Source: Aurantiochytrium sp. KH105 (lineage: Eukaryota > Sar > Bigyra > Thraustochytrida > Thraustochytriidae). From it: a DNA stretch of 64,000 nt. The stretch lies in NCBI GenBank assembly GCA_003116975.1, contig BGKB01000004.1, positions 62,001 to 126,000 of the forward strand. The letters run 5' to 3'. Made by a program: the position numbers and the translations under genes. A model generated the notes under the pieces. The model was given only the letters and a program-made list of their open reading frames with translations. It did no database searches and was not told the DNA's origin. Shown piece after piece: positions 1-64,000 of the stretch (positions are counted from its first letter, which is position 1; each line of letters begins with the position of its first letter).

Positions 1-61
1 CATCGCCGCAGGACCGTCCTCACGCTTGTGCTCATGGTCGTTATTCTCGTGGCCGTCCTGT

Positions 62-92
<31 letters not shown>

Positions 93-1202
93 CGTGGTAG
101 GCCTGAGGACGATCACCGTCCGCAAGGTCGCCACTGGAACCGTCCTCGGCCTCGGTTTTCGTGCCCGTACCGCGAGCACGTGGGCGCTTGCGCGATGCGC
201 CCGTACCGCGCTTGCGTTTCTTTTTGGACTTTTTGCTCTTGGGTCTGTATGGCATTTGCACCGCGTTCAGGTACGCCTCACGGTGCACCGGATTCATGTT
301 TGCGAGCAGGTCCAAGATGCGGTCAAGGTTTTCGACCTCGACGTCCGGAAGCTCGCAGCGCTTCATATGCTCTGCAAAGGACTCCCTGCTGTCTGCTTCT
401 CCGTCGCGCCCTCCCGCGCTGCTGTTCCCGCTGCCGCCTCGGTAGATTCCTCCGCCATACTCGCCTTGCGCGTTTCGCGGGACGCCATGAAAGTCGGCTG
501 ATACCCTGCCCTGGATCTGGCACAGCTGGTCGAGAATGTATTCGAACCCCTGTTGCTCTTCGAAAGAGATGGCGAGCTCCATATTGGTCGTCGGCTCCGT
601 CCAGGTAATAATCATCTTGCTCTGCGTCTGATAAATGTGCTCCGCCACAATGGCCGATTCGAGGATGGTTTGCCCGGGCGTCTCGTTCTCGTGGTCGGCA
701 GTCACCTGTATCGCGTTGCCGTTGATACGACGAAGATACTTGATCTCGACCATTCCCGTTCCCTCGTCGATCCACCGCGACTCGTTGTCGAGTCTGTAGA
801 CCTTGACGCGCCAGCTCCGCTTCGTTTCGTCTCCGTGCGCAGGGTTTCCGGAGTTATCCTCCATGCTGTCAGCCGGATTGTTGCTGCCGCTGCCCGCAGC
901 GGTGGAGGTTTTATTGTTGCTGTTTTTATTGTTGTTGTTAGTGTTGTTCATGGCGTCGTCGCTGGAGCTGGACGCACGGCCGCCGTCTTCGTCGCGGCTG
1001 CTTCCGTCAACATCGTTGACATCCTCGACGTCGAACTCGTCCCTGCCGGTCCGCGTCCTGCTTGCGTCGCCGTTCTGTGCCTGAGCGCCTCTCGCCCTCA
1101 TCTGCGCGTCGGCGCGTTTGGCGTCCGCCTCGCGCTCGAGGCCGCCGCTCTTGGCCGCGGCGCCGGACTCGTCTCCTGCCCCTGCTCCTGCTGCTGCTGC
1201 TG

Positions 1203-1236
<34 letters not shown>

Positions 1237-1332
1237 GGCCCTTGCGCTGCCGCCGGCCGCGGCCTTGGCGTCTGCCGCCGCGCCGGCGCTCGCGGGCTGC
1301 CGCGACGACGTCTGCAGCGTCTCCGTCTGCAT
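1..1332 (-). CDS. Protein phosphatase 4 regulatory subunit 3 (PP4R3/SMEK/Psy2) N-terminal part, truncated by window edge
   Basis: The frame is open from an ATG at 1332 (in-frame stop upstream at 1396-1398) to base 1, giving 444 residues with no C-terminus. Residues about 174-275 form the EVH1/PH-like domain typical of SMEK proteins: WRVKVYRLDNESRWIDEGTG, then a strand-rich block ending in LAISFEEQQGFEYILDQLCQ and IQG. A segment matching the start of the SMK-1 helical region follows (LPDVEVENLDRILDLLANMN). In the family this subunit directs PP4 catalytic subunit to nuclear and centrosomal substrates. Oddities: about 170 residues of Ala-, Ser-, Asn- and acid-rich sequence precede the domain (poly-Ala from a GCA run), and after the first SMK-1 helices there is an insertion of at least 80 residues with Lys/Arg clusters and a poly-Gln run near 61-91. 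Start choice within the low-complexity leader is uncertain; an ATG at 951 is an alternative. Confidence 0.85.
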
Positions 1333-3444
1333 GCTCGACCCCTGCTCCGCGGCGGGCCGCGCGGCCGAGCGGGCGGAGGCGGCGGGGAGAGCTTTCTACG
1401 TTCGACCCAGGCCCGCCCCGCGCGCACGCATAAGGCACGCCGCCCTCGCGCGCGGGCGGCAGGCACAGACCGCGAGCGAGCGAGCGAGCGAGCGAGGCCG
1501 CCGCTCCTCGCGCCTCGCCGCGACTGCGCGGAGCGTTTGTTTCCCTGTTTGTTTGGCTTGCTGCCTGTTTTTCCTCCCTTCTCGCTTTCTCCTCCTTCTT
1601 CTCTTGTTCCTTGCCTTGCGTTTGAATTCGCGCCGCTGCGCCGCTGCGCTGCGCTGCGCGGCTGCGCTGCTGCGCGACGCTGCGCGAGCGGGCGGCGCGA
1701 CGCTCGCCGCGCGCGCTCTCAAGGCTCGCGCCTGGCCTGGCCTCCCGCGACCGGGCGGCGCTGGGCTCGCGGGCCTGAGCGCCAGGTGAATGGATGGATG
1801 GACGGAGGGATGGAGGGTTTGAATGGATGAACGAGGAGACCGGCCGTCGGAGCCCGCTCCGCTCCGCTCGCGCGCTCGCGCGCCCGCGCGCGCGCTCGGC
1901 TGCGCGCCCTTCGCGCCTGCTGCCTGCCTGCCTGCCTGCCTGCCTCTCTCGCCGCGCGCCGCCGCCGCTGCGCCGTCGATCAAGGCTGCGCAGTCGATCA
2001 AGGCTGCGCAGTCGATCAAGGCTGCGCCGTCGATCAATGCCGCGCCTCCGCCTCGCCTCTGCTGCGCCGCGCCGCTGCTCGCGGACGCGCTGCGCGCTGC
2101 GCGCTGCGCTCTGCGCGAGGCTGGCCGCCGCGGGCTGGCCGCCGGCGCTCGCCCGCGCTGCGCTCTGCGCTCGCCTCCCCGGCGCCTCGCTTTCTTCGTC
2201 TGCCTGTCTGTGCGTCTGTCTGTCTGTCTGTCTGTCTGTCTGCGAGCTCATCAGATCTCCGAATCGATCTCCAGCCAGACAGATCTCAGTGCAGCTCAGG
2301 TCCGCGTCGTCTCAGCGCGCAACCTCCGCCTCGGCCGGCAGCGCCTCGCCGCGCCGCGCGCGACCAGCGCCGAGAGCGCGGGCGGAGGCAGGCCGGCAGG
2401 CAGCGAGCCCGGCGACCAGGCAGGCAGGCAGCGGCGAGAACAAGGCTTCGAGAGTCGCGGGAAAGAACGGCATTGGAACGGGCGGAACGAACGGAACGCC
2501 CGGGAGCCTCTGAAAAGAGCGCGGCGCTGCCAGCGCTTCAAGTTGCAGTGCCTGCTGGCCGTGACAGACAGTGTCTCGAGTTACCAAGTGCACTTGCCCG
2601 GCATCCTGCTGACTGCGAGCGCGGCCTGGCCGGTGCAGCCAGGTGGGAGCCCCGGCGGTGGCCCACTCGGGAGCGAGGGCCCCGCCAGTGCCAAGAACTT
2701 ACTGCGGAGACAGGAGTAGTATAATAACCCCCCCTCTCCTCCCCGCGCCAAGGCGCTCGACATGGCGGCCGTGCACCGGCGAAGTATCATGAGCACCCCC
2801 CTGCTGAGGTCGGGGACTCGACCACGTTCCGACACGTTCTCAACCAGAGACAGAGAAGGTCACAGCTGAGTGGACCATGATAGCAAGTCCAGGGTCGGCG
2901 CCGCGCCCGGAACGGATAAGTCGAGACCTCGCAGCAAGATGGATGCGGTAGGTGCGTGCGCGAACTTTACGACACGCGCAGCTCAGCTCTCGACTTGCCT
3001 TCTTGTTCTTCTCTCTGTCATCACCTCTTGCCATAGAGTGCCGCGGCACGGTGCGACGCTTTCTTTCGTCTTGCTGTGCGCTGTGATACTTTACTTGCTC
3101 TCGCGGCGCGGAGGAGCAACAGAGTCGGGCGAAGCCGCTCCGTGCCCGCTGTGGAGCGCAGAGGCGCCTGGGCGTAGGGCAAAGGTAGTGCGTGGCGTGC
3201 GTGGCGACGCATGTCAGTTTCCGCCAAGGCCTTGAACCGACGCGAGAGATTAATTCTTGAGCGAAAGCAAGCTCGACGCCACGGGCGATCGCAATCTGAG
3301 AGAACCGCGTGGGTAAGATCAACGACGTAGGGTGTTGTGCTCGACGCGCCGACCAGTAGGCAGGGAATAGGTCGACTCCCCCTCGCTCGCTCGTTTTTCT
3401 TCAATTCGTCTTCTTCTCTCTCGTCTTTTCTGCATTGCTATATC
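1333..3444. other. GC-rich intergenic region between divergent genes
   Basis: This is the shared upstream region of the PP4R3 gene (-) and the SHIPPO-repeat gene (+). It is dense in CG and carries short tandem repeats (TGCC near 1918-1943, an 18-bp unit at 1975-2046, TCTG near 2206-2242). ORFs here are Arg/Ala/Ser-rich in every frame and look compositional. A 121-codon plus-strand ORF at 2870-3235 with two hydrophobic stretches was considered and not accepted. Confidence 0.6.
1975..2046. repeat. 18-bp tandem repeat, four copies
   Basis: The unit gtcgatcaaggctgcgca occurs four times head to tail. The first two copies are identical, the third changes its last base to c, and the fourth has three changes. 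Each copy carries the GATC-containing core gtcgatcaa. It sits about 640 bp upstream of the PP4R3 start. Confidence 0.9.
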
Positions 3445-5727
3445 ATGTCGCTCCCCATTCGCTCAGATCGCAAGATTGACCTCGAGCTTGACCGGACGCC
3501 GGCCGCAGTGGGCCCTGGAAGCTACACGGCGCACGCCGAATACACTGTGCCAAAAAGTCTCGTGCCCTTTGCAACATCCGGACAGCGATCTGACTTGGTC
3601 TCCAACGTAGGCCTACCTGGACCCGGACAGTATGCGTCGGATGGATGGACCGACCGACCCAAGACAGCCAGCAACAAACTCGGCGGCGGCGGGCCTCGTT
3701 TGGTCCCTGTCGGTACTGGCGACACTGGCTACGGTCAATGCACCTATATCAAAAACCCGGGCGTGGGCCAGTACAACCTCGACAACCAAGGCCCGGGCAT
3801 GCTCGAGTCCAAGCGTCAAGACAAACTACGAAGTGAACCCAAGCGCCAGTTCTCGTCAGGTGATCTTCGTGGCGGTCCTGGAATGACGCCCGTCGCGATC
3901 CCCGTGCCCGGCAAACACTTTGGCTACGACATGGATGAAGTCACCGGCGAAATCAAGCTGCACCCAGTGCCTTTTGTCACACACAAAGGCACCGTCGATG
4001 ACCGCGTTGGCCCTGGCCATTATGCGAGCGAAAAGATCCCCAAAGATGCAGACAAAGTCGTCCGGTTTGGCAACTCCCGCACGCGACGGTCGCCCTTCGC
4101 TCCAAGCTTCGACCCCACCAAGACCTTAGGCCCAGGTCCCGCCGGCTACGCCTTGACTTCTTCTGTGCAAGCAAATTCCTCCAAAGGTCCCGGGGGAACT
4201 TCGTCTTTTCTCTCCACAACGCCCATGGCGCACGAAGTCCGACCGCGAACAACGGACCATCTTCCAAGGCCAGGGTCGAGCGCCTACGCAGACATGGGAT
4301 CTGTACACACAACAAACACGAATCGTCGACGGCCTGCGCGTGGCCCGCGAGCGCGCCAGGTTCCCTTTGGGACATCTGCAGCGCGCGAAAACACAGTTAT
4401 TCGCAACGCCCAAACCCCCTTTACAGCCCCACACCAAATGTGCACGCCAGGGCCCGGAACGTACGGCCAGGTCCGCAAGGTATCGTGGCTCACCTCCCAG
4501 CTGCAGGCTCGCGCGCAGCGTGATGCTCAGCAGGCTCTCGAGGAAAAGAAAATGACAAGGAAGATACCTCGCGGCGCATCCCAGGAACCAGAGGCTCAAG
4601 AAACAACGCCGGCCGCGCCAAAACAGGAGGAGCTTGGCACCCTCAGTGTTTACACACAAGGCGGCGCCGAGGAAGACGACGGAGGACCTACAAGGCCCTT
4701 TACGGCCGTCGGATTCATTCGTGAGGCAGTACCACGCAGCGTCTTTGGCTCGACTGCGAAAAAGACATCCATCTTTGAAGAGGAGTCAGCGCGTGTGGCC
4801 TATCAGCCCGGACCCGGGACCTACCGCCCGATGCAAACTGATTTGGAACGACGAGAACGCGAAGATCAAGAACTTTTGGAATACCAGGCTCAGGTTGAGG
4901 AAGCTGTCCGCCTCCAGCTTGAGCTGCAGCTCGATCCAACACCGGAAACCTTTATGATGGACCCGGTCAAACCCCGACTCACGCCGAAAATGATCATCAA
5001 ACGTAGACAAAAACCTACGTCTTCGTTCATGACGGGCTCAAAGCGTCTCTCATCCTACGCCGAAGAATGTGATCCCGATGCGCCCTTGACGACAAATCCG
5101 CATTTTGCAAATGCTCCCCAAAGGGCAGTTGGGGCGAGCTCACCGATGCGTGAAGCTGCGGAGGTGCCAAGTGCGGCCTTTCAGAGTTCGACGAAACGGT
5201 TCTCAGGACCCGACTCAGCTTTTGGAAATGTAGATCACGACATTCCCGGACCTGCTGCATATGGTCCCGCTCTCCCTCCACGTTTGCAGACGCCAGGCTC
5301 TCCGCAAAATCATGCACGACAGCATCATGCACAGCTCATGCGTCACCGTAACCATCGCGCTTCGGCTCAGACACCAAGTCAAGACGGCCGAGGCAACGTG
5401 CGTCCGTCGTCCTTTGTGCCCAAATCGCAAACGGCAGCTACCTGCGGTCCGGGCGCCTATGCTGTGAGCGGCTCACTGGTAAAAAGGTCTTTCAACGTGA
5501 CCATGACAAATGGCAAGGCGGCATTGCGAAAATGGGAGGCCAAACGATCCGCACAGCAGCAACAACAGCACCTTCGCGCTCTCCAGGGCTCACTAGTCTC
5601 TGGCATGTCTTCTTCAATGGTTGAAAGCATGTACATTGGCACCAGCAGCACTAACAGTGCGAGCCTTGTCAGTACAGCATCCAACAATGACGAGGATACG
5701 CGATTCCTCTACGACATGCGAGGATAG
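3445..5727 (+). CDS. Sperm-tail PG-rich (SHIPPO/STPGR) repeat protein, axonemal
   Basis: 760 residues. The ATG at 3445 (MSLPIRSDRKIDLE) directly precedes the first repeat; 36 more in-frame codons upstream have no better start. About ten G-P-G-x-Y motifs are spread along the chain: GPGSY near residue 23, GPGQY 59, GVGQY 106, GPGHY 189, GPGPAGY 229, a degenerate RPGSSAY 275, GPGTY 336 and 455, GPAAY 602 and GPGAY 667. This is the signature of the STPGR family (ODF3/CIMAP-like), many of which are microtubule inner proteins or outer-dense-fibre-associated proteins. A short charged segment near residues 465-500 (ERREREDQELLEYQAQ) is likely helical. The role in flagellar zoospores is inference. The CFAP36-like gene follows, convergent, 422 bp away. 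Confidence 0.85.
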   Translation: MSLPIRSDRKIDLELDRTPAAVGPGSYTAHAEYTVPKSLVPFATSGQRSDLVSNVGLPGPGQYASDGWTDRPKTASNKLGGGGPRLVPVGTGDTGYGQCTYIKNPGVGQYNLDNQGPGMLESKRQDKLRSEPKRQFSSGDLRGGPGMTPVAIPVPGKHFGYDMDEVTGEIKLHPVPFVTHKGTVDDRVGPGHYASEKIPKDADKVVRFGNSRTRRSPFAPSFDPTKTLGPGPAGYALTSSVQANSSKGPGGTSSFLSTTPMAHEVRPRTTDHLPRPGSSAYADMGSVHTTNTNRRRPARGPRARQVPFGTSAARENTVIRNAQTPFTAPHQMCTPGPGTYGQVRKVSWLTSQLQARAQRDAQQALEEKKMTRKIPRGASQEPEAQETTPAAPKQEELGTLSVYTQGGAEEDDGGPTRPFTAVGFIREAVPRSVFGSTAKKTSIFEEESARVAYQPGPGTYRPMQTDLERREREDQELLEYQAQVEEAVRLQLELQLDPTPETFMMDPVKPRLTPKMIIKRRQKPTSSFMTGSKRLSSYAEECDPDAPLTTNPHFANAPQRAVGASSPMREAAEVPSAAFQSSTKRFSGPDSAFGNVDHDIPGPAAYGPALPPRLQTPGSPQNHARQHHAQLMRHRNHRASAQTPSQDGRGNVRPSSFVPKSQTAATCGPGAYAVSGSLVKRSFNVTMTNGKAALRKWEAKRSAQQQQQHLRALQGSLVSGMSSSMVESMYIGTSSTNSASLVSTASNNDEDTRFLYDMRG

Positions 5728-6149
5728 TGGTACTTTTTGAATACGAATAAGAATACAGTTCAACGCTACATTGCACCGAATTTGTGATGGACGATCCTGG
5801 TATGAGCATCATGTTGGAGTGAAGGGAAGTGCAATGACGCTGAAAACGAGGTGATTTGGAAGATGGCTTTTGGAAAAAGGTGCGAGTTATAGCTTAACAT
5901 GGAGATTATTTGCGACGTGAAAGAGACAAGTCATCCACATCAATATCAAACAGCTCACGTACAAAGACTTATCAAATGAAATGCAAGGTTTTCGCTTTCT
6001 GACAATTTTAAAAGTTGCGTGGACGTTTTCCCGTGTTTGACCTCAAGCGCAGATTCATTCTCAGATATTGCCGAGAAGTTAGCAGATCCCTTTAACAAGA
6101 CCCGATTTCCCGACACAACCGAGACAAATCTGCACTCTTTGTTTTCAAC
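5728..6149. other. Intergenic 3' region between convergent genes
   Basis: Relatively AT-rich spacer containing the 3' ends of the SHIPPO-repeat gene and the CFAP36-like gene. No ORF or structured element is apparent. Confidence 0.6.
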
Positions 6150-7379
6150 TCAGAAACCGGTCCGAGCAAGCGAGGCACGTTGCTGCCGCAGCCGCTCGAC
6201 CTGCTTGAGCTTGTCCTCAAGACCCGAGATACCGTCAGCGCCATTGGTACCGCTGGATTCAATGAGATCCTGCTTCATTCGGCGCGCAAGAGCGTGCGTG
6301 AGGTGGCTCTGTTGGGCGGAAATCTTGCGCGTCTCCGATCCCTTGCTCGCCATATTTTGCGCGTCGATGGCCTTCTGGGCAGCCCCGCCTTCATCGCGCT
6401 TCTGTTCCTCGAACTCCTTGAGTCGGGCAGCGCGCTCGGCATTCTTCTTGGCCAGCAGCAGCTTGCGCTGAGCCTCGAGGTGGCGCTTGCGACGGGCAAC
6501 GTCGACCTCGTCGAATTCCGCGTCGGCGTTGATCTCCACACGAGGCGCTCTGCCGATGATCTTCTCCGCAGCCAGTCGCTGCTGCTCGAGAAGATCCCGC
6601 TGCTCGTTGATGTCGCACGCATCGGCGCCTTTACCAGCACCGATTGGCGGCAGTGCCGATCGATAACGCATGGGCGCTCCAGACTTGGACTCGGAAGAAT
6701 TTTTTTCCTCGGCATGAGAGTCATCCTGCTTGCCCTCCGCCTCCTTGCTTTCCGAGCTGTTTGCAAGCATTTGCAAACGCTCCTCTTCGACAGCAAGACT
6801 CAAGGCAATGGCGGCTTCCAAATCCGCTTGCTCCTTTTCTAGAATCGAGAGGTCCTTGAGTCGCTCAGTCTCCTCGCTAAGCTGGATGGCTTCCTCGAGT
6901 GCCGCAGTTTCCTGGCGCTCGAGCAGGTCTCCCTCCTTGGCCTCGGCACTCGACCTGCGCAGGACCACGGCAAGTTCCTGCGAGTCGCCGTCTTCAGCGT
7001 CAAGCTCCATGAGCGCCTCCATCTCGAGCTCCTTGTTGCGCTTAAACATGATGGCCTTGAAGGTGAGGAAGTCATCGCAGGCAACAAGCTGGCTGACGAT
7101 GCGCTGCGCCACATCTGTGGCATCCTCCCCCTTGTACGCGATCTCGCATGCCTCGTAAAAGTCCTCTGCGCTGATCCCCACGTCTGTCAGGTGCTGGGTA
7201 AGGAGGCGCTCCACAAGCTCCTTAAAGTCTGAGTGCGCTTGCGTGTGCGACAACTTGTTCTCCTCTTCATTGTCAAAGATTGCACAGGTTTCGTCGATAA
7301 AGGTCATCACGGGGACCTCCCATGAGGGCGACTGAAGAACCTGGCACATGTACTCAAACACCCATTCCGGGTCGCTCAT
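6150..7379 (-). CDS. CFAP36-like (CCDC104/BARTL1) ciliary protein with ubiquitin-interacting-type motifs
   Basis: 409 residues from the ATG at 7379; 28 further in-frame residues upstream are Arg-rich and unlikely. Residues about 5-125 match the BART-like domain of CFAP36: EWVFEYMCQVLQSPSWEVPV, FDNEEENKLSHTQAHSDFKE, then AEDFYEAC. In animals this domain binds ARL3-type GTPases and the protein localises to cilia. Downstream, residues 158-171 (LEEAIQLSEE core) and 185-200 (DLEAAIALSLAVEEE) fit the ubiquitin-interacting-motif pattern of an acidic stretch, then AxxxS. A long charged coiled-coil region follows, with the family-like segment RRKRHLEAQRKLLLAKKNAE near residue 310. As far as I recall, animal CFAP36 lacks obvious UIMs, so this is a notable addition. 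Confidence 0.85.
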   Translation of the reverse strand: MSDPEWVFEYMCQVLQSPSWEVPVMTFIDETCAIFDNEEENKLSHTQAHSDFKELVERLLTQHLTDVGISAEDFYEACEIAYKGEDATDVAQRIVSQLVACDDFLTFKAIMFKRNKELEMEALMELDAEDGDSQELAVVLRRSSAEAKEGDLLERQETAALEEAIQLSEETERLKDLSILEKEQADLEAAIALSLAVEEERLQMLANSSESKEAEGKQDDSHAEEKNSSESKSGAPMRYRSALPPIGAGKGADACDINEQRDLLEQQRLAAEKIIGRAPRVEINADAEFDEVDVARRKRHLEAQRKLLLAKKNAERAARLKEFEEQKRDEGGAAQKAIDAQNMASKGSETRKISAQQSHLTHALARRMKQDLIESSGTNGADGISGLEDKLKQVERLRQQRASLARTGF

Positions 7380-8423
7380 CGTCTCTGTTTCCCCTTCTTT
7401 TCGTCTCCGCGACCGCGGTTCCTGCACTATGTATATGATGCACCTACTAGCTCGGAAATTCACGATTTGCTGGGCCTACCGCGCGGGCAACCCTTGGCCC
7501 ACCAGGCTCGCTTATCTGCCTTTCTGCCTTTTCCCGCTTGGCCCAATCCCGTGGCGTCCAGATTGGCCCGCGCTTCCCACTCCACTTTACGCGTTCCCAC
7601 GCCGAGCCCGTCCGCGCCGTGACCTGGCGCGGAATCAGGTCGAGTATGATGTGCCGCGGGGATGTCGTTTTCATTTTACCTTTCTTCTTTTCATGCCTTG
7701 TTTCGCTAGCTGTCCGGTCATTTGCAGCGACCAGAATACTGACTTGACGAATAGGTCGAGAAATGTGCGCCACTGGCAAAGGAACTTGGACTCATCCCCC
7801 ACCCAAAAATTTAAGAGAGAAGAAAGAATGAGAGGACATCGCTTTTTTCCCGCGCGGGCTCCGCGCCGTCCGAGGACGTGCCTAATCAATTCCTTGCAGT
7901 AGAAAAAAAGTTCGCTCCTCGCCTCGGACCCGCGTCCGTCCTTTTCAGCTTCCTTTTCCCGCACCGAAAACGCAAGACGTACGAGCCCGCGCGCAGGAGT
8001 GCATTTAGTTTATCCGCCCTGGCCTCTCCAAGAGCGGCTGCAGCACGACGAACGCGGCGGCTTCATGATCGGCCGATCCGAGGAAACAGGAAAGCTTAAA
8101 AAAAGCGAGCCATCCATGCATACGGAAGGAATAATAAATACCCAGCTGAGTCCTGCAAATGAGAAGCTGGGTCAATGAGGCGGCGCTCTCAAACCTTGCA
8201 CAACAAAAAAGAAACTGAAAAAAACGCAACGGATATATTGCGCTCGCTTGCCTCTCTCTCTGTCTGAAGGGAGACAATAGAAAAGGGGACTAAACGACGC
8301 GTTAGGCCCGTCGTGAAGGCCGCGCCGCGGCCAGGAGACCGCTTGGCCGCAGCAGTCATCCGGACAGGAAATCAGGGCTTCGTGATCGAGCGCAGCGTGC
8401 GCTCCTGGAGTAGGACGCCCGGG
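7380..8423. other. Divergent promoter region
   Basis: Shared upstream region of the CFAP36-like gene (-) and the WW/coiled-coil gene (+). Pyrimidine and purine tracts alternate. No conserved ORF seen; a minus-strand ORF at 8172-8891 overlaps the start of the plus-strand gene and is a shadow. Confidence 0.6.
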
Positions 8424-11400
8424 ATGGCGTTCGGAGACGTCGATGAGGACGAGGATGATGCAGGCAAGCAGGCGCTCGACGGCGCGCCTGCCGAGCTTGC
8501 AGCAGAGGACCAAATCGCTCAAACCTGGCTCGAATGCGAAGACGAGCAGGGAAACCTGTACTATTACAATCAGCAAACAGGAGAGTCTGCGTGGACGCTC
8601 CCAGAAGGAGACGTTGTACCTACCGTCGTGCCCATCTCGATTCTCCCTGCAGAAACGCGCGCTGATCTCGGAATCGACGCTCCTGCAGACATAGGACCCG
8701 GTTCTCCAAGTGAACGTCAGCTTTTGAATCAAGATCAAACATGGGAGCAAACGCGTAGCGACGAAAACACCAAGGACACGCGCAGTGTCACCTTTGTCCT
8801 TGACAGGGCCGGTCCCCAGGAGATTGGGCAAGAAGTCCCCTCCTCCACCCTCGGAAAAATCGACGACAATGCCGCAATGTCCGCGACTCACGCAAACGAG
8901 AACGTAAACACTGATGAAACGAGCTCAGACCAGCTGCACACAGAGGAACAAAAAGTACAAGAAGGCGATGCGACGGATGAAGTATGTGTGGAAGGCAAAG
9001 AGCCAGCCGACTCGGAAAGTCAGGAGAGAAGTCAGCAAGAGCAGTTCGCCAGATATCGCAAAGAGTCTTTATCGAGACTTGAGTCGTTGCGCGGGGAGCG
9101 CAATGAACTTGCCGATGAGCGCGATGGACTTGCGCACAAACTCGTGGCCACGCAAGCTGCCCTGCAACGCGCGCAGCTAACCGTTTCGAACCTCGAAAAG
9201 GAGCTTCAGGCAGCCACCAAACGCGACGAATCAATCATCTCCGGCCTGCGCAAGGAATTTGAGTCTCTCAAGGCCTCCAATGAGCAATACGCAGAGTATG
9301 CTCGCGTGAGTGCGGCCAGTCTCAAGGTCGCGCAAGGTGATCTCGAGGCACTGCGATCGAATTACGAGCGTCTTCAAGCAGACCATGACCAAGCTGTGCA
9401 CGAAGCAGATGAGCTTCGTGCAGCCGCGTCGGAGCGAGCTGCGGCTGAAGCAGACCTAGAAGCGCGAACGAGCGATCAACTTTCACAGGCCAATGACGAA
9501 GCCTCTCGTCTCAAGCATGATCTCGCTCGTCTCGTCGAAGAGCTTGCGCAAGCGAAACGCGAGCTTACTGACACCAAAAGCGAGCTCAAACGGGCCCAAG
9601 GTGACCTCGCGCGCACGTCTGAAACCCAAGCCCAAACCGAACGTCGATCCGAGATTCTTCTCGACGTTGCCAAGGAGGAGGCAAATCAAGAGATTGCAAC
9701 ACAGGTGGCCAGCGCACGAGAGGAGTCCGCGGCGCAATGTAAACGTGCCATGGCACAGGCTATTGGTATGCTGGAGAGTCAGGTCCAAATTGCCCAGGAT
9801 GCACATACCAAAAATGCATTGTCCAAGATTGTGGGGCTTCTTGCAATGCATCACGAGGGGAATTCACGTGAACAGCAAGCAGGAGCCATGACAGCTCAGC
9901 AAGCCCAGCTTGATGCGCTTGCTACGACGATTCATGATCTGCAAACGCGACTTGCAGGAACGCAAACGCTCGAGAAGGACCTGGAGCAAGCATCGAGGCG
10001 TTCACAGCAGCTCGAGCGCCAAGTCACCGCGCTAACAACTCGAGTGGAAGCAACCGATGCGGACACTGCAAAGGCTGTACGCGAAGTTGAGCAGAGATCC
10101 AAGTATCTTGAGCAAGAGCTACGAGCAGCCATTGATGAGATTGAGGCGGGCAAGGTCCGCGAATCCAAGCTTGAGGCCCAGGAGATCAAGTTGCGTATTC
10201 GCGTGCAAGATCTCGAGGCGGGCAACATACAAGTCCCACAATACGACCCAATGCTGACCAAAGAACTCTCCGAAGCACGATCATCCCTTGCCACGGCGCA
10301 AGAAGATCTACACATTGCCCGACAGGATGTCGAAAGACAGCATGCCCGGCTGGAATCCTTGCAGGCTTCCGAAGCCGAGCTCAAGCTGGCTCTAGAGAAT
10401 GCTCGTGAAGAAGCGATAGAGAGCGCAAAACGAGCGGAAGCTGCGGAAGCTGCCACACAGGCCGCCCAGGAAGAGGCGCAGGCGTTGCAAGGAGCTGCCG
10501 AGGAAGCCTTGGCAGAGGTGCGGCATGCCAACGCCGAAGCTAGCGAAGTGCATGGTTTGCTCGACGTCGAGCGTCGTCGCCATTTTCAGGAGCGCACTGC
10601 TCTTCTTTCAGAGTTGGATCTGCACAAATGTGCGGCGTCCGCACGCCAAGAAAAGGCCGCTAAACTAACCACTCCAGGTGAATGGCATCGTTTGCGGTTG
10701 CGTGCGCGTCTGGATTGCGATGCCACGAAAACGCTGGGCGCGCAGGTCCAACAAGATCTTCAAAACTTTGCGGAGGTCTTGCGCTCGGCCAAGCGTGACC
10801 TTGGCGAACGCACACGGATGGCGGCAGCAGCGAGGGCGGCAGCTGCGGCTCCCGAGATTAACAACGAGAAACGCACGCCACGCGACGATGTTTACTCGAT
10901 CGAATCGCTTGCGGTGTCTCCAAGTCCAAACCAGGCCGCTCGACCGGAGAGTCTTTCCAAGCGTAAGACCATGGCTTTCTGTAGAATACATCCTCAGATT
11001 TGCCACATTATCAACAGCTCGGTCATTATGGCAAACCGAGAGATGCTCGAGCTTTGCAATGCGCATGGGCAAACTCGCCGTTGGACTTTGCAGGGTGTAG
11101 CTGACTCGTACGTGAAGAACCGGCAGACATTCGACACCTTGAGACTTTCGGCATTTTGCTTTGCGACGGATCCTCGGAGTGTTTACTGTGCAATTCTACA
11201 CGGCCAACGCCAGGCTGCGCCGAAACTGAGCCTCCTTGGAGACTTGAGCGATCCAGGTCTCCTTGCTCAGTCCTTGTATGGTCTCGTGCAGCAAATCGGC
11301 TTTGCAAACCATGACCTTGCCCTCGAAGTGTGCCGAGTCGATGATCGCAGCAGCAGGCTAATCTTTCGGACAGACAGTATCGCATGCAGGTCGCTGCGGG

Positions 11401-12125
11401 CTGCGCAGGCTCTGGTAGATAGCTTACCTGTGGATCCTGAGCGCACACTCGTGGACGAAAGACCGGCATCTGCTCCGCTTGTGCGGCGGGCAAAGATCAA
11501 GAAGGTGGGTCTCCGCAAAAAGCTAAGGAAACCTAAAAAGACGCGTCGGACAAAGCGTGGACGAGGCGTGGCCGAGGACGAAGAGGATGGCATTGCCGGA
11601 AACATTCTCGCCGACCGCGAAGAGGGGATGATGTATGTACATCACCAGGATGGTGAGAGCGAGGGCGAGGAATGTACTGGCGACGAAAACGACGACGAAG
11701 AAGACGATGGCGGGTGCAATCGGGCGCGAAATTCTCAAGGCCGAGCCACATCTCCAGCGTATCACGAGGTTTATACAATTCTTGTCAACGATCATCCTCG
11801 TATTCAATTCGTGGCGCTCACGAGGGCCGTAGGACCTCGTCCGCGTCATATGGGTTCGATGTGGGCAAACGATGGTGCGGAAGCGGTTACGTCCAGGTTA
11901 CCGGGAACAGGATCTATCATGGATGAAATCGCAACTGCGACGCGCGCCTGGCAGCTTGGGCAAAAAGTGTCGGGACGGCACCCGCTGCTAAATCAATTGA
12001 ACTACTTGCATGCACCAGCTGCAACGGTGCAATTGGTCACGCATGTAACGCAAGCATTAAAGGACGCAGACTATTCGCTGCTGCATCTTGAGAGCGCGCA
12101 GGCAGTTTTGGGTCGTTCTTCTTGA
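8424..12125 (+). CDS. WW-domain, long coiled-coil protein with unassigned C-terminal domain
   Basis: 1233 residues from the first ATG (MAFGDVDEDEDD); in-frame sequence from 8313 begins with GTG only. A canonical WW domain lies at residues 34-61 with W35, the YYY block at 46-48, W57 and P60, so a proline-rich ligand is expected. Residues about 205-745 are almost uninterrupted Glu/Lys/Ala/Gln heptad-like coiled coil. Residues about 850-1030 look globular (RIHPQICHIINSSVIMANRE, later YGLVQQIGFANHDLALEVC), followed by a Lys/Arg cluster (KKVGLRKKLRKPKKTRR), a strongly acidic stretch with DEEDDG, and a second small globular segment to the end. I do not recognise the C-terminal domain. WW plus long coiled coil resembles centrosomal/ciliary scaffolds such as CEP164 in layout, but I see no specific homology; function is not assigned. 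Confidence 0.8.
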   Translation: MAFGDVDEDEDDAGKQALDGAPAELAAEDQIAQTWLECEDEQGNLYYYNQQTGESAWTLPEGDVVPTVVPISILPAETRADLGIDAPADIGPGSPSERQLLNQDQTWEQTRSDENTKDTRSVTFVLDRAGPQEIGQEVPSSTLGKIDDNAAMSATHANENVNTDETSSDQLHTEEQKVQEGDATDEVCVEGKEPADSESQERSQQEQFARYRKESLSRLESLRGERNELADERDGLAHKLVATQAALQRAQLTVSNLEKELQAATKRDESIISGLRKEFESLKASNEQYAEYARVSAASLKVAQGDLEALRSNYERLQADHDQAVHEADELRAAASERAAAEADLEARTSDQLSQANDEASRLKHDLARLVEELAQAKRELTDTKSELKRAQGDLARTSETQAQTERRSEILLDVAKEEANQEIATQVASAREESAAQCKRAMAQAIGMLESQVQIAQDAHTKNALSKIVGLLAMHHEGNSREQQAGAMTAQQAQLDALATTIHDLQTRLAGTQTLEKDLEQASRRSQQLERQVTALTTRVEATDADTAKAVREVEQRSKYLEQELRAAIDEIEAGKVRESKLEAQEIKLRIRVQDLEAGNIQVPQYDPMLTKELSEARSSLATAQEDLHIARQDVERQHARLESLQASEAELKLALENAREEAIESAKRAEAAEAATQAAQEEAQALQGAAEEALAEVRHANAEASEVHGLLDVERRRHFQERTALLSELDLHKCAASARQEKAAKLTTPGEWHRLRLRARLDCDATKTLGAQVQQDLQNFAEVLRSAKRDLGERTRMAAAARAAAAAPEINNEKRTPRDDVYSIESLAVSPSPNQAARPESLSKRKTMAFCRIHPQICHIINSSVIMANREMLELCNAHGQTRRWTLQGVADSYVKNRQTFDTLRLSAFCFATDPRSVYCAILHGQRQAAPKLSLLGDLSDPGLLAQSLYGLVQQIGFANHDLALEVCRVDDRSSRLIFRTDSIACRSLRAAQALVDSLPVDPERTLVDERPASAPLVRRAKIKKVGLRKKLRKPKKTRRTKRGRGVAEDEEDGIAGNILADREEGMMYVHHQDGESEGEECTGDENDDEEDDGGCNRARNSQGRATSPAYHEVYTILVNDHPRIQFVALTRAVGPRPRHMGSMWANDGAEAVTSRLPGTGSIMDEIATATRAWQLGQKVSGRHPLLNQLNYLHAPAATVQLVTHVTQALKDADYSLLHLESAQAVLGRSS

Positions 12126-12199
12126 TAGACTTTGGCGACTCGATCCAGATTCAATGAACACCAATACGATACGATGGCATACGAATCGTCTTTTTGCAA

Positions 12200-12268
12200 C
12201 CAAACAGACAAACAAACAGACAAACAAACAAACAAACAAACATACGAACGAACAAACAAACAAACAGG
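12200..12268. repeat. CAAA/CAGA tetranucleotide tract
   Basis: Interrupted run of caaa, caga and cgaa units just after the stop codon of the WW/coiled-coil gene. Confidence 0.85.
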
Positions 12269-12500
12269 CGATTTTCCTTTATGTTTTTTGTTTGGCGCCT
12301 GTAGTCCTGTTCTATTTTTATGTATTGGAAAATGATAGAAAAGAGAGCAGTTTGAATTTCAATTTGTGATCAAGCCACATGTGAATGAATGAATAAATGA
12401 CTGTATCAATCAATGTTGCCGTGAAAGCATCGTTTCGCATCGATGCTTGAATTGTGGAAAATATGTTGCGCGCGCGGGGGGGGAAGGGGGGAGAGATTGA

Positions 12501-12532
12501 AGCTGAGCTGAGCTGAGCTGAGCTGAGCTGAG
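12501..12532. repeat. AGCTG pentanucleotide tract
   Basis: Six perfect copies of agctg ending at the stop codon of the Tat-SF1-like gene, so they lie at the very start of its 3' UTR. Confidence 0.9.
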
Positions 12533-12533
12533 A

Positions 12534-13721
12534 TCACGGTGCGCCGGCTTCAAACTTTGCTGCGAGAGCGTCAAGACGACGGTCTTCTTCCTCCCCAGCT
12601 GTGGCTTTCCGAAAGTCGGTAAATCCATCCCAGAACTCGCACACGAGCTTGCGTTGCGCAAACCAGCGTCCGTGCATACGCTCAATACAGAGCTCCGCGG
12701 CGCGCGCAGAGAGAAAGCGAACGATGGCCACGCCCTCCGGATGACGCTCGAAAACAGTCACCTTCTTTACGTCCCCTAGCTTGGCGCACTCGTCGAGAAG
12801 GTCCTCTTCGAGTTCACGCTTGAAATTGGGGTCGTCCCTCACCTCTTTGTCAGCAGGGTCGAAAAGGTTCTTCAAAACGACGATACGCAGTCCTCTACGA
12901 TCTTCGACACCCTCTTCGTTCCACGACAAGGCCTGTTCCTGCTCCATGCGTCGGAGCTTGAGTGCACGTTCCATCGTGTCCGACGTTTCGTGGCCGTCCA
13001 TACCACCACTATTCTGGGCAGGCTGATCCATTGCCCAGGCGGGCTGCTTTGTAGCGCGTTCGACATGCATTTTGGTCTCTGGATTCCCGAGACGCAATTC
13101 GCTATCGTCGAGAATAGTGATGGCGTTGTCGACACTGGGTGCCAGCTTGTACACTACAATAGCGTCTCCCTTTGGCTTGCCGTTGGCATCCGTATAAATT
13201 TTCACGCATGGTTCTCGAGAGAGAGGGTCTGTTTGGAGAAGTCCACATTTGGCAAAATGGTCCGCGAGTTCCTGCACTGAGGCGTCGAGAGGGACATTTG
13301 ACACGTACACTGCAGTGATGGGCCGCTTTCGCTTTGCCCGCTTCTTCTTTGAAGCTGGCCCGTCTGTCGCGGAATCACCAGGAGGCGCAAAGGCGGTTTC
13401 GAGTGTTGACGACTCTGCTGACGAGCTTGCTGCTTCTTCTGTGTTTGAAGGTTCTGCTGATGGCTTTGTTGTCTCCGCCTGATCGTTGCTTTGCTCGTCA
13501 AGAAGAGCTTGAAGAAGCGCGACGTCTTGGAGTGGCTGCCAGCCTTCCATGGACTCGGTCCACACGAGCGTGGTAGCTGAGATCTTGCCGAGCTCGAGCA
13601 GCCTACGCAGCTCTGGCACGAGCGCCGGGCCCTTTGGCTCTGGTCCACCGTCCGCATACATGAAGCGCGTAAGTTGTGGCAGGCTCGCGTGGCCCTCATT
13701 TGCCGCACTTGTTGACGCCAT
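12534..13721 (-). CDS. Tat-SF1/Cus2-like splicing factor (HTATSF1 homologue)
   Basis: 395 residues with ATG at 13721. Residues about 17-72 resemble the GYF_2-type N-terminal module of some HTATSF1 proteins (FMYADGGPEPKGP, VWTESMEGWQPLQDV). A basic linker (KKKRAKRKRP) precedes RRM1 at about 137-226, with RNP2-like AVYVSNVP. The second RRM at about 281-375 is a U2AF-homology motif: acidic helix EEDLLDECAKLGDVKKVTVF and an R-W-F in HGRWFAQRKLVCEF, the R-x-F signature that binds ULM tryptophans such as those of SF3B1. Tat-SF1/Cus2 escorts the U2 snRNP before the SF3b-branchpoint rearrangement. The gene is intact and ends in FEAGAP, without the long acidic tail of the human protein. Confidence 0.88.
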   Translation of the reverse strand: MASTSAANEGHASLPQLTRFMYADGGPEPKGPALVPELRRLLELGKISATTLVWTESMEGWQPLQDVALLQALLDEQSNDQAETTKPSAEPSNTEEAASSSAESSTLETAFAPPGDSATDGPASKKKRAKRKRPITAVYVSNVPLDASVQELADHFAKCGLLQTDPLSREPCVKIYTDANGKPKGDAIVVYKLAPSVDNAITILDDSELRLGNPETKMHVERATKQPAWAMDQPAQNSGGMDGHETSDTMERALKLRRMEQEQALSWNEEGVEDRRGLRIVVLKNLFDPADKEVRDDPNFKRELEEDLLDECAKLGDVKKVTVFERHPEGVAIVRFLSARAAELCIERMHGRWFAQRKLVCEFWDGFTDFRKATAGEEEDRRLDALAAKFEAGAP

Positions 13722-14276
13722 GATGGACAGCCAGTGCAGCGGCCAGGTCTATGCTATGCGCGAGTCAGAGCTTGTCCGCGTTTGCTCCAGCGCCACCTTC
13801 CCAAGGCCCGCACGAGGGCTCCTCATGCAGCGGCTGCAACGCCACGCCACGCAAGGATCATTGCTGGTTGTGCTCTTTGCCTTGCGTGGGTCGCCGCGCA
13901 AGTGACCCCCCCCCACAAAAAAAAAGAGTGCCGTAACGAAAAGGGAAAGGAGAATGCTGAGTAAGCAAGCAAGCAAGCCACAGCCAGTCCTCGAGGACGT
14001 CAAGAAGCGAACGAAAAAGAGATAAAGCGAGCACATTGTCATTTGAGTTCATTTTTCCAATAAAGGAAAAGAGAAGAAAATTGGGGGAAAAGGAGAAGTC
14101 CACACGACGGAAAGGTGCTTCTTGCAAAGATAGAAATTCCAGGGCCACGTCAAAATTAGTATTTATTTATAAATCTGCCTTCCTTCCTTTCGACACCACT
14201 GCAATCGGCATCAACGCAATCAGCACCACCAATCTCCCGGTTTGGTCGATCGACACTATAAAAGCTGTGACAATCT
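13722..14276. other. Intergenic region upstream of the Tat-SF1-like gene
   Basis: Contains the promoter of the Tat-SF1-like gene and the 3' end of the oligopeptidase gene, both on the minus strand. A C9/A10 homopolymer junction lies near 13905-13926. No conserved ORF. Confidence 0.6.
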
Positions 14277-16604
14277 TTAGAGGCGCGAAACCCCGAGCTG
14301 TTCAACAAGGTACGCAAACTCGAAGGCCTTCTCACGAATGTACTTGTAGCGGTCAGACGCGGAAAAGTGGCCACTCGAAAGATCGACCTTGAGGAGCAAA
14401 AGATTGTCGTCGGTCTTCTTGTCGCGGAGATGAGCAACCCACTTGGCAGGCTCCCAGTACGCGACACGGGGGTCAAAGAGGCCAGCCGTGACGAGAATGG
14501 ACGGGTAGTCCTGCGCAGTAACGTTGTTGATCGGTGAGTAGGAAAGCATGTACTCAAAGTACTTTTCCTCGTTCACGTTGCCCCACTCGGTAAACTCGCC
14601 CGTGGTGAGCGGAATCGAAGTGTCCGACATGGTCGCCACAACGTCCACGAAGGGAACGCCGGCAATGCAGCACTTGAACAGGTGCGGGGCCATGTTCAGG
14701 ACGGCGCCCATGAGCAAGCCGCCTGCAGAACGACCCGTAATGCCGAGCTGCTCGGGCTCCGTATACTTTTCAGCAATGAGATGTTCCGCGCAAGAGATGA
14801 AGTCGTAAAAGGTGTTCTTCTTTTGCAGATATTTGCCATGGTCCTCATACCAAGGACGGCCCATCTCGCCGCCACCACGGATGTGTGCGACAACGCAGCA
14901 AATGCCATAATCCATGAGCGTGATGAAGGAAGGCGTAAAGTCTGGCTCGTTGCAAATGCCATAGCTGCCGTATCCGCTCAGATAGACGGGGCCCGGGGTG
15001 CGAGACTCGCGCGGGGCTTCAAAGCCGACATCCTTGCGGTACACCATAGACATGGGGATCATCACGCCGTCGTGACCACGAGCCTCGAGGCGCTCGCAAT
15101 GGTAAAGCTCCGGGTCATAGTTTGGCACTTCCTTGCGATGCACAAGACGCATGTCCTGGGTTTGCATGTCAATGTCGTATGTCGTTGGCGGCGTCACCAT
15201 GGACTCGTACATGACACGCACGGTGTTCGTGTCAAAAATTCTGTTGACGCCGAGGCCAACGCTGGAAATAGCGTCCGGAAAACCTTCGATCTTCTTGAGC
15301 GAGGGCTCGGCACCACTCTGGTCGAGAAGCCAGATGGCAGTGAACCCACCCTCGCGGCCTTCCACGATGAGATGGTTGGCGAAGGCAGTCGTATCCTCAA
15401 TGTTGACGTCCGGGTCGTACGGGATGACGTCGGTCCAGTTCTCACGACGCGGGTCTTCGACGGGTGCAGACATGAGCTTTTGGTTTTTGGCGCCATCCGC
15501 ATTGGTGACAATGTAAAACTTGTCGCCACAATGGTCGAGCGAGTAGCGAAGCCCGTCGGTGCGAGCATGGACAAGCGTCATCTCGTCGCCAAACTGGGCA
15601 GTTTCGAGATCAAGGATGCGGATCTCGGTGGCCTCGGCGGTGCCGGACTCGCACATGATGAAGCGTCCGCTGAGGGACTTGCCAAAACCCATCCAGTACT
15701 CTTCATTCGACTCCTCGTGCAAAAGTTTGTCCTCGGAAAAGTCAGTTCCCATGCGGTGCCAGTAGAGCTTGTACGGGCGGTGGGCCTCGTCGTGCACGGC
15801 ATAGAAAACGCTCTCGTTGTCCTTGCTCCAGACGAGGCGGCCGGTGAGTTCCGGGAGCTTTTCGGGGATTGCGCGGCCAGTGCGTGTGTCGAAAAACTTG
15901 GCCTTGTAGGTTTCAAATCCGGTCTCATCGAGAGAGTACGCGAGAATTTGATGATCCGGAGACGGCGAGAGTCCGCCGAGGTCGCAGTGCTTTTTGCCCT
16001 TGGCCTCCTTGTTCATGTCAAGAAGAATCTCCTCGCTGGCGCTACCTACTTCTTCCTCAGACTTGGCGCGGCAGTAGATCCGGTACGACTTGCCCTTGAT
16101 GGTGCGCGAGTAGTACCAGTAGTCGCCGTACGGGTAGGGCACCGAGTCTTCGGTTTCCTTGACATGGCTAAGCATATCCTTGTAAAGCGCCTTGGACAGG
16201 GGCTTGAGATGGCGCGTTTGGTACTCGCAGTAGGCGTTTTCGCGGCGAAGGTGTGCGATCACCTCGGGTGCCTTGCGATCGTCGTCGCGCATCCAAAAGT
16301 AGTCGTCCATGAGTTCCTTAGGCGGATCCATCGGGTTTGCGCCTCGGTTTTGGCCTTCAACCTTGCCAACGAGCACCTTGGTCGGGCGTTTCTCCGCCAC
16401 GGGCGGCACGCTCGCAGCCTTGTCGCTCAGCGCGCGCCCCCGCATCCGGCTCGCGGCCAAGAGTCCCAGCGCGGATACGGCTCCGAACGCGAGCTTTACG
16501 CCGCGCCCATCAAAGAAGCTCCCGCCTCCGCCGCCGCCACCGCCGCCATTGCGGCCTCGCGTTTCCACGGCGCCGGTCGCCTCACCTGGCTCGAGGATCG
16601 CCAT
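14277..16604 (-). CDS. Oligopeptidase B-like serine peptidase (S9A)
   Basis: 775 residues, ATG at 16604. The chain has a beta-propeller region (about 90-500) and a C-terminal alpha/beta-hydrolase domain. The catalytic triad is visible: Ser626 in GITGRSAGGLLMGAV, Asp711 in GLFDPRVAYWEPAKW, and His746 in SSGHFSASDRY. Other family blocks include DDYFWMRDDDRKAPEVIAHL near residue 100 and the YLSGYGSYGICNEPDF / HIRGGGEMGRPWYEDHGK segments that precede the nucleophile. Oligopeptidase B cleaves short peptides after Arg or Lys; the C-terminal layout fits OPB better than prolyl oligopeptidase. Oddity: an N-terminal extension of about 75 residues has nine consecutive glycines and a hydrophobic stretch (LAFGAVSALGLLAA) that could be a signal anchor or part of an organelle-targeting sequence. 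A 664-codon ORF on the opposite strand is a composition shadow. Confidence 0.9.
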   Translation of the reverse strand: MAILEPGEATGAVETRGRNGGGGGGGGGSFFDGRGVKLAFGAVSALGLLAASRMRGRALSDKAASVPPVAEKRPTKVLVGKVEGQNRGANPMDPPKELMDDYFWMRDDDRKAPEVIAHLRRENAYCEYQTRHLKPLSKALYKDMLSHVKETEDSVPYPYGDYWYYSRTIKGKSYRIYCRAKSEEEVGSASEEILLDMNKEAKGKKHCDLGGLSPSPDHQILAYSLDETGFETYKAKFFDTRTGRAIPEKLPELTGRLVWSKDNESVFYAVHDEAHRPYKLYWHRMGTDFSEDKLLHEESNEEYWMGFGKSLSGRFIMCESGTAEATEIRILDLETAQFGDEMTLVHARTDGLRYSLDHCGDKFYIVTNADGAKNQKLMSAPVEDPRRENWTDVIPYDPDVNIEDTTAFANHLIVEGREGGFTAIWLLDQSGAEPSLKKIEGFPDAISSVGLGVNRIFDTNTVRVMYESMVTPPTTYDIDMQTQDMRLVHRKEVPNYDPELYHCERLEARGHDGVMIPMSMVYRKDVGFEAPRESRTPGPVYLSGYGSYGICNEPDFTPSFITLMDYGICCVVAHIRGGGEMGRPWYEDHGKYLQKKNTFYDFISCAEHLIAEKYTEPEQLGITGRSAGGLLMGAVLNMAPHLFKCCIAGVPFVDVVATMSDTSIPLTTGEFTEWGNVNEEKYFEYMLSYSPINNVTAQDYPSILVTAGLFDPRVAYWEPAKWVAHLRDKKTDDNLLLLKVDLSSGHFSASDRYKYIREKAFEFAYLVEQLGVSRL

Positions 16605-16832
16605 GCTCTTCGCTCTCCCGGGTCGCGTTTGCTCTCTCGTCGCTCAAAGGTTCGCTCGCTCGCTCGCTCTGGCTGAGTTCGCAGTTTGCTTCTTCGCCAA
16701 AGATCGTGCGTTGCCTTCTCCTCTCTGGCGGCCTCATTTGGACCAGCCTGTCAATGTGAGAAGAAGAGCTATCCAACGTAAGTGGAGAAGCTTAAGATGC
16801 ACCATCGCGGCAACGTCGGTGTGGCGGCCAGC

Positions 16833-16938
16833 GATGCCGGGAGCGCCGGATAAGGCATGATAGTTGGCGTGGAGAGTGATGGGCTGATGCCGGGAGCACC
16901 GAATGAGGCATGATAGTTGGCGTGGAGAGTGATGGGCT
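16833..16938. repeat. 53-bp direct tandem duplication
   Basis: Two head-to-tail copies (16833-16885 and 16886-16938), each starting gatgccgggagc and ending gagagtgatgggct. They differ at only four positions, all in the left third. Confidence 0.9.
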
Positions 16939-17339
16939 GGCTCTTGCATGAGCTCATGTGATGATGCGAAAGGCGTTCGTACGCTTGAGATGGCAGTGGC
17001 AGTGGCCCTAGCTGGCTGGCTGTCTGGCTGTCTCGCTTTTCACGCTGCCAGATCAAGGCATCAGCACAATTGAAAATTAATAACGCTGCTGGCAAACATC
17101 ATGGCTCATTACGTGAATCACGAACATTTCGGCGTTGAACATCGAGCCCTGATCAACGATGACAATTTTGCAACCAAATTGAAGACAGATATCCTGACTT
17201 TCGGCAGGCCAGAAGCACAGGAAAACATGGCCGAGTTCGAGTTTGTAAAGCCCTAACAAGCTCTCGCGACATGGCACCAAGAATGGACCACTTTGCTTCG
17301 AACAACTCCGTATATTCTGTCTGCGTAACATCGACACAT

Positions 17340-17421
17340 CCAGGCTGGCTGGCTGGCTGACTGGCGAGCAATGACAGCGGCATCCACAACCTCAGCCAGC
17401 CAGCCAGCCAACCAGCCAGAG
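17340..17421. repeat. Inverted repeat of GGCT units (potential hairpin)
   Basis: The left arm, a run of ggct units from about 17342, is the reverse complement of the right arm, a run of agcc units at about 17392-17419. About 35 bases lie between them, so the sequence could form a long imperfect stem-loop in single strand or transcript. Confidence 0.75.
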
Positions 17422-17988
17422 TATAACTACTGCTTCCCTCCTCCGCACCCACGTGCAATCTTCTCCTGACATGGCTGGCCATGTCTCCGTGCCGATCCCA
17501 CGTAGGTCACAACAGCCCTTCCTTTATTTGACCTCTCAGTCAAGGCCCTACGCTCGCCCTTCGTCCTCCTCCGACGCGGGAAGACGGCATTCGCCCGAGC
17601 GCATCTCCGAGGCGCACACCCTCCCTCTCGCGTCCTGTTCCCCGTCCCCGATCATCTGCAGCTGCTGCTGCTGCTGTTTCTGCACGCCGCGCCGTCGCGT
17701 AGCCCTGCGCGTCCCCGTCTCTGCTGCTGTGTGTAGGCAGGGCGTGCAGCGCTGCTTGTTCTTGTAGTCGCGCTGGCCCGCGAGGCGAGCCTGCTTGCGC
17801 ATACGTCCCAGGATTGCTCCGCCGCCGCGCACAAGGTGCACAAGGCGCGTCGGACGAGGGGGGGCGCATGCTTGCCACTACGGCAAAAGCAGCGCAATAA
17901 CTTACCAGTGTTTGTTGATCAGCCGTGGCCGGAATACTATACACAGACGCGGTGCACAATGGTTTCTTCGCGCTGATTTGCTCTTCTG

Positions 17989-18030
17989 GGCTTGGCTTGG
18001 CTTGGCTTGGCTTGGCTTGGCTTGGCTTGG
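17989..18030. repeat. GGCTT pentanucleotide tract
   Basis: About eight copies of ggctt, about 560 bp upstream of the desaturase start. Confidence 0.9.
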
Positions 18031-18586
18031 CGTGGCGCGGCTTTTCACAATCTACTGGCGGCCGTCCGCGGAGAACGAAGCGTCGGGACACCGCCGTTCC
18101 GTGAAGCAGGCCGGCATCGGCATCGGCATCGGCAGCGAGGGCAACGTTACGTACTACCGCTTTGGGCGGCGGCGGCCAGCCAGCGCCTCCTTCCTTCTTT
18201 CTCCCCCTCCCTCTTTCCTTCCTTCTTTTTTTTTCTTTCTTCCTCTCTGCGCCGGCAGCTCGCGCGCCTTTGCTTTTCCTTTCTTTCCTTTCTTTTTATT
18301 TTATTTTATTTTATTTTACTTTCTGCTGGCCGGCTGGCTGGTCGCAGAGAAATGAAAGACTGGAGCTCGCTCCGACTTGCGGGCGCGCGAAAGTTGATTT
18401 GTCCCGGGCGGGGCAAGTCGAAAGGTTAGGTTAGAAGTTCGTTTGGCGTCATCATCGGTGATTACGTTTCGAAAAAAAGTTTCATTCCTGATTTGGACTT
18501 GGTTGACTTTCCGTCCGCAGCGCAGGCAGAGGCGAAAGGCACGCGCGGGACGGAGACCGGCGCCGCGCCCGGCCGAGCGCGCGAGG

Positions 18587-18650
18587 ATGGCGCCGCACGT
18601 GCAGAGCGCCACGGCGGTGACGCGGGTGGTGGCGACGCCGAAGCAGCCCC

Positions 18651-18681
<31 letters not shown>

Positions 18682-19816
18682 GCTCGAGAGCGGCAAGCAT
18701 GAGTGCGCGCGGCGCAAACGGTACGAAGCACAAGGACGGCGGCCGCCGACCGCCGCCGAGGAGGCCCTCGCGAACCTCCTGGGCCTGAGGTACTACGAGG
18801 ACCTCCGGACGCTCATGTTCTGCTGCGTGTATTTTACCCTCGTCGGACTCCAGCTCAAGTACGAGGTCCCCTTCCGAAGCGCGCGCTTCCTCGTCTTCTG
18901 GCTCACGGCCTTTGTCTCCTTTCAAGGCGCCGTCACCGTGCACAACGCTGTGCACTGCCCAATCTTCAAGCAAACGTGGAAAAACCAAATCTTTCAGACC
19001 GTCCTTTCCGTCTGGTTTGGCCACTGCGCATCCTCGTACGTGCCCGGCCACAACCTGAGCCATCACCGGAACCTTCAGACCAACAAGGATGTGATGCGCA
19101 CGACCAAGATGAAGTTCAGATGGAACTTTCTCAACGGCTTGCTCTTCATGCCCACCATCCTCATCAGCACGTCGGCCAACGACGCTGCCTACTTCAATGC
19201 CCAGGCGACACTTAAAAGGCCCATCTACTACCAGCTGCGTTTCGAGGCACTCGTCTATGTCAGCTTTCAGCTACTCGTGGCCTCCGTGAGCCCGGAAAAG
19301 TGGCTTTTCGTCTGCTGGCTCCCCTGCCTCATTGGCAAGTATGGCATCATCTCGCTCAACATGCTGCAGCATGACGGAGTCGACACCGAGTCCAAGTACA
19401 ACCACAGCAGGAACTTTGTCGGCCCCATCCTCAACTACTTTTGCTTCAACAATGGCTACCATGGTATCCACCACATGTTTCCCGGCAAGCACTGGTGTCT
19501 GCTCAAGCATGAGCACGAGACGCGTGTCAAGCCCCACATTCACCCGAATTTGGACCAGGACAACATTTTCGCCTTCATGTTCGAGCAGTTCATTTACCCT
19601 GGCAAGCGCATTGATTATTTGGGCAACCCTGTGCCCATCATCGATGACGGTCCCGATGAGCCCTGGTTCTATTCTACCACAGAGACGTGGTCTGACCGCG
19701 ACGTCGATCCGCGCGTCTGGTCCAAGAAGATTAACCAGTACGGACCTGACGGAAAGCCTGCGGGGCCAGTGGGCGGTATGGCCCCTCGTGCGGCCAAATC
19801 GTACACGACCATGTAG
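18587..19816 (+). CDS. Membrane fatty acid desaturase-like protein
   Basis: 409 residues from the ATG at 18587 (MAPHVQSATAVTRVV), in an aggATGg context; the frame is open further upstream only from TTG. Three histidine clusters of the membrane di-iron desaturase/hydroxylase superfamily are present: HNAVH near residue 119, GHNLSHHRN near 154, and NNGYHGIHHMFPGKHW near 289. An extra QHDG/NHSRN segment lies between. Hydrophobic segments flank them (LMFCCVYFTLVGL, FLVFWLTAFVSF, WLFVCWLPCLIGKYGIISL). The spacing and the HxxHHxxPGxHW block fit FA_desaturase proteins. Substrate and regiospecificity cannot be read; no cytochrome b5 domain is fused. A poly-Gln run (residues about 22-32, CAG repeat) precedes the domain. 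A role in lipid unsaturation suits the suspected oleaginous host, but that is inference. Confidence 0.82.
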
Positions 19817-19897
19817 GGATCGAGCCAAGCCACTGCTTCACATATCAGACCATTAGACCATTTTGCCGGCGCGACGCTGGCCTGCTTGCTTGACTGT

Positions 19898-19939
<42 letters not shown>

Positions 19940-20669
19940 TTTTTCCCCTCTGTTTTTGGAATAGAAAAATGCGAGCAAGTCATGATGCAGTCTCGTGTTT
20001 ACGTGGGATTGCCTTTGTGTGTGTATCTCTTCGCGCGCACGCACGAGGTGCGTTTGACAACTTTGTTTTGTTCACGTCAAGAATCGCAAGTCCCAGACTC
20101 TAATTCATTTTCTTCTTTTACTTCCTTCTCCTCTCCTCGATCTTTTTCCCCAAAGCAGTCGCTTGCCACAGTTCACGAAGTTTATAGACCAATGTTTAGT
20201 CTGGGTGCGGAAGTTCTCAAGGGCTTTATGCTCTCCTTCTCCAACAATAAATTACACGCACCTCTTTATACTTGTAAACGAAACGGCAAGTTGTTATTTA
20301 TTCTTTGGGTCTTCTACGAGTTCATGCGTTCTACTCTCTGTTCCTTCGACGCTCGAGCGCACTACTGCCTCGACGGGCCAACGGGATCCAGAGAAGAAGA
20401 AGAAGCCGGATTCTGCCGTGAGCCGGGGGCCAAAGTCCGTCTTTTCGAGACTTACGTGTCACCCCCCTTTAGGCTCATGATGCTCTCTCACCAAACAGCT
20501 GGGCAAAAGCCAGGGCATGCCTCGAGCGTCCGTATTTCAATTCGTTCTTCCCATTCTCTCTCCCTCTCTCTCTCTCTCTCTTGCTTTCAGACTCGCTCTC
20601 ACTCTCGCTCGCGTGCTCGCGCTTGGACAATCCTCTATGGACGTGCGCACATCCCGCGAGACTGACTGC
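19817..20669. other. Intergenic 3' region with TTGC tract
   Basis: Convergent 3' ends of the desaturase and the small coiled-coil protein gene. Holds the TTGC repeat and a CT-rich run near 20548-20585. A 259-codon plus-strand ORF here is a translation of the repeat and pyrimidine tracts and was not accepted. Confidence 0.6.
19880..19938. repeat. TTGC tetranucleotide tract
   Basis: Run of ttgc units with one early interruption, about 65 bp after the desaturase stop codon. Confidence 0.9.
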
Positions 20670-21149
20670 TTAGAGAAAATGGCTGTGCTTGGTTGCCTTG
20701 TTGTAGAGACGGTAAAAGAAGGCAGAGACGGCCCCCAGCGCCGCCAACAGGATGATGAATGGCAACTTCCAGCCGCCCTGCGAAGCCGTAGCCTTCTCCT
20801 TGGCCTTGTTGACTTTGCCCAAGACCGAGAGCTCGACCTTTTCGAGATTCTTTTCGATGTTTTGCTCGCTTTCGTGAATCTTGTCCAGCATTTCCTCAAA
20901 GTGCTTGTTCACGCGCGCCAGCTCATTCTCGAGCCGGTGATGCAGCTCTTCGAGCTTGCGGTCGTTCTTCTCCGCCGTCATCTCCAGCATCTTGACAAAG
21001 TCCGTCTCCTTGAGCAGCTTCACAAGTTCCTCATCCTCTTCGTCGGTCTCCTTCGCCGCTGCGCGCTCGCGCCGCGCCTCCGCCTTGCCAAAACACGCAG
21101 CCGCCACAACCGCCGCCAGCAACAGAAGCCACGCCGTCGCGACCCTCAT
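20670..21149 (-). CDS. Small signal-peptide, coiled-coil, single-pass membrane protein of unknown function
   Basis: 159 residues from the ATG at 21149. It starts with a clear signal peptide (MRVATAWLLLLAAVVAAACF then GKAEA), continues with an acidic and then amphipathic coiled coil (about residues 35-118, heptads such as LEELHHRLENELARVNKHFE), and ends with a transmembrane helix (LPFIILLAALGAVSAFFYRL) followed by a short basic tail, NKATKHSHFL. This predicts a type I protein with a luminal coiled coil and a tail of about 12 cytosolic residues. The layout resembles the stalk-plus-tail of cargo receptors, but no lectin or GOLD domain is present. Function unknown; reading frame and topology are well supported by the pattern. 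Confidence 0.72.
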   Translation of the reverse strand: MRVATAWLLLLAAVVAAACFGKAEARRERAAAKETDEEDEELVKLLKETDFVKMLEMTAEKNDRKLEELHHRLENELARVNKHFEEMLDKIHESEQNIEKNLEKVELSVLGKVNKAKEKATASQGGWKLPFIILLAALGAVSAFFYRLYNKATKHSHFL

Positions 21150-22053
21150 GACTGACTGACTGACTGGCTGACTTACTGTCTGTCTACCCTCTCCGCGTCG
21201 AGCGACCGCTTTTGCCTTGCGGTCCTCCCCGCGTCCAGCCCCTCCGCCGTCGCCGCCGCACTCCGCGCGCCGCGAGGCTTCGTGTCCGCGGTCCAGGTGG
21301 TCTGCGATCAAGCTCTGCTTGCTGGGCCTAACGAGCCAAGATCAAGATCATACAGTCGCATCCCCTGTAGGCCTATGTCTCAATCAGCCAGCAGCATTGG
21401 TCACCTCCGATTGAGGTAGGCCTGGTAAACATGTGATAGCGTGCTCGCTCTCAGTTCTGGCCGTACGCTTGAACGGAATGCAAGGTCTGTTGCGAGTCCA
21501 GCGAGGTAGCACAGAGGAAAGATAACAGCCTTGAATGCACGCACGTACGCTCGCACGCACGCACCGATTTCTTTTTTCCCCAACGAAAATACGTTCCAGG
21601 CCTACGCGACGCGAACTCGGAGTGTAAAGAGGTTTATTTACATACAAACATCTATCAGGCGCTCAGTTCCGCAAGGCTCCAAAACGAATTGAACGAATAG
21701 AGCAAGCCAAAAATAGCACACCAAAGAACTACTCGCACTCATCGGTCAGTTATCCATCTATCTATCCATCCATCCATCCAGGAAGGAAGGAAGGTACTGT
21801 TGTCAACTAGACAAACTTGAACCATTCTTTGCCACAAGGCTACAAGAAGAATCGAAATAACAAAACAGGCAAAAAGCAAACGAAAGAAACGCTTTGGTAG
21901 GTGAAGACCGTAATCATCGGTCAGCTATCCAGATAAGAAGGTATCGTCGTCGTTGTCGTCGTTGTGGTCGTCGACATCCTGAAAAGGACGTGAGGAAGAG
22001 GCTGGTAAAAAAATCGGAATGATATTGGTGGTGGCTAGGAGGGGTGTACAGGC
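21150..22053. other. Intergenic region with several TAGGCCT motifs
   Basis: Upstream of the small coiled-coil gene and downstream of centrin (both minus strand). Contains TAGGCCT-type motifs at 21368-21375, 21417-21423 and 21598-21604, short TATC/CATC and GGAA runs near 21758-21794, and GTCGTC runs near 21944-21975. No ORF with protein-like character. Confidence 0.6.
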
Positions 22054-22673
22054 TTACGCAAACTGCTTCTTGACCATGATGCTGTAGAACTCTTCAAAGT
22101 TGATCTCGCCGTCGTTGTCAGTGTCGGCGCGCTCAATCATCTCCAGCAGCTCGGCATCGGTCATGGTCTCGCCGAGTTCGTGTGCCACGCGCTTCAGGTT
22201 GCGGTGCGAGATCTTGCCCGTGTTATCGTCGTCAAAGAGGTTGAATACCTTCAGGATGTCTTCGCGCGAGTCCTTGTCGCTCATTTTGGCTAAATGTACA
22301 AGTGCAATACCGTTAGTGATTCTTCTCCTTACTTGTCCTCCTCGTCGCCGCCGCCGCCGCCGCCGCCGTCATCACTTCCGCTTTCGACATTGCTATGTGA
22401 GAAATACTTACCCGTCATCATGTCAAGGAACTCTTCAAAGTCGATGGACCCGCTCCCGTCCTTGTCGATGTCCCCAATCATTTGGTAAATGGTCTGGTTC
22501 TTGGCCTCAAAGCCGAGCGACTGCATGGCAGCCTTGAGCTCCTTGGGATCGATCGTTCCGGACCCATCGGTATCAAACAGGTTGAAGGCCTCACGGATCT
22601 CCTCGATCTCATCCTCGCTAAGTCCGGGTCGGCCCTCCGTATACTTCTTGTTCTTGCGTTGCGTGCGGCTCAT
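22054..22673 (-). CDS. Centrin, two exons
   Basis: Exon 1 is 22412-22673 and exon 2 is 22054-22289; together 498 nt, 165 residues. Joining at g|gtaagt and ttag|cc gives [20 protein letters not shown], which matches the conserved centrin linker between EF-hands 2 and 3. EF-hand loops: [12 protein letters not shown] (1), [14 protein letters not shown] (2), the degenerate [12 protein letters not shown] typical of centrin EF3, and [12 protein letters not shown] (4). The N-terminus ([18 protein letters not shown]) is short and basic. The C-terminus KKQFA replaces the usual KKTxLF/Y. Centrin is a basal body/centriole calcium-binding protein. It is the only gene in the window with a demonstrable intron. 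Start is the ATG at 22673; 15 in-frame residues upstream are unlikely. Confidence 0.93.
22290..22411 (-). other. Spliceosomal intron in centrin (122 bp)
   Basis: Donor gtaagt and acceptor tttag match consensus splice sites, and removal restores the centrin frame. A run of GGC codons lies within it. If retained, translation continues 28 codons into Gly/Asp-rich sequence and stops at 22329, giving a two-EF-hand truncated centrin. Confidence 0.9.
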
Positions 22674-23785
22674 TTTGGATATGGTGTTTCTGTTCCCTGT
22701 GACGTTTATTGCATTCATTCATTCGTTCGACCGCGTTGTACGTATTGTTTCATTGTACACGTTTGCGCACACACACGGCGTAAATGTGATAGCAAGCAGC
22801 AAGTAAGCCCCATCACATCGCGCGCGCGTCGCGTTGGCCGTCGCCGTCGTCGTCGTCGTCGTCAGGCACCACCCGTCAGTCCAAGATCATCGACCGTGCC
22901 TCGCGCGCCCCCGTCTCCTCCCTCGCCGCGGCGCGCGGCGCCCCGCGCGGCAACGTCCGCTCGGCCCTCTCCGTTTCCAGCGTGCCAGAACTGGCCATCC
23001 GCCCATCCTTGGCCGCCATCATCCCGGCCTCCCCGCTCTCCGGGCGCGGCGCGCCGCGCCGCCGCGGGCCTGCTCTGCGCGCGGCCGCCTGCGCGCTCGC
23101 CCCACGTACCGTGCGTGCGTCTGCCGCGAGCGTGCGTGGGCTGCGCGCGAGGTCTCGCGTCCTCTGCTGCCTTGCTTGCTCGCTCGCTCGCTCGCTTGCT
23201 TGTTTGGGTTTCTGCTGCAAGAAGTCGAGACGCCCGTTGGGTCGCCCGCCTTAATGGAGAGGCGCCCCCCGGGACGCGTTACGTTACGCCGCCGCCCCGT
23301 AAGGTGGTCTCTGCATAAAACCGTTCAACTTGGGCCGAGCCCGGAGGGAGGGAGAGGTGGTGAACGTCCTCACGCACGCATCACTAGCCAGTAGGCCAGC
23401 TGGCCAGCAAGCAACGCAAAGCAAAAAGAAAAGAAAAGCAAAGCAAAGCAAAGCAAAGCAAAGCAAAGCAAAGCAAAGCAAAGCAAAGCAAAGCAAAGCA
23501 AAGCAAAGCAAAGCAAAGCAAAGCAAAGCAGAGCAGAGCAGAGCAAAGCAAAGCAAAGCAGAGCGAGCGCCAGCTGGACTTTTCTTTGCAGATCTCAGCG
23601 AACGCAAGGTTGCTTGATGGTGAAAGTTTCCGCAGGAGCATGGAAAAGAGAGGGGGGACATTCGGTCTTGGGACACGAGGTGTGAAAAGATGTCAAAGGC
23701 CCAAATCATTCTTGTTTTTCATTAGCTTACAACACGCGGCGCGGCGCAACTCGCGAGAGAAACCCACAGAAAGAAAGACGTGCAA
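22674..23785. other. GC-rich intergenic region with AAAGC repeat
   Basis: Upstream of centrin and downstream of SMU1. A CG-rich segment (about 22815-23290) is followed by the AAAGC tract. ORFs follow base composition and the repeat; none is credible. Confidence 0.6.
23430..23564. repeat. AAAGC pentanucleotide microsatellite
   Basis: About 25 copies of aaagc, mostly perfect, with gagca variants near 23530-23560. It is the longest simple repeat in the window. Confidence 0.95.
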
Positions 23786-25549
23786 TCAGGAATCTCGCAG
23801 GAGCTGGAGTCGACCGCCAGCGAGAATGGCAGCGACGCGAGCATGAGCAGCGATCGGCGAGTGCACAAGTCCCAATGTCTCGATTAATTCTTGCTCATCA
23901 TCACTTCGTAGAGGCACCGAACTAGGCTCCGGGGCAGAGGCTCGAATGCGAGAGACATCCGCAGAGGCGAGGTCGATGGAGTCCTTGCCGCGACTAGCCC
24001 AGTCGTAAATGTACAGCTGCCCATCCTCTGCTGCAGCACAAATGCGCGAAGGCTCGTCTTGTGCGCAGCAGCTAAACGTGAAGCGAGTGCGATCGTTCGG
24101 ACACGTGAGATCAACTCTTGCAAAAGTCATCTTTTCCCCTTGCGCAGGCCCCACCAGCAGTGAGATCCTAGCCGATTGCGCGCAAGCGACCAGCACAGGA
24201 CGCCCTCCGCCCCATGCACACGTGTCAAGTCCACTCACGGGTCCATCGAGCGTAAATTCAATCACAACTTGCGCTGAGCGCGCATCCCAAACAATAACCT
24301 TGTGGTCGCTGGACCCTGCTGCGACATAGGCATCGTCGCCCGCCACAAAGCACACCGCATTGACCTGCGCTTGCGGCCCGCGTAGCGTTTGGATCGCATT
24401 GCCAGTCTCAGCGCTGAAAATTCTTACCGTATGATCTCCGCCGCCCGTCACAATCCGATTTCCTGTCGAAGAAAACCGCACGCAGTTCACAGGCACCTTG
24501 CCGTGCGCACGTTTGATACGCGTTACGCGCTTGCCACTCGCAACATCCCACACAATCACCGTTCCGTCCAGACTTGAGCTGGCGAGATACTTGCCGTCGC
24601 GACTCCAATCGAGACCGAGAACAGCCTTTTTGTGCATCATAATGTCATTCTCTTGCTGATACACCAGGTCTTTGCGCAAGAATCCACGCGCAAGGTCATA
24701 AATCTCGATAAAACCGTCAGCGGTTCCCGTAGCGATACTCTTTCCATCCCACGAGATGCATGCCGCATTCAGTGTCACATCCTGGCCCATTGTAATCTTT
24801 GCATATGCCTCAAGCAACCTTTTCTTGCCTCCAGACTCAAGCTGCTTTGCATCGATATCGTCATTGCCGACCCCGATAAGGCCTCGCTTTCGCGCGCGTT
24901 TTAGCTGTGCCGCAAGCGTCTCTTGGCTGCCAGAGAAGAGAGAAGGCGAACGACGTTTTCGTTTCTTGCTATCCTTGCGCTTGCGCCCCTCGTCGCCGTC
25001 CTTGTCATTGGCCTCAATGCGGTCCAGCTCTCCTCGAAAAGCGAGCGCTTGGCCAAGCAGCTGAAGAAGCTGTGAGGGTCCCGCCTCCGTCAAACACGCG
25101 CACACACTCCGTGCTAGCGTACTCAGCGCGCGAGCGCGCTCCCCTTTCGCAAGCTGATCGCGTCGCCGTCGCGCCGCGCTGTGCCGATTGTGGACCAAAT
25201 TTTGTAACTCGTCAAAACGAGCCCCATTCTCTTTCTTCAAAGCTTCGAGATCTTCGCTGTCGCGCAAAATCTCCTTGGCTGCACCTTCCTCGCCACGTTC
25301 TACGAGGTCCGCGAGAATCCCCTCGTACAGGCTCCACATGACACTACGAGGGAGCTGGCACTGATTGAGGCTGGAGAGTAAGGTGGCCCAATCCTTTGCT
25401 TCGATCAATGCGCCAATCTTCATCACGTCCGGGACCACATTCAAACGCACGTCTGCCTCGCTTTCAAGCGTGCGCGCTGTCTTCTCCAAACCGCTCTCCA
25501 CGAGGAATTGGAGCACCACGCGGAGCACTTCGTTGGCGTCGACCTCCAT
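23786..25549 (-). CDS. SMU1-like spliceosomal WD40 protein
   Basis: 587 residues from the ATG at 25549 (MEVDANEVLRVVLQFLVESG); the open frame upstream is Arg/Ser/Ala filler. Residues 5-38 form a LisH motif (FLVESGLEKTARTLESE) and about 40-95 a CTLH-like helical region (IGALIEAKDWATLLSSLNQC). A Lys/Arg linker near 245-255 precedes WD40 repeats from about residue 280 (AVLGLDWSRDGKYLASSSLD, GKVPVNCVRFSSTGNRIVTG, AQVNAVCFVAGDDAYVAAGS). SMU1 works with RED in B-complex activation of the spliceosome. Length exceeds the usual ~510 because of insertions in the linker and the last blades (ARSVCACLTEAGPSQLLQLL; the C-terminal Ser/Pro-rich tail). Confidence 0.88.
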   Translation of the reverse strand: MEVDANEVLRVVLQFLVESGLEKTARTLESEADVRLNVVPDVMKIGALIEAKDWATLLSSLNQCQLPRSVMWSLYEGILADLVERGEEGAAKEILRDSEDLEALKKENGARFDELQNLVHNRHSAARRRRDQLAKGERARALSTLARSVCACLTEAGPSQLLQLLGQALAFRGELDRIEANDKDGDEGRKRKDSKKRKRRSPSLFSGSQETLAAQLKRARKRGLIGVGNDDIDAKQLESGGKKRLLEAYAKITMGQDVTLNAACISWDGKSIATGTADGFIEIYDLARGFLRKDLVYQQENDIMMHKKAVLGLDWSRDGKYLASSSLDGTVIVWDVASGKRVTRIKRAHGKVPVNCVRFSSTGNRIVTGGGDHTVRIFSAETGNAIQTLRGPQAQVNAVCFVAGDDAYVAAGSSDHKVIVWDARSAQVVIEFTLDGPVSGLDTCAWGGGRPVLVACAQSARISLLVGPAQGEKMTFARVDLTCPNDRTRFTFSCCAQDEPSRICAAAEDGQLYIYDWASRGKDSIDLASADVSRIRASAPEPSSVPLRSDDEQELIETLGLVHSPIAAHARVAAILAGGRLQLLRDS

Positions 25550-25953
25550 CCTGGCAGGTCGACTGATTGTGCAGCTCACTCGTCCGCCTCCCGTCCAGGC
25601 AGCGCCGCGGCCGACGGAGGGGCAGGTGGGCAGCCGACCGGCGGGCGAGCGAGCGGGCGAGCGAGCCGATGCACGGGACGCTCTTCTTTCTGCAACACAG
25701 CAGTCGAAGGTCTGATTGAGCTCATCGTCCCAGATGACGGCCACTCAAACCTTCTATTGTTCAAGCTAGACCTTTGTGGACGTCAATATCATAAATACGC
25801 TTTGTTGACGCTTGGGGCATCTGATCCTGCTGTAGGCCTAGGCCTAGGTAGAGGCGACAAGGGGAGCCTCCGAATCGTGACACGATTCATTATAGGCCTA
25901 AAGTGAAAAACAATGAAGGACAAACATAAACATATTTTGGGGAGTTGCCTTCC
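25550..25953. other. Intergenic region upstream of SMU1
   Basis: Separates the SMU1-like start from the stop of the giant membrane protein. Carries taggcctaggcctagg at 25833-25848 and taggccta at 25893-25900. No ORF. Confidence 0.65.
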
Positions 25954-28900
25954 TTACACATCAATGTTACGACCGCTGCCGCCAACAAAGCTCGGGTTAC
26001 GACTGGAAACCTCCGAACTCTGGCTGCGATTGCCAGAGAAGAAGCTGCTTCCGAGAGAAGCGTCGTACTCGTCAATGCCACGGAATTCATTGTATCCATC
26101 GTCATCGTTTGCATCAACAAAGACGGCCGGCGCAACTTGGCCATCACGTACCGACGGGTACGATGAGAACGAATTGTGCTGCGCCGCACGGATTCGCGAA
26201 ACAGGACGCACGCTGTTGCGAAGAAGAAATGCAGAAGGCCAGCGACCCTCGACGAGCTTGGGACACACACCGTGCTTGTCAAGGCGGTTGCGAATCTGCC
26301 AGGTGCGGTCATTGAGCGCAGCGCGAATCATGCGGAAGACGTAGAACTCGGTGCATAAGAGCATGAAGATGCCGCCAATCAAGACTGCTGAAGTGCCCTC
26401 GATGACTGCCACCACATCAAAGCAAAGGGCATCTTCCTCCGAGAGACCGATAAATAAAAGTGGCTCCACAATGTACTCGCAAGCATCTCCCGTGCCAGAC
26501 TCGACAATGAATTGTGCCAGCTGCGACACCTCGAGAGCAGCGGCAACAATTGCAACAAGCAACACCAAAAGAGCCTCCCATGCAGCCACAATCTCCGCCG
26601 AGAAGAGTAGTGTGCGCTGCTCGCGCTCGTGCAGCGGCACATAGAGAAGAATAAGTAGCAGCAGACAGAGAACGATGGGCGCCACCAGCGTGAAGAGAAC
26701 GTAGACAATCTGCAAGAAAGCAACCGCCAGCTGCGCCACAGCGTCATCGCTCGGAACGCCTTCACTGATGGCCGTGGCGATACCCACAGAGGTGTAGCTT
26801 CGGCGTTGCAGCTCGGGCTGCAAGACACCAATCATTGCGCCTGCGATGCCCTTGTAGGTAAAGGAGATGAGGTTGAGGAAAGATCCCACGAGAATCAAAA
26901 GTCCCGAAATACACACGAGGCCACCTGCCGCGAGCTTAGCGCCTGGGCTAAAGCCATACAAAAGGTTGCGCTCGTCTGGAACGAGAAAGACGTGGCGGTG
27001 CAGCGCCTGCTTGGCGACGGTAATAGGCTCCGTATTGAGATCATTGAGTTTGTCCTCGAGATCCTCATCCTGCGCAATTACGCTGCGATGCTTGGCAATC
27101 ATGTATTGATTCACCACGAGGGCGAGCATCGTTGCAATCACAAACAGGTAGATGCTGAGACCTGGCTCAACAATGACGTCCACAATAAAGACGTCGTCAG
27201 GCAAGAAGTCGAGCTGCGCAACATATGTCGAGGTAATGTAGAACCGAAAAGCCACCTGCAACATCACCAGAACGTAGGCATCAATGAGACTCCACTTGCC
27301 CAGCGAATCGAGGACCTCAAGCACGCTACCGCGACGTTTGTGGCTCAGTAGCGTCGGCGGCGTGAACCATGCCACCAGAAGCAGGACCGACTTGGTGTGC
27401 GGCCATGCGCCCGAGGCAACGAAGATGATGAGCGCCAGCGGGTATGTTCCGGCGTTCCACATATCATTGATCGAGGAGGCCAGCGTAAACTGAAGGATCG
27501 GCAGCGACTGCGTGGTGTCACCAGCGATGCTCATCGTGAGCTTGACCGTGGCGCCAACCGTTCCAATGTTTGCGGCGATAAAAAGTGCCACGGCAACGAG
27601 AATGAAAAAGGGCACCGCAAATTTGGGAACAGTCGAGACCAATGGGTGCCGAAACATTGACGAGAGACGTCGTTCCACAAGAAGAAGATCCTCACCCTTG
27701 CCGGAGAGATCGCCATTGCTCTTTTCTTGCAGGCGATTGAAAGCCAGAAACATGAGCTGATTCCGCCTGCGTGCGTGGAGGGGCATCAGAAAGAGACCCG
27801 CAGCAATGGCACCTCCCAAAATACCCACTCCGGCGTACCCCATAAGCGAGGCTGCATCTGTGAGCTCCTGCTTCTCGAGAGGATCAAAGGTGAACTCAAT
27901 GCCGGTGCACTCGCGGCGTGCCGTCGCAATGGCCAGATCGACGTATTCCTGGGCATCGCTTTGGCCTGCAAGGGCGGTCACCGCCTGCACGATCGTGTTG
28001 AAACCCTCCGTGAGATCTGCGGACGCACGATCATCCGTGATGGCACCTGCATCCTGCAAGGCCTCCAGCATGGGCGACGTGCACTCGCCCTCGCAGCGAG
28101 CGGTCAGACGCACCTGCTCCGCGGTAAAGTTGAAATCTTGAATGCGCAGGCCCTCTTCGTCGAAGATGGACAAAAGGCAGGGAACGTTGCTCGGCTTGTA
28201 GTACAGATCGAGCAGATTGCCCAGACGCAAATCGAGAAACTGCTGAATATCTATGCGGTGGAGCAGGTCCAGGCCAAAGTCCAAATTCGTCAAACGCATA
28301 CCCATGCGAAGCTCGTTCTTCACAAAGCGTGTCTCTTCGAGGGCGCGGCTCTGGCCACGCACGAGCGAACGGTCTTGGTGTTCCTGCTCCTCTTCAAAGA
28401 AGGAGGCGGATGAAGAAACAGAGACATCGTTACCACCGCCACCACCGGCGCCAGGGGCCTCAAGAAGCTGGCGGCGTCGTCTGCCACCGCCGCTCTTTTC
28501 GACGAAAAGATCATCGAATTCGTACGTGAGCGCAAAAGAGACCTCCAGAGCGCCTCGCGTTGTGAACGCAGTTGTTGTTGTGTACGGGTTTCTATAGGTG
28601 TAGTCGGTCGTGTCAAAGAGGCGCAGTTTGGTTACTTCTGCGGCTCCCTCGGCGCCCGTGCCAAGTCCCTCAAATTGAAAGTCGCCCACATACCACGTTG
28701 CCAGACCGAGACTGAGGCCATTATAGTACAGCTCGGTTGCGTTGAAGAGATCAAAGACACCCACTTTGACCTCGTTCACATATCGATCGAGCATCTTGTT
28801 GATATTGATGGAAGACACCGGGTTGAGTAGGTCAACTTGAATGAGCTCCTTCATCCTCGGCGGAAACGTTGAGGCGGAAAAGTTCATAAAGCGGCCCGTC

Positions 28901-31900
28901 ACATTGTAGTCCGGGTACTCGACGCCTGTACAGTCCTCCTTGAGCTTGGCCTCGCTCACAATCAAGTCAAGTTCTGCATTGATCAAATCGCGCACGGGAC
29001 CCTGCGTAAAGTTGGGCACTTGCTTGCGGAAGACGGCGACCAAGAGCTCGACGAGAAGTTCCACGACATCCCTGGCTTCTTGCGAGAGGAAACTACCGTT
29101 GGTGGTAATGTCAGGTCCGTAGACGTCGGGAACGTACGCCTGGAATTGCGGGACAAAGAAACCTCCCTCGTACATGAGGCGCTTGATGGTGCAGTTGAAG
29201 GCATCGGCGCGAATACCAAACGAGTTGGTGGTCTCATTAAAGTAAATGATCTCGCCCATTTGGACAAGAGACAAGTCTGTCTGGTTTACGGCCGCGGCGA
29301 AGAGCGCTTCGAGCGAGACGTTGCCGAGCTGGAGGACAACGTCAACATCGTCGTGGAGAACATCATCCGGCCCAGCCGAGGCGTTAAAGACGATAGCCGC
29401 TGTCTCGAGCTCAAAACCAAAGTTGAGTTCGATCAGATTGTCGCCCCACTCAAAGGTGTGCTGTGTTGTGAACTTGGCCTCATCTCCCTCGTCGCTCGTG
29501 TACGGCTTGAGCACGTCCACGTTGGTGAGACGGTCGACGTTTCGCACGACAATGTCCTTGAGCTTGAAGTTGAAACCTGGAATCAGACCTTCCGTGTCTG
29601 GCTCGTAGTTGTACGAGCTCATGTCCAGGCGGAGGGTGGTGCTGTTGTCCGCCTCAAGCTCAAAGACCTTGTACAGCGGGTCGAGGATCGACGGATAACG
29701 CGGATCTGCCACCGTGCGCGCCAGGTCCTGCAGCGTGAGCTGTAGCGACTCCGCCGTGATGGAGGCCGAGAGTGCAGCAATGTATGCATTGTTCTCACCC
29801 GTCAAATCATACACGGGCTCATTGTTGACCACAGGGCGCTCCCACGAGGCCGGATCGTCGCCACGCGGGTTCGGCTGCTCCGTGGTTCCTTGGCGCAGAA
29901 AGTCGCTGATATCGCCAAGACTCGGTAGCGGAAGCGCCGAGGCAAAAATCGTCCCGTTAAGCGGGTCCGTCTGGGTCAGACACTCGCTTCGCGTGTACGG
30001 AGGGTCGAACTCGGTGTTGAACAACTTGATCGTCTCGTTCTGGACGCGATCGATGACGTAGTTGAGAAAATACTCGATCGTGTCCTGGTACTCGTTGGTC
30101 TGAAGCTTTTGGTTCCAAGCCTCGAAGGCAGCGCCGATGCGATAGGCGGTGAATTCCTGCGGACCGTTCGGGAAAACAAAGCCATACGTGTAGTCGTTGA
30201 CGTTGATCTCAAACTGGTCGAGCGAATGCGACTCGAGTACGGCCAGCAGACACTGAAGCGTGAGCAAATTGCCGATCTCGGACTGGAACACCTCGTTCTT
30301 GAGCACTTCAAGACCCAGGACGCCGGAAAATTCGAGCTGCAGCTCGAGACGGATGGCAAAGTCCTCGTCGGCCCACTTTTGTCCCGAAACAGAGGCATCG
30401 AGCGAGATTGGGAGCTCAAAGCCGAGGTAGCCAACTTGGGCAACGCTGCCGTTTTGAAGATTGACGGTGCCGTCGCCCCAGGTAAACTCAAAGTTCATCG
30501 CGTAGTCGTCCGTGGGCGCAGGCTGCAGCAAAAAGCGCCAGATCGAGTTGAGATCTGTGACGCGGAAGGGACCCACGTCGATGACAAAAATGTCTCCGCC
30601 GTATTGCTCCGAAACAAGAATCGTCGGGAAAGCCTCCCAGGTGCCATCGGACGGGTTCTCAAAAATGTACGCCGAATCCGGATCATTGTTGATGGCGCCT
30701 TCTGGACGATCAAAGACCAGGTATCGAAGCGTCGCCTGAATGAGCGCGTTGATGTCAACCGAGTTGCGGAGAATTGGGTCACCGCCAATGAGATTGTCGA
30801 CGAGGTTCTTGACCGCATCGATCGCCAGCGTGTCGGTGAGGTTGAAGAAACGATCGTTGCCCGCGTACGTGAGGGGCACATACGATGGGCACACGGGCGG
30901 CGCGTCAACAAAGACAGTATTGTCGAGGTAATCATTGAGCTGCGGGCGGACGTAATTCTCCAGAATATACGGAAAGTCGTTGGCAAAGGTTGGCTTGAAC
31001 AGCGTGTTGACCACGTCCATGACGTCGAGAATGAGGGCGTTGAGGTCGAAAAAGTTGACGACGGAGAAGTCCTCGAGCACGTCGGCCGAGCCTTGGAGAC
31101 CGCTGACGCGGAAATGATCAAAGGTAGTGAAAGCACAGCGCAAGACGTCCATTCCTGCAAAATTCTCGCCCACGAGCTGTCCGACCTGGAGCGCAAAGAG
31201 TTTCTCTTGCTGGAAAAGCTGGTACGAGGTGATCTCCATCTCGAGGCCTTGGAAGCCGATGCCGGTGCCAAAGGTGAAACGTTCCAGTGTCGTTTTGCTT
31301 GTCTGCATCCAGTCTCCAGGCCGCATCTCAATGTCCCATGTCAGATCAAAGCGAAAGTTGGCAAGACGGAGATTGGTCACTGCAGTGTGTTCATATGGAG
31401 TGCCAAACTGGTCAGGATTGGCGAAACCGTTGTCGAAGATCTGAAAGTTGTCAAACTTGTTGATGTCGGTGAGCCGGAAGCCAATGAGCCGGAGCGAGTT
31501 GCGCGTGATGAGTTCACCAAATTCCACCATGGGATAGTCATCGAGCTCAAAGTACTCCTTCAGGTCCGCAATCTCGTAAACGCCCGTACCGTCGGTGAGA
31601 ATGCTGACCACCTCGTTGATGGTGAGGTCGTTGTGGTAGCCCGTCTCGCTCGACTCTCCGCCAAGGTAGTCGTTGAGCCCAACGGAGATGGCCTCGAAAA
31701 TTTCATTTGTGCGAAGGCTGGCCCAGGTGCTCGGGTCCTCGAGGTTCGGCAGGCGGCCCGGGTTGAGGGATTCGTCCTGCTCGAACTCCGTACGCCCACG
31801 AAGACCGGCAGCCTTGTAGCCGGCGACATCGTTTGAGATCTCCTCGATGAACTCGTTGCCTGGACCCAGCGAGCCGTCGTCTGCGTACGCGGAGTTGCGA

Positions 31901-32802
31901 GCGAGGTTGCACATGATTTGTTCGAGAATGGCTTGGATAGTATTCATGAGGATGTCGATAACGGGCTGGACGATCCAGCTTGGAATGTCACCGACAGAGG
32001 TGTTCTCCAGACTAAAGCCGTCTGAGATGGAGAATCTGCAACCAGACTCGTCGTCCAGAAAGTCGAAGCGAGTAGGCGGCGAATAGTCAAAGTCTGGCGA
32101 GAAGAAGTTCATCGCAAAGGAGGCCCCGATGCCTCCCTCCTCGGCGCTCATCTCATTCTTGCGAAGGTAGACCTCAGTATTTCCTGTCACGGTAAAGTAA
32201 AAATTGCCAAAAATCGGCACTGGAATGCCGAGACGCATATCTTCGAAGCGAAGGCGCCCGAAGCAGTTGACCTTGAGGTCATTGATGCCTGCGTTGACGC
32301 GCTGCACATCCTCGCCGCTGACCCGGCTCAGCGCTCCAAGCGAGAGGTCCACATAGTCGACCTGAGCGTTGTCGCACCTTAGGTCATAGAGCCAGAAATC
32401 ACCGTCGGACACGATATCGCCGATTCTCCGCGTAAAGGTCAACCACAAGTAGGAGATCTCCACTTCGGTGTTCTTGACCCAGTTCGGCATATCCTCTGCG
32501 GACGCGTAGCATGAGTCGCTGTAGCTCGGGCATGGGCCCGGGTTCGTGCCGAACTGGATGCCGGCGAGCGCCGCATTGAGCTTTACGAAATCCTGTTGTA
32601 CCACGAGTTTGCGTCTCTCCTTGGCCGGGTCGCTCCTCGCCGCGGCCTCCTCAGCCGGGTCCTCGTAGCGCACGCGGACCTCGGCCTGGGACGTATCGAA
32701 TTCCAGGGCTTGCGATTGCGCCGCCAGCGTCGTAGCCAGCACCGCGACGACGGCCAGCACGACCCGTCCCGCGGCGCTCGCGACGCTCTTCACGCGTGCC
32801 AT
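25954..32802 (-). CDS. Giant secretory-pathway protein: tandem TULIP-like luminal modules fused to a PqiA/LetA-like membrane domain
   Basis: 2282 residues, ATG at 32802, no intron. A signal peptide (residues 1 to about 30) leads into about 1600 luminal/extracellular residues with at least 15 N-x-S/T sequons. Five related modules can be traced (about 75-310, 424-640, 737-940, 1077-1290, 1370-1630); each has alternating amphipathic strands, a GNLL-like turn, long helices and a closing Cys (CNLA, CPSY, SECL, DCTG, ECTG). This fold pattern resembles TULIP/BPI lipid-binding proteins. From about 1650 there are about nine membrane spans. The block MWNAGTYPLALIIFVASGAW, ending before GKWSLIDAYVLVML, matches the PqiA/LetA (PF04403) core, and a second, weaker half follows (about 1960-2200). 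PqiA/LetA proteins pair with MCE proteins in bacterial lipid transport. RRRR near 1440 could be a furin-type site. The PqiA assignment is fairly firm; TULIP is pattern-based; the transport role is inference. Confidence 0.78.
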   Translation of the reverse strand: MARVKSVASAAGRVVLAVVAVLATTLAAQSQALEFDTSQAEVRVRYEDPAEEAAARSDPAKERRKLVVQQDFVKLNAALAGIQFGTNPGPCPSYSDSCYASAEDMPNWVKNTEVEISYLWLTFTRRIGDIVSDGDFWLYDLRCDNAQVDYVDLSLGALSRVSGEDVQRVNAGINDLKVNCFGRLRFEDMRLGIPVPIFGNFYFTVTGNTEVYLRKNEMSAEEGGIGASFAMNFFSPDFDYSPPTRFDFLDDESGCRFSISDGFSLENTSVGDIPSWIVQPVIDILMNTIQAILEQIMCNLARNSAYADDGSLGPGNEFIEEISNDVAGYKAAGLRGRTEFEQDESLNPGRLPNLEDPSTWASLRTNEIFEAISVGLNDYLGGESSETGYHNDLTINEVVSILTDGTGVYEIADLKEYFELDDYPMVEFGELITRNSLRLIGFRLTDINKFDNFQIFDNGFANPDQFGTPYEHTAVTNLRLANFRFDLTWDIEMRPGDWMQTSKTTLERFTFGTGIGFQGLEMEITSYQLFQQEKLFALQVGQLVGENFAGMDVLRCAFTTFDHFRVSGLQGSADVLEDFSVVNFFDLNALILDVMDVVNTLFKPTFANDFPYILENYVRPQLNDYLDNTVFVDAPPVCPSYVPLTYAGNDRFFNLTDTLAIDAVKNLVDNLIGGDPILRNSVDINALIQATLRYLVFDRPEGAINNDPDSAYIFENPSDGTWEAFPTILVSEQYGGDIFVIDVGPFRVTDLNSIWRFLLQPAPTDDYAMNFEFTWGDGTVNLQNGSVAQVGYLGFELPISLDASVSGQKWADEDFAIRLELQLEFSGVLGLEVLKNEVFQSEIGNLLTLQCLLAVLESHSLDQFEINVNDYTYGFVFPNGPQEFTAYRIGAAFEAWNQKLQTNEYQDTIEYFLNYVIDRVQNETIKLFNTEFDPPYTRSECLTQTDPLNGTIFASALPLPSLGDISDFLRQGTTEQPNPRGDDPASWERPVVNNEPVYDLTGENNAYIAALSASITAESLQLTLQDLARTVADPRYPSILDPLYKVFELEADNSTTLRLDMSSYNYEPDTEGLIPGFNFKLKDIVVRNVDRLTNVDVLKPYTSDEGDEAKFTTQHTFEWGDNLIELNFGFELETAAIVFNASAGPDDVLHDDVDVVLQLGNVSLEALFAAAVNQTDLSLVQMGEIIYFNETTNSFGIRADAFNCTIKRLMYEGGFFVPQFQAYVPDVYGPDITTNGSFLSQEARDVVELLVELLVAVFRKQVPNFTQGPVRDLINAELDLIVSEAKLKEDCTGVEYPDYNVTGRFMNFSASTFPPRMKELIQVDLLNPVSSININKMLDRYVNEVKVGVFDLFNATELYYNGLSLGLATWYVGDFQFEGLGTGAEGAAEVTKLRLFDTTDYTYRNPYTTTTAFTTRGALEVSFALTYEFDDLFVEKSGGGRRRRQLLEAPGAGGGGGNDVSVSSSASFFEEEQEHQDRSLVRGQSRALEETRFVKNELRMGMRLTNLDFGLDLLHRIDIQQFLDLRLGNLLDLYYKPSNVPCLLSIFDEEGLRIQDFNFTAEQVRLTARCEGECTSPMLEALQDAGAITDDRASADLTEGFNTIVQAVTALAGQSDAQEYVDLAIATARRECTGIEFTFDPLEKQELTDAASLMGYAGVGILGGAIAAGLFLMPLHARRRNQLMFLAFNRLQEKSNGDLSGKGEDLLLVERRLSSMFRHPLVSTVPKFAVPFFILVAVALFIAANIGTVGATVKLTMSIAGDTTQSLPILQFTLASSINDMWNAGTYPLALIIFVASGAWPHTKSVLLLVAWFTPPTLLSHKRRGSVLEVLDSLGKWSLIDAYVLVMLQVAFRFYITSTYVAQLDFLPDDVFIVDVIVEPGLSIYLFVIATMLALVVNQYMIAKHRSVIAQDEDLEDKLNDLNTEPITVAKQALHRHVFLVPDERNLLYGFSPGAKLAAGGLVCISGLLILVGSFLNLISFTYKGIAGAMIGVLQPELQRRSYTSVGIATAISEGVPSDDAVAQLAVAFLQIVYVLFTLVAPIVLCLLLLILLYVPLHEREQRTLLFSAEIVAAWEALLVLLVAIVAAALEVSQLAQFIVESGTGDACEYIVEPLLFIGLSEEDALCFDVVAVIEGTSAVLIGGIFMLLCTEFYVFRMIRAALNDRTWQIRNRLDKHGVCPKLVEGRWPSAFLLRNSVRPVSRIRAAQHNSFSSYPSVRDGQVAPAVFVDANDDDGYNEFRGIDEYDASLGSSFFSGNRSQSSEVSSRNPSFVGGSGRNIDV

Positions 32803-33104
32803 CCTGCGCCGGGCAGCCAGCCTTCTTGCCCTCGACGTATCGCGTTGATTGTTTGCCGCTCCTCACTTCGCTTCACTTCCCTCCGCTCGCCCCTGGCATC
32901 ATCGCATTTCACGCCGGCGCCATCCAGACGGGGCTCTCCTCCTCATTCCTCCTCCTGGTACGTACCGTACCGCGGGTACGTACGCAGGCACGTGTCCCCC
33001 GAATTAGGTCTTGCGCCCAAGGCTTCTTTCTACCAGCAACTAACACATCTCTGGTCACTCCCTGTGGTGCCCGACATGGATGAGTGACAGTGATGGTGGG
33101 TGGA

Positions 33105-33166
33105 TGAATGAATGAATGAATGAATGAATGAATGAATGAATGAATGAATGAATGAATGAATGAATG
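33105..33166. repeat. GAAT tetranucleotide microsatellite
   Basis: About 15 perfect copies of gaat, 300 bp upstream of the giant membrane protein start. Confidence 0.95.
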
Positions 33167-34084
33167 CCACGCCATTCATGGCGTGCGTGCCAAGGGACCA
33201 CATGGATGCCACGACCACATGGATGGACTTGCGCTCTCTACTCCTCCGTCGTCCATTTCCTGTCCACTGCACAGCGCGCACGACACGGGCGCCCCTCGTC
33301 GTCACCGGTAGCAGAAGGAGGGAGGGAAGGAGATCAGCCAGGCCGCGGACTGCCGCAAGCAAACTCAGAAGAGCAGGCTGGCGGTGCTCGGAGGAGTAGA
33401 GTAGTAAACCACAACCAGCCGCGGCTGCGGCTCAACCAGCCGCGGCTGCGGCTTTTTGGGTCTCTCTCTCTCCAGGGCCGGATCTCCAGTATCGCGCGAT
33501 CTCGAGATCGCTGCTGGTCCAGCTCCGCCATCGTAGACACCAACGTGAACACCCGCTTTCCGCGCTTAGGGGTCGCACGGCACGCGCTGCTATTTAAACT
33601 ACAGCAAAAGGCGGCGAGTCCATTGGCCGCCGCCGTCCGTCCATCTATCCATCCGTGCAGCCATCCATGCAGCCATCCATAAAGACATCATGATGCATTG
33701 TCGAGCATCGTCTGCCCGCTCGGATCGTCGGCGCCGGGTTTCGGGTTCGCGCCGCGGATTCGGACCGGCAGCGGCCACTGCGAGCGGCCGCAGTCGCGCC
33801 CTGCACTGCGCGCAGGTACGTACTACGTACTACGGTACCGGCGGAAGCGGAGGATTCCCCGGGAGGGCAGCGCGCGCAGGGACGGCGAATCTGTTCATCC
33901 GATGGAGGGACACATCGTGCACGGTAACGTACCGGACACCAGAAAAGAGATTGGGGTATCCGGGAGGGGGAAAGACCTTGATTGGGTCTGGCCGCGTTTT
34001 GGGGGACCGCGGACGCGCGTGTAGAAAGAATACGCTTTGCAGGGAAGGAGAGGCCGGCTCGCGTGCAAACGGAAGCGCGAGGGC

Positions 34085-34170
34085 TCGCTCGGTCGCTCGG
34101 TCGCTCGGTCGCTCGCTCACTCGGTCGCTTATTCGTTCGTTCGTTCGTCCGTTCATTCGTTCGTTCGTCC
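34085..34170. repeat. GCTCGGTC / ATTCGTTCG tract
   Basis: Runs of gctcggtc, then ttcg-based units, about 200 bp upstream of the U-box/WD40 start. In-frame translation gives Arg/Ser repeats and explains a spurious N-terminal extension of that ORF. Confidence 0.85.
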
Positions 34171-34363
34171 TCGCGCGAGAGACGCGCTTCGCGTGAAGCG
34201 TAGACGTCGCGAGCCTCGTTTCCTTTTTCCGCGGGACGCGGAAAGATTAAAGATCTGCTGCGACGTCTTCGAGCAGAACAAGTCGAAGTCTGCAGGGCGT
34301 TCGCCTTCGCCTTCGCGTGCGCCTTCGCCCTCGCCTTTGCATCGCCCGCTTGCCTGCAGCACG

Positions 34364-36229
34364 ATGAGCGACAAGGACAATGAGCTGGACAACTGGACGT
34401 GCCCAATCCTACAAACCATCATGCGAGACCCCGTCGTCGCTGCAGATGGACACACTTATGAGCGAGCAGCGATGGAAGAATGGTTCCGGAGCTGCAATGA
34501 CGCTCAAGTGACCTCGCCCATGACGGGTTTTCCCCTGCCAAGTAGGATCCTCTTTGCCAATCACAACCTGCGCAAGTCTATTGCGGACTATATCGCGCGA
34601 AATCCGGATGCCGAAAAAGACATGACGACCAAGGAGGAAATCGCAGCTCTCGTGGAACGCTTCCGCTCGGGCGGCGAAGCACGCCCCGACTCACCACCCC
34701 TCATTGACCTGCGCTCTGACGCAGAAATCGCCGCTGCGAACGCAGCAGCAGCCAAAGAAGCTTCAGCGGCATCAACACCCGTCGATACCTCGAACGGCGT
34801 GCAGGTTCATATGGTTCGGCCGCCGCAAACTTCAGGCGCTTACGCGGCGAGCGCGAGCGCAGCTCCCCCCACTGCTGCAGCTGTCGCAACTCGTGCCAGC
34901 TACACGCTCGCACCGCCGTCGACTTTACTTATTGGGTCGCGAATCTCTCATCATAGCCAGTCAAATGAACTTGACCTCTGGGAGGCCGATGACAGAGGGT
35001 TCTTCAGGTCTCGCGCTCGAACGAGAATGAGCAATAACGCAACGTTTACATGCGCTGCCATGCTCCGGGTGCCCAGCAGTGATGTAGACCGCAACGTGGA
35101 GCGACAATTTGTCGTCACAGGCGGCTCTTCAGGCGCTTTGTCCGTTTGGGCTTATGCACACCGAGATGGTCCAAAACTCGATTGCGTTCAGACAAACGCA
35201 TCGCTCGCACGCGCTCACTCAGAGGGCATCACCTGCGTTTCGAGCTGGGCGCACAGCGTTTCAATTGACGAGCCCGCAAGTCGACCCATTCTGGTCAGCG
35301 GCTCGCGCGATCGCTCGGTGAAAATTTGGCGCGCGGCGACTGCAGCACCCTCAGCGGGTGGATCTTGGAATTTCGACCTCGCCGCCAATCTCGAGAAACA
35401 CACTGATTTCGTAACTTGCTGTGAAATTGAAGTGGGATCTGGAACGCTCGTCACGGGTGGCGGGGACTGGAAGACGTGTCTGTGGGACCTCCACCGTCTC
35501 GATGCGGGATGTATTAGCGAGTTTGAGGCTCACTCGTACGCCGTGCGATGCTGCGCGTGGTCCACCTCGGGTCAGTATGCGGTGAACGGATACGAGCATG
35601 GACATCGTGTAGGCGCTTCAGGACTGGCTGCGGCTGCAGGAGCCTGTTTTGCCTCTGGTGGCGATGACGAAATGGTCTACGTGACGGACCCGCGCTCAAG
35701 CGGCAATGGTAGGGTCGCGCAACTCTCCACGGGCGCTGCCGTGCTAAGCATGTGCTGGGGCCCCACCGACGATGCTCCGGGCGCGCTGCCTTGGCTCGCT
35801 GCGGGCGGTGGGGTACCTCTCGATTCCTTCAACGCAAGTTCTGATAATATTGGCGGGTGGGTTCGCGTCTGGGATCCTCGCATGTGGAAACCTGTCGGCG
35901 ATTGCTGTAGTTTTGGAGCGACCCCCATTCAAGACCCTTCTGGCGCTGTCTACGATGCGGCTGCCAGTTCTCGAACCCTTCAGGTGCACCGCGCGTCGAG
36001 CTCGGAGTGGGAATCGGACAAATCTCGCGAGGCGCACTCTACAATGGTCTCCGGCCTTTCTCCCGTTCGGGTTGCCGACGGCACAATCGCTCTGGCAAGT
36101 GTCGGTGACGACCACTTTCTGCGTCTTTGGAAACTTCCTCGCGGTGTAGGGGACAGCATGCTCAAGCCTGCACTATTGCAGGCGATCCGAACCAACTCCT
36201 CACCGTGCTACGTCGGGCTCTTGGCTTAA
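34364..36229 (+). CDS. U-box and WD40-repeat protein (probable E3 ubiquitin ligase)
   Basis: 621 residues from the ATG at 34364 (MSDKDNELDNWTCPILQTIM). The U-box occupies residues about 8-82: CPILQTIMRDPVVAADGHTY, ERAAMEEWF, then TSPMTGFPLP and the LRKSIADYI helix. Ala/Ser linker follows (about 115-185). WD40 repeats run from about residue 225 to the end: FVVTGGSSGALSVWAY, ILVSGSRDRSVKIWRA, TLVTGGGDWKTCLWDL, CFASGGDDEMVYVTD, ALASVGDDHFLRLWKLP. U-boxes recruit E2 enzymes, so this is a predicted ligase with a propeller for substrate recognition. In the animal protein WDSUB1 the order is WD40-SAM-U-box, so here the U-box is at the opposite end and no SAM domain is seen. Substrate unknown. Confidence 0.87.
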   Translation: MSDKDNELDNWTCPILQTIMRDPVVAADGHTYERAAMEEWFRSCNDAQVTSPMTGFPLPSRILFANHNLRKSIADYIARNPDAEKDMTTKEEIAALVERFRSGGEARPDSPPLIDLRSDAEIAAANAAAAKEASAASTPVDTSNGVQVHMVRPPQTSGAYAASASAAPPTAAAVATRASYTLAPPSTLLIGSRISHHSQSNELDLWEADDRGFFRSRARTRMSNNATFTCAAMLRVPSSDVDRNVERQFVVTGGSSGALSVWAYAHRDGPKLDCVQTNASLARAHSEGITCVSSWAHSVSIDEPASRPILVSGSRDRSVKIWRAATAAPSAGGSWNFDLAANLEKHTDFVTCCEIEVGSGTLVTGGGDWKTCLWDLHRLDAGCISEFEAHSYAVRCCAWSTSGQYAVNGYEHGHRVGASGLAAAAGACFASGGDDEMVYVTDPRSSGNGRVAQLSTGAAVLSMCWGPTDDAPGALPWLAAGGGVPLDSFNASSDNIGGWVRVWDPRMWKPVGDCCSFGATPIQDPSGAVYDAAASSRTLQVHRASSSEWESDKSREAHSTMVSGLSPVRVADGTIALASVGDDHFLRLWKLPRGVGDSMLKPALLQAIRTNSSPCYVGLLA

Positions 36230-36461
36230 TTAATGATGACGAAAAAGGTGCTCGCGCTAATACGCTTAGCACGCACGTTTGCAGCTCTCTTTGTTGAGAA
36301 AACTGTTAAGATGTCATCTCGAAAGCCGCGTCTGCATTTGCAGAACATTCCTTGATTCGGGTATCTTGGCCGTTTGTCAATAAAGCTATCATACAGACTA
36401 CAAGCCAATCCTCGCGTAAAAGCTCACAACTCAAGTCTATTTTATTATTATTATTTCCTTT

Positions 36462-39400
36462 TTACAAATTGTCCTCATCAAACACAAAGGGAAAACGAAA
36501 GAGATCGTCGCGACCAATTTGCGTGTGTTTAACGCGCAAATATGGCTCCCCCACAGGCAGCGACGAGTTTGCCAGCCACTGTCGACATTGTACGAGCTGC
36601 TGTCGACGCTTTGCTCGCGCTTTACGCGATGGCGTGTACGCTTGATCGTAGTTATCCGAGTGTAAATAGTCGAAAAGAGCCTGTGTCATGCGCTTTGCTT
36701 CTTCAGGAAACTCCCCGAGAACGCTCGTCATCTCGGCTGGATCGGCCTCGAGGTCGTATAGCTCGATGGGGTCCAGCTTCCGAGGAATCGCCTGGCGCGG
36801 ATCACGAGGTTCTGCATAAAGCTTGAAACGTCCTCTTCGAACTGCGAAGCGCGCACTGTGGGCCATGCAGTCCGCTCCATGAGCCCATCCTCGAAACTCA
36901 AAGAGAAGACTACGATCCTCATTGGCCGAGAAAAGGTCGACACCTTCAACGGCGCTTGTTAAGCTGGCATTGAGTGAAATGCCCGCATACCGAGCCACCG
37001 TTGGCAAAATGTCTGCCGTCATTCCAGGTCGGGACCACAGCGTATTTGCGGCAAGCCCAGGGCCGCGCATCACAAGCGGGACACGAAGCCCTCCTTCGTA
37101 CAAGGAGCGCTTGCCGCCACGAAAAGGCCCTGCAGACCCTTGGCTCGCAAAGTAGACACCCGCATTTTCAGGACCGTTGTCCGATAGGTAGACAATGAGT
37201 ACATCATCGCGCAAGCCCTGGCTGTCTATCCAGTCGACAAGACGCCCAACTTGCTGGTCATGGTCCTTCAAGAGAGCGCGGTAAATTTGCAGTGGCAAGT
37301 GTGGGTCTGCTGCCTCATTTGGAAATCGTTCCTTCTCAACAAGGGAAGCAAATTGTCGTTCTGGAAACGGCAGCTTGGCAAACCCGAGGCCAAGTTCACG
37401 TGCCTGCTGGCCGTCTTCAGCCAGGTTAAGCGGCGCATGCGCGTTCTGAAACCAGACATTGACGAAGAACCTTTCCTTGCGTTCGACACGTGCACGTAAG
37501 AACTCAATTGCCTGCGTGACCAAATCGCGTTGAATATGCGAAGCAAAGTACATATCGTTGTGCTCGTATGTGGCCGAGCTCGGTAGCACTCCTTTAGAAG
37601 CCGAATACACTTTGGCTTCGTCGATGCCATACGATGGATGCAGAGGCGACCGATGGGCCTCGGTTTTGGGCAAGTTGCCAAGGTGCCACTTGCCAAAGTG
37701 ACCCGTGACAAAGCCTGCCTCGCGGAAAAGCCTACTAAGATACACGTTGGGACGCGCACGTGGGACAATCGGGTCCTGCAATGGTGCTTGCGCATTCGTG
37801 GGCGGTTCATCCGTGGCTGCGCCCAGATATGGCGTCACGCCAAAATATTCGCTCTCTGCTGCCGAAGTTGCTGTCTGCCAGTGCATCGCCACAGCGCTGT
37901 GAAACGGGTATCGACCCGTCATCAGCGAGGCGCGCGTTGGCGAGCAAACCGCCGCATTGGCATAAAAGTTGGAAAACACCACCCCCTGACTCGCGAGTCG
38001 ATCCAAAGATGGAGTGTTTGGTCGGAAAACAGAACCCCCAGCGCGGTTCATGTAGCTGTCGTCGTTGTCGTGAGGCTCACTTTGTACAGGGGCATTGAAA
38101 CCGGACAGGTCACCAAATCCCAAGTCGTCCGCAAGCATGATGATGATACCACGTACGTTTTTCTGTGCAGCCCTCGCTTTGTTTTCTTGGGCGGAAGTCA
38201 TTTTTTGTCGTGTGGAAAAGGCAGCCTCAAAGTGCTCCCGACAGCTACCTCGCACGCTCGCGCGTGGTGTTGTATCAGGGTACATTTCCGCGTGCCATGT
38301 TTGGAGACCTGCAATGTGATGAGCGGCTATACTTTGCAGTTTGGACACCTTGACGAGATTGGCTCGCTCGTAGTGGCCCTGGTGTGCCGCACCTTCGTCA
38401 TGAACTCGGTAAAGCTCCACATGCAATGGGTTGGATACATTGCCGAGTTCGCTCGGCTCGAGGAAAAGTTTGTATTTGTGGTCATACATGATGGCGAGGC
38501 GCGGCGCCACCTCGATGCAATGGCTGTCCGGCGTGGGCTCTCGCCACTCCCAAACGAGCGGGGCACGCCGTAAAGGGAGAGATCCTGGCCCTAAAAAATA
38601 AGCCGAGTGGTCGATGCCGTCTCGTTCGGCCGATCCCTTTAACGTCGGTATTCCGAAAAAGGATACACATGTGGGTGCCCAATCAAGAGCGCTCACGAGA
38701 TGCGGTCGGCTCTGAGGCGTGTGAGTGACCACGGATGGGCTCGTCCAGACCAGAAATGGCACGCGAATACCGCCATCGTAAAGCGAACGTTTTTTGCCTC
38801 GATAGTGCGTGCTTCCAGCGGCGTGGCCATAGATTTCGGGAGTCTCGGGTCCATTTGTGCTCGAAACCGCGGCCAGAAACGGGACGTTTGGCGCCGTTGC
38901 AAAGAGTGTGTCGATTACATTCCCAACGAGCTCGCGCTCTCTGCGTTTGTTCGCTCGATGAATCATGCGAGGACATGATTTGTATCGATGAGGATGCGTT
39001 GTGCGTCTGCGAATGTCGCGGCAGGTGGGTGAATCGTCCGAGACGCCAGGCTCGCGCTCGAGCAGCTCGCGCGCCCAAGATCCGGATTCGAAGGCGAGAT
39101 CAACGGGCGGGAGCCACACTTGTGCATAGAATCGTTGATTCGCATCTACGCAGCGCTTAATAAAGTGCTGTGCTGCGCGCACAGCTTGCTGCGCGTCTGC
39201 CGTGATGAGATGGTCGTCGGTGTCCGCGGCAATGTCAGAAGGGAGATCCCAAGTTCCAAAGTGGCCAACTTTGACATTGGCGGCGCGCAGTGTTTTCAGT
39301 AGCGCGTTGTGATCCGCTGGTATAAGCGAGTAGTCAGAAATATCTTGGGCGTGAAGCGTACCATGGCGGGAGGGATGCTGGCCCGTGATCCAGGCAAGCT

Positions 39401-39782
39401 GGGATGGAACCGTGTCGGGGCTGGCGACACGGAAACTCGTATACGACGTTGGTCGTGAACTTGTGATGTTTTTCCCTCGTGGAATTGCAGCGGGGCCCTC
39501 GGCCGCAAGGTCACCGGTGCCAACGTCTGGTAAGAGGACTAAAAGCACGCCGTCCAAGGTTTGGCTTGACTGAGAGGATGGAGCTTGGGCGTCGTGCCCT
39601 TGCAATTCAGAAAAGATTCCAACGAGGGTAATGTTGTCAAGCGCTTGGGCTTGTCGCCACCGAATGAGACAATCAATCAGCACGACGACCGCAAAGCCGA
39701 GGAGGATGGTCACGCACGTGCGGCGTTTGACGCGTTTTCCACCCGCATCCTTTTCGAATGGCGCGACTTTGGCGAGGCGCAT
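36462..39782 (-). CDS. Double sulfatase: degenerate N-terminal and intact C-terminal sulfatase domains, type II membrane anchor
   Basis: 1106 residues, ATG at 39782. A basic start followed by TCVTILLGFAVVVLIDCLI (about 22-40) predicts a type II signal anchor, as in Golgi or cell-surface enzymes. The C-terminal domain (about 540-1080) has the sulfatase signature CSPTRASLMTGRYP with Cys613 for formylglycine conversion, metal ligands in MLADDLGFGD and LSDNGPE, and GHFGKWHLG. The N-terminal domain (about 75-510) aligns but is degraded: TVPSQ replaces CSPTR (Thr124 for Cys), LLPDVGTGD loses one Asp, SSTNGPE replaces SDNGPE, and GHFGTWDLP replaces GHFGKWHLG, while GKKRSLYDGGIRVPF is kept. Only the second domain is expected to hydrolyse sulfate esters, likely of a polysaccharide; substrate not readable. 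Convergent with the U-box gene, 232 bp away. Confidence 0.88.
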   Translation of the reverse strand: MRLAKVAPFEKDAGGKRVKRRTCVTILLGFAVVVLIDCLIRWRQAQALDNITLVGIFSELQGHDAQAPSSQSSQTLDGVLLVLLPDVGTGDLAAEGPAAIPRGKNITSSRPTSYTSFRVASPDTVPSQLAWITGQHPSRHGTLHAQDISDYSLIPADHNALLKTLRAANVKVGHFGTWDLPSDIAADTDDHLITADAQQAVRAAQHFIKRCVDANQRFYAQVWLPPVDLAFESGSWARELLEREPGVSDDSPTCRDIRRRTTHPHRYKSCPRMIHRANKRRERELVGNVIDTLFATAPNVPFLAAVSSTNGPETPEIYGHAAGSTHYRGKKRSLYDGGIRVPFLVWTSPSVVTHTPQSRPHLVSALDWAPTCVSFFGIPTLKGSAERDGIDHSAYFLGPGSLPLRRAPLVWEWREPTPDSHCIEVAPRLAIMYDHKYKLFLEPSELGNVSNPLHVELYRVHDEGAAHQGHYERANLVKVSKLQSIAAHHIAGLQTWHAEMYPDTTPRASVRGSCREHFEAAFSTRQKMTSAQENKARAAQKNVRGIIIMLADDLGFGDLSGFNAPVQSEPHDNDDSYMNRAGGSVFRPNTPSLDRLASQGVVFSNFYANAAVCSPTRASLMTGRYPFHSAVAMHWQTATSAAESEYFGVTPYLGAATDEPPTNAQAPLQDPIVPRARPNVYLSRLFREAGFVTGHFGKWHLGNLPKTEAHRSPLHPSYGIDEAKVYSASKGVLPSSATYEHNDMYFASHIQRDLVTQAIEFLRARVERKERFFVNVWFQNAHAPLNLAEDGQQARELGLGFAKLPFPERQFASLVEKERFPNEAADPHLPLQIYRALLKDHDQQVGRLVDWIDSQGLRDDVLIVYLSDNGPENAGVYFASQGSAGPFRGGKRSLYEGGLRVPLVMRGPGLAANTLWSRPGMTADILPTVARYAGISLNASLTSAVEGVDLFSANEDRSLLFEFRGWAHGADCMAHSARFAVRRGRFKLYAEPRDPRQAIPRKLDPIELYDLEADPAEMTSVLGEFPEEAKRMTQALFDYLHSDNYDQAYTPSRKARAKRRQQLVQCRQWLANSSLPVGEPYLRVKHTQIGRDDLFRFPFVFDEDNL

Positions 39783-40146
39783 CTTTACTTCCTATATGTT
39801 GTGTACAGCTCGCTCACACCGCTCGTCTTTCTCCCGCTTCCTTCCCCCGCCACCGCTCCCCCGCGCGCCGTACCCGCGGAGCGACGCACGCCGCGCCGCG
39901 CCGGGCTGGTTTGGGCTGCAAACTTTTGTTTTGCGTGGGCACGCCGCGGCACTGCTTTGAGTATTGGCCCAGAAAGAAAGAGGAAACAAGGAACTCCTAT
40001 GAAAGACAGGCAGCCTGCCGCTGCCTCCCTAGTAGGCCTGTATACGTTGATGGGCTCTAAAAAAAAGTGTAGAAGATGACTAATGTTTGCTAGCGAAAAA
40101 AGAGTGGGCCCGTGCTGTTCATTGCAGCCGGGCTGACTGGCGGGTC
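39783..40146. other. Intergenic region upstream of the sulfatase
   Basis: Lies between the sulfatase start and the TMX2-like stop codon (both minus strand). Pyrimidine-rich near the sulfatase start; TAGGCCT motif at 40033-40039. No ORF. Confidence 0.6.
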
Positions 40147-40998
40147 TCAATTGTCCTTGTTCTTCGGCTCGGACACTGACTTGCCCAGGCTCCTGTCGGC
40201 AAGGGAAAAGTAGGCCTCGACACTACGCTTTTCAAAGGCCGCTGGCACCGCATTCCCGTCCGTGTCGAGAGGAGGCAGTCGGCGCTGCTCGACGCCGTTT
40301 TGGAAGAGGAGCATGCTCGGCAGCTGGATGGACTCGATGGTGGTTTGGACCTTGAGCTTGGAGGCGGTCTCGTCGTTGTCGCCAAGATCGACTCGAGCAA
40401 AGGTCAAGTTTTTCGACGCGTGCTTGTCGGCGAGCCAAGAAAATGAAGGAACGAACTCGGCACAAGACTGGTTGCCCTCGACTCCACAAAATAAAAGCAC
40501 ACTCTTGGATTTTGCCTTTTTCGACGCGGTGCCGCTGGCACTGGAGGCAGATTGTAATGCCTCAGCCTGCTCGGCATCTATTTCCTCGACCTTTTCACTC
40601 CATGCGAATTTCGGACTTTGCAGGAGAATGGCGAGCATGCTAAAGATGATCACATACCAGTAAAACACGGTGCGATTGCCGAAATACGCCATGAGCACCA
40701 CCGCAAGTTTGGAATAGGTGATGGCCGTCGACACAAACCCCTCGATCGACCTCGCGCGGCGGTACTGCATGGCGAGATAAAGTGCTAGTGTGATGAGAAT
40801 CTCGAACTCGCGGGGGAGACCCAGATAGGCGTCGAGCTGGAAGAGGCCTCCGCCAGTTTCCTCGCCATTTCCTGTAGCAGCGGCTGCCCTCTCTGCCAAC
40901 GCTGGATCGGGGCGTAGCAGCAGCAGACGCACGGGCACATATGTCGCCAGCAGCGCCGCGTTCACCAGATAGTACGGCTGCAAGAACCTCGAGGCCAT
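40147..40998 (-). CDS. TMX2-like thioredoxin-related transmembrane protein
   Basis: 283 residues, ATG at 40998. The order matches TMX2: N-terminal hydrophobic segments (YYLVNAALLATYVPVRLLLL; FEILITLALYLAMQYRRAR), then VLMAYFGNRTVFYWYVIIFS, a linker, and a thioredoxin-like domain from about residue 155. Where the human protein has SNDC the motif here is NQSC (GVEGNQSCAEFVPSFSWLAD), so only the second Cys is kept. Further blocks FARVDLGDNDETASKLKVQT and LPSMLLFQNGVEQRRLPPLD fit. TMX2 sits in the ER and mitochondria-associated membranes; the C-terminus here (EPKNKDN) is a weakened KKxx-type end. A dithiol oxidoreductase is unlikely from a single Cys; a regulatory role is inference. Confidence 0.85.
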   Translation of the reverse strand: MASRFLQPYYLVNAALLATYVPVRLLLLRPDPALAERAAAATGNGEETGGGLFQLDAYLGLPREFEILITLALYLAMQYRRARSIEGFVSTAITYSKLAVVLMAYFGNRTVFYWYVIIFSMLAILLQSPKFAWSEKVEEIDAEQAEALQSASSASGTASKKAKSKSVLLFCGVEGNQSCAEFVPSFSWLADKHASKNLTFARVDLGDNDETASKLKVQTTIESIQLPSMLLFQNGVEQRRLPPLDTDGNAVPAAFEKRSVEAYFSLADRSLGKSVSEPKNKDN

Positions 40999-41512
40999 CT
41001 TGCTCCGAGTCGTTCACAAGTGCGTGCGTGCACGCGTGCGCTGAGCCCTCCTCGCTCCTTATTCAGCGCCGCTCTCCCTGTTGTGTCGCTTGCTCTGCCG
41101 CCAAGAAGACGAGGACAGCGAGCTTGCGCTCTTCTCCTTCCCCTTCTCCTTCTCCTCCTCCTGCTTTGCTTCGTGCGCAGAGCGACCTCTGCGCCCGACG
41201 CGCGCGCGCACGCCCGCAAGAGCGCCCTCGCGCTCGGTCTTCTCGTTCTTGTTGTTGTCGCAAAAGATGCCGCTCGGACCACCAGGCCAGGCCACGCGAC
41301 CCGACGCGACGCCTCGCCTCGCCTCGCCTCCGGCCGCAGTCTGCGCGGCGCTCTGCGCGGCGCGCTGCGACCTTCGCTCGCGCGCCCGCCGCACGCCCTG
41401 CCGCGCTCGCGCTGGTCGCGTCGAGGCCGGCGCGGCGAGCCAGCGGGGCGACCTGGTCCCGGCAAATCGGTTTTGCCGCGGCCGCGCAGGCTCGAGCCTC
41501 GCCGCGCTGACC
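40999..41512. other. Divergent promoter region, GC-rich
   Basis: 514 bp shared by the TMX2-like gene (-) and the GDAP2-like gene (+). Very CG-rich with pyrimidine runs at 41130-41165. Multiple long ORFs in all frames reflect composition. Confidence 0.6.
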
Positions 41513-43159
41513 ATGAGCGAGGCCCGGGCCTGGCGCGACGACGCGTGGTCGCCCGTCGCGCCAGCGCCCGAGTCGGAGCTCGACGCCGCCCGCCAGGCCG
41601 AGGCAGCGGCAGACCGGCGAGCGGGCGAGAAAGGCGAGGAAGGCGAAGAGACCCACGTGAACCCCGCCAGGGCCGGCGCCACGAGCAGCGGCGACGAGGC
41701 GCGCAAGGGCGCTGCGGGCGCAGAGGGCCAAGGCAAACCGCCGGTGCCACCACGGCCTGCCAGATCATTTCGCAATGGCGCCTCTCGGTCTTTGTCGACG
41801 CCGTCCTCGTCGCCGACGGGTCCGAAGGCAACCTTTGCAGCACGCGAGGAAATCAATGCGACGATTGAGCTCCTTTGCGGCAACGCTCAATCCTTTGTAG
41901 ATTTGCATGTCGACGCCCTCGTGAACCGCACCAATGAACGTCTCAACGACTGGAGTGGTCTTAGCAGCGAAATCTTGGCACGAGCAGGACCCATGCTCGA
42001 GGAAGAGTGTTCCCACGTGCCGTCCAAATGCCACATCGGCGAGGCCAAGATTACCGCTGGGTGCCAGCTGCACGCAGCCTATGTGATCCACACGGTGGGA
42101 CCCAAATTCTCGACGCAATACGAGACTGCCGCCCAGAGCGCATTGCACATGTGCTACCGGAACGTCCTGACGATTTGTAAAGAGCGGCGTTTGCGCAGCG
42201 TCGCAATGCCGCTCTTGTACTCACGTGAACGGGGATACCCCCGAGAAGACGGAGCGCAGACTGCCGTTCGCACCATTCGACGGTTCCTCGACCACTTTGT
42301 AGATGATTTTGACCGCGTCGTGCTGTACCTCGGCAACGACGCCGAGGACACGGCGCACATACGGCGCGCCTTGGCCCTGTACTGTCCCAGGTCACGCGCC
42401 GAGGAAGTCTGGTCCATGTCCGTGCTCCCCGAAAACACGGGCAACGAATGGGGCGAGATTGTCTTGGAAGATCGTCGAGTTCGTATTTCATCCTCGTTCC
42501 CATCGGTGACCTCGACTGTGGATGGGAACTACATGCCGGTGGGGCGGCCAGGACCCCCTCCGCCGCCACCAGCGCGGGCTTTCACCGAAGTGGTGTATGG
42601 TGTGGACACGCTTGTGGATAATCTCGCGTACACGCGATTGCTGGAGCGCGCTGATGACGAGGACTTTAAGGACATGGTGGCCCTTAATATTATTTACCGT
42701 GGAGGCAACGACATGATGGGACGGCCTATTGTCGTGATTGCTGCTGCGAATCTGACCCATGAAGTTCGCGAAGAGCGATTGCTCTTATACTTTGTCCATG
42801 TGTGTGACAAGCTTTCGCGCCATCCGAAGGGGTTTGTAGTTGTCTTTTTCGACCACCCTGGCGCCTCGGAACATCTTCCTGGGCTTTCCTGGTTCAAGCA
42901 TCAGTATGAAGAGGTGATTGGTCGCAAATACAAGAAGAATCTGCGTCGCATGTATGTTGTACATGCGACCTGGCAGCTCAAGGCTCTCTTTTGGGGAGCG
43001 ATGCCCTTTGTCTCGTCCAAGTTTTGGGACAAATTTTACTATTTGGACAGTCTCGAGGAGCTATATCGCTATATCCCGGCAGAGTGCATCCTGTTGCCTT
43101 CCGTCGTTTTTCGTCATGACAAACGTCTCGAGGTTCAGGCCGCCCAATCCTGGTTCTAA
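41513..43159 (+). CDS. GDAP2-like protein (macro domain plus CRAL-TRIO domain)
   Basis: 548 residues from the ATG at 41513 (MSEARAWRDDAWSPVAP); an upstream in-frame ATG at 41267 would add Arg/Ala-rich filler. After a Pro/Ala-rich leader, the macro domain spans about 112-290: VDALVNRTNERLNDWSGLSS, GEAKITAGCQLHAAYVIHTV, then GYPREDGAQTAVRTIRRFLD. A poly-Pro linker (GRPGPPPPPPARAF) leads to a CRAL-TRIO_2 domain (about 395-520): IVVIAAANL, RHPKGFVVVFFDHPGASEHL, YKKNLRRMYVVHATWQLKAL. This domain pair and order are diagnostic of GDAP2. Macro domains bind ADP-ribose or related nucleotides; CRAL-TRIO binds lipids. Whether ADP-ribose binding is retained here is not evident. The protein is close to the family length. 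Confidence 0.9.
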   Translation: MSEARAWRDDAWSPVAPAPESELDAARQAEAAADRRAGEKGEEGEETHVNPARAGATSSGDEARKGAAGAEGQGKPPVPPRPARSFRNGASRSLSTPSSSPTGPKATFAAREEINATIELLCGNAQSFVDLHVDALVNRTNERLNDWSGLSSEILARAGPMLEEECSHVPSKCHIGEAKITAGCQLHAAYVIHTVGPKFSTQYETAAQSALHMCYRNVLTICKERRLRSVAMPLLYSRERGYPREDGAQTAVRTIRRFLDHFVDDFDRVVLYLGNDAEDTAHIRRALALYCPRSRAEEVWSMSVLPENTGNEWGEIVLEDRRVRISSSFPSVTSTVDGNYMPVGRPGPPPPPPARAFTEVVYGVDTLVDNLAYTRLLERADDEDFKDMVALNIIYRGGNDMMGRPIVVIAAANLTHEVREERLLLYFVHVCDKLSRHPKGFVVVFFDHPGASEHLPGLSWFKHQYEEVIGRKYKKNLRRMYVVHATWQLKALFWGAMPFVSSKFWDKFYYLDSLEELYRYIPAECILLPSVVFRHDKRLEVQAAQSWF

Positions 43160-43697
43160 TCCCTACTGGCTCCATCACTTTCTTTATAAACTGTATACTC
43201 TGTTTCCGCGTCGCAACGTACGCCGGACGCTTTGCACTGTGTGAGGCGTATTGGAAGGGGAAAAAAAGCCAATCTTTGTTACTACTTGGCCTCCTCGACT
43301 CGAGACACTGGCGGCTTTGTCAAAGTTCGAAGATTTGTCTTTGGCAAAAATCGAGCGAGAAGACTATCATCTTTGCGGAGCCGCGCCGCGCAGTCGCGCT
43401 TCGGTCCGGGAGGCTCCTCTCTCGCTTGGACGGGCAGAGGCGCTGGCTGAGGCGCGGCACGAAACGAGTTGCGGGAGAAAGGCCTCCAGGCGAACCGCGT
43501 GCGCAAGGCGACGAGACGACCAGAGGAAGGGACGATTCCGAACTCGAGTCCATCTTGCCTCGAGGTCTTCGCGGAGCAGCTCCCAGAGCCAAGAGCCACG
43601 TCGAAGCGGAGAACACGTCACGCGCGAAGGAAGTCAAAGGTGTCAGCCTGAAAAAGCTCTGACTGACCGCGAAGGCCCGCCGAAGAAGGCAACTGTG
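43160..43697. other. Spacer between GDAP2-like and beta-helix genes
   Basis: Same-strand spacer holding the GDAP2-like 3' end and the beta-helix gene 5' region. The downstream reading frame is open back to 43251 but has no ATG before 43698. Confidence 0.6.
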
Positions 43698-46343
43698 ATG
43701 ATGTTGAGGGCCATTCTTTGGTGGATCTTGCTTGGCATGAATGTGGCTGCAACGAAAGAGAACATGACCGGCAGCAGCAGGGTGAAGTGGTCGTCTCGCT
43801 TCGTGGGCGAAGATGCCTTTGGCAATGTGTCGGCTGCCCGCGCGCTCGAATGCGGCGCACGGCAATTGGCAGTAAAGTTCGCACGAGTCATGCCTCTTGA
43901 GCCGGCGGATCTCACAGATGCACTTCAACTCCATCATTGGTGCCCTCAGAATCAAGTGGATACGGCACTAGCTCGTCGGCTTTCTAAGAGCGTGCCGGGA
44001 AACCTTGCTACCGCCCGCAAGAGGAAGACGCAGCTCGAGAATGCCAATGACGCGGGCGCGTGCCCAATCTTCGCAGTGGGTCCCGATGAAACCTATGCTC
44101 GCATAGAAGACGCTCTTCAGGCGTCGCGGCAACAATCTGATAGCACATGCAAGAAGATTGAGCTCGCCCCGGGCATTCACTACTTGAATAAAACGCTGTC
44201 AATCGGCCCCGAAGACCATGGTGTGCACGTGACAGCTCGAGAGCCAGGCACAGCGTGGCTGAGCGGGGGCTTGCCGGTCGAGATCGAATTGACAGACGTG
44301 AATGTGCATCGCAGTCGAAATAGTGAAACTTCATTAGTGACGGCTCGACTCGAACATGTAAGCGAAATGGCCGGCCTCTTTGGAGTCTCTCCACACGTTC
44401 GATTCCAGCGTGCGCGTTGGCCGAATGGAGACACAGAGCGAGATCAATGGGGATACGCGAGTCCAAAGTCAGGTCACGTCAGTGTCAAGGCTGCGCGTAT
44501 CAAAGCGTGGATGAAACCTAAAGCTGGCCTCAAACCGAAAACGGTCTTGGTGGATCTGCGCAAAAAAGACAACCCGAGTGGATTTGTGAAAAAGGATTCT
44601 GCAATGAAGGCCTACAATCGCTACTCTTCAGGGTCTGGAGGCATGTGCTCGGACATGTGGGACTTGAGTGAACAGAGTTCGTATTGGTGCGGAAATGCGT
44701 CTGCCGGGGGCTGGGCCGAAGTGGACCAGCGATGTGTGGCGCGTGGGCAGCTCGAACTGCCCGTGGGTCTTGCACTGTACGAGAATAGCTCCGAGGCGCG
44801 GCGGATGCGCAGTTGGTCGGATGCTGCGGCTGGTCCGGCCGTAGTGCACGCTTGGCACTCGCAGAGCTGGTTTACAAACATGTGGAGCGTCAAGTCACAT
44901 GATCGCGAGACAGACGAGCTGTGGTTTGGAGCTGGTGGGTCTCAGGGCGGACGCAGCTGGTGCGCGTGCGACGAGTGCGCGTACGCTGGACAGTGGTGTC
45001 GGGGCGAAGGTGACACGCGTCTTATCAGTGGGACTTGGTATGTGGAAAATGTGGCCGAGGAGCTCGATGTGCCTGGTGAGTTCTACTTTGACCGCAAAAC
45101 GCGAACCTTGCAGCTGCTACTGAACACGAGCGATGTGGAGGACGCACGAGCGCGAGGCACGGGTCGGCTGACACTCGTGGTGCCGGTACTGCAGACGCTA
45201 GTCTCGATACACAATGTATCGAACGTTACGCTTGAGGGCATTGGACTTCGGGATGCACGCGCAACCTATCTGGAGCGGTATGGTGTTCCGTCTGGAGGTG
45301 ACTGGGCACTTTACAAGGGTGCAGCTGTGATGGTGGAGGATGCGGAGTCTGTGCGCATATCCCGTTGCAACTTCGTCCGTCTCGATGGCAACGGTGTTTT
45401 GTTGTACGGGCGTGTCCGCAAGGCGATCCTGGAAGAGAATGAGTTTGCCTGGCTCGGCGAGTCGGCCATGGCGGCGTGGGGCCGTACGCGCGAGTGGGAT
45501 GGGCGGGATGGGCGACAGCCTCGTGGGACTGTGGTGCGACGCAACGTGGTTCGAGAGATTGGCATTTACGAGAAGCAGGCAAGCGCGTGGTTTCAAGCCA
45601 AGGCGTGTGGGACGCGATTGGAGGACAATCTCTTTTTTAACATGCCTCGCGCAGCCATCAACTTTAATGACGGATTTGGAGGCGACAACGTGGTAACGGG
45701 TAATTTGCTCTTTAACACATGTCGCGAGTCGGGTGATCACGGCGCCATCAACACGTGGGACCGCATGCCGTTTCTCTGGGACGAGTCTGGCGAACATGGT
45801 TTCGATGCCTTGCCCACACGCATTGCTGAAAACCTCATTTTTGCCAATTACGGAGCTTCGCAGGCTGTCGACAACGATGATGGAAGCTCGTACTACCACA
45901 TTGAGGACAATGTTATGTTCAATTCGGAGGGTTTCAAGATGGACTACGGTGGTCACGACTCCGTTTTTCGGGGTAATTTGGTGGTGGTGTACCCTTATGA
46001 CGGTCAGAATTGCTTTAATGTCGCAGATTTCCGTCATGGACACGCCCACCATTTCGAGAACAACACGTGCATCCTGACGCAAGACTTTCACGCGGTGGAC
46101 AAGGTCGGCCACGCGACGGGCCCGTGCGATGACCCCTCTTCGCGATTCGTGTTACGCAACAACCACTACTACACGCCTACGGGGAATGCTACGATTGTCT
46201 GTGGCTCGGAGCACCTTTCCTTGCCGGACCTGCAAGCGCAATACCCGGGTCTCGAGGCGCGTTCGACGGTCGAGGCTGTCCCGCCCTCTTCGGACATCTT
46301 GGCCATGTTGTGCAGCAAACTTCGCTCCTTTGCACCGCAGTGA
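43698..46343 (+). CDS. Secreted right-handed parallel beta-helix protein, putative carbohydrate-active enzyme
   Basis: 881 residues from the double ATG at 43698/43701. A signal peptide (MMLRAILWWILLGMNVAATK) is followed by a leader of about 100 residues. The domain start at about 150-210 has the layout typical of beta-helix glycosidases and lyases: DALQAS, IELAPGIHYLNKTLSIGPED, then GTAWLSGG. A Trp/Cys-rich insertion (about 310-450: MCSDMWDLSEQSSYWCGN, WCACDECAYAGQWCRGEGD) interrupts it. Repeated strand-turn units follow (VTLEGIGLRDARATYLERYG; VRISRCNFVRLDGNGVLLYG; AILEENEFAWLGES; HIEDNVMFNSEGFKMDYGGH). About nine sequons support secretion. GH141-like or other PbH1 enzymes are the nearest I can name from pattern; catalytic residues are not assigned. 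Confidence 0.75.
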   Translation: MMLRAILWWILLGMNVAATKENMTGSSRVKWSSRFVGEDAFGNVSAARALECGARQLAVKFARVMPLEPADLTDALQLHHWCPQNQVDTALARRLSKSVPGNLATARKRKTQLENANDAGACPIFAVGPDETYARIEDALQASRQQSDSTCKKIELAPGIHYLNKTLSIGPEDHGVHVTAREPGTAWLSGGLPVEIELTDVNVHRSRNSETSLVTARLEHVSEMAGLFGVSPHVRFQRARWPNGDTERDQWGYASPKSGHVSVKAARIKAWMKPKAGLKPKTVLVDLRKKDNPSGFVKKDSAMKAYNRYSSGSGGMCSDMWDLSEQSSYWCGNASAGGWAEVDQRCVARGQLELPVGLALYENSSEARRMRSWSDAAAGPAVVHAWHSQSWFTNMWSVKSHDRETDELWFGAGGSQGGRSWCACDECAYAGQWCRGEGDTRLISGTWYVENVAEELDVPGEFYFDRKTRTLQLLLNTSDVEDARARGTGRLTLVVPVLQTLVSIHNVSNVTLEGIGLRDARATYLERYGVPSGGDWALYKGAAVMVEDAESVRISRCNFVRLDGNGVLLYGRVRKAILEENEFAWLGESAMAAWGRTREWDGRDGRQPRGTVVRRNVVREIGIYEKQASAWFQAKACGTRLEDNLFFNMPRAAINFNDGFGGDNVVTGNLLFNTCRESGDHGAINTWDRMPFLWDESGEHGFDALPTRIAENLIFANYGASQAVDNDDGSSYYHIEDNVMFNSEGFKMDYGGHDSVFRGNLVVVYPYDGQNCFNVADFRHGHAHHFENNTCILTQDFHAVDKVGHATGPCDDPSSRFVLRNNHYYTPTGNATIVCGSEHLSLPDLQAQYPGLEARSTVEAVPPSSDILAMLCSKLRSFAPQ

Positions 46344-47613
46344 TTTCCCGCATGTTATACATGACTCCGACAGTCACTGCCACCGCCGCCAACGAAGTAT
46401 ATCAGCGAAGTACCAACGAAGTGCCAGCGACTTTTGCGTTGCAACGATTTGTTCGCCCACCAGTTATGCTCGCACACGAGCTCATTCGACGGGCCAGGCT
46501 CGCGGTCCGGCAGCGACTGAAAACGCTGTTTTGAAGTGCGCGACGCGCCCGCACTCTACCGGCTTGTCACCTCCAAGGAGGCTAGCCCACCCTTCCCTCC
46601 CTCCCCAAGCAAAGGTATAATACTATTGCAGGTGCAGGTGTCCTTGAGATTGGTTTATCGATGTTTATGGCACACGCTGACGCCGGCTAGCCCATTTACA
46701 GGCCACGCCACACCACGACGTCCGGCTTTCCCTTGCAGCCTCACTGCGCGTGCTCGTCGCAGGTCGTCCCGCGTCCTGCGTCCCGCGTCCCGCGGCCCGC
46801 GCGCGGCCGCTCTCCCGCTCGCCTCTCCTCGTCTCGCGATACGTTGCGCGGCCTGTGCCTGCGCGCGCGTGCAACTTGCGGTGTCCACAGACATGGGACG
46901 GCCCTGTACAGGCCTCTCTTCGGAGCCACGGACCGGGACTTACTTGCCTGCACCGCCGCTACCGCCGCCGCTGCTGCCGCTACCGCCGCTGCTGCTGCCG
47001 GCCGCGCTCGGCGCCTCGCGCAGGCGTCGCGCCGCGCCCTCCGCCACCCGAACGGTTCGCAGCTGCAGCCGCGCGCCCCGAAAGAAAGTCCGCGCGGGGG
47101 CGAAGTCTTCAGGAGCGTCGCCGCCTGGCGCGTGCACGCCCGGAAACACAATGCACCCAGTCGATCTTGTATACGTCCGTAGGTAAGCGGTCGGCGAGCT
47201 GGAAATGGCCGTCAAGGCGTACGTCTGATCAGGCGCACGTCAGTCAAGACGTACCGGCGGCAGGCAGCAGCTGCAGCAGCAGCAGCAGACGGAAGCCTAA
47301 ACATCAGTCAGGTCGGCGTCGCCTAGCCGAGCTCATCGAGCGCGATACCTCTGCTTCTGCGGCGGCAGGAAAACAAATTGGCGGGCGGCTGGACCCCGGT
47401 GTGGACCGCAGCGGCCGAGACCTAGCTGGGGGCCTAGACTAGGCAGGCCCAGTGTAAATGAGAGTGAAAGAAAGAGCGAGATCGGGATCGGGGCCGTAAA
47501 ATCTAGACCTAGCTACAGCTAGCGGTGCGGCTGGCTGGCTGGCGTAAATTAGTGGGAGAGTAGCAGGAATGGAAGCAGAGCAGCAGACGCGCGAGAGGCT
47601 ACAGCCTGTGCTT
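46344..47613. other. Intergenic region upstream of the divergent actin
   Basis: GC-rich, with CCG/CTG runs (about 46955-47005), CAGCAG runs near 47266-47290 and a small ggcctagactaggcaggcc near-palindrome at 47433-47451. Long ORFs are Ala/Arg/Pro-rich and not credible. No upstream actin exon encoding the usual VVDNG start was found. Confidence 0.55.
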
Positions 47614-47672
47614 GGGGGGGGGGGGGGGGGGGGGGGTTGGGGGGGGGGCCGGCCAACACGGGGGGCGGGGGN
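47614..47672. other. Poly-G block with one N: probable sequencing or assembly artefact
   Basis: Two long G runs (about 23 and 10 bases), more G-rich sequence and a single N at 47672 directly abut actin codons for [12 protein letters not shown]. The first ~15-18 codons of the gene should be here but are absent. Confidence 0.8.
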
Positions 47673-48765
47673 CTCCGGCATGTGCAAGGCCGGGTTCGCG
47701 GGCGACGACTCACCCATGGTCGTGTTCCCAGCGATCGTAGGCCGGCCAAAGAATTTGGGGACGAGACTTCGCCCAAGTGAGCCGGAATGCTACGTCGGAG
47801 ACGATGCCTTTTCGAAGCGAGGAGTGCTTTCGCTAAAGTATCCGATCGAACACGGCATTGTGACCAACTGGGATGACATGGAAAAGATCTGGCAGCACAC
47901 ATTTTACACGGAACTCCGCGCCGAGCCGGAGGAGCATCCGGTTCTGCTCACCGAGCCCCCGCTCAACCCCAAGGCGAATCGCGAGCGCATGGTCCAAATC
48001 ATGTTCGAAAGCTTCAACGTTCCAGCAATGTACGTTTGCATCCAGGCGGTGCTGGCTCTCTATGCCTCGGGGCGCACGACGGGCGCGGTGCTGGACAGTG
48101 GCGACGGAGTCACCCACACGGTGCCAATTTTCGATGGCCACGCGCTGCCACACGCCGTGCAACGTATTGATCTTGCCGGCCGCGACCTCACCGACCATAT
48201 GATGAAGCTTTTGACCGAGCGCGGCTACTCGTTTACAACGACGGCAGAGCGGGAGATTGCTCGAGACATTAAGGAAAAGCTTGTCTACATTGCGCAAGAC
48301 TTTGACGACGAGATGGAGCGCTACGGTGACTCGCACACGAACGAGAAAGCGTACGAAATGCCGGACGGAAACGTCGTCATCCTGGGTAACGAGCGCATTC
48401 GATGCGCCGAGGCGCTCTTCAAGCCGAGAATGCTGGGCAAGGAAGCGCTCGGGGTGCACGAGGCCATGTTCCAAACCATTTCAAAGTGCGACGTTGACGT
48501 GCGCAGGGCGTTGTTTGCAAATATTATCTTGTCCGGAGGGACGACCTTGTACCCTGGTCTCGCCGAGCGCCTCAGCACAGAAATGACGGCTCTCGTCCCA
48601 AGTTCGGTTTCGATCAAGGTCATTGCTCCAGTGGAGCGCAAGTACTCGGTGTGGATCGGGGGCTCTACCTTGGCGTCGCTTTCCACCTTTGTCGATATGT
48701 GGCTCACCAGAGAAGAGTACGACGAAGCGTCCGGACTCTCCATCGTGCACCAAAAGTTCCTTTAA
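47673..48765 (+). CDS. Divergent actin paralogue, 5' end missing
   Basis: 363 residues are readable from [20 protein letters not shown] to the stop at 48763-48765; the N-terminus is lost in the poly-G/N block. Actin motifs kept: [53 protein letters not shown] and [17 protein letters not shown]. Compared with the canonical actin at 52127, the DNase I-binding (D-) loop is rebuilt: [20 protein letters not shown] replaces [20 protein letters not shown], removing both D-loop methionines. The end is QKFL instead of RKCF, so the Cys374 equivalent is Phe. Codon use is mixed, unlike the C-ending bias of the canonical gene, suggesting lower expression. It is either a specialised actin or a conventional-like paralogue; ATP-binding motifs appear intact. 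Confidence 0.9.
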
Positions 48766-49071
48766 TTGTACAGTATTCCATTCTTGAGTGCAGTTGTCAA
48801 GAGCCAATAACAATTTTGTTTTGTTCGAAGAGTGAAAGCCGACCCAGCTTACTCGAGTCCGTGGTGCGCCAGATGCTGTTTTCCTTCTTCTCGACAAAGT
48901 ATTGCTCGACAACGTGCAAGAAGTTGATGGACGTGGTGAACGTTTTCATTCTTCGCGAGTCAAGCAAATGAATAAGTCTTCCAATAGGCCAAAAGACGTG
49001 TCGACTCCTGTTTCCACCTTACGTTGGCAAGCAAGCCAGCAAGCGAGACGTGAGCATCTTACACCTTCGTT

Positions 49072-49126
49072 TAGCGAGCAAGCATAGCGAGCAAGCATAG
49101 CAAGCAGGCATAGCAAGCAAGCAGCA
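49072..49126. repeat. AGCATAGCAAGC-type imperfect tandem repeat
   Basis: Four to five imperfect copies of a 12-base unit built from agca and tagc blocks. Confidence 0.75.
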
Positions 49127-51493
49127 AAAGGTTCAGAGCAGCAATGAAGACCCTGGAACAGCAATATTGCGATCAAGAACAGGATTTCTGCGTCGAACAT
49201 TACTCTGTCAAAGAACGATGTTGGCGAACAAGAGTCTCTTTCGCATGCTTTTTTTTTTCCAAGTACTGACTTGCATGCAAGCACAAGGGCCTCTCAAGTT
49301 CATGACGTCCTCGCCGTAGGCCACCTGAGACGAGACAAGCTGTCGAGCGCTGCACTCTGTCTTGCAGGCGCGTCCCCATCATGTGACACGACGAGCGTCG
49401 CCCATCATCGCCTCGCGCCTCGCAACGTCATCGTCGCTCGCTCGCGTCTCGCGACCCAGGCGCCTCGTACATCCTGCCCCGTTTGCTTGCTTGGCTCCGC
49501 AAGCTCGAGTTTGCAGTGCAGCCGAGTGCAGCGCACACCTCTTCTACGCACAACCCGAGCCACTCGTGGCCTCCAGGACGGTGCAGATGCGCGGGCAGCA
49601 CGGGCGGGCGGCCAGCAAGGATGGACGTGTGCGTGCGGCTTGTGCGTACGTGCGAGCGTGGGTCGGCGGGTGCGTGGGTGTTCAACGCGTGCACGCAAGC
49701 TCCGCCAAGCAGGCATGGTCTAGGCCTGGTCGCGTCTGCGATCTTCTTCATGCTCGCTCGCTCGCCCGCCCACGCTCGCTTGGGCTCCGTCTGCTTGCTG
49801 CTGACCACCGCCTCGCCTCGGCAGGCTCGCGCCGCAAGAGCGCGCGACATTCCGCGTCGCAGGAGCGCGAGGGGCCGCTCGCTGGCCGCTGCCTCGCCAT
49901 CGATCGACCGACGAGGGACATTCTCGCAGGCCCGTGCCGCCCACCGGCCCACCCCTCGCTCACTCGCTCGCTCACTCGCTCGCTCGCTCACTCGCTGCCA
50001 GGCGGACGCCGGCGGGCGACCGGGCGAGTGCAGGGCGTCCGTCTGCGGTGGCGGCTGCGAGTGAGCGCGCGTGGAGACGTGCGTGTGCGCCGGGGCACGC
50101 GCACCTTCGCGCGCGCCTCACTCGCCTTCTTTCGTACCTCTTCCCGGCGATGCTTGCGTGCTTGCTTGTGCATTTATGCTACTAGTCAGTTGATGGAGGT
50201 CCGAAATGCGGCGATGCCAGTGATCTTGGGCGGAATAGATTTTTTTAGCGGCAGCAGCAGCAGTGCAGCTGCAGCTGCAGCTGACCGCTGAGTTGCTGCG
50301 ATGCGAAAGGATCGACCGCCGCTTGTGCACGCCAGCCACCTCGCGTCGCCTTGTCCTTCTCGTTTTTTCCAATCCTTTCGCAGCTTGCTGTTGCTTGCAG
50401 GGCTGTCTTTTGTTTGCTTGCATTGCCCACCTGCCGCCGTACGATTCGAGGTGTGGCTGCGGCCTCCTCCTCCTCCTGCTCGAGCTTGCATTGCCTGTGC
50501 ATAAAGATTGCATTGCATTGCATGCGGTGACTTCTTGCACACGCATGCGCTTATTTCTTGTGTGCATTGACTGCATCACCGCCAACCTGGGTGCTGCACC
50601 TGCCGTCCATCCTCGATCATGACGCGGTCGTTCGGTCAATCGATGGACCGATGAATCGATGGATCGATGAGCGCATCGAAACTTGACTTTGACCGTCCTG
50701 CTCCTCGTGCCGGCGCAGGCTGTGCTGAAAAGAAACGTCCACTTTTTGTCAATCAAGATCGCAGACGATCCATCATCCATGATCGTCGCTCGCGGGCCGT
50801 GCTCCCGCTCCCTCCCTCGCGCGCGATCGATCCAAACGCGGCCGCGCGGCGCCATTCTTTCTTTCCCTCCCTCGCGGCAGCGGCACCTGCCTGCTGCTGC
50901 AGGCTTTCTATTCCTTTCTTTCCTTCGTCCATCGCGGCCTCGAGTCGCATCCATTCCATTCTCTGTGTCACTCTGTCAATCTTTCGCTTCCTTTTTTCTT
51001 TTCTTTTCTTTTCTTTTTGGGCCGGGGTGTGCGCGCGTGTGCATCGCAGTGTGCATCGCGGCACGTGCGCCTACTCGCGCCGACCGCACGGGCGCAGCCC
51101 CTCTGCCCCGCCCCGCCTGCGCTGCGCCGACGTCCCGCGGCCGCCTCCCGCTTCCCGCCTCCCTCGCCGCCCGTCGGTCCACCGCGCGTCTCCCGCGCAG
51201 CAGCCGCGCCGCCTTGTCCACTTGCGAGCCCCGCGCTCCCTCCTTCACCCTCCCTGCCTCCCTCCCCGCGCCTCACTCGCGCAAACCGCCCGCACACTCG
51301 ACAATCCGCGCCATTCCGCACTTGCGCCGCCGCCCGCAAGTGCGCTTTCCCCGCCCCGCCCGCGGGGGTGTGCGCCTCCGCACACACTGCGCGCGCGACC
51401 TACTGTGTGCACTGTGTGCACGCCTCGCCTTCCCTCCCTACCTCCCTTTCCACCCACGCAGTCATAAGGTATAGATAGTAGTAAAACTACCGC

Positions 51494-51532
51494 AAAGTAA
51501 AGTAAAGTAAAGTAAAGTAAAGTAAAGTAAAA
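51494..51532. repeat. AAAGT pentanucleotide tract
   Basis: Seven to eight perfect copies of aaagt, followed by diverged aaaggc/aagg units to about 51605. Confidence 0.9.
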
Positions 51533-51878
51533 GGCAAAGTAAAAGGCAAGGTAAAGAAAGTGAAAAGAACCAAGGCAAGGCAACTCGAGACAGGCAAGGC
51601 AAGGTATCTTCTGGCCGCCTTCCTCGCCCGCACACGCGGCACTTTCTCCGCCCACCCGCCCACCCGCCCGCCTTCCTCTCCCCGCCCTCAAGTTCCTCCT
51701 CTTCCCCGCGTGCGCGGCCGGGTGCACCTCCCTCGCTCCCTCCCTCGCTCGCGGGCGGTCGAAGCCGCGCCTCGGCTGTCCCCTCTGGCCCACTGGCCGG
51801 TCCCTCCCTCTCTTCCCCTCTGTCCTTCTGCCCCCCTGCGCGGCTGGCTGGCCGCCTGCACGCGCGCGTAGGCCCCGC

Positions 51879-51956
51879 TAGGCGCCGGCTAGGCGCGCGG
51901 AGAGAGGCGCCGCCGGGTGCACAGCCGCGGCGCGCGGGCCTAGGCGCCGGCTAGGC
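51879..51956. promoter_or_regulatory. 16-bp direct repeat and palindrome near the actin 5' end (candidate regulatory element)
   Basis: taggcgccggctaggc occurs exactly at 51879-51894 and 51941-51956. The second copy extends into ggcctag-(7 nt)-ctaggcc at 51937-51957, whose 7-base arms are perfect reverse complements. It lies 170-250 bp upstream of the actin start codon. The regulatory role is inference. Confidence 0.45.
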
Positions 51957-52126
51957 CAAACGATAGGGCGCCGCGGCGGGGGAGGGGCCGGAGGCGGCGG
52001 AGCACGGCGGCGGCGGCGGCGGCGGGCGGGAGCAAGCAAACCCGCAACCCAGCAACCAAACCAAGAACAAGCAAAAGCAGCAGCAGCAGCAGCAGCAGCA
52101 GTCAAGAACAAGCAACCTTTAGCAAG

Positions 52127-53176
52127 ATGGCGGACGATGAGGTCCAGGCCCTCGTGGTCGACAACGGCTCCGGCATGTGCAAGGCCGGCTTCGCCGGTGA
52201 TGACGCCCCCCGCGCCGTCTTCCCCTCGATCGTCGGCCGCCCCAAGCACCCGGGTATCATGGTCGGCATGGACCAGAAGGACGCCTACGTCGGTGATGAG
52301 GCCCAGTCCAAGCGTGGTGTCCTCACGCTCAAGTACCCCATCGAGCACGGTATCGTGACCAACTGGGACGACATGGAGAAGATCTGGCACCACACCTTCT
52401 ACAACGAGCTCCGCGTCGCCCCCGAGGAGCACCCCGTCCTCCTCACCGAGGCCCCCCTCAACCCCAAGGCCAACCGCGAGCGCATGACCCAGATCATGTT
52501 CGAGACCTTCAACGTCCCGGCCATGTACGTCAACATCCAGGCCGTGCTCTCCCTCTACGCCTCTGGCCGCACCACCGGTGCCGTCCTCGACTCTGGTGAT
52601 GGTGTCACCCACACCGTCCCCATCTACGAGGGTTACGCTCTCCCCCACGCCGTGCTCCGTATCGATCTTGCCGGCCGTGACCTCACCGACTACATGATGA
52701 AGATCCTCACCGAGCGCGGCTACTCGTTCACCACCACCGCCGAGCGCGAGATCGTCCGCGACATCAAGGAGAAGCTCGCCTACGTCGCCAACGACTTTGA
52801 CGAGGAGATGCGCCTCGCCGCCGAGTCCTCGGCCCTCGAGAAGTCCTACGAGCTTCCCGACGGCAACGTCATCACCATCGGCAACGAGCGCTTCCGCTGC
52901 CCCGAGGTCCTCTTCCAGCCGTCCTTCATCGGCAAGGAGGCCCAGGGTGTGCATGACACCATGTTCCAGACCATCATGAAGTGCGACGTCGATATCCGCA
53001 AGGACCTCTACGCCAACATCGTCATGTCTGGTGGCTCCACCATGTACGAGGGCCTCGCCTCCCGTCTCGAGAAGGAGATGATTGCCCTCGCCCCCTCGAC
53101 CATGAAGATCAAGGTCGTCGCTCCCCCCGAGCGCAAGTACTCTGTCTGGATCGGTGGCTCTATCCTTGCCTCGCTC

Positions 53177-53208
<32 letters not shown>

Positions 53209-53257
53209 GGAGTACGACGAGTCTGGACCCTCGATCGTCCACCGCAAGTGCTTCTAA
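52127..53257 (+). CDS. Actin (canonical)
   Basis: 376 residues, ATG at 52127 in an aagATGg context, no intron. The full actin sequence is visible: [52 protein letters not shown] (His73 equivalent in YPIEHG), [51 protein letters not shown] and the C-terminal VHRKCF with the Cys374 equivalent. Codon use is very biased to C/G third bases (for example GTC, ATC, CTC, AAG), the mark of high expression. A CAG repeat lies in the presumed 5' UTR (52077-52101). This is the main filament-forming cytoskeletal actin; the divergent paralogue is 3.4 kb upstream on the same strand. Confidence 0.98.
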
Positions 53258-53978
53258 GCAGCTACTATCCCCAGTGTCCTGGTGCGCTTCCCTGGGTCCG
53301 GAGAAGTCGGCGGGGACCCCCACGTGCGGTGTTGAGTCGAGGCTTGAGTGCTTTCTCGCACCGCGGCTGGGTCCCATGCTACTCCCGTATCCCACGCTCG
53401 CTTGACGTCTGCGCATAGTTGTTTACATCCAAATGCCCATAAACATCATAGAAAATCTCTGAACACCGCAAAAACCTTTTTTCAATACATTTCACATCAC
53501 CACTCACTACTCACTCACATCGAAAGATCAAGAAGATCAAAGATTCATCACTTCATTCTTGAGGGAGGGAAGGCATCGTGACTGACCTATCATGGTGACG
53601 AGGACTTTTTGCATGGAATTGATAGGAGGGGAGTAAGAGAGAGTAGCCTTCGCCTCGCTCACTTGAGCAGATGAAGATCAGCGCGCGCCTTCGGATCGGC
53701 TGCCTGCCGCAAATACCCTTGGCCTCACTACCTTGTGATTCACCATCATCATGTCATTCGACAATAGGTAACACGTTCTTGTTGCATTTGAAGGAGACCA
53801 TACCATTTCTTGAACAAGTCGTCGAACATGAAATGAAAATGTCTACGATGCGGACGTAAGACTTCAGCTTGCAGGCGAGACACTCGCCATGAAATTTTGA
53901 CTCCATCTGGCTGGTTGTCTTGAATGATGCCAAGCCAAGCCAGAGCGGGCAGATAACACTGTAAAATCGAATAAAAAC

Positions 53979-54020
53979 CAAGGCAAGGCTAGGCAAGGCA
54001 AGGCAAGGCAAGGCAAGGCA
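53979..54020. repeat. AAGGC pentanucleotide tract
   Basis: About eight copies of aaggc with one taggc variant. Confidence 0.9.
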
Positions 54021-54311
54021 AACCACTTTCCATTCATTTGGCATTCGTCCGCGCGCTCCTTGTCAATCAACAATCAAAGTCAATCAATCAGTCAAACACG
54101 CATTCATTGGTCATTCATCCATTCCTTTCTGTCTTCCTTTCAAAGTTGTTTGTTTGGCGTCTGACTGACTGCCGCAGACTGCGAGGCCGCGCGACGAAGC
54201 CGCCTTGCCGTGCCTCGCTTCGTCCCGCCCGCCTCGCACAAAGTCGCGAGCCCGCGACAGCGGGCTGGCCGACTGGCCGGGTAGCCAGGCAGCTTGGCGG
54301 CTCGGCAGCGT

Positions 54312-54334
54312 TGCTAGCTAGCTAGCTAGCTAGC
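54312..54334. repeat. GCTA self-complementary tract
   Basis: About five and a half copies of gcta, a fully palindromic run, 70 bp upstream of the eIF2B epsilon start. Confidence 0.9.
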
Positions 54335-54403
54335 GGCGTGCGCGCCGTTCGAGAGTCGCTCCGCACGGGTGGAGGGGCTACAAGCCTCGCGCCCAGCACA
54401 ACC

Positions 54404-56794
54404 ATGGGCAAGCGACGCGGCGCCAAGTCGAGCGAGGCGGCCACCAACGAGGAGGCCGCCCTGGCCGCCAAGTCCGACAAGGTGCCTCTGCAAGCCGTCG
54501 TCTTTGCAGACTCCTTCGAAGAACGGCTGAGACCCGTCACGCTCGAAAAGCCCAAGGCGCTCCTTCCTCTGGCCAACGTGCCACTCATCGAGTATACGCT
54601 CGAGTTCCTGGCAGAGTCCGGCGTCAAAGAAATCTTCGTCGTCTGCGGCTGGCTTGGCGACCAGGTCGAGGCCTACCTTCAATCCTCGCGATGGGGATCG
54701 AGCGAGGATCCAGCCGTGCGAGTCATCAAGCTCCGTACGGCCCGCAACGCCTGCCACGCGCTCCGTGAGCTCGATGGCATGGACATCATCCGCTCCGACC
54801 CCTTTGTTCTTGTAAGCGGCGATGTGGTCTCCAACATCCGTCTCGGACCCGTGCTCGAGGCCCATCAGGCTCGCCGCAAGGACGACAAAAACAACGTTAT
54901 GACCATGCTCTTCAGCCGTGTCGATCAGGTGAAAAACCGTGTGCGCCCGCTCTCCGAGGAGCTCCTCCTTGCCATTGATGCGCGCACGCGCCAGATTCTC
55001 AAGTATGAGAACGACCTCGACAATGACCGCACACATTTCAAGACGGGCGAAATCCTCGACGAGTTCCCCAGCGTTGATTTTCGGTATGATCTTCTGGACT
55101 GCAACGTAGACATCTGCTCGCCAGAAATGCTTCTGCAGATTGCCGACAACTACGATTATGAGGACATTCGACGCGACTACGTGCGCAACGAGGTCCAAAA
55201 CCACGAGCTCGGCTATCGCATTCACGCCCACGAGCTCACCTCTCAGAGCGACTATGCTTGCCGCGTCCGCTGCTTCCGCACATACGATGCCATCTCTCGC
55301 GACGTTGTGCGTCGGTGGCTCTACCCGCTCGTTCCCGACGCCAACTGGGCCTCCGAAGAGACAGCTTATGCGCTCGAGCGCGGGCTGCGGTACCGGGACG
55401 AGGGCGTGCGCGTGGGGCGTTCATCCGTCATTGGACAGAGCTGCGTCATTGGTGCCGGCTCCGAAATCGATGAGGGCGCGACCATCACCACTAGCGTTCT
55501 TGGCGATCACTGCTACATTGGCCGCAGCGCCTCCGTTTCCGGCTCGTATCTCTGGGGCGACGTTTCTGTTGGCGAGGGTGCCTCTGTAGAGGCTGCGATC
55601 CTTTGCAACGGCGTTGTGATTGGCGCAGGCGCCAAGATTGGCCGAGGTGCCGTCCTTGCCTATGGCGTCGTCATCAGCGCCAACGTAGAGATTCCTCCCT
55701 TTTCGCGCATCACAACGCGTTCCGGCGCCCTCGTCGATCTCGATGGTCAGGATTCGGATTCGGACTTTGGTGACTTTTCCGACGTCGACGACGATGGCAA
55801 CGATTCCGACGACCGGAGCGAGAACGCTGCAAGCGGGTCCGAGTCCGCGTCTGGTCTGGCGCGCGGCAAGGATGACGCCGAAGCCGAGGCGCTCACCAGC
55901 AGCAAGGAAGTAGTGGGTGCGGATGGCGTGGGCCACCTTTTTGACGACAAGGAACGGCGCGCCAAGGCCTCCACACCCAAATGGGCACAAGACGTCATGG
56001 CTGCCACAGATCTTCCGGCCGAAGATTTTGCCTCCGTCAGCGACTCTATGGGTTGCTACGAGCTCGAGACGGCACGAGAAATGGTCTTTAGCGGATTCCC
56101 CAGCCTCGAGGAGGAAGAAGAGGAGGAAGAGGTCGTTGTCGGCACGGTTGGGCTTAATGACGACGCCCGCTTCTCGCGCGGCGTTGCAGACCTCGTCATG
56201 TCCCTCGGCAGCAATGAGACCATTGAACACGACAACGTCCTTCTCGAGTTGAACTGCTACAAGTACGCAGAAAACCGCTCCTTCGAGGACCTCGTGCTGG
56301 CAACCGTTGCAACCATGCTCGCGCCCGCGCTCGCCGAGCCTTTGGCGTCCAAGAACGATGCCACAGCCCGTCTTTCGGAGGCCATCACTCGCTGGAAGCC
56401 AACCCTAGAGAAGCTTTGCAACGAGCCCACGCAGGCCGTCGCGCTGATCACCAGTCTCGAGGTTCTCTTGCTTTACGGGCCCGAGCACGCTTCGGGCGTC
56501 GGTCTGGCCGTACAAAATCGCGTCTTCAACCCCAACGAGGCCCAGCTTTCGATCCGCAAGGACTTGGAGCATGCACAAGGTGCCTTTCCCTTTGTCTTGA
56601 CCAAACTGCTCACGGACGGAATCATCTCCAATGAAGATGCCCTCCGATGGTCGCAGCTGCACAACATGACCGGTGTGCCTGATGTCATTGCGGAAGACCC
56701 CATCACAAAGCTCGTACTCTCGAATCTAGAGGAAGACTCTGAAGAAGAGTCCGATGATGAAGACTCAGAAGAAGAAGATGATGATGATGGTGAG

Positions 56795-56838
<44 letters not shown>

Positions 56839-56845
56839 TGAGTAA
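54404..56845 (+). CDS. Translation initiation factor eIF2B subunit epsilon
   Basis: 813 residues from the ATG at 54404 (accATGggc context). Residues about 25-250 form the nucleotidyltransferase-like domain (QAVVFADSFEERLRPVTLEK, PKALLPLANVPLIEYTLEFL, VLVSGDVVSNIRLGPVLEAH). Left-handed beta-helix hexapeptides follow at about 340-440 (SSVIGQSCVIGAGSEIDEGA, GDHCYIGRSASVSGSYLWGD). An acidic linker (DSDSDFGDFSDVDDDGNDSD) leads to the catalytic W2/HEAT domain (about 580-790), ending in the conserved acidic segment before LEEDSEEESDDEDSEEEDD. This subunit is the guanine-nucleotide exchange catalyst for eIF2 and the target of the integrated stress response. The extreme C-terminus is an almost pure poly-Asp tail from a GAC repeat. 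Longer than human (about 720) because of the linker and tail. Confidence 0.94.
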
Positions 56846-57037
56846 TTGAATTGCTTTGGCGCTTTGGCTTTACCACAACAATTTGTGATCATTTTCATCT
56901 TCTTGGCCTTGCACTTGTTATTTCTCCTTGTCAGGAACAAGCATCCGAGCAGACACGGGCAAGAAAGAAAAGACAAAATAAAAGATAGAGTAAAGCTCAA
57001 TTTTAGAATCGGGAAAAGGAGAGCATCGATGTAAGTT

Positions 57038-59222
57038 TCATTCCTTGTTGGTGCACGGTATATTCGCGGTTTCGCATTCTTGAGGGTGAAACCAATCGCG
57101 ATCGCAAAAGGAGAAAATGAGCAAGTAAATATCGCGCATCTGGATTCCGCCCTCGCCATGCACCCTTTTCCTGGGCACGATCGGACCTGACGAAATGGCG
57201 AGCACATCTGCCACAGTGCGGTTAAAATCGTCCGGCCAGAGTTCCGCAGCCGCGAGGGAGAAAGGCTGGAAAGCGTGTGCGACGAGAGAGCAAATATGCG
57301 GCGTGGCAATGTTCGGCAACGCGAGCCGATCCTTTGCAGAAAACCGCCCATGGCTGGAAAGAAGAGCAAAAGCTCGTCTGCTGTTCCCCAATGAACACGC
57401 AAAGTGCAACTCATTAAAGCTACCATGTTCGCGAAAATGCACAAGCCAGCGCTTGATGAGATTGTGTCGCTTGACCGTCGCAATCATCAAAAGACGATCC
57501 AAATCGGAGCTCGAGACAGTCACCACATGTGCAACAATGTGCACGATAATGTCAAAGTGACCTCGGTGGCAGGCATAGGCAAGCGCGTGAGCGCCCGAGT
57601 TGAGTCGCAAAGTGGTATCGGCATTGAGCGCAAGCAAGTTCTCCACTGCTCTTGTATCGCCATTGGCGCATGCCAGTACAAGCGCAGTCGCGCCATTTGA
57701 TAGCACCAAGTTAGGATCACCCTGATATGTGCCAAGCAAGGGTATCAGATTGGCACATCCGTGCCGTACCGCGACGATGATGGGCGAAGACCCGTTTACC
57801 TTGCAATCATTCACATTTGCGCCACTTTCAAGTAGAAAGCTTACCATAGCCTCATTGTTGGCTTGGATCGCCCACATGAGCGGCGTCGTCCCATCTGCAG
57901 CCGAGACATTCAGATCCGCCCCATGCTCTAACAAGAGGCGCACACAATCAATGGCGCCGCGAAAGGCGGCGACTGCGACTGGCGTGATGCCATTGAGCAT
58001 GTTTGAGTTTGGGTTGGCACCAGCGCTCAGCAAAAGGCGTGCAATTTCTTCGTTGCCTTGGTACACGGCAACGATGAGCGATGTGCAGTTCCCCGCCATG
58101 CGATGATCTGGGTAAGCGCCGACGAGATCCAAGAGCACCGAGACTGTCTCGACTGCGCCATGCCGAACTGCTTCACAGAGCATTGAGGCGTTGGCGCCCT
58201 GGAGACCCGCATCAAGCCACTCGTCGGGGATGATGAGCGTACTATTCCAGCCAAAAAAATGCACATTGAGCCAACATATCAATGCGCGAGCCACCCGTTC
58301 TGTCCCTCGCACAGTGCAGCATTTGTGCAACGCGCGAATGGCAAGCACAGTTGAGGTCTGAACACCGAGCGGCTGCAACGATCTTCGGAGATACTTTCGC
58401 ACGTTATGCGCATTGCCATTCACAGTGGCAATGGTGAGGTGTCTACGAAAGAGTGGCTCCAAGGGTTGCCACCCATCTGCTCCTGCCGTGGCCTGCGCAT
58501 TAATGTTCTGGTCATCTGGAGGCCTGTTTGCAGATAGGATTTGAGTGGGAGAAGAGCGCGAGCTGCCAACACCCAAAGACATCATGCGGGGTACGAATTC
58601 GCTTGGCCCATCGCCAACTCGTTGACGTTGGCGTCGTCGCTGCTGTTGATTTGACGCGCTGACGATGGGCCCTTGCTCTTGCGAGATGGGTCCGGATTCC
58701 TGTGGTTCGTCTCTCTTGCGCTTCGCTGACGCTCCTTTGCTCGCTCGAGCCGCACGTGCTCTTTTCAGGTTTCGCCGCGCAGATTCGAGCCAGAGAAAGG
58801 CTTTGTACTCTGGCTGTGACAATGCAAAAGGGACGCCTTGCGCATGGCGGTTTCGATGTGGAAGAAGAGTTTCCTGTGCAAGTTTAATGGCGACCGCCAC
58901 GCTCGAGTGTCTTGGTGGATTGTAGCGCAAAGCAGAGCGCGCAGATGCGTCTTGTCTCTTGCTTATCACGACACTTGCCCTATCGTTATTTTCTTCTTCT
59001 TCTTCTTCTTCTTCTTCTTCTTCTTCTTGTACATGCTGGTCTCGATCTCTGCGACAGGGTGGATCTTGATGCAGGGTAGCGCTCGAAGATGATGATGATG
59101 AGGAAGAAGAAGAAGAAGAAGAAGAAGACGTCGTAGCGGCGCTCGGAAGAGGACATTTGTCAGGCATCAAAGCACCTTCATTACGTTGGTGGTTATTATT
59201 GTCGTCGTCGTCGTCGTCGTCG

Positions 59223-59256
<34 letters not shown>

Positions 59257-59932
59257 CGCCGCCGCCGCTGTTGCTGTTGCTGTTGCTGTTATTGCTGCTG
59301 CTGCTACCACTGCTGACTCCCTTGTCAAACAGGTTCTTGCTAGCGTCGACACTTGTCTCCAGATTCTTGCGACCCTCTTGGGGCGAAGCGACATTCGTTC
59401 CCCTGCGTGATCGCTCGAAAAGATTAGATTCAGGAGACGAAGACGAAGCAGACGAGGAGGACACAGATGGAGACGAAGCTCGCGAGGACGACGACACAAG
59501 GGCGAGCGGGCGGGCTTTCCCTCCCCTCTTTCCCAGAAGCTGGCCATTGCCCCCCGGCGCGTGATCCTTGTGGACGTTGCTCGCCGCGGCCCCTTGCGCG
59601 GCGTCGCCCGCGGCATGGCCACCTCCGGCGCTGGCCTCTTGTTTTCCGAGGTCAGGCTTGGACCCGAGCAGCTTGGCGACCCAGAACACCGAGTCGAGCG
59701 CCGCCACGGTGGCCGAGTCCCTCTTCCGCGCCGTGCGCGCGTCGCTCTCGGCGCGCGCGCGGCTCAGGCTCGCCCGCGCGCGCGTGCCGGCGGCGCGCGT
59801 GAACCCGAGTCCCAGCGCGCCATCCTCGCCGCCCAGCGCGCACAGCGCCGCGCTCGCCGCGGACACCGCCTCTCTGCGCCGCGCCTCCGCGCCCTCTCCC
59901 CGCGCCCGCGGCCCCGCGCCGCGCCGCGCCAT
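57038..59932 (-). CDS. Ankyrin-repeat protein with long amino-acid homopolymer region
   Basis: 964 residues from the ATG at 59932, next to the N gap, so the true start may be further right. The first ~450 residues are low complexity: poly-Asn (about 11), poly-Asp (7), poly-Ser (about 17) and poly-Glu (about 14) runs encoded by trinucleotide repeats, plus Ser/Arg-rich parts and a basic cluster (ASAKRKRDEP). Ankyrin repeats lie at about 600-830: NCTSLIVAVYQGNEEIARLL, NGITPVAVAAFRGAIDCVRL, DGTTPLMWAIQANNEAMVSF, NGSSPIIVAVRHGCANLIPL, NGATALVLACANGDTRAVEN. The final ~130 residues (DDFNRTVADVLAISSGPIVP) are not recognised. A protein-interaction role is all that can be said. Confidence 0.8.
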
Positions 59933-59951
59933 GCCGCGCCGCGCCGCGCCG

Positions 59952-60840
59952 NNNNNNNNNNNNNNNNNNNNNNNNNNNNNNNNNNNNNNNNNNNNNNNNN
60001 NNNNNNNNNNNNNNNNNNNNNNNNNNNNNNNNNNNNNNNNNNNNNNNNNNNNNNNNNNNNNNNNNNNNNNNNNNNNNNNNNNNNNNNNNNNNNNNNNNNN
60101 NNNNNNNNNNNNNNNNNNNNNNNNNNNNNNNNNNNNNNNNNNNNNNNNNNNNNNNNNNNNNNNNNNNNNNNNNNNNNNNNNNNNNNNNNNNNNNNNNNNN
60201 NNNNNNNNNNNNNNNNNNNNNNNNNNNNNNNNNNNNNNNNNNNNNNNNNNNNNNNNNNNNNNNNNNNNNNNNNNNNNNNNNNNNNNNNNNNNNNNNNNNN
60301 NNNNNNNNNNNNNNNNNNNNNNNNNNNNNNNNNNNNNNNNNNNNNNNNNNNNNNNNNNNNNNNNNNNNNNNNNNNNNNNNNNNNNNNNNNNNNNNNNNNN
60401 NNNNNNNNNNNNNNNNNNNNNNNNNNNNNNNNNNNNNNNNNNNNNNNNNNNNNNNNNNNNNNNNNNNNNNNNNNNNNNNNNNNNNNNNNNNNNNNNNNNN
60501 NNNNNNNNNNNNNNNNNNNNNNNNNNNNNNNNNNNNNNNNNNNNNNNNNNNNNNNNNNNNNNNNNNNNNNNNNNNNNNNNNNNNNNNNNNNNNNNNNNNN
60601 NNNNNNNNNNNNNNNNNNNNNNNNNNNNNNNNNNNNNNNNNNNNNNNNNNNNNNNNNNNNNNNNNNNNNNNNNNNNNNNNNNNNNNNNNNNNNNNNNNNN
60701 NNNNNNNNNNNNNNNNNNNNNNNNNNNNNNNNNNNNNNNNNNNNNNNNNNNNNNNNNNNNNNNNNNNNNNNNNNNNNNNNNNNNNNNNNNNNNNNNNNNN
60801 NNNNNNNNNNNNNNNNNNNNNNNNNNNNNNNNNNNNNNNN
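59952..60840. other. Assembly gap (889 N)
   Basis: Continuous run of N. Open frames that cross it are meaningless. It abuts CG-rich sequence on the left and AT-rich sequence on the right. Confidence 1.
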
Positions 60841-62661
60841 CCCAGTTTTTTATTATTATAAATTTTTTAATTTTTAAAATTTATCTACACCCACTAACAT
60901 AAATGTTTTTAGCCGTCTGTCTTTGTATAAGCTGCAGCGCTTCGCTCAACACACCACCCTCACAAAATGCGTCTGGACCGATCGCGTCTACAGTCCTGGT
61001 CTTGCGCCCAGATAGCCAAACAAGCACAGCAAAGAAACACCACCAAGAAGACGAACTCGCGGCCAGCATCCAGCACGTCTGCCGTGGCCGGTCGCCACCA
61101 GTCGCATCGCTGTGGCTATCCATTGTTACATCCTAAGCTGCAGGGCAGTGGCAGCTGCCGGCGGCTGGCGGCTGATGCTGGTTGCATGGTTGCTGGTGGG
61201 AGACACGCCTTCCTTGCCTCCGCTCGAACCCTCGTCTCGTCTCCCTCACAGTCTCTCTGCACGCTATGCCACCTTTTCTATAAGGCGAATGCGCCCAACA
61301 TACTTCTAGAGACCCCCCCCCTTCAAGAGGTGCCCGCCCTTCCTATACTGCCTCGCGACCGTCCCTGCGCCATACCGGGTACAAAAGAACTCTTTGATCT
61401 TCTTTCTCCACAGTTGACACATATCCCACACCTCAATGGCTTTTGCGGGTTCCACTCGGGAGCTGCTCTTCGATCAGGCACGAACGAGCAAACGAGCAAA
61501 TGAGCAGACGAGCAGGAGAACGCCAGGCCGGTCTTGGAACTCGCCTACGCTGCTACCTTTGCGCGACCAAGCGAGCTGCGGACTCCCGCTCCTCACGCTT
61601 TGCGTCCTTGCCGGAATGCCGCCACGGGCGACTTGGTCCTTTTCCTGCTTCCGTCCTAAACAAGCTTTTTGGCTGCTGCTGCATGCATGCACATAGACGG
61701 GACGTAGACGAGCAGTCCTTGTCACACTGACCCGCGCGATGAACGCAGCGGCGACGGAACGAGACGAGGAGCAAACGATCCATCCGGACGAGACGTTCCG
61801 ACAACTTGAAGCACATGCATGAGTATACGTAGAACCCTCGTGGGTGCAGCGAGGACGACCTATTCGTGCCAAACCGCGGCCGGATCGATCGTCGATCGAG
61901 CCCGCGGGCTCGCACCGGTCTCACGGTCAACGAGGCGAAAGCTGCCTGCCGTCATTGCTCGCAAGACGACCCCACTCGACGAAACCCGAGCTGAGGAGAT
62001 TGGGCCTCGCTCGTCCGTTTGGCCTCGATTTTCGGTCAGCCGATGGCCGGTGTCCACGACGCACGTGACGACGACGAGGGCGTAGACGCGCTCTCCCGGC
62101 CTGATTGCCGCGGCCATCCCGTCAGATCCACTTGCTGCTGCGCCGACGGCGGCGTCGGCGGTGCTCGGGAGACCCGGACGGGGCCCCGCAAGCACGCCAT
62201 CGTGATGGTCGGTCTGAAGGAGGCTCGTCACAGCGTCATTCGGGATCCTGTTCTCGACGAGGAGGACGATGAGAGAATGGCACGCATGCATGCGCGCCCG
62301 CCGTCCCCGTCCGCCTGTTCGTGGCGCTCGTTCAGCCATGTCCGCGGGGGTATGTATGATCAGCCGGGTTTGGTTGGCGAGGTGCGCGCGACGAAGATGA
62401 TCTTGCAAGGGCCACTTTCTCTTTTGGGTGTTCTGAGTCAAGATATGATGAAGTGCCGAGATGCCTGCAGTGGCCACTGAAAGCCTATTACAAGAGCCCA
62501 CATTAAAAATTAATAGGCCTGCTGGCTGTTAGAAAAGTGGTCGATGGATTAGATGGGCATAGTAGAGACGGACAAATTAAGGCAACTCATTCTTTGCAAG
62601 TACACGCAGCTGTAGCATCGGACAACGGCAACATATATTACATTTCACGACAGGCCATCCT
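60841..62661. other. Intergenic region after the gap, no assigned gene
   Basis: The first ~60 bases (60841-60900) are unusually AT-rich (T and A homopolymer runs), unlike the rest of the window. The remainder is mixed composition. A 213-codon minus-strand ORF (61860-62501) and an 80-codon ATG ORF with one hydrophobic stretch (60881-61123, -) were seen, but neither shows a recognisable domain. TAGGCCT occurs at 62514-62520. The segment holds the 3' end of the methyltransferase gene. Confidence 0.5.
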
Positions 62662-64000
62662 TTACGTATCTTTGACCACGGCAGAGAGAAAGAGCCCACT
62701 CGTCTGAGATCCAGCCGGGTCAAAGAGCAGGGATCCCGCTAAACGGCTGGAGATACGCGAAGGCACTGAAGGGTGGACCCCAGGGTCGACAACACGCGCA
62801 CTCGGGCGCTCTCGCAAAAGGTGTTCAACGATTGCCTCATTTTGTGCCTCTGCGAAACTGCAAGTGCTGTAAACCAGACGGCCACCCGGTCGAAGAGAGT
62901 CAAATCCATTCAAAATGAGTCTGCGCTGCAGAGATGCGAGGCCTTGCGCGTCGCGCAGCCAGCCCGCGTAGAGGTCGTCAAGTGCTTCGGGCGACCACGC
63001 CCCCGAGGCAGCCTCCGTGCCCGAAGGCGCAAGATGCTTGAGTATGTGCCGTACCGAGCCCTCATGACTGCACTGGGCGTCAACGAGTACACGGTCGTAG
63101 CCCTCGGGCAACCTGACTTGTGCACGCATTGCTGCAGCGCGCTCGCGAAGGCGTTTAATGAATCGCTTCCGAGGCCGTTGTAAAACGATCTTCGAGCCTG
63201 CGTTATCAACGTCAATTTCTTCGCAACGAGCTCCGGAACCAGTATCAAAGAGGACCGCATCTGCGGCGCTGTCCCACACGAGCGTGCCCTCGCTGCCGAT
63301 CGGCTTCGCACCGTCCTGACAGCGCAACTCAAAGTGCCAGCCTCGCGACGATAATAATGACGGCGGCGATGACAAGGAGATCATATCTTTCCTTGTACTG
63401 CTCGTGATCGCTTCACGTGCTTCACGTGCTGCGCCAAGTCGACGTCGACGCGCCAGCCCTGCGCACGCGCTGGTGCGCTCAGGGCATGCATCGACACCCA
63501 CAAGAATGCCCTCATGCGCTAGTCGATCGGCAATAATGGACAGCTTTGCCCCTGGCGCACAACAAATGTCGAGCACAGCTTGGCCCTCACGGACGTCGAG
63601 GGCATCGACTGCCAAAACCGATGCTGCGTCAACCCCCATGAAAACGCCGGCTTCGTACAGAGGGTGCTTGGATATGAGCGTCTCGGGCGGCAAGGCCCAG
63701 ACTTGCTCACCAAGGTCCCACCGCCCTGCCCATGGCACCGGCTCCGCGCCTTCAATGCGCGCAAGAAATGACGCACATTTGCGCCGCAAAGTCTCACAAA
63801 GTTCCTCTGCGTCGTGCTCCGCACTTTCCGACGCCAAGGACGAGGTCGAGGCCGCCTTGGCGCCTTGCCACGACCACCTTGCTGCAGACCGCCTCGACAA
63901 CCACACGTGCCGCGGCACAGTTTCCGCGGCCGCCACTTGGGCCGCGTACCAGCCCGCGTCCACCCCATTCACGCGCAAGAACTCCACGAAGCGCGCTGGC
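62662..64000 (-). CDS. NSUN/RsmB-type RNA (cytosine-5) methyltransferase, N-terminus cut by window edge
   Basis: The frame is open through the right edge; the codon at 63985-63987 is GTG and the frame continues as PARFVEFLRVNGVDAGWYAA, so the true start is outside. The readable 446 residues contain a PUA-like/leader part (HPLYEAGVFMGVDAASVLAV) and the Rossmann methyltransferase core: motif I region LDICCAPGAKLSIIADRLAH, VGVDACPER, motif IV VLVDAQCSHEGSVRHILKHL and motif VI RLVYSTCSFAEAQNEAIVEH. Both conserved cysteines (DAQCS and STCSF) of the m5C mechanism are kept. Motif IV has Gln where most members have Pro (DAPC). The family methylates cytosine in tRNA, rRNA or mRNA; the subfamily (NSUN number) and substrate cannot be decided. 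A Ser/Arg-rich insertion (about EAITSSTRKDMISLSSPPSL) interrupts the core. Confidence 0.86.
   Translation of the reverse strand, partial: PARFVEFLRVNGVDAGWYAAQVAAAETVPRHVWLSRRSAARWSWQGAKAASTSSLASESAEHDAEELCETLRRKCASFLARIEGAEPVPWAGRWDLGEQVWALPPETLISKHPLYEAGVFMGVDAASVLAVDALDVREGQAVLDICCAPGAKLSIIADRLAHEGILVGVDACPERTSACAGLARRRRLGAAREAREAITSSTRKDMISLSSPPSLLSSRGWHFELRCQDGAKPIGSEGTLVWDSAADAVLFDTGSGARCEEIDVDNAGSKIVLQRPRKRFIKRLRERAAAMRAQVRLPEGYDRVLVDAQCSHEGSVRHILKHLAPSGTEAASGAWSPEALDDLYAGWLRDAQGLASLQRRLILNGFDSLRPGGRLVYSTCSFAEAQNEAIVEHLLRERPSARVVDPGVHPSVPSRISSRLAGSLLFDPAGSQTSGLFLSAVVKDT

Follow-up and report, generated by a model that had tools for sequence, protein, structure and literature searches.

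A single-exon gene of the PqiA family in the window

The window, that is, the whole stretch of 64,000 nucleotides from Aurantiochytrium sp. KH105 that was analysed, contains one uninterrupted open reading frame encoding 2282 amino acids on the minus strand, lying at exactly the position (25954-32802) given for it in the first-pass annotation. The parts of the encoded protein, with residue numbers in parentheses, are as follows.

25954..32802, minus strand: whole open reading frame, 2282 aa, single exon; an intact allele lies on contig C55
32710..32802, minus strand: hydrophobic N-terminus, probable signal peptide (residues 1-31), by hydropathy
31753..32505, minus strand: predicted luminal domain M1 (residues 100-350), no detectable similarity to M2-M5, marginal likeness to a BPI-type profile
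30838..31752, minus strand: predicted luminal module M2 (residues 351-655), repeat of M4
29917..30837, minus strand: predicted luminal module M3 (residues 656-962), repeat of M5
28903..29850, minus strand: predicted luminal module M4 (residues 985-1300), by profile comparison and genome search
27883..28902, minus strand: predicted luminal module M5 (residues 1301-1640), repeat of M4, with a low-complexity insertion inside
27778..27834, minus strand: membrane span 1 after the luminal part (residues 1657-1675), by hydropathy, followed by a basic, presumably cytosolic linker
27031..27633, minus strand: PqiA/LetA-like half 1 (residues 1724-1924), by Pfam at 1771-1848 and profile matches to LetA halves
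26296..26973, minus strand: PqiA/LetA-like half 2, degenerate (residues 1944-2169), by profile matches to LetA halves and to its own half 1
25957..26295, minus strand: C-terminal tail, presumably cytosolic from its position past the last span (residues 2170-2282)

The genome assembly (76 Mb, 367 contigs) evidently comprises two haplotypes, and the second-haplotype copy of the gene on contig C55 likewise has 2282 codons, with 25 amino acid differences. Comparison of the two alleles gave 145 synonymous and 25 non-synonymous changes, for a dN/dS of 0.050. Four long relatives in the same genome are collinear with the window protein over 2,072-2,132 aligned residues at 24-25% identity, and a fifth, L018, aligns over 1,345 residues at 22% identity. 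A single frame of such unusual length might be taken for an assembly or gene-call artefact, either a chance open frame or joined genes, but the intact allele with its low dN/dS, the four relatives collinear with the whole chain and the long alignment with L018 refute this reading, to which we give practically no credence, and indicate that the frame is a real gene. A hydropathy peak at residues 10-32 is compatible with the signal peptide proposed earlier, as far as simple hydropathy goes.

The gene is adjoined by an open frame for a 652-aa WD40 protein (window 23786-25744, minus strand), which we take to resemble the splicing factor SMU1. Also present in the window are a sulfatase domain (PF00884, E = 2.8e-52) in a 1106-aa open frame (36462-39782, minus strand) and, about 6 kb off, a fatty acid desaturase (PF00487, E = 1.1e-23; 18443-19816, plus strand) with no sign of a link to the PqiA-fusion gene.

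The membrane part and its homology to PqiA/LetA

Past residue 1650, seven regions exceeded the hydropathy threshold, and two further spans in the PqiA core correspond to helices at model residues 143-169 and 195-219 of an AlphaFold model of modest confidence, which together agree with the nine or so membrane spans counted in the first-pass annotation. Pfam placed the PqiA family (PF04403) at residues 1771-1848, with E = 1.7e-9 and a score of 38.2 bits (cut-off 23.8). The PqiA/LetA motif blocks quoted earlier are present within this match, and nothing but PqiA scored above the cut-off in the whole window protein. Relatives of the protein scored up to 54.4 bits for the same family. A six-relative profile searched against the PDB retrieved the solved LetA (YebS, 9n8w) at E = 0.0012, and profile-profile comparison (hhalign) of the membrane part with 12 bacterial LetA proteins gave E = 5.7e-11. 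In a tblastn search against plasmid records, the membrane part matched 27 records, every one at less than 60% identity; the five of the 27 that were listed are annotated as PqiA/YebS or paraquat-inducible protein A, with a best E of 2e-6 among them. These four comparisons agree on the PqiA/LetA identity that had been proposed for the C-terminal part, and tblastn and hhalign detect the homology without the Pfam model. The six-sequence membrane profile found no relatives when run against bacterial and archaeal genomes and viral contigs.

Half 1 of the membrane core matched the second half of LetA at E = 7e-13 and the first half at 1e-7, while half 2 gave weak matches to both LetA halves (1e-4 and 3e-4). 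Compared with each other, half 1 and half 2 of the window protein's core matched at 5e-4. By these profile comparisons, the membrane core consists of tandem LetA-like units, the second one degenerate. A permuted order of the LetA halves, with half 1 fitting LetA half 2 best, is not claimed, since the two scores of half 2 do not separate.

An AlphaFold model of the membrane domain (mean pLDDT 52.5, pTM 0.42, pLDDT of at least 70 at 79 of 551 residues) returned LetAB (9n8w) as its top Foldseek match, with a probability of 1.00 and E = 0.0098 and with no match at E ≤ 0.001; this result is supportive, but the model is not independent evidence of a LetA fold, because its input alignment included LetA rows. 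Claudins and TARP-containing chains followed LetA and made up much of the 50 matches listed, at E values of at least 0.12. The structural work on LetAB is said to have noted a likeness of LetA to TARPs.

Among the 13 gene representatives of the family in this genome (see below), the P..K block is kept in all 13 and the KW[SC]xxD block in 12, L020 being the one that departs. The cysteine list of residues 1646-2282 contains no CxxC zinc ribbons, whereas at least two CxxC motifs are present in 80 of 80 fetched bacterial ORFs, a comparison set made up of the best 80 of 533 loci confirmed in a LetA-based alignment scan of genome contigs. Three of these loci, L080, L083 and L095, have their first half out of frame in alignments A9 and A10 and were left out of A11 and A12. 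Given the absence of zinc ribbons, we would file the protein in the PqiA family in the broad sense (PF04403) and not as a bacterial-type LetA/PqiA.

The predicted luminal domains

Self-comparison of the six-sequence profile revealed repetition with a two-module period (E = 1e-16). Profile-profile comparison among M2-M5 matched M2 to M4 (E = 3e-14), M4 to M5 (1e-8), M3 to M5 (2e-7) and M2 to M5 (1.5e-5), with M3 reaching only 0.006-0.06 against M2 or M4. Since one row of the original M3 profile came from L018's first domain, which belongs to the M1 type (E = 0.005 to M1), the comparison was repeated without L018; the repeats were then weaker and still significant (M2/M4 3e-11, M4/M5 4e-5 to 2e-4, M3/M5 1e-4, M2/M5 5e-5 to 2e-3), and M3 scored 0.01-0.06 against M2 or M4. 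M1 (residues ~100-350) gave no match to any of M2-M5 in profile-profile comparison (E 0.12-0.68). The five recurring modules described in the first-pass annotation are thus four that repeat one another and one that matches none of them: M2-M5 (residues ~351-1640) form a single repeat family, to which M1 is not detectably related. A single-sequence search of the genome with M4 found 14 places, all within PqiA-bearing ORFs, while a search with the L018 modules recovered nothing beyond these modules and their allele, their tie to the other modules coming through profile comparison alone.

Each of the M2-M5 modules contains one cysteine pair, occupying two columns that are invariant in 18 of 18 module sequences and spaced 87 residues apart in M4, and M1 contains four cysteines invariant in all five aligned sequences. 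Of the 18 N-glycosylation motifs, 17 fall within residues 1-1645, a region that accounts for 72% of the chain and also contains 16 cysteines. The invariant pair and the bias in N-glycosylation motifs fit an oxidising, luminal or extracellular location for this part of the protein.

The same modules had been proposed to be TULIP-like, and profile matches to TULIP families were sought in several ways, with none found. Pfam LBP_BPI_CETP gave no match at E ≤ 10 for the whole protein, the 18 module sequences or the five M1-type domains (23 domain sequences), and no TULIP family was found by Pfam at E ≤ 10 in five relatives, three of them module-bearing. Sequence and profile searches of the PDB with the whole protein, all modules, M1, module pairs and L018 returned nothing named as a TULIP or lipid-transfer protein. 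The best PDB match of the modules, a Toxoplasma PCR11 chain at E = 0.052, was taken as chance. An AlphaFold model of M4 built from a three-row alignment was discarded at a pLDDT of 30.7, and a home-made estimate of secondary structure was too crude to be used as evidence.

A marginal likeness was seen for the M1 family. With L018 included (alignment A13), one of seven profiles tried, it matched a BPI-type profile along the length of M1 at E = 0.032 (hhalign), a score that one of 400 shuffled profiles also reached, as did at least one of 40 in another shuffle run. The six other profiles, those of M2-M5 included, scored no better against this small profile than shuffled or reversed controls, and without L018 the reversed BPI-type profile (E 0.08) came out ahead of the true one (0.2) for M1. 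The BPI-type profile consisted of three sequences, namely BPI and LBP fragments and the BPI-like domain of a protein from the same genome, L024, whose BPI-like nature was assigned from a PF01273 match below the cut-off (E 0.006) and a PDB match to BPI at E 0.03. L024 (contig C147) and L025 (contig C96) have a 1258-aa open frame with this BPI-like domain and with C-terminal repeats that look by eye like PDZ domains.

Of the fusion of PqiA and TULIP parts that the first-pass annotation had envisaged, the PqiA half is upheld by the four comparisons above, but the TULIP half drew no match from Pfam or the PDB and no usable model of M4, and only M1 is marginally BPI-like. We lean towards TULIP-like luminal modules mainly because a fusion of CETP/BPI and PqiA domains has published precedent (PMC5507252). 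The same paper describes, for BPI-N, a disulphide between the fifth and sixth elements, to which the invariant cysteine pair of the modules may or may not correspond.

Gene family, possible function and known systems

Across the genome, PqiA was matched 36 times, in 26 ORFs that can be paired as alleles of about 13 genes. The window gene was tested for allelism and C13/C197 showed it (96%); the other pairs were assigned from similar length and score, and some of them differ in open length (2282 vs 1908, for example). Luminal modules are present in six of the 13 representatives, namely the window gene, four genes with open frames of 2,258-2,465 residues, and L018, in which an M1-like domain is combined with two modules (best E 4e-5 and 4e-7). 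On both haplotypes (contigs C17 and C36), three of the long module-bearing genes are neighbours, with no more than 17-18 kb between their PqiA matches and pairwise identities of 55-87%. No modules were detected in the other seven representatives (35 profile comparisons, best E 0.049). Three of these, L014, L015 and L017 (contigs C90, C18 and C20; ~620-790 residues), have a cysteine-rich stretch, not module-like, separating the first span from the PqiA core; in L016 and L020 (contigs C10 and C193), each with two PqiA matches, an extra multi-span stretch at the N-terminus takes the place of the modules; and L019 and L021 have other or short N-termini. The multi-span stretch of L016 and L020 looks claudin-like by eye, with a GLW motif in L016. 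The seven representatives without modules suggest that the membrane domain works in other contexts too. An exon-wise six-frame search of the genome, which is possibly incomplete, found no match to MCE/MlaD (PF02470) at E ≤ 0.01, with 4 of 14 control genomes positive, and Pfam found no MCE/MlaD match in the window protein.

Given a real gene with these parts in this order, PqiA/LetA homology, luminal repetition, no zinc ribbons and no MCE match, we consider it on balance probable that the product is a single-chain lipid-transfer protein of the secretory pathway or cell surface. The LetA/PqiA-like domain, with its tandem halves and one extra span before them, would move lipid out of or into the lumen-facing leaflet, in a direction and with an energy source that we can only infer, and its LetA-like core would exchange this lipid with the membrane-proximal luminal domain, M5. 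From M5 towards M1, lipid may be passed along or held by a rod of luminal domains, the far end of which could contact another membrane, a lipoprotein-like particle or lipid from the environment, and the rod would do the job of the separate MCE protein of bacteria (PqiB/LetB). The PqiA homology, the repeats, the cysteine pair with the glycosylation bias, the confinement of the modules to PqiA ORFs, the absence of an MCE match and the published precedent for both the fusion and a lipid ligand (PMC5507252) all argue for this reading. It is weakened by the lack of a lipid-binding fold match for the luminal part, with M2-M5 at control level against the BPI-type profile, by the seven of 13 family members without modules, and by the bacterial Pqi pathway itself being only "putative".

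The same lack of lipid-binding matches in Pfam and the PDB would be expected if the luminal domains were adhesive or ligand-binding ectodomains and the PqiA-like part a membrane scaffold, like the four-helix proteins of the claudin/TARP type. The claudins and TARPs that follow LetA in the Foldseek list point the same way, as do the claudin-like-looking stretch of L016 and L020 and the cysteine-rich stretch of L014, L015 and L017. However, the signature residues of LetA/PqiA are retained, which a mere scaffold might not need, and the review passages on the fusion tie it to CETP/BPI domains (PMC5507252), and we regard this alternative as unlikely. Another account, possible if somewhat doubtful, is that of a lipid uptake receptor, in which domains facing the lumen or the outside pick up lipid from the environment or from prey, in the manner of BPI and LBP, and pass it inward via the PqiA-like domain without bridging two membranes. 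A family of about 13 genes, three long ones adjoining on C17 and C36, would suit uptake, and so would the host's way of life, since the genome gave no match to chlorophyll-binding proteins at E ≤ 0.001 and the host is therefore probably heterotrophic; yet the data do not distinguish import from export. The chances of uptake overlap with those of the single-chain lipid-transfer protein, as it is the same explanation with a fixed direction.

The single-chain lipid-transfer protein can be taken further, although we offer this extension tentatively: the protein may be a eukaryotic, MCE-free counterpart of LetAB on one polypeptide, in which the pump loads lipid directly into an attached five-domain conduit, the family having expanded with varied attachments (module rod, cysteine-rich or claudin-like multi-span), and lipid would travel between the surface or secretory membranes and a target some tens of nanometres distant. 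If so, eukaryotes took over a bacterial intermembrane lipid pump and rebuilt the bridge from other parts, and one could then test which features of LetA make up the pump and what the tunnel contributes. With pump and rod on one chain, the questions of partner and stoichiometry that attend multi-part bacterial systems would fall away. Even without lipid-carrying modules, the PqiA membrane domain would be a reusable unit in a eukaryote.

PMC10897342 describes bacterial PqiA as one of three components of a trans-envelope system, the others being the MCE protein PqiB and the lipoprotein PqiC; it terms the Pqi pathway a putative phospholipid transport system and leaves its energy source open. The window protein resembles bacterial LetA (YebS)/PqiA in the profile homology of both halves, in its tandem units and in the conserved P..K and [GR][KR]WSxxD blocks. 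Unlike them, it has no CxxC zinc ribbons and, by the genome search at E ≤ 0.01, no separate MCE partner, and it has an extra span ahead of the core and luminal domains that are covalently joined. The likeness to LetB/PqiB lies in the proposed role only, that of a repeated rod extending from the membrane domain; LetB and PqiB are MCE proteins, whereas neither the window protein (Pfam) nor the genome (E ≤ 0.01) gave an MlaD-family match.

The closest precedent is eukaryotic. The first-pass annotation knew of no described eukaryotic protein with this architecture, which was mistaken, since Wong and Levine (2017; PMC5507252) had already noted, in protists and amoebae, CETP/BPI (TULIP) proteins with a C-terminal PqiA domain as their anchor and had inferred a lipid ligand common to both parts, which is the same functional inference. 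Among the matches listed, this was the only text with the phrase "PqiA domain"; the open-licence literature yielded no text on PqiA together with stramenopiles and no experiments on a eukaryotic PqiA fusion. As described in that source, the CETP/BPI-PqiA fusions share with the window protein a eukaryotic host, N-terminal non-cytosolic domains, a C-terminal polytopic PqiA domain and the proposed function. By the same description, most CETP/BPI members have two TULIP units (PMC5507252), whereas the window protein has a luminal part of ~1,600 aa with four mutual repeats and one further domain. The type of fusion is thus already in print, and what the present analysis adds to it is the multi-module luminal part with its clear repeats, the loss of the zinc ribbons, the absence of an MCE match and the size of the gene family.
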